IMG/VR virus record: IMGVR_UViG_3300044675_000795
Coordinates: 1-23,915 of that record
Strand: one strand, 5' to 3'
Source of the DNA: a virus
DNA length: 23,915 nucleotides
Shown here: positions 1 to 23,915 of the stretch, piece by piece
How positions within the stretch are numbered: the stretch's first letter is position 1
Layout: the number at the start of each line of letters is the position of its first letter
The notes under the pieces: model-generated
The model's database searches: none
The model's input: only the letters and a program-made list of their open reading frames with translations
Told to the model about the DNA's origin: nothing
Program-made: the position numbers and the translations under genes

Positions 1-149
1 TTAACTTCTTCAAGGACGGCAAACTGACCTACGACATCCCTGCTCTTACGCCGGTTGGCAAGTATTGGGAGAGCCTCAACGAGAAGAATCAATGGGGCGG
101 GTTCTGGAAGTCGTTCAAGGATGTTCCGCACTTCGAGCGTAGGGTTTAA
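1..149 (+). CDS. Endolysin, L-Ala-D-Glu peptidase (M15 family), 3' end only
   Basis: The reading frame enters from the left edge (first full codon at 3) and stops at TAA 147-149, leaving 48 residues. The end of the protein reads WGGFWKSFKDVPHFE. This matches the WGG-x-W-x-SF-x-D-x-PHF signature at the C-terminus of phage M15/VanY-type L-alanyl-D-glutamate peptidases, in which the PHF histidine is a zinc ligand. Family knowledge: these enzymes cut the stem peptide of peptidoglycan and release progeny at lysis. The N-terminal part and any holin or spanin lie outside the window. The stop codon directly abuts the tRNA gene on the other strand. The family call rests on this C-terminal motif alone. 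Confidence 0.8.
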   Translation, partial: NFFKDGKLTYDIPALTPVGKYWESLNEKNQWGGFWKSFKDVPHFERRV

Positions 150-220
150 TCACCTGCCTCGGTTCGAACGAGGATTGCCGGGGTCAAAACCCGGAGTTTT
201 GCCAGTTAAACTACAGGTGA
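150..220 (-). tRNA. tRNA-Gln (anticodon UUG)
   Basis: The minus strand folds into a full cloverleaf of 71 nt. The acceptor stem TCACCTG/CAGGTGA has 7 perfect pairs. The D arm is GTTT/AAAC with GG in the loop. The anticodon stem CCGGG/CCCGG has loop TTTTGAC, giving anticodon TTG. The T arm is CCTCG-TTCGAAC-CGAGG. The anticodon reads CAA and therefore glutamine. CCA is not encoded, and the base at the discriminator position would be T (complement of position 149), which is unusual for a tRNA-Gln. It lies at the end of the leftward early operon, 13 nt past the stop of the 38-residue ORF, and may be cut out of that transcript. Confidence 0.92.
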
Positions 221-233
221 GCAGAATCAATCC

Positions 234-350
234 TTACCAAGTATCCCGATAGCCTCGGCTGCACGCCCAGTTAGGCTTTGGGACGCGGCTCCATTCGTGG
301 TGTCTGCGTGCCTTTAGGTTGCGGAACCAGTTGACGAACCATCTGACCAT
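234..350 (-). CDS. Small basic Trp/Arg-rich protein (38 aa), unknown function
   Basis: ATG at 350 is preceded on the minus strand by TGGAGGCACT, a strong Shine-Dalgarno (GGAGG) four bases from the start. The 38-residue product begins MVRWFVNWFRNLKARRHHEW and is rich in Arg, His and Trp. Its start lies inside the end of the preceding gene (overlap 314-350), as expected for a translationally coupled last gene of the operon. It ends 13 nt before the tRNA. No family is recognised. The ribosome binding site and position support it, but the small size leaves real doubt. Confidence 0.5.
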   Translation of the reverse strand: MVRWFVNWFRNLKARRHHEWSRVPKPNWACSRGYRDTW

Positions 351-895
351 AGTGCCTCCACGCTGTAGGACTGTGACGGGGATTTCCAATCTCGCGGCGG
401 GTCGCCCGACAAATGGCTCGGGTCAACCCAATGCAGTTTGTTGTTGGGGTAGGCGATAAACGGCCCTGACTCCAATTTGATGATGTGATGGTCTTTGCTC
501 TGGTCGCTGACCTCCGACCATCCCCCGTTGTGCCAGAACACAGAGAACACATACACCCCCGGTCGCCATACCCCGTCCCTGCCTCTGGCGCGGACACGGT
601 GACCCCGCAGGAACTCCATCTCCCGCACCTCGGCGTGGCGGCTAAAGGAGTCCCACCAGCAGGCGAGTTCTAAAGCCATTGGAGGGCATGGCTTCGACAC
701 AAGGGCATGGATAGGCACCCTCGCCCATTGCGCCCCACAGGCCGCCATAACGCTAAACATCGGCACTCGGGCAGGTTCAGCCCGGAACCCGAAGATGGTG
801 CAGGGGGTAAACTCCCCGCTGCCCGTCTGGTGGTCATACAGAAATTCGTTGCGGATGTACGCCGGGGTGTACGGCGTGTCTACCATGAAGGTCAC
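314..895 (-). CDS. Conserved phage protein of unknown function (193 aa)
   Basis: I place the start at GTG 895, where GTGA overlaps the stop of the YbcO-like gene and GAGAGGG lies about six bases upstream. ATG 886 is the alternative; the frame is open further upstream but that part is a shadow of the neighbouring gene. The protein opens with a TPYTPAYIRNEFLYDHQTG-type segment, followed by FTPCTIFGFRAEP and a VPIHALVSKP segment. I associate this pattern with unannotated proteins of tailed phages, but no catalytic motif or membrane segment is evident. It is the second-last gene of the early recombination operon. Function unknown. Confidence 0.75.
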   Translation of the reverse strand: MTFMVDTPYTPAYIRNEFLYDHQTGSGEFTPCTIFGFRAEPARVPMFSVMAACGAQWARVPIHALVSKPCPPMALELACWWDSFSRHAEVREMEFLRGHRVRARGRDGVWRPGVYVFSVFWHNGGWSEVSDQSKDHHIIKLESGPFIAYPNNKLHWVDPSHLSGDPPRDWKSPSQSYSVEALWSDGSSTGSAT

Positions 896-1176
896 AGTAG
901 TCCCTCTCGGTTGAGTTGTGCGAGGGTTCGCGCCATGCCTTCGAGATGCAGCAGACGCACATAGTCCCGGTCGAGGTCGGTATGCGCTCGACGGTCGATA
1001 GCATCGTGGCACGCGCTACAGGCCCATGCCCCAAGCAAGTCGGGCGACTTCATGCCAATCCCAGATACCCCGGCAAGCCGGTAATGCGCCAGCACGGTTG
1101 TCTCGCTGTTGTGGTTGCACACCTCTGGGATACGCACCATGCAGCCGCGTCCTCGGGCTTCTTTACGCAGTTTCAT
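892..1176 (-). CDS. YbcO/DUF1364-type putative nuclease
   Basis: The 94-residue protein starts MKLRKEARGRGCMVRIPEV and contains CNHNSETTVLAHYRLAG, then LLGAWACSACHDAIDRR. These are the hallmarks of the YbcO family (DUF1364), small HNH-like proteins carried by lambdoid prophages. The paired cysteines (GCMVRIPEVC, ACSACH) and histidines could bind zinc and form the active site. The start at 1176 overlaps the previous stop as ATGA, and the next gene starts within its stop as GTGA. A neighbourhood of NinB, exonuclease and annealing protein fits a role in recombination or DNA-intermediate processing. The nuclease role is inferred from the family. Confidence 0.88.
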   Translation of the reverse strand: MKLRKEARGRGCMVRIPEVCNHNSETTVLAHYRLAGVSGIGMKSPDLLGAWACSACHDAIDRRAHTDLDRDYVRLLHLEGMARTLAQLNREGLL

Positions 1177-1646
1177 TTCCTGTCGGCAATCTCAAATGTC
1201 AGTTTTTGTGCTTGAACTGCGGCTAATGCTTCCATAGCCTTTGCCAACCGTTCAGCATTTTCAATCGCTGTTTGCATCTCTTTGCCAGTCATTTGAGAAA
1301 TTGCATCGCCATACGCTTTATTCATTTTTTGAACTGCATCGGTGGTTTTGCGTGCATTGGCCTCAAGCGAAGTTACATCGTTCTTTACCATGCTGCGAAA
1401 ACTTTCTAATTTTTTTTCGTAGTTTTGCCACAACGCATTGGCTTCGTCGTAATTTGATTTAAGCGATGAAATTACATCCATAAAACACGCCTCACTAAAA
1501 GTTGCATATTTAACTATTAAAATTATTTCATTTGCATCGGCTTTTTCCCATGCAAATCCTTCGCGCACGGGCTTTTTCTTTAATTTGCTAACAACAAGGT
1601 GACCGGCCCATTTTTGAATTGGCCCTTTTGCGATTAAGTTTGTCAT
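1173..1646 (-). CDS. Coiled-coil protein of unknown function (157 aa), AT-rich
   Basis: ATG 1646 lies one base past the ninB stop and is preceded by GAGGATTGAC, a good ribosome binding site. The frame is open further upstream, but that part is a shadow of ninB. Residues 1-50 (MTNLIAKGPIQKWAGHLVVS...) look globular. From about residue 60 the protein is almost all helix-forming, with many Lys, Glu, Ala and Asn and heptad-like spacing, so a coiled coil is likely. The DNA is visibly more AT-rich than the genes on both sides, suggesting later acquisition. No family is recognised. Confidence 0.75.
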   Translation of the reverse strand: MTNLIAKGPIQKWAGHLVVSKLKKKPVREGFAWEKADANEIILIVKYATFSEACFMDVISSLKSNYDEANALWQNYEKKLESFRSMVKNDVTSLEANARKTTDAVQKMNKAYGDAISQMTGKEMQTAIENAERLAKAMEALAAVQAQKLTFEIADRK

Positions 1647-1647
1647 G

Positions 1648-2055
1648 TCAATCCTCGTAACTCGGCTCCGGGATGACGATGCCCATATCAAGGCACTTGG
1701 TTTCAAGGAACAGCAAGTAATCGCTGAACTCTTGTTTGTCGAGCGCAGAGGAACGCTTGAGCGGTCGCAGGCGTTTCCTGCCAAACCCTTCCAGCGTCTC
1801 CCACCCAAAGCACTCACCCAAAAAGTAGTCGTGTAAGTCGTCGCGCTGCCATCCGCGCAACGCCTCGCCACCGCCCTCAAGGATGGACGGGTACACCACG
1901 CCCCACAGGAACTTGTTTTGTTGGTTGGTGCGCGGTTTCTTCCACTCCGTAACCTCGACCGCCCATGTTTTAAGCGGGTCAAGGTTAGACACCATACGCG
2001 CCACGACAGATGCCATAGCGTCCGGTCTAGTGCCTCGAGGGAAGATGCGTTTCAT
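1648..2055 (-). CDS. ninB: NinB-like recombination mediator
   Basis: The start ATG 2055 overlaps the glycosyltransferase stop (ATGA), giving 135 residues, close to lambda NinB (146). Diagnostic segments are WAVEVTEWKKPRTNQQNKFL, then RGWQRDDLHDYFLGECFG, KRSSALDKQEFSDYLLFLE and a C-terminal GIVIPEP. These match the NinB (lambda Orf) family. Lambda Orf binds single-stranded DNA and SSB and can replace host RecFOR in Red recombination. In this operon it would work with the ERF annealing protein and YqaJ exonuclease. The upstream in-frame ATG 2094 is possible but lies well inside the previous gene. Confidence 0.9.
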   Translation of the reverse strand: MKRIFPRGTRPDAMASVVARMVSNLDPLKTWAVEVTEWKKPRTNQQNKFLWGVVYPSILEGGGEALRGWQRDDLHDYFLGECFGWETLEGFGRKRLRPLKRSSALDKQEFSDYLLFLETKCLDMGIVIPEPSYED

Positions 2056-2729
2056 CGCTCGGATGCCCTCACCCGTCCAGCCCATTGCTTCCATTCGTGG
2101 GCATATTCGACATTCTGGTATTCATCGAACCACGGGCCACCCTCGGTGAAATGCACGCAAGTCGGGTCAGGAACCTGCGCCCGTGTGTGCCAGCCCTCCA
2201 AGTAATTAAAGGTCGGCGGCAACGCACCAATGTTTCGGTCGTTTACCCACATAAATCTGTGCAGATACATCCCGGTTTCGCTGTTCACGATTTCGGGTGT
2301 CAGCCCACCCATTGACGGATGGCTGCAATTGAACCACATAAACGACGACCAGTTTTTGCGCGGGTATTGGCGCTGTACCTGCCCGTCCATTTTTGTCAGA
2401 GATGTGGGCTTGTAGTCGTGCTGCACACACCACACGGCAACATCAGGATTGTTGAAGTCGAGCAACGGCTTCAGACTGTGCCGTACCAGAAAGTCACAGT
2501 CCATGAACAAGGCATTGCCCCTGAAGTTGCAGAGCGCAGGCACAAGGAACCGGCTGAAACTAAACTCCGTGGATGAAAACGGGTCTGGTTCGCGCCAGTA
2601 CATCCCCATTTCACGGAGGTCATCCAGTCGAAGTGCAACAACCTCTGCCTCCATGTGTTTCAGAATGGACGCACGGGCCACCTCGTAGGCGATGTCCTCG
2701 CGGCTATCGTATCCGATGAAGATTTTCAA
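2052..2729 (-). CDS. GT8-like glycosyltransferase
   Basis: The protein (225 aa) begins MKIFIGYDSREDIAYEVARA, the normal N-terminus of GT-A glycosyltransferases related to family 8, and has the nucleotide-sugar/metal motif MDCDFLV (DxD, D77 and D79) after FSRFLVPAL. The start codon is TTG at 2729, overlapping the SSB-like stop as TTGA, with GAGGAT upstream; no ATG fits the family N-terminus. The C-terminal HTRAQVPDPTCVHFTEGGP segment carries histidines typical of such enzymes. It should transfer a sugar from a nucleotide sugar, but the acceptor (host surface glycan, phage protein or DNA base) cannot be read from the sequence. Its position inside a recombination operon is odd. Confidence 0.82.
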   Translation of the reverse strand: MKIFIGYDSREDIAYEVARASILKHMEAEVVALRLDDLREMGMYWREPDPFSSTEFSFSRFLVPALCNFRGNALFMDCDFLVRHSLKPLLDFNNPDVAVWCVQHDYKPTSLTKMDGQVQRQYPRKNWSSFMWFNCSHPSMGGLTPEIVNSETGMYLHRFMWVNDRNIGALPPTFNYLEGWHTRAQVPDPTCVHFTEGGPWFDEYQNVEYAHEWKQWAGRVRASER

Positions 2730-2986
2730 AACGGCAAATCCTCATCGTCGTTGAACTTCTCGGGGTTCTGTTCTGCCATCGTTTTAGGACGCGCAGCCTG
2801 CTTCGGCTCGAACTTGAGGGACATGAAGGCATCGCCGGTCTTACTGCTGCGCTTAATCCACGCGCTGATGTTTAGGTCAATGTTATCAATGACGGCAGAG
2901 CCACGGTAGTTAGGCGCTTTTTCGTTTCCCTTCTGGTCGTTCTTAAACAAAACGCCACGGTTGTTGTTGTCATACTGCTTGTTCAC
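2726..2986 (-). CDS. Small SSB-like protein with acidic DDEDLPF tail
   Basis: This 86-residue protein starts MNKQYDNNNRGVLFKNDQKG, followed by a short predicted beta-rich core (YRGSAVIDNIDLNISAWIK, FMSLKFEPK) and a linker ending in FNDDEDLPF. The end copies the acidic tip of bacterial SSB (DDDIPF), which recruits repair proteins. The NRGVLFKN opening is typical of small phage proteins often left unannotated or called DUF736-like. It is coupled by ATGA to the exonuclease gene and sits in the ERF-YqaJ-NinB cassette. I infer a single-strand DNA-binding role; the sequence does not prove it. Confidence 0.7.
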   Translation of the reverse strand: MNKQYDNNNRGVLFKNDQKGNEKAPNYRGSAVIDNIDLNISAWIKRSSKTGDAFMSLKFEPKQAARPKTMAEQNPEKFNDDEDLPF

Positions 2987-3591
2987 AGGGTCACCTTTTC
3001 CAGTTTGTTGAGTTTGTCGTCCAACTCTTGCAGGAAAGTAGTTACCTCCTGCTCAAGTATCTTGATGTAGTCGTCATCACGCGGGACGCGCACGACTAAC
3101 AGTTGCAGCCGCTCGGGCAAACGCGGGTCGTAGGACACGAAATCGCACCACGGTCTGCCCGTGCAAGCCATCTGCCATTGCATCTGCGTGAAGTATTTAA
3201 GGGGGGGAAGTTCTGCCAACACATACTCAAGGTGAGTAGCGGTGTTCGGGCATTTGACCTCTATCAAACCATCCTCGGCAAACCCGTCGGGGGAGGCACC
3301 AGACATTGCAACAGTCGGATGGTCTATAAAGCCGACATCCTCAACCAGTATCCCGGTCTTTGCGGCGTAGGCTGCTTTGGCTTGCGGCTCGGTTTGGGTA
3401 CCCCATTCCATCGCTGCATTGCTAAACGAAGATGCCTTCTGACCCGTCAGCCGCTCAACCACAAGGTCAGCCATGTAGTTAGCGCGACCTGCGCCATAGC
3501 CGGTCTTGGTCTTGGCGATGACATCAGCCACGCGGCTGGCTGTAACCTTGCCAAGCCGTGCCGCAAACCAGTCGTCTGTACGCTGTTCCAT
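2983..3591 (-). CDS. YqaJ/lambda-type recombination exonuclease
   Basis: The 202-residue protein begins EQRTDDWFAARLGKVTASR, the typical opening of YqaJ/lambda exonuclease-like PD-(D/E)XK nucleases. Catalytic residues are visible: GASPDG (D102), then IEVKCP (E111, K113), and YFTQMQWQM with the conserved glutamine after it. Such enzymes chew the 5' strand of double-stranded ends to leave 3' overhangs for a partner annealing protein. That partner, ERF, is immediately upstream: its TAA and this ATG share a base (TAATG at 3591). Length is normal and all key residues are present. Confidence 0.93.
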   Translation of the reverse strand: MEQRTDDWFAARLGKVTASRVADVIAKTKTGYGAGRANYMADLVVERLTGQKASSFSNAAMEWGTQTEPQAKAAYAAKTGILVEDVGFIDHPTVAMSGASPDGFAEDGLIEVKCPNTATHLEYVLAELPPLKYFTQMQWQMACTGRPWCDFVSYDPRLPERLQLLVVRVPRDDDYIKILEQEVTTFLQELDDKLNKLEKVTL

Positions 3592-4130
3592 TAGGCTAGT
3601 TCCTTCTTGCGTGCGCTGAACGCATCCATGTGGACAGCGCGGTCATCCGTTGATAATTCTTTAAACAGCGCGGTCAACTCGTCTTGCGTCTTAACAAGCC
3701 CAATGTTTTTAAGAACAACGGGCGAAGGTGTTGCGGCAAGTTTGCGTCCCTGCGCCGCTTCAGCATCGTCATCAATCTGCGCTAGCCCGACGATGGCAGC
3801 GAGGGCATAGCGTCGAGCGTAGGTGATGCCCGACCCCTGCGCCTGTGGGCCGTTGTCCTTCGTGACAACCGGGAGCGTGCCGCGCATCCATTCGCCGCTG
3901 CTGTGCGCGAGGGTAGTAACAAGCACGGTTCCGCCCTCAGTCACCTCGGTCGTCTGAATAACGGCGAGGTTGTTGGCGGCTAACTGCTTGCGGCAGGCAT
4001 CCCAGCATGATGCAAGGTCAGCGTACTTACTCTTGAAAAACGGATTGCTGCTGTCCTTAAGCGCACCCGTAATGTCGGCCTGCGCTTTGGAAAGGGCTGC
4101 GGCAAGAGCCGCGATGGATTCACTTTGCAT
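3591..4130 (-). CDS. erf: ERF-family single-strand annealing protein
   Basis: The start is ATG 4130, preceded by GAGGAAG six bases upstream; the open frame continuing to 4217 is out of register with the real upstream ORF. The 179-residue product has SNPFFKSKYADLAS near residue 28 and the GSGITYARRYAL motif, both typical of the ERF superfamily (P22 Erf-like). Family role: forms rings on ssDNA and anneals complementary strands, allowing recombination and circularisation independent of RecA. It is coupled with the downstream YqaJ exonuclease, a common synthesis-paired arrangement. The C-terminus is short and helical. Confidence 0.92.
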   Translation of the reverse strand: MQSESIAALAAALSKAQADITGALKDSSNPFFKSKYADLASCWDACRKQLAANNLAVIQTTEVTEGGTVLVTTLAHSSGEWMRGTLPVVTKDNGPQAQGSGITYARRYALAAIVGLAQIDDDAEAAQGRKLAATPSPVVLKNIGLVKTQDELTALFKELSTDDRAVHMDAFSARKKELA

Positions 4131-4227
4131 TTTGTTCTTCCTCAAATTGCTGTTGTTCAAGGTCTTGCTGATGCCACCAACTGTCATCGTCGTCCCACGG
4201 GGCATCTGATTGGTCAAAGTCGTCCAT
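4120..4227 (-). CDS. Tiny acidic Gln/Asp-rich protein (35 aa)
   Basis: ATG 4227 is shared with the TAA of the upstream 25-residue ORF (TAATG) and is preceded by GAGGACTTTCTA. The 35-residue product starts MDDFDQSDAPWDDDDSWWHQ and ends in a Glu/Gln-rich stretch, so it is very acidic with a WW pair. Its stop overlaps the erf start by 11 bases, and the erf Shine-Dalgarno lies inside it. This implies coupled translation. No family is recognised. The tight packing between two coupled genes argues that it is translated; it could act as a leader that sets erf expression. Confidence 0.6.
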   Translation of the reverse strand: MDDFDQSDAPWDDDDSWWHQQDLEQQQFEEEQNAK

Positions 4228-4304
4228 TAGAAAGTCCTCACGGCAAGCCACACTAGGGCGGCAAACATGGCAAACGAAAACAGGTACAGGCCAATGGTTT
4301 TCAT
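4227..4304 (-). CDS. Tiny single-pass membrane protein (25 aa)
   Basis: ATG 4304 overlaps the stop of the 64-residue ORF as ATGA and has GAGGACATCGAT just upstream. The product, beginning MKTIGLYLFSFAMFAALVWL, is a single hydrophobic helix with a Lys near the start and an Arg near the end. This is the shape of small phage inner-membrane peptides. The following acidic ORF starts within its stop codon. Function unknown; the long hydrophobic run and two-sided coupling support it as real. Confidence 0.6.
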   Translation of the reverse strand: MKTIGLYLFSFAMFAALVWLAVRTF

Positions 4305-4495
4305 ATCGATGTCCTCGCCATCTGTAGGGCTTGGAACATCAGCCGTTGGTTGGTTCGAGCGCAAATAACAAACGCTGCACGGATGTCTGCGTGCGCTCTT
4401 GCGTGCTTCATCGCAAGGTCACGGGCTGCGCGGGATTCACCTGCTGCGATTGCCCATCTGATTGAGGGCGGCAGGTGTTGGGGGATGGGTCGCAT
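4301..4495 (-). CDS. First gene of leftward operon, small unknown protein (64 aa)
   Basis: ATG 4495 is preceded by GGAGCAACAGAT (GGAG, eight-base spacing) and lies about 35 nt downstream of the predicted transcription start of the leftward promoter. The product MRPIPQHLPPSIRWAIAAGE... is helical, Ala/Arg-rich and basic, with no recognised domain. It would be the first protein made from the early operon, a slot often used by phages for host-directed or regulatory proteins. No specific role can be assigned. Confidence 0.65.
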   Translation of the reverse strand: MRPIPQHLPPSIRWAIAAGESRAARDLAMKHARAHADIRAAFVICARTNQRLMFQALQMARTSI

Positions 4496-4513
4496 ATCTG
4501 TTGCTCCGGTTAC

Positions 4514-4529
4514 CGGTCGTTTGTGACCG
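4514..4529. repeat. Short inverted repeat near the leftward transcription start
   Basis: CGGTC and GACCG (perfect 5-bp arms) flank GTTTGT. The repeat falls at the predicted start of the leftward leader RNA, so it could be a 5' hairpin or a weak second protein-binding site. Evidence is limited to the pairing. Confidence 0.35.
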
Positions 4530-4536
4530 TGGAGCC

Positions 4537-4565
4537 ATGATGCGCTTGCTGTTAACCGATGTCAA
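4537..4565 (-). promoter_or_regulatory. Leftward early promoter (sigma70-type)
   Basis: On the minus strand a perfect -35 box TTGACA (4565-4560) is followed by exactly 17 bases and the -10 box CATCAT (4542-4537, four of six consensus). Transcription would begin near 4530 and give a leader of about 35 nt before ATG 4495. The -35 box lies inside the palindrome 4548-4569, so a repressor bound there would block it. The whole minus-strand operon has no other evident promoter. Confidence 0.7.
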
Positions 4566-4569
4566 CAGC
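4548..4569. promoter_or_regulatory. Palindromic operator over the leftward -35 box
   Basis: The arms GCTGTTAAC and GTCAACAGC surround a CGAT centre. They are 9-bp inverted repeats with a single mismatch. A further GTTAAC half-site occurs at 4593-4598, just before the cro-like start codon. A GTCAACAG word recurs at 5181-5188. The layout, with the operator covering the -35 box and a Cro-like gene starting 40 bp away, fits autoregulated phage control. The binding protein is inferred, not shown. Confidence 0.65.
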
Positions 4570-4572
4570 CTC

Positions 4573-4600
4573 TTGCATTTATTTTTACCATCGTTAACTT
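4573..4600 (+). promoter_or_regulatory. Possible promoter for the cro-like gene
   Basis: TTGCAT (4573-4578) is followed after 16 bases by TAACTT (4595-4600), a weak -10 match. Transcription would start around 4607, almost at ATG 4609. No Shine-Dalgarno precedes that ATG, so the message could be leaderless, as known for cI in lambda. The GTTAAC half-site at 4593 overlaps the -10 region. Confidence 0.35.
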
Positions 4601-4608
4601 ACCGCTTC

Positions 4609-4800
4609 ATGGACATCCAAGCCGCCCTAGCCGTTGCCGGTAGCAAAGCCGCCCTTGCCCGTAAACTTGGGGTGTCCCGCCCTGCCGTCAGCAGGTGGGT
4701 CAAGGCAGGGAAACTACCTGCCATGCGGGTATGGCAATGGAAGGCGCTAGAAGCCGTCACCCCGCCGATTACAGCCAATTCTACGGCTACCCCCGGCTGA
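4609..4800 (+). CDS. Cro/YdaS-like helix-turn-helix repressor
   Basis: The start is ATG 4609 (63 aa); the open frame extends upstream to 4462 but that part crosses the control region and is not protein-like. Residues 2-45 (MDIQAALAVAGSKAALARKL, then GVSRPAVSRWVKAGKLP) form a helix-turn-helix as in Cro/YdaS proteins: AALARKLGVSRPAVSRW is the two-helix unit, followed by the typical LP-x-x-R-V stretch. The C-terminus is a short Thr/Pro-rich tail. It probably binds the palindrome at 4548-4569 and represses the leftward promoter and itself. No CI-type repressor is present in the window. Confidence 0.85.
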   Translation: MDIQAALAVAGSKAALARKLGVSRPAVSRWVKAGKLPAMRVWQWKALEAVTPPITANSTATPG

Positions 4801-4858
4801 CCCTTACCCCGGCTGTAAAGCCGCTATAAGCGATTCTGCGACCCCCAGAAACGACAAA

Positions 4859-4877
4859 CCCCCGCACATGGCGGGGG
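4859..4877. terminator. Hairpin, likely transcription terminator
   Basis: CCCCCGC and GCGGGGG are perfect 7-bp arms around ACATG. On the plus strand the hairpin is followed by CTTGACGG, which is a poor T tract. On the minus strand it is followed by TTTGTCGTTTC, which is better. It could end the cro message from the left or a short leftward transcript from the right. The hairpin is certain; terminator function is inferred. Confidence 0.5.
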
Positions 4878-4994
4878 CTTGACGGGGCGGGGGGAATGCC
4901 CTTACGCTTGAGATGCTTATTCTCGCGTGATGGTCAATCTACACGGCTGTTCTAGTCGTGTCAAACACCCCACCACGCAGCCCCTCGACATGGG

Positions 4995-5096
4995 TTAAAT
5001 CTGTCGGCGAAGGGCCGTTCGTTTGGAACGGGCTGGGCATCGCTTACCAAAGTCCAGCGGGTCTAAACAACCGTGGCTATACGGGCATTTAGGCAT
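4995..5096 (-). CDS. Possible 33-aa Cys-containing protein
   Basis: ATG 5096 has GGAAGG and GAGG upstream on the minus strand. The peptide starts MPKCPYSHGCLDPLDFGKRC, with three cysteines and one histidine that could hold zinc, followed by a basic tail. The minus-strand side of hairpin 4859-4877 lies downstream and could end its message. No family is recognised and no convincing promoter was found, so this is only a candidate. Confidence 0.25.
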   Translation of the reverse strand: MPKCPYSHGCLDPLDFGKRCPARSKRTALRRQI

Positions 5097-5177
5097 GACC
5101 TCGCTACCTTCCGATTTAAGGGGGGTAGGGGGGTCATTCCCGGGCTTCCGAGCATATGGGGTGTAAGAGTGAGATGG

Positions 5178-5204
5178 GTAGTCAACAGTAGTCAATCTGA
5201 CTAC
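5178..5204. repeat. Direct and inverted GTAGTCA repeats before DUF559 gene
   Basis: GTAGTCAA occurs twice in tandem (5178-5185 and 5188-5195). The second copy forms a perfect inverted repeat with TGACTAC (5188-5194 and 5198-5204, three-base spacer ATC) that ends at the base before ATG 5205. No Shine-Dalgarno is visible. The cluster looks like an operator or a hairpin controlling translation of the gene. Confidence 0.55.
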
Positions 5205-5642
5205 ATGAAGAAAAGACAAAGACAGAATCAATCAAGATTGGTTCAGGCAGAAGTTTGGGCAAACGAACAACTAGAAAAAACAGGAAAAAAATGGTCGCGC
5301 CAATCGTTATGGGGTTGTCGAATATTTGATTTTTGGTGCGCCGAATTAGGCATTGCGGTTGAAATTGACGGCATCGAACATGATGCAAATTACGATGCCG
5401 CCCGAGACTCGTACAATTACTACCGCAGCGGCATCATTGTTTGCCGCGTCCGCAATTACAATCAATCGGACATGGATGCCGCGTTGCAGACCATCAAAAC
5501 TGCCGATAGTTGGAAAGGCAGAAAGCAAAAAATGCGGCAAGAGTTTGGGTTGTCCCCTGCGGATAGTTTTCGGAAAATTCTAAAACTAACGGGCATCCCA
5601 AAAGCGCATGGCAATTGGGAGCCTAAACTAAGCCCTGACTAA
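5205..5642 (+). CDS. DUF559/Vsr-like endonuclease (moron)
   Basis: ATG 5205 gives 145 residues. The core is GCRIFDFWCAELGIAVEIDG, then IEHD, and after a spacer the YNYYRSGIIVCRVRNYN strand. This is the DUF559 arrangement related to very-short-patch repair endonucleases: D in FDF, E-x-D in VEIDG and the R-V strand. Family knowledge points to a DNA nicking or cutting enzyme; free-standing versions often behave as mobile genes. The N-terminal 40 residues are basic. The coding DNA is more AT-rich than its neighbours, it has its own repeat-rich upstream region, and a separate promoter-like site follows it, all of which suggest insertion as a unit. It could instead be a repair nuclease. Confidence 0.78.
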   Translation: MKKRQRQNQSRLVQAEVWANEQLEKTGKKWSRQSLWGCRIFDFWCAELGIAVEIDGIEHDANYDAARDSYNYYRSGIIVCRVRNYNQSDMDAALQTIKTADSWKGRKQKMRQEFGLSPADSFRKILKLTGIPKAHGNWEPKLSPD

Positions 5643-5647
5643 ACTTG

Positions 5648-5676
5648 TTGCATTAACCTCCGTGAACAGTTACGCT
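5648..5676 (+). promoter_or_regulatory. Rightward promoter before the 5705 gene
   Basis: TTGCAT (5648-5653), 17 bases, then TACGCT (5671-5676). Only three of six -10 bases match consensus. The -35 word and spacing are the same as at 8348-8376. Position, 28 bases before an ATG with AGAGAGG as ribosome binding site, supports it. Confidence 0.45.
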
Positions 5677-5704
5677 TGTCCTGTCTAACCACAGAGAGGT
5701 TTTT

Positions 5705-6232
5705 ATGCACGAACTAGACGAAGCGGCTTGGGAACAATGGGTGGCTTACCGCAAAGCCATTCGCAAAACCATCAAACCCGCATCCGAACACGCGATGAAA
5801 CTAAAATTGTCGCGCTTTGGTGCTGACCAACAAGCCGTGGTCGACCAGTCAATCGCAGGGCAGTATCAAGGTTTGTTTGAACTGCATAAAAAAGCCGCAC
5901 CTCGACTTGGCGAGAAGGTCGAAAAGACCGACAAGCAACGCGCCGCAGATGTCGCTCGTCACGCTGAACAAGATGCGTGGAACGCAAGGGGTTGGGACAA
6001 GTTGGAGCCGACTCCGCTGAACCGTCTCAAACTCTGTGAGGCATATCTTGCTCGATTAACCATCAGCCCTGATGCGGATGCGTTGGAGCGTCTGCGGGAC
6101 TCGACTGCCGCCGCGTTGCGGTCAGCAGATGCAGCCGAGGTGCTGGGTCACCCGCACCTGATGTCGATGGTTCGCCAACTGTTCGGTGAACGCGGTCTGA
6201 ACAAACTTAAAAAGCGAGAGGTGCAATCGTGA
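5705..6232 (+). CDS. Replication-protein-like C-terminal domain, stand-alone (175 aa)
   Basis: ATG 5705 follows AGAGAGGTTTTT, a good ribosome binding site. Residues 8-60 carry the pattern AWEQWVAYRKAIRKTIKPAS, then MKLKLSRFGADQQAVVDQSI and GQYQGLFEL. This W-x-x-W-x-x-YR ... KL ... QSI-x-x-x-Y-x-GL pattern resembles the C-terminal end of phage replication-initiation (O-like) and DUF1376-type proteins. There the N-terminal winged-helix domain is normally fused in front; here it is missing. Residues 65-175 are charged and helical. It is followed by the next gene with an ATGA-like overlap. Assignment to replication is by resemblance of this short region only. Confidence 0.6.
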   Translation: MHELDEAAWEQWVAYRKAIRKTIKPASEHAMKLKLSRFGADQQAVVDQSIAGQYQGLFELHKKAAPRLGEKVEKTDKQRAADVARHAEQDAWNARGWDKLEPTPLNRLKLCEAYLARLTISPDADALERLRDSTAAALRSADAAEVLGHPHLMSMVRQLFGERGLNKLKKREVQS

Positions 6233-6594
6233 AGTTAACAACGAACGATATGTGGGATGCGTTGAAGGCGTATCAGACGCAGGCAAATGCCGACGGGCAT
6301 GGCAAGTCGTGGCAAATAGCGTGCCAAACAAAAACCGTAGCCGACATGGACGCTGCAATCGAGGATTCGAGTGAACGGATGCAGGAAGCCGACCCCGATT
6401 ACGAACGGATGCAGGAAGTTGACCCCGATTACGGGTTGTTTGGTGGTCGCCCGAATGACGACTACGAGCGGATGTACACCGCAGGCGAGGCGATGATTAA
6501 CGCGGTAGAGGCGTTGAAATCGGATTTCGAGCGTCAAGAAAACATCAACATGGCGATTCGACTTATCGAAAAGGCGCAGGAAATAGGAACATGA
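6229..6594 (+). CDS. Unknown acidic protein with internal 10-aa duplication (121 aa)
   Basis: The start overlaps the previous stop, and the end overlaps the 14-codon ORF (ATGA at 6591-6594). The 121-residue protein is acidic and helical with no recognised domain. Residues 49-68 are two adjacent copies of ERMQE(A/V)DPDY, the result of a 30-bp tandem duplication. The C-terminal part (MAIRLIEKAQEIGT) is helical. Function unknown. Confidence 0.7.
   Translation: MKLTTNDMWDALKAYQTQANADGHGKSWQIACQTKTVADMDAAIEDSSERMQEADPDYERMQEVDPDYGLFGGRPNDDYERMYTAGEAMINAVEALKSDFERQENINMAIRLIEKAQEIGT
6373..6432 (+). repeat. 30-bp tandem duplication (two copies)
   Basis: Copies 6373-6402 and 6403-6432 differ only at two adjacent bases (GCC versus GTT codon), so the duplication is recent. 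It stays in frame and adds ten residues to the protein. Confidence 0.9.
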
Positions 6595-6635
6595 GCATTA
6601 ACGCTATGCTGTGGGCGCGGGAGGTGAAGCCGTGA
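6591..6635 (+). pseudogene. 14-codon ORF resembling N-terminus of phage replication proteins
   Basis: ATG 6591 to TGA 6635 reads MSINAMLWAREVKP. Phage helix-turn-helix replication proteins commonly open with MSI-x-AM-x-WA, so this looks like their first residues cut short. It overlaps the upstream stop as ATGA, and the downstream GTG start as GTGA, and holds the downstream ribosome binding site (GGGAGG). It may be a decayed stub kept as a coupling peptide. Whether it is translated for its own sake is unknown. Confidence 0.45.
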
Positions 6636-7015
6636 CACGCGAGGACATCATCCGCATGGCGCGGCAGGCGGGATTCCCTGACTACGCTATGGGGCTAGCA
6701 AGCGAAGACGCTTGGCAGAAAACTGAACTCTTCGCCGCCCTCGTTGCTACAACAGAGAAGCAGAAAGTCGTGGAATATATGAATTCTCGCGCTTTCGCTA
6801 CAGGCCACGGCGACACCATTGAAGACTTACTTAAAGAGATAGAGTGGCAGGTTGCCGAGCGAGAGCGTGAGGCGTGTGCCGAGGTTTGTGAAAAACAAAT
6901 GAAGTCATACATGAGCAAGCAATACACAATTGACCCGTTAGGCGGGTTTAGAGAAAGGTTTGCTGCCGAACAATGTGCCGCCGCCATCCGTGCGCGGGGC
7001 GAGGTCCCGCGATGA
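6632..7015 (+). CDS. Small conserved phage-type protein (127 aa), unknown
   Basis: I choose GTG 6632, which overlaps the 14-codon ORF (GTGA) and has GGGAGGTG five bases upstream; an earlier GTG/TTG-type start at 6611 has no such site. The protein begins MTREDIIRMARQAGFPDY, and ends in EREREACAEVCEKQM ... AAAIRARGEVPR. This mix (DIIRMARQAG at the front, a REACAEVCE-AAAIRARG helix at the back) is common in short accessory phage proteins of unknown role. The next gene starts in its stop codon (ATGA). Confidence 0.7.
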   Translation: MTREDIIRMARQAGFPDYAMGLASEDAWQKTELFAALVATTEKQKVVEYMNSRAFATGHGDTIEDLLKEIEWQVAEREREACAEVCEKQMKSYMSKQYTIDPLGGFRERFAAEQCAAAIRARGEVPR

Positions 7016-7188
7016 CCCGCACCTGTAAGCAATGCGGTCAGAAGTTCTTCGGCGCGTCGAGCATCCTCCAGCATCGCAGCGGCGCGTGCGGTGGCGAGGA
7101 ACTGCTAAAATCTCGCGGCTGGGTTAAGACCAAGGCGGGTTGGGTATCACCACAACGCGCAGCGCACGACAAACGCCGTGGAGTTTGA
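7012..7188 (+). CDS. Small zinc-finger-like protein (58 aa)
   Basis: ATG 7012 overlaps the upstream stop (ATGA) and has GAGGT upstream. The first half is MTRTCKQCGQKFFGASSILQ, followed by HRSGAC. The C-x2-C ... H-x4-C spacing fits one zinc knuckle of C2HC type. The rest (SRGWVKTKAGWV) has a pair of W-V segments seen in small phage proteins. DNA or protein binding is plausible but not shown. Confidence 0.65.
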   Translation: MTRTCKQCGQKFFGASSILQHRSGACGGEELLKSRGWVKTKAGWVSPQRAAHDKRRGV

Positions 7189-7558
7189 GCGGCTGATGAA
7201 AAACCGGGATGCGCCGCATATTGATTACGGCGCGTTTCTCGGCCTGCTGCCGAACAACCCTAAAATCACGCCGTGTAACATCGACGGCATTGTGGAGCGC
7301 AAGGGCAAGTTTCTTGTGCTTGAGTGGAAGCGTCAGGGCGAGTCGATGTCGGAGGGGTTACGCCGCACCTTGCAGGCACTCGCTGCCACGCCAAACTTCC
7401 AAGTGTGGGTGGTGCGCGGGGATACGGACAACGGGCTACGGATAGCGCGGTTTTTCTTCGTGCCGCCGCAGGGCAAAGCGATGCTGCTTGGGGAAGGCGT
7501 GGAGGAATTTGTACGCGCCTACAAACTCTGGTACGAATGGGCTGACGGGTCTTTCTGA
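7178..7558 (+). CDS. PD-(D/E)XK nuclease-like protein (126 aa)
   Basis: Possible starts are GTG 7178 (11-base overlap with the zinc-finger gene) or ATG 7196 preceded by GGAG at 12 bases. I keep the longer form with caution. The core reads NIDGIVERKGKFLVLEWKRQ: aspartate D36, then E49-W-K51 on the next strand, the classic D...ExK nuclease site, followed by a helix (GLRRTLQALA) and strand (FQVWVVRGD). It most resembles small phage nucleases near the Holliday-junction resolvase/VRR-NUC fold. Its stop overlaps the next nuclease gene (TGATG). Confidence 0.6.
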   Translation: MEFERLMKNRDAPHIDYGAFLGLLPNNPKITPCNIDGIVERKGKFLVLEWKRQGESMSEGLRRTLQALAATPNFQVWVVRGDTDNGLRIARFFFVPPQGKAMLLGEGVEEFVRAYKLWYEWADGSF

Positions 7559-7854
7559 TGCGCTACGCCGCACGCCGGGATGCCAACGATGCCGCCATCA
7601 CCGCAGCCGTAAGAGCGGCAGGGTTTACGGTCTACGACCTTGGGCTGGCAGGTCAGGGCGTACCCGATAAACTGGTCACCGCCCCCGGTTTTGCTGCTTT
7701 CCTTGAAATCAAGACCCCGACGGGCAAACTGCGAAGGGGTCAAGAACGCTTCCAAATGGCGTTTGAGCCGCTTGGGATGTGGTACCTAGCCCGTGACCCT
7801 GCCGAGACGGTTGCGTGGCTTCAGGCGCGGCTGACGACGACCCAGAAGCCTTGA
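7558..7854 (+). CDS. VRR-NUC-type nuclease (98 aa)
   Basis: ATG 7558 shares a base with the previous TGA. Residues 25-66 contain GVPDKLVTAPGFAAFLEIKT then GKLRRGQERF: catalytic D37, E50-x-K52 and Q62 fit the VRR-NUC family of PD-(D/E)XK enzymes. These are structure-specific nucleases; stand-alone phage forms are about this length and may act as Holliday-junction or flap nucleases. Its 3' end overlaps the convergent methyltransferase by 34 bases. Confidence 0.82.
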   Translation: MRYAARRDANDAAITAAVRAAGFTVYDLGLAGQGVPDKLVTAPGFAAFLEIKTPTGKLRRGQERFQMAFEPLGMWYLARDPAETVAWLQARLTTTQKP

Positions 7855-8345
7855 CCCATGAGTTGATGGTGCTGGAGGTGGTGGATGTGGAACCGCTCAC
7901 AGAGGCGGGGAAGCCACCAGCGTGCAGGTTCTTGGATGAGGTGGGCGTTCCTGCCGTCGCTTAACACCTTGCTAGCCGCCCCCGTGTGGACGCTGAAGAA
8001 ACCCAACCGGGGCATGATACGGGCAAGGTCATCCAACACCGCGTCGAGCCGGTCGGGTTCGATGTGTTCTAGGACATCAATACAACAAACCATATCGGCT
8101 TCCTGCGGGTCGCCGTACTCTGGAAAGGCGGGGTCATAGGGTCGGTAATCAATCGAGATACCCGCAGGCTCAAGGGCGCGTTGCAGGTTCTTCTTGCCAG
8201 CACCGTAATCGGACAACGACTTAATGCCGTTATCCACGATTAACTTTGCAACGATGGGCGCAAAGGCGATGGAAGCCACGCCGTAGGCGGGATTGGTGTG
8301 CAGTTCGACCTGCTGTGCGCGGTAGGCTTCGGAGATAGTAGTCAT
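7821..8345 (-). CDS. Class I SAM-dependent methyltransferase
   Basis: ATG 8345 is preceded by AAGGA at seven bases. The 174-residue protein has the SAM-binding motif I SLSDYGAGKKNL (residues 43-54), an acidic strand end (DYRPYDP) and the CIDVLEHI motif (88-95) of Rossmann-fold methyltransferases. It lacks a DPPY or similar DNA-adenine motif, so the substrate cannot be deduced. It is the only minus-strand gene in the rightward half, transcribed from the same intergenic space as the late operon, and ends tail to tail with the VRR-NUC gene. Confidence 0.85.
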   Translation of the reverse strand: MTTISEAYRAQQVELHTNPAYGVASIAFAPIVAKLIVDNGIKSLSDYGAGKKNLQRALEPAGISIDYRPYDPAFPEYGDPQEADMVCCIDVLEHIEPDRLDAVLDDLARIMPRLGFFSVHTGAASKVLSDGRNAHLIQEPARWWLPRLCERFHIHHLQHHQLMGQGFWVVVSRA

Positions 8346-8347
8346 GC

Positions 8348-8376
8348 TTGCATCCTTCCCTGTAGGGGTCTAGCAT
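8348..8376 (+). promoter_or_regulatory. Promoter of the late/structural operon
   Basis: TTGCAT (8348-8353), exactly 17 bases, then TAGCAT (8371-8376; four of six consensus). Between the boxes CCCT-GT-AGGG (8358-8367) forms a small palindrome that could be a regulator site. The first gene starts at 8399 with GGGGAGAG as ribosome binding site. The region also has to serve the divergent methyltransferase. Confidence 0.55.
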
Positions 8377-8398
8377 CATCGTACCATAGGGGAGAGTC

Positions 8399-8767
8399 AT
8401 GGCTGCTCACGAAAAAACCGCGGCTTTGTTTGTCGGAACGATGCTTCACAGCGCGACCGTCACGCACCTTCAGCACTTTTCTACAAAGAGTTACGCGCAG
8501 CATAAGGCGCTGCAAAAATACTACGAGGCTATTTCAGACCTTGTAGACGCATACACAGAGGCGTATCAGGGACGCTACGGCATCATCACGGGCTACGATG
8601 TCGAGTTCCATAAGAACAGCAACCCGAAGGCGTATGTGAAGTCGCTGTTGACCTTCCTCGACGAAATCAAAGGCTCACTCCCGAAGGACAGCGACCTTGT
8701 TAACCTGTTCGATGCCGTGGTTGATGCCGTGACGAGCCTTAAGTACAAACTCGAAAACCTCGAATAA
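8399..8767 (+). CDS. Ferritin/Dps-like small phage protein (DUF5856-like)
   Basis: This 122-residue protein is predicted all-helical. It opens with HEKTAALFVGTMLHSATVTH followed by LQHFSTKSYAQHKALQKYYE and DLVDAYTEAYQGRYG. The spacing of H, E and the E-x-YQG helix resembles Dps/ferritin-like four-helix proteins, and phage members of this type are annotated as DUF5856. A possible role is metal binding or DNA protection, but iron-site residues cannot be confirmed by eye. The stop shares a base with the next start (TAATG). Confidence 0.6.
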   Translation: MAAHEKTAALFVGTMLHSATVTHLQHFSTKSYAQHKALQKYYEAISDLVDAYTEAYQGRYGIITGYDVEFHKNSNPKAYVKSLLTFLDEIKGSLPKDSDLVNLFDAVVDAVTSLKYKLENLE

Positions 8768-10023
8768 TGGCGAAGAAAGCGGAACCGTCGCGGGTTGCTG
8801 CCGCGCTGCAATACCTCCAGCAGATGCGCGACCGTGCCGCTGATTTCGGTGGTGGGGTAGTCGATACCCTCGCAGACCGCGCACGGGATGTCGGTGGACT
8901 TGCCTACGAAGCCTTTACGAGCGACCCCAACATCGGGCGCATGACGACGGCAGAGTACGCCCAAGCCGCCGACCGCCCAACCCCTCGCCTAGACCAAGCC
9001 GCCCAAGACCTTGGTACCATCGGCAAGGCAATCGTTACGCAGCCGGTTCAGACGGGCAAGGCTCTTGTGCAAGGCGAGGTTGAACGCGCACGGCAGGCGA
9101 TGACCAGCCCCCGCGCTGCCGGTGAGTATGCAGGGTCGATGGTTGACCCTATGCGGATAGCCGCCGCGCTACGCAAAACCGCCCCTATCGCTGAACTAGA
9201 TGTGTACCACGGCACACCGCATCGCTTTGACCCGACGGAGGCCAATCCGCTAGGCGAATTTGACGCTAGCAAGATTGGCACGGGCGAGGGGGCGCAGGCT
9301 TTCGGGCATGGAATTTACCTTGCCGAAAAACCAAGTGTTGCTCAAGACTATCAATTTATGTTGAGCAAAATTGACCCAGAAACCGTTACTTATCAAGGCA
9401 AGCCTGTCCAAAAATGGTATGACATGGCGCAAGCCGAGCAAGACAGAGCGCATAGGTTAGGCGACCGTGCCGCGATTGACCGCGCTAACGCAAAATTGGC
9501 GTATTGGGAAAATGTCATGACTCGCCGCCATCCAGAAGATGTAAAGCGCGTGGCAAACGACCCGGATGACGGGTGGCCTACCTTTGCAAACTATGCAAAC
9601 TCTTTGGAAATGGAAAAATTTGGCGGGTTGAAAGAATCAGGCTCCCTCTACAAAGCCGACCTCCCCGACGAGATGATAGACCGTATGCTCGATTGGGATA
9701 AGCCGTTAAGTGAGCAGCCGGAAAGTGTCCAGACAATTTTGAAAAATTTAGCCAAAAAAGACGCAGAAAAATACGGGGAAGGCGGTGGTCTTGATTACTA
9801 CATGGGCGACCCAGATAGTTACAATGGTGAGAGCGTTTACCGTTATCTTGCTGAACAGCAAGACAGTCAAGTTAACACATCTGAATACTTTAAAAATCTA
9901 GGCATCCCCGGCATCAAGTATTTAGACGCAGGCAGTCGCGGCGGTGACTCTGCAACCGGAACGCGTAACTTTGTCGTGTTCCCCGGCGAGGAAAAGAAGG
10001 TCAAGATACTTAAGCGGGATTAA
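8767..10023 (+). CDS. Polyvalent-type ADP-ribosyltransferase-like protein (418 aa)
   Basis: Residues 1-140 are helical with low complexity. Residues 145-200 contain DVYHGTPHRF (YHG 147-149), then FDASKIGTGEGAQAFGHGIY (165-184) and LAEKPSVAQDY. The protein closes with LGIPGIKYLDAGSRGG (378-392) and TRNFVVFPGEEKKVKIL. This arrangement is that of the ADP-ribosyltransferase domain of polyvalent proteins carried by phages and conjugative elements. Such domains may modify host proteins upon delivery. DNA for residues about 190-380 is more AT-rich than the first part, suggesting a recombinant gene. It sits just before the terminase genes. Activity is inferred from motifs only. Confidence 0.75.
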   Translation: MAKKAEPSRVAAALQYLQQMRDRAADFGGGVVDTLADRARDVGGLAYEAFTSDPNIGRMTTAEYAQAADRPTPRLDQAAQDLGTIGKAIVTQPVQTGKALVQGEVERARQAMTSPRAAGEYAGSMVDPMRIAAALRKTAPIAELDVYHGTPHRFDPTEANPLGEFDASKIGTGEGAQAFGHGIYLAEKPSVAQDYQFMLSKIDPETVTYQGKPVQKWYDMAQAEQDRAHRLGDRAAIDRANAKLAYWENVMTRRHPEDVKRVANDPDDGWPTFANYANSLEMEKFGGLKESGSLYKADLPDEMIDRMLDWDKPLSEQPESVQTILKNLAKKDAEKYGEGGGLDYYMGDPDSYNGESVYRYLAEQQDSQVNTSEYFKNLGIPGIKYLDAGSRGGDSATGTRNFVVFPGEEKKVKILKRD

Positions 10024-10086
10024 CAGGTTGATGCGGCACGGTAAACAGCAGTAAACTGTCCGCATGGCAGATTGTGAAGAAGTGCA

Positions 10087-10365
10087 ATGGCTAAAGGCGT
10101 AAAGACAGGCGGGGGCAGTCGAGCAGGCATCCCCAATAAGGCCACAGCCGCCGCAAGGGAGGCCATTTCTCGTTTCGTAGATGGCAATGCAGACCGCTTG
10201 CAGGGCTGGCTCGACGAGATACACCAAGAGAAGGGCGCAGAGGCGGCGTTTAAGTGCTTCAGCGACCTACTCGAATACCATGTGCCTAAACTCGCACGGC
10301 ACGAACACAGCGGCCCTGACGGCAGCAAGATTGAGATTGAGGCGACTTGGGGAAAGCCCGAGTGA
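10087..10365 (+). CDS. terS: Probable small terminase subunit
   Basis: ATG 10087 follows GAAGAAG. The 92-residue product opens GVKTGGGSRAGIPNKATAAA, then REAISRFVDGNADRLQGWLD and LLEYHVPKLARHEHSG. The basic G-x-PNKAT N-terminus, helical middle and EY-x-x-PKLAR segment recur in short proteins directly upstream of large terminases. Family role would be recognition of phage DNA for packaging. It overlaps terL by four bases (GTGA). Assignment is from position plus this pattern. Confidence 0.65.
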   Translation: MAKGVKTGGGSRAGIPNKATAAAREAISRFVDGNADRLQGWLDEIHQEKGAEAAFKCFSDLLEYHVPKLARHEHSGPDGSKIEIEATWGKPE

Positions 10366-11696
10366 AGCAGCGGGTAGAACTCCCGTATCGCCCTAGACGG
10401 GCTTTCATGCCGTTCCACGACCGCACAAAGCGGTGGGCCTGCCTCGTCGCGCATCGGCGTGCTGGCAAGACTGTCGCAGCGGTTAACGACATCATCCGCG
10501 CAGCCTTCATGTACCGTGGGCCGAACGGCCTCTTTGGGTATGTCGCCCCCTACCAGAACCAAGCACGCCGCATTGCGTGGGACTACTTCAAGCACTACGC
10601 CCAGCCGCTCATCAGCGACACCAACGAGCAGATGATGACTATCACGCTTGTTAACAACACGAAGGTCAGCCTATTCGGCGCAGACAACGCAGACGCAATG
10701 CGCGGCCTTGGGTTCAGCGGCGTGTACATGGACGAGTACGGCGACTTCAAGCCAAGCGTGTTTGGCAATGTCATCCGGCCTGCGCTCTCCGACAAACAAG
10801 GCTGGGCTGTGTTTGCCGGTACGCCGAAGGGCAAGAACCAATTCTGGGACATCTACGAGACAGCACGGCGCATCCCAGACGAGTGGTTTGTCCTGCGCCT
10901 GCCTGCTAGCGAATCAGGCCTGCTGCCCCAGAGTGAACTCAACGCAGCAAAGGCGCAGTTGTCGGAAGACCAGTACCTCCAAGAGTACGAGTGCAGTTTC
11001 GAGGCGGCTATCCTCGGCGCGTTCTTCGGCACAGAGATGCGGCAGGCAGAGCCGCGCATTAACGAGCGTGTAGTCGTCGAGCCGGGGTATCCGGTACACA
11101 CAGCATGGGACTTGGGCTACCGCGACGACACCGCGATATGGTGGTATCAGGTCGTGGGCGGCGAGGTGCGCGTTATCGACTTTTTCGCCGTCTCCGGTGC
11201 AGACATCCGCGCCATTGCAGAAGTGGTTGTAAACAAGGGTTATCAGTACGGCAAGCATCACCTGCCGCATGACGCACGCGCCAAGAGCCTACAGACGGGG
11301 CGCAGCATCGTAGAGCAGTTGGCTGACCACCTCGGTATCAACCATTTGTCCGTAGTGCCGAACATTGGCTTGCAGGACGGAATCCAAGCAATTCGCCAAA
11401 TGTTGCCCCGAACTTGGTTCAACTCCGTAAAATGTGGCGACGGAATAGAGGCTTTACGCCAGTATCAACGAGAGTATGATGAGGACAAGAAAGCGTTCAG
11501 GGCATCACCCCGACACGATTGGACATCACACCCTGCCGACGCTTTCCGTATGTTTGCCGTTGCGTGGAGGGCTGAACCGTCCGCGCAGAGGCCGTTAGAG
11601 AGCAAGACCTTGATTGTTGGGCCACAGAACGAGGTCACGCTAAACGATATGTGGCAGGTTCACGAGCGTAGCGTCTCAAGGAGGGCGCGAATATGA
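10362..11696 (+). CDS. terL: Large terminase subunit (ATPase-nuclease)
   Basis: I place the start at GTG 10362, overlapping the small subunit stop, with GGAAAG upstream; TTG 10347 is an in-frame alternative. For the 444-residue form: Walker A HRRAGKT (31-37), Walker B VYMDE (121-125), coupling motif AGTPKG (152-157), nuclease segment TAWDLGYRDDTAIWWY (from 247) with D250 and D255/D256, and LPHDA (301-305). All motor and RNase H-like nuclease residues appear present. It packages DNA into the prohead through the portal. The next gene starts in its stop codon (ATGA). Confidence 0.95.
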   Translation: MKQRVELPYRPRRAFMPFHDRTKRWACLVAHRRAGKTVAAVNDIIRAAFMYRGPNGLFGYVAPYQNQARRIAWDYFKHYAQPLISDTNEQMMTITLVNNTKVSLFGADNADAMRGLGFSGVYMDEYGDFKPSVFGNVIRPALSDKQGWAVFAGTPKGKNQFWDIYETARRIPDEWFVLRLPASESGLLPQSELNAAKAQLSEDQYLQEYECSFEAAILGAFFGTEMRQAEPRINERVVVEPGYPVHTAWDLGYRDDTAIWWYQVVGGEVRVIDFFAVSGADIRAIAEVVVNKGYQYGKHHLPHDARAKSLQTGRSIVEQLADHLGINHLSVVPNIGLQDGIQAIRQMLPRTWFNSVKCGDGIEALRQYQREYDEDKKAFRASPRHDWTSHPADAFRMFAVAWRAEPSAQRPLESKTLIVGPQNEVTLNDMWQVHERSVSRRARI

Positions 11697-11998
11697 GTGG
11701 CGTAAATCTTCCGTATCAATACCCCTACGAGACGGTCGCCGTTTCGCAGACCGCGCAGGTGCTTGGCACCAACGGCGCGGCAAACGATTACTTGCATCGC
11801 ATCGTGGTGACGGTATCAACGGCGCTGACTTCAACCGTCAGCATCATCGACGGCAGCACGACCATCCTTTCCATCCCAGCGAGTACGGCTGTTGGCGTGT
11901 ATGTCGTGGAACTTGGCCTCAACGCGGCTACCGGCCCGTGGAAGGTCACAACGGGTGCAGGCGCTGCCGTGCTGGCAGTTGGACTGTTTAGCAAATGA
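11693..11998 (+). CDS. Small beta-rich virion-type protein (101 aa)
   Basis: The ATG at 11693 overlaps the terL stop. The protein, starting MSGVNLPYQYPYETVAVSQT, has alternating hydrophobic/Thr/Ser strands (IVVTVSTALTSTVSIIDG) and a Gly/Ala-rich end. It resembles a single small jelly-roll or decoration-like domain. No catalytic motif is seen. Its place between terminase and portal suggests a virion accessory protein. Function unknown. Confidence 0.7.
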   Translation: MSGVNLPYQYPYETVAVSQTAQVLGTNGAANDYLHRIVVTVSTALTSTVSIIDGSTTILSIPASTAVGVYVVELGLNAATGPWKVTTGAGAAVLAVGLFSK

Positions 11999-12024
11999 AC
12001 CGTAAGCCCGGACTCTACGCATGA
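11995..12024 (+). pseudogene. Displaced 5' stump of the small gene at 12515
   Basis: ATG 11995 overlaps the previous stop (ATGA) in the usual coupled manner. It codes MNRKPGLYA and then meets TGA, because the HNH gene starts inside codon 9 (ATG 12021). The downstream gene begins MSKPGLYAAILAKQERIKAG, so the residues K-P-G-L-Y-A occur twice. This marks the point where the HNH gene inserted. Confidence 0.8.
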
Positions 12025-12518
12025 AGAAATGCTTTCGCTGTAAGGAAGTTAAAGCGGAAGGCTTTTTCTTTCGGCATATGCAGACGGCAGATGGGTTGCA
12101 CAGTTGGTGCAAACAATGCTGTCAAGCAGGCAATGCGAAAGCGCGTGCAAAAAAAGACTCCACGATTGCAGGAAAGGGAATCACAATCTGGAGGAATGCT
12201 CGGAAAAGCGCAGAAAAGCGAAACCAAGAGTTTTCAATTACGCTTGCGGATATCATTCAATGTTGGAATCAACAGCAACAAATATGCGCCTACACAGGGC
12301 GCGAAATGACATTGATTGCCAAGCAATTAAACACGGTTTCAATTGAGCGTATTAACAGCAAAATTGGTTATACCCCGCAAAACACAATCTTGGTATGCCA
12401 AGCAGTTAACCGAATGAAATCTAATTTTGCGTATGAAGATTTTTACGAATTGTGCCGCGATGTCACAATGTTTTTAAGCGATGATGAATTGCAACTTGCT
12501 GTTGCGGGTGTTCAATGA
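12021..12518 (+). CDS. Free-standing HNH homing-type endonuclease
   Basis: The 165-residue protein begins MKKCFRCKEVKAEGFFFRHM with a C4-x2-C7 pair, and C30-x2-C33 in SWCKQCC, forming an N-terminal zinc knuckle. The HNH core is ICAYTGREMT followed by VSIERINSKIGYTPQN and TILVCQAVNRMKSN (about 106-134), where the usual D-R-I is replaced by E-R-I. Such enzymes nick or cut DNA and spread their own gene. The coding DNA is markedly AT-rich compared with both sides. The gene splits a small conserved gene near its start. It ends in ATGA overlap with the restored gene at 12515. Confidence 0.85.
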   Translation: MKKCFRCKEVKAEGFFFRHMQTADGLHSWCKQCCQAGNAKARAKKDSTIAGKGITIWRNARKSAEKRNQEFSITLADIIQCWNQQQQICAYTGREMTLIAKQLNTVSIERINSKIGYTPQNTILVCQAVNRMKSNFAYEDFYELCRDVTMFLSDDELQLAVAGVQ

Positions 12519-12676
12519 GCAAACCGGGTTTGTATGCTGCAATCCTAGCGAAGCAGGAGCGCATCAAGGCTGGGTCGGGTGAGCGTATGAAGCGTCCCGG
12601 TGAGCCGGGGCGACCGACTGCTGCTGACTTCAAGCAAGCCGCCAAGACCGCTAAACCAGAGAAAAAGGGTTACTGA
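12515..12676 (+). CDS. Small conserved phage protein with restored start (53 aa)
   Basis: ATG 12515 overlaps the HNH stop (ATGA). The product opens MSKPGLYAAILAKQERIKAG, then SGERMKRPGEPGRPTAADFK. This is a short basic protein of a type common in podovirus-like genomes between terminase and portal, with the signature KPG-x-Y/W-A-x-I-x-AK-x-x-RI-x-AGSGE-x-M. Its first residues are duplicated upstream of the HNH gene, so the start is secondary. The stop shares a base with the next start (TGATG). Function unknown, possibly a capsid-associated peptide. Confidence 0.8.
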   Translation: MSKPGLYAAILAKQERIKAGSGERMKRPGEPGRPTAADFKQAAKTAKPEKKGY

Positions 12677-12969
12677 TGAGCGCAGCGTGGCAGCGTAAGG
12701 AAGGCAAGAACCCGAAGGGCGGTTTGAACGCCAAGGGCCGCGCTTCCTACAAAGCCGAAACGGGCGGCACCCTCAAGCCCCCGGTGAAGGGCGGCGACAA
12801 TCCTCGCCGCGCATCGTTTCTCGCACGCATGGGCAACATGGCTGGGCCGATGGAGAAGAACGGCAAGCCGACACGCCTTGCCCTTGCGCTGCGTGCTTGG
12901 GGTGCGTCGAGCAAGGAAGATGCGAAGGCAAAGGCTAGAGCCATCTCTGCGCGAAACAAGAAGGACTGA
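12676..12969 (+). CDS. DUF6321-like basic phage protein (97 aa)
   Basis: The product starts MSAAWQRKEGKNPKGGLNAK, continues with GTLKPPVKGGDNPRRASFLA and RMGNMAGPMEKNGKPTRLAL, and ends in a helical basic tail (LRAWGASSKEDAKAKARAI). This pattern, W-x-RKEGKNP-x-GGLN and GPM-x-KNGKPTR-x-ALALRAWG, fits DUF6321-type proteins found in tailed phages between terminase and portal. It has no known activity. Its charge would suit DNA or internal virion binding, which is inference. Confidence 0.75.
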   Translation: MSAAWQRKEGKNPKGGLNAKGRASYKAETGGTLKPPVKGGDNPRRASFLARMGNMAGPMEKNGKPTRLALALRAWGASSKEDAKAKARAISARNKKD

Positions 12970-12972
12970 CAG

Positions 12973-15225
12973 ATGGACGAGACCGTTAGCCGAGAACTTG
13001 AGAAGTACCTGCGGGTCATCGGCACCTATGAAAACGAGTTTGCCAAGTGGCAGGCTCGGGTAAAGAAACTCGTCAAGCGTTACCGCGACGACACCAGAGG
13101 CTCGGGCGGCAACGAAACCGCCAAGTTCAACATCCTCTGGAGCAATGTCCAGACGCTCATCCCTGCCGTCTACGCCAAACTGCCGAAGGCTGATGTAAGC
13201 AGACGCTTCGGCGATAACGACCCCGTTGGGCGTGTCGCTGCACGATTGGTCGAACGCGCCATCGACTTTGAGATTGAGCATTACCCCGACTTCCGCTCGA
13301 CCATGAAATACGATGTCGAGGACAGGTTCCTCGGCGGTCGCGGCACGGCATGGGTGCGGTACGAGCCTCATGTCGCCCCTATTGGCGTAGAGGACGATGG
13401 CGTATCCATCACCTCTGCCATCGAACAGGGCGAGGGCGCACCGCCGCCGCTTGAAGAGATTGAGTACGAACGCGCCCCGGTCGATTATGTCCATTGGAAG
13501 GACTTTGGACACTCACAGGGCCGCACTTGGGAAGAGGTGGGGCAGGTATGGCGCTGGGTCTACATGACCCGTGAGGCGCTTGTAGAGCGTTTCGGCGAGG
13601 AAATGGCGCGTCAGATACCGACCGACCAAGGCCCGGAGACGCTCAACGCCTACCGCGACAGCAAGCGTCAGTACAACCTCGCCAAAATCTGCGAACTCTG
13701 GGACAAGGAGACGCTGAAGGTCTACTGGTTGTCGAAAGGTATGTCGCACTTCATTGATGTGCGTGACGACCCGCTTAACTTCGAGGGGTTCTTCCCCTGC
13801 CCGAAGCCGCTTTACGCCACGACGACCTCGGACAACCTTGTGCCTGTCCCCGATTTCGTGTTGTACCAAGACCAAGCGATGGAGTTGGACATCCTCTCTG
13901 ACCGCATCGATGGTCTGGTCAAGGCGCTGCGTGTGCGCGGCGTGTACGATGCCAGCCAACCGGCGTTGCAGCGTTTGATGACCGAGGGCGACAACAATGC
14001 CCTCATCCCGGTAGACAAGTGGGCGGCGTTTAGCGAGAAGGGCGGCTTAAAGGGCAGCGTTGACCTGCTGCCGCTCGACACCATCGCGCAGGCGCTCATC
14101 CAATGCTATCAGGCACGCGCTGACATCAAGGGTCAGATATACGAAATCACGGGCATCAGCGACATCATCCGTGGTCAATCTGCGGCCTCGGAGACGGCAA
14201 CGGCGCAGCAAATCAAGGGTCAGTACGCTGGCCTGCGTCTGCGGTCGATGCAGGAAGATGTGGCGCTCTTTGCAACCGAGGTCATCAGGCTCAAGGCGCA
14301 GGTGATGTGTATGCGGTACCAGCCGCAGACCATCCTCGCCTACTCTGCCGCAGAGCAGATGTCGGACGCTGACAAGGCGCTCATCCCGCAGGCGTTGCAA
14401 CTCATCCGCGACAAGCCGCTGCGTAACTTCCGCATCGACATCGCCGCTGACAGCCTCGTGCAGATTGATGAGGTGCAAGAGAAGCAGGACAGGCTCCAAT
14501 TCCTGCAAGCCTTCGGCGGCTTCTTGCAGCAGGCGCTGCCGGTCGGTCAAGCCTCGCCGGAACTTGTCCCGGTGATGATGGACTTGCTCAAGTACGGCGT
14601 GCAGGCGTTCAAGGCGGCGCGTCCGCTTGAGGGTACGATTGACGCTGCAACGGAGCAGTTGAAGCAGATGGCAGCGCAGCCCCGTGAGAACCCCGCCGCG
14701 CAACAGGCGCAGATGGAGGCACAGGCTGAACAGGCCAAGTCGCAGATGCTCATGCAGATTGAGCAGGCCAAGTTGCAGCAATCGGCGCAGGTCGAGGCGC
14801 TCAAGGCGCAGAATGACCAGCAACTAGAGCAGATGAAGCAGCAGTTTGAGGCGCAACTTGCACAGCAGAAAATCGCCGCAGAGCAACAGATGGCGAAGTA
14901 CAAAGCCGACTTGGACGCTGCCACAAAGGTCATGGTCGCCCGTATCTCGGCTAACCCCGGCCTCGACATCCCCGCTCTGGAGCAGCAGCAAGCCGTCACC
15001 GAGCGCGTCATGCAAGACATGGGCGGCGAGGTGAGGCAGGCGATGCAGAACCTCGTGGCGCTCTACGGTCAGATGGCATCGTCCAACGACGAAAACATGA
15101 AGGGCGTGCGTACTGCCCTTGCTACGCTGACTGCCCCCAAGCGCATCGTGCGCGGCCCTGACGGGCGTGCGGTGGGCGTGGAGGCGGTGCAGCAAGCCCT
15201 TGAACTGGAGCCGCGACTGCAATGA
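12973..15225 (+). CDS. Portal protein (P22-like)
   Basis: The 750-residue protein is large, as in the P22 portal group. Early segments include ETAKFNILWSNVQTLIPAVY and AKLPKADVSRRF (from about 48), then the conserved WVRYEP and SDIIRGQSAASETATAQQIK near 400. The last third (about 550-660) is a Gln/Ala/Glu-rich coiled coil (EQAKSQMLMQIEQAK...), corresponding to a barrel-like end reaching into the capsid. Family role: dodecameric ring through which DNA enters and leaves, and assembly point for head and tail. The stop is overlapped by the next ATG. Confidence 0.93.
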   Translation: MDETVSRELEKYLRVIGTYENEFAKWQARVKKLVKRYRDDTRGSGGNETAKFNILWSNVQTLIPAVYAKLPKADVSRRFGDNDPVGRVAARLVERAIDFEIEHYPDFRSTMKYDVEDRFLGGRGTAWVRYEPHVAPIGVEDDGVSITSAIEQGEGAPPPLEEIEYERAPVDYVHWKDFGHSQGRTWEEVGQVWRWVYMTREALVERFGEEMARQIPTDQGPETLNAYRDSKRQYNLAKICELWDKETLKVYWLSKGMSHFIDVRDDPLNFEGFFPCPKPLYATTTSDNLVPVPDFVLYQDQAMELDILSDRIDGLVKALRVRGVYDASQPALQRLMTEGDNNALIPVDKWAAFSEKGGLKGSVDLLPLDTIAQALIQCYQARADIKGQIYEITGISDIIRGQSAASETATAQQIKGQYAGLRLRSMQEDVALFATEVIRLKAQVMCMRYQPQTILAYSAAEQMSDADKALIPQALQLIRDKPLRNFRIDIAADSLVQIDEVQEKQDRLQFLQAFGGFLQQALPVGQASPELVPVMMDLLKYGVQAFKAARPLEGTIDAATEQLKQMAAQPRENPAAQQAQMEAQAEQAKSQMLMQIEQAKLQQSAQVEALKAQNDQQLEQMKQQFEAQLAQQKIAAEQQMAKYKADLDAATKVMVARISANPGLDIPALEQQQAVTERVMQDMGGEVRQAMQNLVALYGQMASSNDENMKGVRTALATLTAPKRIVRGPDGRAVGVEAVQQALELEPRLQ

Positions 15226-15407
15226 TTACGACGACCAAAGGCATGATGGATGAAGCCCTGCTGGATAAGCGCGAGGGCGAGGTCGATAACGACCACGAAC
15301 ACACCCGATGGGTGGAATATTGGCATGAGGGCGAGTTGGTGCATCGGTCTGTCCATGTCCACCTTAAGGAAGCCCCGCCCCTCTTTGGCGAATTGGAGAA
15401 ATTCTGA
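15222..15407 (+). CDS. Small His/Glu-rich protein (61 aa), unknown
   Basis: It is coupled on both sides (ATGA with the portal, TGATGG with the next gene). The protein starts MITTTKGMMDEALLDKREGE and has WVEYWHEGELVHRSVHVHLK, a short beta hairpin rich in His and Glu. No family is recognised. Its place in the head module suggests an accessory assembly role; nothing firmer can be said. Confidence 0.65.
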   Translation: MITTTKGMMDEALLDKREGEVDNDHEHTRWVEYWHEGELVHRSVHVHLKEAPPLFGELEKF

Positions 15408-15862
15408 TGGCTAACACGCAGGCAATGTGTACCTCGTTCAAGGTTGAAATCCTCGGCGGCGTACACGCCATCGGCACCCCGCCTACCCGTGGCTCGACCG
15501 CGAAGGACACCTTCAAGGCTGCGCTCTACGAGGCCACGGCTACCGTTAACGCTGCCACGACCGCCTATAACGCCTCTGGAGAGGTTTCGGGCGCGGGGTA
15601 TAGCGCAGGCGGCATCACCGTTTCCAACGCCACAGCGCCCACCTCAACGGGAACCACGGCGTATTGGACACCCTCTGCCTCGCTGACCTATACCGGGGTG
15701 ACCCTGACCACGGCGTTTGACGCTGTGTTGATGTACAACAGCACGCAGGCCGACAAAGCGGTAGCGGTCTACACCTTCGGGTCGCAGACGGTAACGGCGG
15801 GTAACTTCATCCTGACCATGCCGACCAACGATGCGTCAACCGCGCTTCTGCGGATTGCGTGA
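15407..15862 (+). CDS. Virion-type protein, Thr/Ala-rich (151 aa)
   Basis: GGAGAAATTCTG precedes ATG 15407. The protein starts MANTQAMCTSFKVEILGGVH, then DTFKAALYEATATVNAATTA, and later WTPSASLTYTGVTLTTAFDA. It is Thr/Ala/Gly-rich, predicted mostly beta. The pattern TSFK-x-E-x-L-x-G-x-H is seen in small unnamed structural proteins of podovirus-like phages. Probable capsid or head-tail accessory protein; exact role unknown. Confidence 0.7.
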   Translation: MANTQAMCTSFKVEILGGVHAIGTPPTRGSTAKDTFKAALYEATATVNAATTAYNASGEVSGAGYSAGGITVSNATAPTSTGTTAYWTPSASLTYTGVTLTTAFDAVLMYNSTQADKAVAVYTFGSQTVTAGNFILTMPTNDASTALLRIA

Positions 15863-15868
15863 TGAGTC

Positions 15869-16513
15869 GTGGCAAAAGGGCCGTGGAATACAGGTACATG
15901 GGATGACGCGCAATGGGACAGCCTCCCGGTCACCAGCGTCACCGGAACAGGCGGCGTCGGTAGCCTCGGCACCCAGCAAAGCGTCACGCTCACGGGCAAC
16001 GCTGCAACGGGTGCGACGGGAAGCGTCGGAGCAAGCCTTGAGACGGGCCTTACGGGTGTCAGCGCCGTTGGAGTCGTTGGAGATGAAACCGATTCGGTCG
16101 AGGTTGCCCTTTCCGGTGTGGGAGCATCTGGTCAAACAGGTGTTGTTAACCTTCAAGGAGAGGTTGCACTTGCCGGTGTGGAAGCGACCGGAGCAACCGG
16201 CACCCTCACCGCCTCCATCCAGCCCATCATCGTCATCGGCGATTCCCACGAAGGCGATAAAAAGCGCAAGAAGCATTGGGAAGAAGAGCAAGAAAAACGC
16301 GAGAAGCGCAAGCAAGAGTTAATCTCGGTTTACGAGCAACTGCTTGAGGCACGCCCAGAGATTGCCGAAACGATTGTAGAGCCGCATATAACTGTTAACA
16401 TCGCACAACCAACAATTAACTGGGACTCCCTGTTAACTGACATTGATAGGGTTGAGCGATTGATGCGAGAGCATCAGGAAATGGACGACGAAGAAGTATT
16501 GTTGCTGCTATGA
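15869..16513 (+). CDS. Repeat-containing virion protein (214 aa)
   Basis: The start is GTG 15869 (no good ATG in frame; ribosome binding site weak). Residues 3-20 read KGPWNTGTWDDAQWDSLP, typical of phage structural proteins. Residues 21-120 are five 20-residue repeats of the form (L/V)T(G/S)V-x-A-T-G-x-x-G. Residues 125-150 are a highly charged helix (KKRKKHWEEEQEKREKRKQE), followed by an acidic helical C-terminus ending EEVLLLL. A beta-repeat shaft joined to a helical end is plausible. Exact role unknown. Confidence 0.7.
   Translation: MAKGPWNTGTWDDAQWDSLPVTSVTGTGGVGSLGTQQSVTLTGNAATGATGSVGASLETGLTGVSAVGVVGDETDSVEVALSGVGASGQTGVVNLQGEVALAGVEATGATGTLTASIQPIIVIGDSHEGDKKRKKHWEEEQEKREKRKQELISVYEQLLEARPEIAETIVEPHITVNIAQPTINWDSLLTDIDRVERLMREHQEMDDEEVLLLL
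15929..16228 (+). repeat. Five 60-bp coding repeats
   Basis: In the 15869 protein the leading residue of each unit falls at 21, 41, 61, 81 and 101, exactly 20 apart. Conserved positions are (L/V/A)-(T/S/A)-G-V-x-A-(T/V/S)-G-x-x-G. DNA copies have diverged, so protein-level selection keeps the unit. Confidence 0.8.
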
Positions 16514-16857
16514 AACGAACTTATGTAATGGTTGATGGTGAGTTTGTCGAGCGCAAGCGTGACGCAAGCGGTCGGCATCACTACATCATGCCGGACATTG
16601 CGCCGTACAAGTCGATGATTGACGGGCGCATGATTACCTCCCGTTCGCAGCATCGTCTGCACCTCAAGGCTCACGGCTGCGTCGAGGTTGGCAACGAAGA
16701 CCCGACAAAGTTCGTCAGCAAGCAAAAACCCAAGAACAATCGAGTGGATGTGCTGCGTCACCAGTTGTCCAGCATGACCCACTCGGATGCCAACAAGTTG
16801 TTGTCGCGGTTGCGCGATGAAATCCGATTTACCCACGACCCCCACAGGAGACGGTAA
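16510..16857 (+). CDS. Conserved phage head-module protein (115 aa), unknown
   Basis: ATGA overlap with the previous gene. The key segment is YIMPDIAPYKSMIDGRMITS followed by RSQHRLHLKAHGCVEVGNED. Short proteins with MPDI-x-PY-x-S-x-x-DG-x-x-I-x-SRS-x-HR-x-HL-x-x-HGC-x-EVGNE often lie just before the scaffold gene in podovirus-like genomes. The C-terminus is basic (THDPHRRR). No catalytic site is known for the group. Overlap with the next start supports coupled expression. Confidence 0.78.
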   Translation: MKRTYVMVDGEFVERKRDASGRHHYIMPDIAPYKSMIDGRMITSRSQHRLHLKAHGCVEVGNEDPTKFVSKQKPKNNRVDVLRHQLSSMTHSDANKLLSRLRDEIRFTHDPHRRR

Positions 16858-17813
16858 TGGAACAGGCCCCACAGGCAGAGACGCTCGACCGCAAGGAGTT
16901 GCTTGAACAGCAGTTTGAGCAGAGCGAGGAAACCCCTTCACAGGGGCGGGACGAGCAAGGCCGCTTTGCGGAGGTTCAAGAGCAACCCGCAGAAGCCGCC
17001 GAAGAACCCCTGTGGCGCAAGCCGCCTGCCTCGTGGAAGAAGGAATATCACGAGCATTGGGCAAAGGCTGACCCCAAGATTCAAGAATACGCTTGGCAAC
17101 GCGAAGAACAGATGAAGCGCGGCGTAGAGCCGTTGCTCTCGAAGGCGCAGTTTGCCGATGCGATGAATCAGGCGCTGGAGCCGTACCTGCCGACCATTCA
17201 AGGGCTGGGCTTGAAGCCGGAGCAGGCGGTTGCCGCTCTCGCGCAGGCCGATTACACGCTGCGTAATAGCCCCCCGGCGCAGAAGATGCAGTACCTGACG
17301 CAATTGGCTGCGTCCTACGGCATCAACCTTAACCAAGTCATGCAGGGTGGTCAGCAGACCGCCCAACCCTCCATCGACCCGATGGTGTATCAGTTGCAAA
17401 ACGAACTGAACACCGTCCGTGGCGAGGTCATGGGGTGGAAGCAACAGCAGGAGATGGCTGAAAACCAGACCCTGCTAAACGAAATCAACAATTTCTCGAT
17501 GACGGCTGAACACTTTGAGGAAGCGCGTCCGACGATGATTCAGTTGCTCCAATCTGGGGTGGCTGAAACGCTGGACGATGCTTACGAAAAGGCAATTAGG
17601 CTTGATTCGGATTTGTTTGACAAAGTGCAATCGGCCCGACAGGCAGAGGTTTCACAGCGTCAGGCAACAGAGAAGAACCGTGCGGTGAAAATTGCACGGG
17701 CTGCTGCGGTCAGCGTCAGAGGTTCCACACCCGGAACTAACACGGCTCCCAAAGCGCATAGTCGCCGCGCAATGCTGGAGGAAGCGTTTGATGAATCCAG
17801 TTCGCGGTTGTAA
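16857..17813 (+). CDS. Scaffolding-like protein
   Basis: Directly upstream of the capsid gene. The 318-residue product has an acidic, disordered N-terminus (about 1-55), a WRKPPASWKKEYHEHWAKAD segment near 57-76, a long helical centre with PYLPTIQGLGLKPEQAVAAL, a coiled-coil-like part and a basic C-terminal tail (KNRAVKIARAAAVSVRG... SRRAMLEEAF). Acidic start, helical body and basic end are typical of scaffolds, which bind coat protein through the basic tail. Sequence family recognition is partial; position supports the call. Confidence 0.8.
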   Translation: MEQAPQAETLDRKELLEQQFEQSEETPSQGRDEQGRFAEVQEQPAEAAEEPLWRKPPASWKKEYHEHWAKADPKIQEYAWQREEQMKRGVEPLLSKAQFADAMNQALEPYLPTIQGLGLKPEQAVAALAQADYTLRNSPPAQKMQYLTQLAASYGINLNQVMQGGQQTAQPSIDPMVYQLQNELNTVRGEVMGWKQQQEMAENQTLLNEINNFSMTAEHFEEARPTMIQLLQSGVAETLDDAYEKAIRLDSDLFDKVQSARQAEVSQRQATEKNRAVKIARAAAVSVRGSTPGTNTAPKAHSRRAMLEEAFDESSSRL

Positions 17814-17836
17814 CCAACTGATATAGGAGCATTGAA

Positions 17837-19099
17837 ATGGCTTATGCCAATTCCAGTATCAGCGACATTATCGCTACTAACATTCAGAGCCGTAGCGGTG
17901 AACTCGCTGACAACGTGACGAACAACAACGCGTTGCTTCGTCGTCTGAAGGAGCGCGGGAACGTCAAGACGTTCTCGGGCGGTAACGTGATTTTGCAAGA
18001 AATCATGTACAACGACACCACCACGAACAACACCAATTCGTACTCCGGGTACGAGGTGCTGAACGTCGGTCAGAACTCGCCCATCTCTGCGGCGCAGTTC
18101 AGCATCACGCAGTACGCGTCTGCTGTGTCCATCTCGGGTCTGGAGATGATTCAGAACTCGGGTAAGGAAGCCATCATCGACCTGCTCGACGGTCGTATGG
18201 AGGTTGCCGAGGCGCAACTGGCGAACCGCATCAGCGGTGACCTGTACGGTGACGGAACCGGCAACGCGGGTAAGAACCTCACGGGTCTTGCTGCCGCTGT
18301 GCCGGATAGCCCGTCCACCGGCACTTATGGCGGCATCAACCGTCAGGTGTGGTCGTTCTGGCGTTCGGTGGCCTTCTCGGCGACTGGCGACGGCACGGGC
18401 GCTGTGACCAGCAGCAACATCCAAGGTTACATGGATGCGGTTGCGGTGCAGTTGATTCGCGGTACCGACAAGCCTGACCTCATCGTTGCCGACAACAACT
18501 ACTACAAGTTCTACTTGCAGTCGTTGCAGGCTATCCAGCGCATCACGGACTCCGGTTCGGGCATGGCTGGCGCTGGCTTCGCCTCGCTGAAGTATTTCGG
18601 CGCTGGCATGGCTTCGGATGTGGTGCTTGATGGTGGTATTGGTTCGTCGTCGTATAACGGCGGCGTGGGTAATGCCAACCACATGTGGTTCCTCAACACC
18701 AAGTACCTGATGTTCCGCCCCCACAAGGACAGAAACTTTGTCCCGATTGGCGGCGACCGTCAGGCTGTCAACCAAGACGCTAAACCTACGATTCACTAAT
18801 GGCGTCTATAAACCCTCTCTGATTGACTTGGAAACCCGGAAGCGGGCAACAGGGGCCAAGCGAAAGCAGGCTGAACGACTAAGTGAGAGGGGACAAGCGA
18901 AAAAGGCTTGTCATGCGATAGTCTGAACTGCGGTATAACCAAAGAAGCCGCAGAGGGTGACCCGAAGAGGTTGCCCCGCCATCCGAAAGGGTGGTCAGTA
19001 GCCGAAAGGCGAAGTAACAGAATGATTGTGAAACTGATTGGCTGGGCGGGTAACCTTACCTCGTCCGGCCCGCAGTTCTGCGGCGTGTTGATTAACTGA
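17837..19099 (+). CDS. Major capsid protein, split by a group I intron
   Basis: Exon 1 is 17837-18781 and exon 2 is 19025-19099; joined they encode 339 residues. ATG 17837 has GGAG upstream. The protein starts MAYANSSISDIIATNIQSRS and has capsid-like segments RSGELADNVTNNNALLRRLK, AVSISGLEMIQNSGKEAIID and RDRNFVPIGGDRQ-type end. Exon 1 ends GDRQAVNQDA and exon 2 begins IVKLIGWAGNLTSS; together they give the conserved NQDA-x-VKLIGWAGNL capsid terminus. Without splicing, translation would read KPTIH and stop, losing 24 residues. Capsid family assigned by position after scaffold, size and this pattern. Confidence 0.88.
18782..19024 (+). ncRNA. Group I self-splicing intron (243 nt) in the capsid gene
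   Basis: Pairings visible: P1 exon GACGCT (18776-18781) with guide GGCGTC (18801-18806), ending in U-G at the splice site. P3 CCCTCTC (18813-18819) with GAGAGGG (18885-18891). P4 CTTGG (18827-18831) with CCAAG (18856-18860). P5 CCCG-GAAG-CGGG (18835-18846). P6 near GCGAAAGC (18860-18867). P7 GACTA (18877-18881) with TAGTC (18919-18923). P8 GACAAGC/GCTTGTC (18892-18912). P9 CTGCGG/CCGCAG (18928-18953). Later GAAA-capped hairpins CCATCC/GGGTGG and GCC/GGC follow. The last intron base is G (19024). TAAT before the guide can pair with ATTG of exon 2 (P10). No ORF lies inside. In-frame TAA in the P1 loop. Confidence 0.9.
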
Positions 19100-19113
19100 T
19101 AGGGGATACGAAA

Positions 19114-19596
19114 ATGACTGTTATTGTTAACGGGTTTGCGTACCCTGCTCTCGGTAATACCGACTCGACCGCTGCCATTAATCCCGGCACGGTCGTGACG
19201 CTCGATGATGGTGGTTTGGCGGTGTATGTGCAGGCGGCTTCGGCCATCTCGCAGTACAACGCTGTCTGCATCCCTGCAACCAATGTCGTAACCAACGCGA
19301 CGACGGCGCGTGTTGCTGATACCAAGCGTATCGGCTTCGCGCAGGTGTCGATTGCGTCCGGCTACTACGGCTGGGTGCAGTTGGGCGGCAAGGTGCGGGT
19401 GAATGTGTCGGCTTCCTGCCTCCCGGCGGTTGCCCTCTACACCACCAGCACCGAAGGCCGGTTGGATGATGCCACCGTGTCGGGCGCTCTGGTCGCTGGC
19501 GTGGTCACGGAAGTGACCGCCTCGGCTACCTCGGCTATGACTGCGGTTGCAGCGTTCACCATGGTTATCCCGGTTCCGTCTAACGCTACCCCGTAA
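19114..19596 (+). CDS. Capsid decoration-like protein (160 aa)
   Basis: GATAGGGGATACGAAA precedes ATG 19114. The protein, starting MTVIVNGFAYPALGNTDSTA, is Val/Ala/Thr-rich and beta-predicted, with AVYVQAASAISQYNAVCIP, then GFAQVSIASGYYGWVQLGGK and VRVNVSASCLPAVALYTTST. These look like head decoration or cement proteins (DUF2190-like), which often follow the capsid gene. No signal peptide or membrane segment is present. Decoration role is inferred from position and composition. Confidence 0.7.
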   Translation: MTVIVNGFAYPALGNTDSTAAINPGTVVTLDDGGLAVYVQAASAISQYNAVCIPATNVVTNATTARVADTKRIGFAQVSIASGYYGWVQLGGKVRVNVSASCLPAVALYTTSTEGRLDDATVSGALVAGVVTEVTASATSAMTAVAAFTMVIPVPSNATP

Positions 19597-19598
19597 CC

Positions 19599-20372
19599 AT
19601 GCAAAAACTGGAACTCACGGTGCAGGCGGCTGGCAAACCGGAGGAACTCTGTTCCAACATTCGCTCGTCGCTTGCCCGTGGGTTGCCAGAGTTGGCCCCC
19701 GCTCTCTGCACCCACGATGGAACATTCGTGTGTGTAGCGAGTGGGTGGTCAATGCCTAGTTTCGTAGAGGACATCCGGGCGCAGCGACAGGCCGGTCGCC
19801 CGATTGTCGCTGTAAAGGCCGCACACGACTTCCTGTGCGAGAACGGCATAGAGCCTGACCTGTGGCTCAACCTCGACCCCCGTGACCGCACAAGCGGTAT
19901 ACAGCGCCATAACGCGCACACCACCTACCTCGTTGCCTCCCGCTGCCCCCCGGTCACCTTCGACACGCTAAAAGAGCGCAAGGTTGTGCTGTGGCACTCA
20001 TGGGCTGAAGGGCCGGAGATGAAGGCGCTGGGCGCTGGCAAGTTAGCGGTCGGCGGCGGCACCACCTCGGGGATGCGTGCCATCAACATCGGGTACCTGC
20101 TTGGCTTTCGCAACTTTGTTTTGTACGGATACGACAGTTGCAATCGGGCTGACGGCATTAAGCGGTTTACCGGCGAGATGACCGGCCCGACGATGGATGT
20201 CTATGTGGGCGCAGAAAAGCGCAAGTTCACCTGCAATGCTGCGATGGCGCAGCAGGCAAACGAGTTCCAGATGATTTACTCCGTGATGCCAGAAATTACG
20301 GTTGAGGCCAAGGGGCCGGGGTTGATTGCCGCCATCATCGAAGAGCGCCGCAAGATGGCGTTGGCTGCTTGA
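19599..20372 (+). CDS. DUF115/MptE-like protein (257 aa)
   Basis: ATG 19599 lies two bases after the previous stop, without a clear ribosome binding site. The protein has CVASGWSMPSFVEDIRAQRQ, WLNLDPRD, and the signature GGGTTSGMRAINIGYLLGFR followed by NFVLYGYDSC. These fit the DUF115/6-hydroxymethylpterin pyrophosphokinase MptE-like superfamily, which also includes Maf-type glycosylation proteins. In phages its substrate is not known; a role in modifying a surface or virion glycan, or a nucleotide, is possible. Its placement between capsid decoration and tail genes is unusual for an enzyme. Confidence 0.8.
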   Translation: MQKLELTVQAAGKPEELCSNIRSSLARGLPELAPALCTHDGTFVCVASGWSMPSFVEDIRAQRQAGRPIVAVKAAHDFLCENGIEPDLWLNLDPRDRTSGIQRHNAHTTYLVASRCPPVTFDTLKERKVVLWHSWAEGPEMKALGAGKLAVGGGTTSGMRAINIGYLLGFRNFVLYGYDSCNRADGIKRFTGEMTGPTMDVYVGAEKRKFTCNAAMAQQANEFQMIYSVMPEITVEAKGPGLIAAIIEERRKMALAA

Positions 20373-20373
20373 G

Positions 20374-21201
20374 ATGGCGATACCCTCACGGGTGCTGGGC
20401 GCAGGCGTAGACAGCCTCAAGACCGTTTCCATCTGCGGCGACGGCACCAGCACAGCGACCGCTGCCGGAACTTCGGCAGGCAACGCGCTGCAATTAACTT
20501 ATGTTTACACCAATGTAGATAGCGCGGCGGTTGGCACGGGCGTAAGACTTCCACCGACGGAGATGGGCGAAACCGTCATCGTTAAAAACAGCACCGCTAA
20601 CCCCATCACGGTGTACCCGTATGACGCGGGTAGCAGCATCAACAATGCAGGCTTTGGCACGATTAACCCTGACTGCTCGGCTATGTTCTTTGCCGTCAGC
20701 AACACGCTTTGGGAAGAGTTACAGGGCTTCGGGCGGTCGGTTCCTATCCTGCACTACGGTTCGTTTTCGGACACCACCACGCAGGTTGCTGCGTCGATTG
20801 ATGTTGCCTACGGCATGGTGTTTAACACCACCGACAGCAGCAACGGGGTGTCTGTCGGGTCGCCTACCTCACGGCTCGTTGTGGCTAATCAGGGTGTCTA
20901 CAATGTGCAATTCTCGGCGCAATTGGATAAGACCTCTGGCGGTGCTGGCAACATCTACATTTGGCTTCGCAAGAACGGAACCAATGTCCCAAACACAGCA
21001 ACTACAATTGCTATTCAAGGCACCGCAGCCAGAACGGTAGCGGCGTGGAACTTCATAATTCAATTGGAACCCACGCACTATGTAGAATTGATGTGGGCAA
21101 CAGACGATACCAGCGTTAGAATCCTCGCAGCCAGCGCCACAAGTGTCTGGCCTGCAATTCCTTCGGTCATTGCGACCTTAACACAGGTCAACAACCTGTG
21201 A
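20374..21201 (+). CDS. Virion protein with C1q-like C-terminal domain (275 aa)
   Basis: ATG 20374 is one base past the previous stop region; the open frame begins upstream at 20326 but that is a shadow. Residues 1-125 (MAIPSRVLGAGVDSLKTVSI, ETVIVKNSTANPITVYPYDA) form a beta-rich start. From about 127 the protein reads PILHYGSFSDTTTQVAASID, then SRLVVANQGVYNVQFSAQLD, IYIWLRKNGTNVPNTATTIA and YVELMWATDD. This is a C1q/TNF-like jelly roll seen at the ends of phage fibres and decoration proteins. It probably sits on the virion surface and binds glycan or host. Confidence 0.72.
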   Translation: MAIPSRVLGAGVDSLKTVSICGDGTSTATAAGTSAGNALQLTYVYTNVDSAAVGTGVRLPPTEMGETVIVKNSTANPITVYPYDAGSSINNAGFGTINPDCSAMFFAVSNTLWEELQGFGRSVPILHYGSFSDTTTQVAASIDVAYGMVFNTTDSSNGVSVGSPTSRLVVANQGVYNVQFSAQLDKTSGGAGNIYIWLRKNGTNVPNTATTIAIQGTAARTVAAWNFIIQLEPTHYVELMWATDDTSVRILAASATSVWPAIPSVIATLTQVNNL

Positions 21202-21236
21202 TTTCTTCCCTCACCTCCCCACAGGAGTAAACGACG

Positions 21237-21785
21237 ATGCCTCTAGATAGCGACATTTTTAACGCGGACGAGCAACTCCAAGTCGAGTTCTACATCGCAA
21301 AGGATGTAGACCCGAAGTGGGACGGCAAGCCGTTTGTGCGTATTAACATTCCCGGCGACAAGACAACCATCATCGAACAGCCGATGAATGAAGACCACAA
21401 GAAGCGGTTTCCGCGTCAGTATCTCTATTTCCAGATGAAGCAAAACGAGCAGGATGCCCCCGCAATCGGCACCTCGCTTGATGTCTGGTTTACCGATGGC
21501 AACGGCGACATTACCCGTGGACACATTGAGGAACTTCGCATCCTGAAGTTCCAGACCGTAGAGCAGATTGCCAGCGCATCCGACGCGCAGTTGCAGCGCA
21601 TCGGCATGGGTGGCCCCGGTTTGCGTGAGAAGGCAAAAGCGTTTCTTGCAAAGCGGAATCGCTCGGAAACCGAAAATCAATTGGACGACACCAAAAAACA
21701 ACTGGCAGAACTTCAGGCGCAGATGGCAGCGTTGATGACGCGCAAGGCTGGTCGCCCGAAGAAGGAACCCGTTGCGGAGAGTTAA
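21237..21785 (+). CDS. Conserved phage protein, C-terminal coiled coil (182 aa)
   Basis: CACAGGAG precedes ATG 21237. Residues 1-100 (MPLDSDIFNADEQLQVEFYI, DPKWDGKPFVRINIPGDKTT, RFPRQYLYFQM) form a beta-rich domain found in unnamed phage head-tail genes. Residues about 108-135 (TVEQIASASDAQLQRIGMGG, PGLREKAKAFL) resemble a helix-hairpin-helix. A coiled coil and a basic KAGRPKKEP tail follow. The tail could touch DNA. Function unknown. Confidence 0.72.
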   Translation: MPLDSDIFNADEQLQVEFYIAKDVDPKWDGKPFVRINIPGDKTTIIEQPMNEDHKKRFPRQYLYFQMKQNEQDAPAIGTSLDVWFTDGNGDITRGHIEELRILKFQTVEQIASASDAQLQRIGMGGPGLREKAKAFLAKRNRSETENQLDDTKKQLAELQAQMAALMTRKAGRPKKEPVAES

Positions 21786-21788
21786 CGA

Positions 21789-22703
21789 ATGAGCACCACA
21801 ACCATGTTGGCGTTGGTTCAGCAGGTCACCGCTGAACTGGGTTTACCGATACCGGCTACGGTGGCGGGTAACCCCAATCAGGATGTGGTGCAGATTCTTG
21901 CCCTGATGAACGCCTCGGGGTACGAGTTGATGCGGCGTGCTGACTGGCGCGAATTGACCAAGCAGCACACCTTCTACACCGAGGCCATCAGCACTACGGG
22001 TACATGGACGACCTCGGCATATACCATTACCGGCATCCCCGATACCTCGCTCATCGACTCGACCTATCAGGTGCAGGGCGTTGGTATCCCCAATGCCACC
22101 TATGTGACGGGCGTGCTGTCTCCCTCGGCTGTCTCTATCAACTACGAGCCGACAGAGGCGCAGGTCGGTGGCGGTCTGGTGTTCCAAAAGGTCAAGTACG
22201 GCCTGCCCTCGGATTACTACAGCAGCGTCAACCGCACGCATTGGGACAAGAGCAAGCGTTGGGAGATGCTCGGCCCAGAGTCGCCGCAACAATGGGAATG
22301 GCTGCTCTCGGGCTACATCTCGACCGGCCCCCGTATCCGTTACCGCTTGCTCGGCAAATACTTCCAGATTTGGCCCGGAATGAACGCTGGCGAGTTGCTC
22401 GGCTTTGAGTACCGTAGCAACGCATGGGCAGAAAGCGCGGCGGGTGCTGCCAAGACTTCGATGACGGCAGACAACGACACCTGCATCTATCCCGACCGTG
22501 TGATGGTGCTGTCTACCAAACTCAAGTATTTCGAGGCAAAGGGCTTCGATACAACCGCCATCTTCCGCGACTACCTCGCTGAACTTGAGACGGCTATTGC
22601 ACAGGATACGGGCGCTGCCAACCTCTCGTTTGCCCCGCGTCCCGGCACGGTGCTTATTGGCTACGACAACATCCCTGACAGCGGCTACGGGTACGAGAAC
22701 TGA
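21789..22703 (+). CDS. Head-tail adaptor / tail tubular protein A-like
   Basis: ATG 21789 follows the previous stop by three bases, with GGAGAG upstream. The 304-residue protein starts MSTTTMLALVQQVTAELGLP, has YELMRRADWRELTKQHTF, a beta-rich centre, then KYGLPSDYYSSVNRTHWDKS and GPRIRYRLLGKYFQIWPGMN, and LGFEYRSNAW. The helical start, LP-x-D-Y segment and WP segment with GFEY recur in T7 gp11/P22-like gatekeeper and adaptor proteins. It would sit beneath the portal. The stop shares its last base with the next start (TGATG). Confidence 0.8.
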   Translation: MSTTTMLALVQQVTAELGLPIPATVAGNPNQDVVQILALMNASGYELMRRADWRELTKQHTFYTEAISTTGTWTTSAYTITGIPDTSLIDSTYQVQGVGIPNATYVTGVLSPSAVSINYEPTEAQVGGGLVFQKVKYGLPSDYYSSVNRTHWDKSKRWEMLGPESPQQWEWLLSGYISTGPRIRYRLLGKYFQIWPGMNAGELLGFEYRSNAWAESAAGAAKTSMTADNDTCIYPDRVMVLSTKLKYFEAKGFDTTAIFRDYLAELETAIAQDTGAANLSFAPRPGTVLIGYDNIPDSGYGYEN

Positions 22704-23915
22704 TGGCTGTTTCTCGTCGCCTCGTTCAACGCGCTGCGGCAAATGTCGCAAGTTTGCCGTCGCCCGTGGGCGGTTGGAACGCTCGGGATTCTCTCGCCAA
22801 CATGGCACCAACGGATGCCGTGCAGTTGGACAATTACTTTCCCGGCGTATCCAATGTTGTCTTGCGCGGCGGCTATGTTAAGCACGCCACGGGGTTTCCC
22901 GACGATGTAGAAACCCTGATGACCTACAGCGGCGGCACCTCTGACCAGTTGTGGGCGGTGTCGGATGGCAAGTTCTACAACGCTACATCTGCGGGTGCTA
23001 TTGGCGCGGCGGCGGTCAGCGGACTGACCAACTCCAAGTGGGAATACACCAATGTCACGACCGCAGGCGGCAACTACCTGTATGCCGCTAACGGTGTCAA
23101 CACGCCGTATCTTTACAACGGCTCAAGTTGGACAAGCATCACGGGTTCATCCTCGCCTGCCATTACGGGCGTTACGACCACTACGCTCAACTCTCCGACG
23201 CTTTTTAAGAACCGTGTGTGGTTTATCCAGAAGGACACGCTGAAGGCGTGGTACCTGCCGACCTCTAGCGTTGGCGGCGCGGCACAGGTTCTTGACCTGT
23301 CATCTATTGCGCGTCTGGGCGGCGTGTTGGTGTCGATGGCCTCGTGGACAATTGACGCTGGTTACGGCGTAGATGACAACCTTGTATTTGTCACCGACAA
23401 GGGCGAGGTAATCGTCTATCGCGGCACCGACCCCTCATCTGCCTCCACATGGGCGCTGATTGGCGTGTGGATTGTGGGTGCGCCTATCGGCACCCGCTCC
23501 CTGATGAAGTACGGCGGCGACCTTTTGGTGCTGACGCTTGACGGGCTGATTCCGATGGCCTCGGCGCTTCAATCCTCGCGGCTCGACCCCAACATCGCGC
23601 TATCGGACAAGATACAGGGTGCGTTTGCGGCGGCTGCTGCGGCATATAGGGACAACTTCGGGTGGTGTATGTTGTACAACCCGAAGAACAACGCCCTAAT
23701 CGTCAATGTCCCGGTGCGTGAAGGCGCACAAGAGCAGTTTGTGATGAACAACATCACGAAGGCGTGGTGCAGGTTTACAAACTGGAACGCTTTTCACTTT
23801 GGGCTTCTTGACGACACTCCGTACTTTGGCGCTGCAACTTTCGTGGCAAAGGCTTGGACGACGGGTAGCACCGGCTACATTGATGACACAAGCAACATAA
23901 ACGGCAAGATTCTCC
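22703..23915 (+). CDS. Tail/stabilisation protein, 5' part (404 codons, open at the edge)
   Basis: ATG 22703 shares a base with the previous TGA. The frame stays open to the end of the window. It starts MAVSRRLVQRAAANVASLPS, then PVGGWNARDSLANMAPTDAV and QLDNYFPGVSNVVLRGGYVK. Later segments include WAVSDGKFYN, YLYAANGVNTPYLYNGSSW, LFKNRVWFIQKDTLKAWYLP and FGWCMLYNPKNNALIVNVPV. A GGWN-x-RDS opening followed by beta-propeller-like repeats is typical of podovirus tail-hub or head-closure (P22 gp10-like/T7 gp12-like) proteins. The C-terminal part is outside the window. Confidence 0.8.
   Translation, partial: MAVSRRLVQRAAANVASLPSPVGGWNARDSLANMAPTDAVQLDNYFPGVSNVVLRGGYVKHATGFPDDVETLMTYSGGTSDQLWAVSDGKFYNATSAGAIGAAAVSGLTNSKWEYTNVTTAGGNYLYAANGVNTPYLYNGSSWTSITGSSSPAITGVTTTTLNSPTLFKNRVWFIQKDTLKAWYLPTSSVGGAAQVLDLSSIARLGGVLVSMASWTIDAGYGVDDNLVFVTDKGEVIVYRGTDPSSASTWALIGVWIVGAPIGTRSLMKYGGDLLVLTLDGLIPMASALQSSRLDPNIALSDKIQGAFAAAAAAYRDNFGWCMLYNPKNNALIVNVPVREGAQEQFVMNNITKAWCRFTNWNAFHFGLLDDTPYFGAATFVAKAWTTGSTGYIDDTSNINGKIL

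Follow-up and report, generated by a model that had tools for sequence, protein, structure and literature searches.

The putative effector gene and its genomic setting

The window, by which we mean the whole stretch of DNA that was analysed, is a 23.9-kb (23,915-nucleotide) IMG/VR virus record from a freshwater phage. Among its packaging genes lies one for a putative effector, whose start codon shares one base with the stop codon of the preceding gene (TAATG). The features of interest are as follows.

2983..3591, minus strand: YqaJ recombination exonuclease (PF09588, E 5.1e-27)
3591..4217, minus strand: ERF single-strand annealing recombinase (PF04404, E 9.8e-23)
8399..8767, plus strand: DUF5856 gene, operon partner of the effector (PF19174, E 1.4e-21; phrog_858, E 2.8e-24)
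8767..10023, plus strand: effector gene, 418 residues; leader plus ADP-ribosyltransferase (ART)-like domain
8767..9186, plus strand: shared helical leader, residues 1–140 (about 137 residues); proposed delivery or packaging module
10087..10365, plus strand: small gene in the TerS position (phrog_15261, E 1.5e-4, and its place before TerL; called TerS by position only)
10347..11696, plus strand: terminase large subunit, TerL (phrog_2, E 5.5e-39)

The open reading frame at 8767–10023 is a real gene and not a chance one, because it has 132 relatives in IMG/VR and selection is purifying in every segment (dN/dS 0.10–0.29). An earlier note on this DNA had set it at the head of the packaging operon. 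This is nearly so: the gene is in fact second, behind the DUF5856 gene and ahead of TerS and TerL. Its placement among packaging genes holds in related phages. The DUF5856 gene adjoins the effector in most loci of the window's clade, and in most loci with visible neighbours the effector lies between that gene and TerS. In a sister clade (L049, L052, L059–L061, L065 and L067–L070), it stands directly before the portal gene, with ends that overlap or abut. In the wider family, the neighbours that could be recognised by comparison with two reference phages, at low sensitivity and within 3-kb flanks, are portal, TerL, scaffold and capsid genes. The homologue phiGT1_5 of Sulfitobacter phage phiGT1 (QLB38217.1), with 30% identity over 83% of the protein, also sits in a head gene cluster, between portal/structural genes and those for scaffold and MCP/capsid. 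A leader common to this cultured phage and the window was considered and rejected, as a profile search found no detectable relationship.

The portal protein of the window is closest to those of Mx8-type podoviruses and other phages (26–38% identity), and no cultured close relative of the window phage was found. The best explanation is that it is an uncultured podovirus, distantly akin to Mx8. A Lysobacterales metagenome-assembled genome from Lake Baikal (L213) has a terminase 65% identical to the window's, which is either a weak hint of the host or a misbinned viral contig.

Some further observations concern the neighbourhood. A tRNA-Gln (ttg) lies on the minus strand at 149–220, near the contig end. 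At 12021–12518, an AT-rich ORF (GC about 43%), resembling an HNH-type insert, separates the terminase and portal genes and is lacking in near relatives, L005 and L009 among them. The TerL ORF seems to begin at codon 55 in L024, L031, L032, L064, L071 and L075 and at codon 39 in L020, L051 and L054; several of these late-starting loci have several hundred bases before the ORF, which gives the impression of a terminase broken up by an intron or a mobile insert.

Fold and active site of the ART-like domain

Judged by profile matches and a predicted structure, the C-terminal part of the effector belongs with the phage ADP-ribosyltransferases of the ART-PolyVal type (PF18760). The window protein itself scores 16.7–17.6 bits against PF18760, below the Pfam cut-off of 31.2, and the link is therefore made through relatives. 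Thus, 75 of 80 diverse members match PF18760 at E ≤ 0.1, with a strength from weak to good (best 2.6e-8), and a Pseudomonas plasmid homologue (L087) reaches 42.5 bits over the same stretch, above the cut-off. A weak DUF3990 match is present in 41 of the 80, and the ART core is carried by at least 590 confirmed IMG/VR loci. An AlphaFold model of residues 141–418, built on the 80-sequence alignment, has a mean pLDDT of 82.5 and a pTM of 0.77. Searched against BFVD, it matches ART-PolyVal-like viral models (E down to 2.2e-17), and a PolyVal ADP-Ribosyltransferase at E 9.8e-7 and 18% identity. The matches of relatives to PF18760 and those of the fold in BFVD bear out the kinship to the ART domain of polyvalent proteins that the earlier note had proposed. 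Structure prediction, which it had named as a check, matched ART-PolyVal models, but no solved ART in the PDB gave a significant match by profile or fold, the fold test being weakened by large helical inserts. The NAD pocket is, for this reason, a predicted one. The usable model came from the deeper alignment of the ART part alone; that of the full protein, with 40 close relatives, had a pLDDT of 50 and its PDB search result is meaningless. Profile matches to HIV gp41 constructs and OmpC were discarded as artefacts, being short, low-scoring or helical stretches away from the active-site blocks.

With the ART-PolyVal/Tox-ART-HYD2 domain, as presented in passages of Iyer et al. 2017 (PMC5512222), the window protein shares the YHG strand 1, the G.G.Y strand 2, the C-terminal strand motif, the phage packaging context and the predicted role as an injected effector. 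It differs in being short, in having Asn for Asp/Glu at the start of strand 5, and in the two shuffled cassettes inside the domain of the window clade, a feature absent from the description in those passages. Polyvalent proteins carry two or more domains of disparate activity per chain (Iyer et al. 2017), whereas the window protein has one enzymatic domain and a leader; hence the term polyvalent, applied to it earlier, does not hold in the strict sense. Some relatives have an extra C-terminal domain, namely L025–L027 and L078 (phrog_2579) and L053 (weakly ParB-like).

The motifs first noticed by eye lie where they had been placed: YHG at residues 147–149, FDASKIGTGEGAQAFGHGIY at 165–184 and GIPGIKYLDAGSRGG at 379–393. 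The model strands are β1 144–150 (with H148), β2 183–186 (with Y184), β3 293–299, β4 382–386, β5 400–404 and β6 413–417. The HYD assignment for the ART-PolyVal/HYD2 clade, in the relevant part of PMC5512222, is His in strand 1, Tyr in strand 2 and Asp in strand 5, and the model of the window protein has the first two. Y184, Y195, Y295, E174 and N401 are invariant in 80 members, D387 is kept in 78 and R391 in 79. The Tyr/His/Glu set expected in homologues is conserved in its Tyr (Y184, 80/80) and its His (H148, 76/80, Gln in the other 4), but the Glu is absent. The residue at which strand order predicts Glu or Asp is Asn401, and D387 is near, at the end of strand 4. The third active-site residue would be one of these two, and equivalence to the Asp of the clade could be fixed only on a solved template. 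An Asp usually follows VVF in the wider family, and does so in phiGT1_5, whereas the window clade has Pro406 there. The R-S-E active site of the T4 Alt/VIP2 ARTs is not found, the window motifs being of the H and Y types. Alt of phage T4 is an ART of that R-S-E clade which accompanies the DNA into the cell and acts on host proteins, as the window protein is proposed to do; packaging is shown for Alt and conjectural for the window protein. In the ART genes of L060, L061, L062, L065, L067, L069 and L070, a whole subclade, YHG reads YQG with the remaining core kept; to go by the sequences, activity there may be altered or lost.

The domain might be a catalytically dead ART fold that is retained as a virion or binding protein. 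Such a reading draws on Asn401, invariant with no Glu or Asp at that place, and on the 4 of 80 sampled members in which Gln replaces the His. We consider it improbable, since Y184, GTGEG, H148 (76/80) and R391 are kept across very diverse phages and purifying selection is strong on all constant blocks.

Exchange of cargo and of cassettes

A search with residues 1–140 alone recovered 86 loci, which bears out the leader of about 140 residues recognised earlier as a module of shared sequence; the prediction of its helices is of low confidence. At the same locus, three other cargos follow the leader. The first is a protein with LPD23 (PF18838, above cut-off; five members were scanned, with E of about 1e-10 to 1e-12) and a zincin-like HExxH motif, HELQH (L194, L196–L198, L202, L204, L206, L207 and L209). 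The second is an unnamed domain (L073–L075, L195, L199–L201, L205 and L208), a distant homologue of which lies between the terminase and portal genes in phage C72C1. The third, by eye, is a second ART-like domain (L186/L187; phrog_2579). Two leader-fused cargos are domains described from polyvalent proteins. In sister loci with swapped cargo the flanking genes are mostly 85–99% identical; in L074, flanking proteins 87–98% identical to the window's enclose an unrelated cargo. In L037–L039 and L198, a second protein in tandem (phrog_3170 cargo) begins with a leader copy that has diverged further.

The leader matched nothing in Pfam, the MuF domain included, and nothing in 50,697 phage records by tblastn. 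Because it falls in no recognised family and has no match in cultured phages, its delivery role is argued from placement and domain swapping. A close parallel is that of the MuF polymorphic toxins (Jamet et al. 2017, PMC5576092), in which a constant N-terminal module beside terminase/portal genes precedes C-terminal domains that can be exchanged, those of ART and metallopeptidase type among them. The window system differs from these in that its leader lacks a MuF domain (Pfam), and in that exchange also takes place inside the catalytic domain.

Alternatively, an ART-like enzyme might be made late in the infected cell and remain unpackaged, where it would modify a host or phage protein during assembly or shield the packaging machinery from host defence. 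Late intracellular action fits the same genomic placement, PMC9503650 gives protection of packaging components as an alternative, and the leader is not known to carry a cleavage or targeting signal. Nevertheless, a leader common to several unrelated polyvalent-type domains (ART, LPD23 with its zincin motif) has the look of a module for trafficking and not of a component of a single enzyme, and we regard the intracellular alternative as rather unlikely, albeit the most serious of those weighed here.

Within the ART domain, the gene divides as follows.

9187..9363, plus strand: constant block C1; strand 1 with H148, GTGEG loop, strand 2 with Y184; dN/dS 0.10
9364..9636, plus strand: variable cassette V1; approximately residues 200–290, helical in the model; 23 types in 52 proteins
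9637..9720, plus strand: constant block C2; SLYKADLPDEMIDRMLDWDKPLSEQ, strand 3; crossover between V1 and V2 probably falls here
9721..9897, plus strand: variable cassette V2; approximately residues 319–377, helical, GC 39.5%; 20 types in 52 proteins
9898..10020, plus strand: constant block C3; GIPGIKYLDAGSRGG..RNFVVFPGEEKKVKIL, strands 4–6, D387, R391 and invariant N401

Alignment A1 shows three near-invariant constant blocks and two intervening stretches that are wholly different. When the 52 distinct proteins were cut into segments and V1 and V2 were clustered separately, the 23 V1 and 20 V2 types were found in 39 combinations. The combination graph holds one closed six-member cycle, which requires recombination or parallel change. 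In DNA, one cassette is often 95–100% identical while the other is at the level of shuffled sequence (50% for shuffled V1). Thus L053 and L029 share 99% identity in V1 and 33% in V2, L029 and L024 share 52% and 100%, L064 and L048 share 98% and 28%, and the window and L170 share 43% and 100%. V1 is likewise 99% identical between L079 and L051, with the leader at 53% and the flanks at 52–56%, and between L076 and L064, with flanks at about 50%. Sixty-nine pairs have a common V2 and different V1, and their synonymous divergence has a median of 0.05 in V2, 0.18 in C3, 0.48 in C1 and 0.39 in the leader. Pairs with a common V1 and different V2 give a weaker contrast (0.43 versus 0.55 in C1), probably because many of them represent one old V1 type. 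V1 and V2 are therefore exchanged separately between phages. The earlier guess that the effector was swapped between phages turns out far stronger than its author supposed, as both cargo and cassettes are exchanged.

The wider family was segmented by alignment columns; a regular-expression split missed most members. Distant phages contain one of the V1 module types again, at E about 1e-10. In Methanosarcina virus MetMV (L086), the freshwater-phage V1 module lies between strands 4 and 5, at about residues 230–312 of the stretch translated from 2800, in a protein that itself has no V1. Long third inserts between strands 4 and 5 were seen by eye in some distant relatives and are absent from the members in alignment A3. 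Towards the 3' end, most V2 types share the pattern G-x-x-[LIV]-Y, and some of them may accordingly be far-diverged versions of one helical scaffold. In L071 (975–2151), a change of frame inside C1 breaks the effector ORF in two, through either decay of this copy or a sequencing error.

Base composition follows the same division. The ART part (GC 49.8%) is indeed AT-richer than the leader (64.5%), as had been remarked, but unevenly so, mainly in V2 (39.5%, GC3 0.36) and V1 (49.8%); C2 and C3 are at 55–56%, and their GC3 (0.63–0.71) resembles that of the phage's own TerS/TerL genes.

Could the mosaicism be neutral, with insert-tolerant loops shuffled by chance recombination? The inserts do sit between conserved strands, and phages recombine freely. 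Against this, dN/dS inside each cassette type is 0.10 (V1) and 0.29 (V2), far from 1; the flanking terminase and portal proteins are mostly 85–100% identical where the effector is at 47–65%; and the V1 module recurs in distant phages and at another insertion site in the Methanosarcina virus protein. There is, in our estimate, little likelihood of neutrality. Still smaller, to the point of being negligible, is the chance that metagenome assembly created the combinations artificially. Every close relative is a metagenomic contig, but L009–L012, from four data sets, all pair V1 type B with V2 type 1, and type A of V1 accompanies type 0 of V2 in several metagenomes. Such recurrence in independent metagenomes counts against chimeric assembly, and the reading frames are open and under purifying selection.

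The new element is thus a two-level modularity, of cargo behind the leader and of cassettes inside the ART; a narrow search, covering open-access papers, found no description of cassette shuffling in a phage ART. The HsdS specificity subunits of type I restriction enzymes carry a pair of variable recognition segments, set between conserved blocks, that recombination reshuffles. The comparison is one of analogy only, as HsdS is unrelated to the window effector.

A proposed role in infection

The explanation that we somewhat favour is that of a modular anti-host effector, delivered by the virion, whose targeting parts are shuffled. The protein would be expressed late, with the packaging genes, and carried into the virion by its leader, and would enter the cell alongside the DNA at infection. 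There, the C-terminal enzyme, a diverged one of the ART-PolyVal type (H148, Y184, and N401 or D387), would move ADP-ribose from NAD to a host macromolecule. V1 and V2, as helical additions to the catalytic frame, would most likely determine the host factor that the enzyme recognises or the host inhibitor that it evades. Sister phages replace the entire cargo that follows the leader, or exchange V1 independently of V2 through recombination between conserved blocks, and the phage's own ERF/YqaJ pair is a candidate engine of this exchange. Genomic placement favours delivery, as do published predictions: passages of two surveys (PMC5512222 and PMC9503650) predict that ARTs near terminase and portal genes are packaged and injected. 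The points against our explanation are the PF18760 score of the window protein, the solved ARTs, none of which it matches, the Asn at the start of strand 5 and the subclade with Gln for H148.

Taken together, the shared leader and the traded segments suggest a rapidly re-targeted weapon against bacteria. A more ambitious version, plausible though somewhat less likely than not, is a combinatorial locus: one delivery leader, several enzymatic cargos and, in the ART cargo, two independently exchanged targeting cassettes. Their exchange, driven by the phage annealing recombinase, would direct the enzyme to other host factors or let it slip past host inhibitors, in much the way that the specificity subunits of type I restriction enzymes are redirected.

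To our knowledge, phage ARTs are common and their targets are mostly unknown. The loci described here form a natural matched series, in which the leader, the catalytic frame and one cassette are the same and the second cassette differs. Comparisons within such natural pairs would directly reveal the recognition partners of the cassettes, and would test whether the shuffling of specificity parts is a means by which phages diversify the enzymes that they inject. Should the leader prove to be a virion-targeting module, it would also provide a new way to detect injected effectors in phages that have not been cultured.
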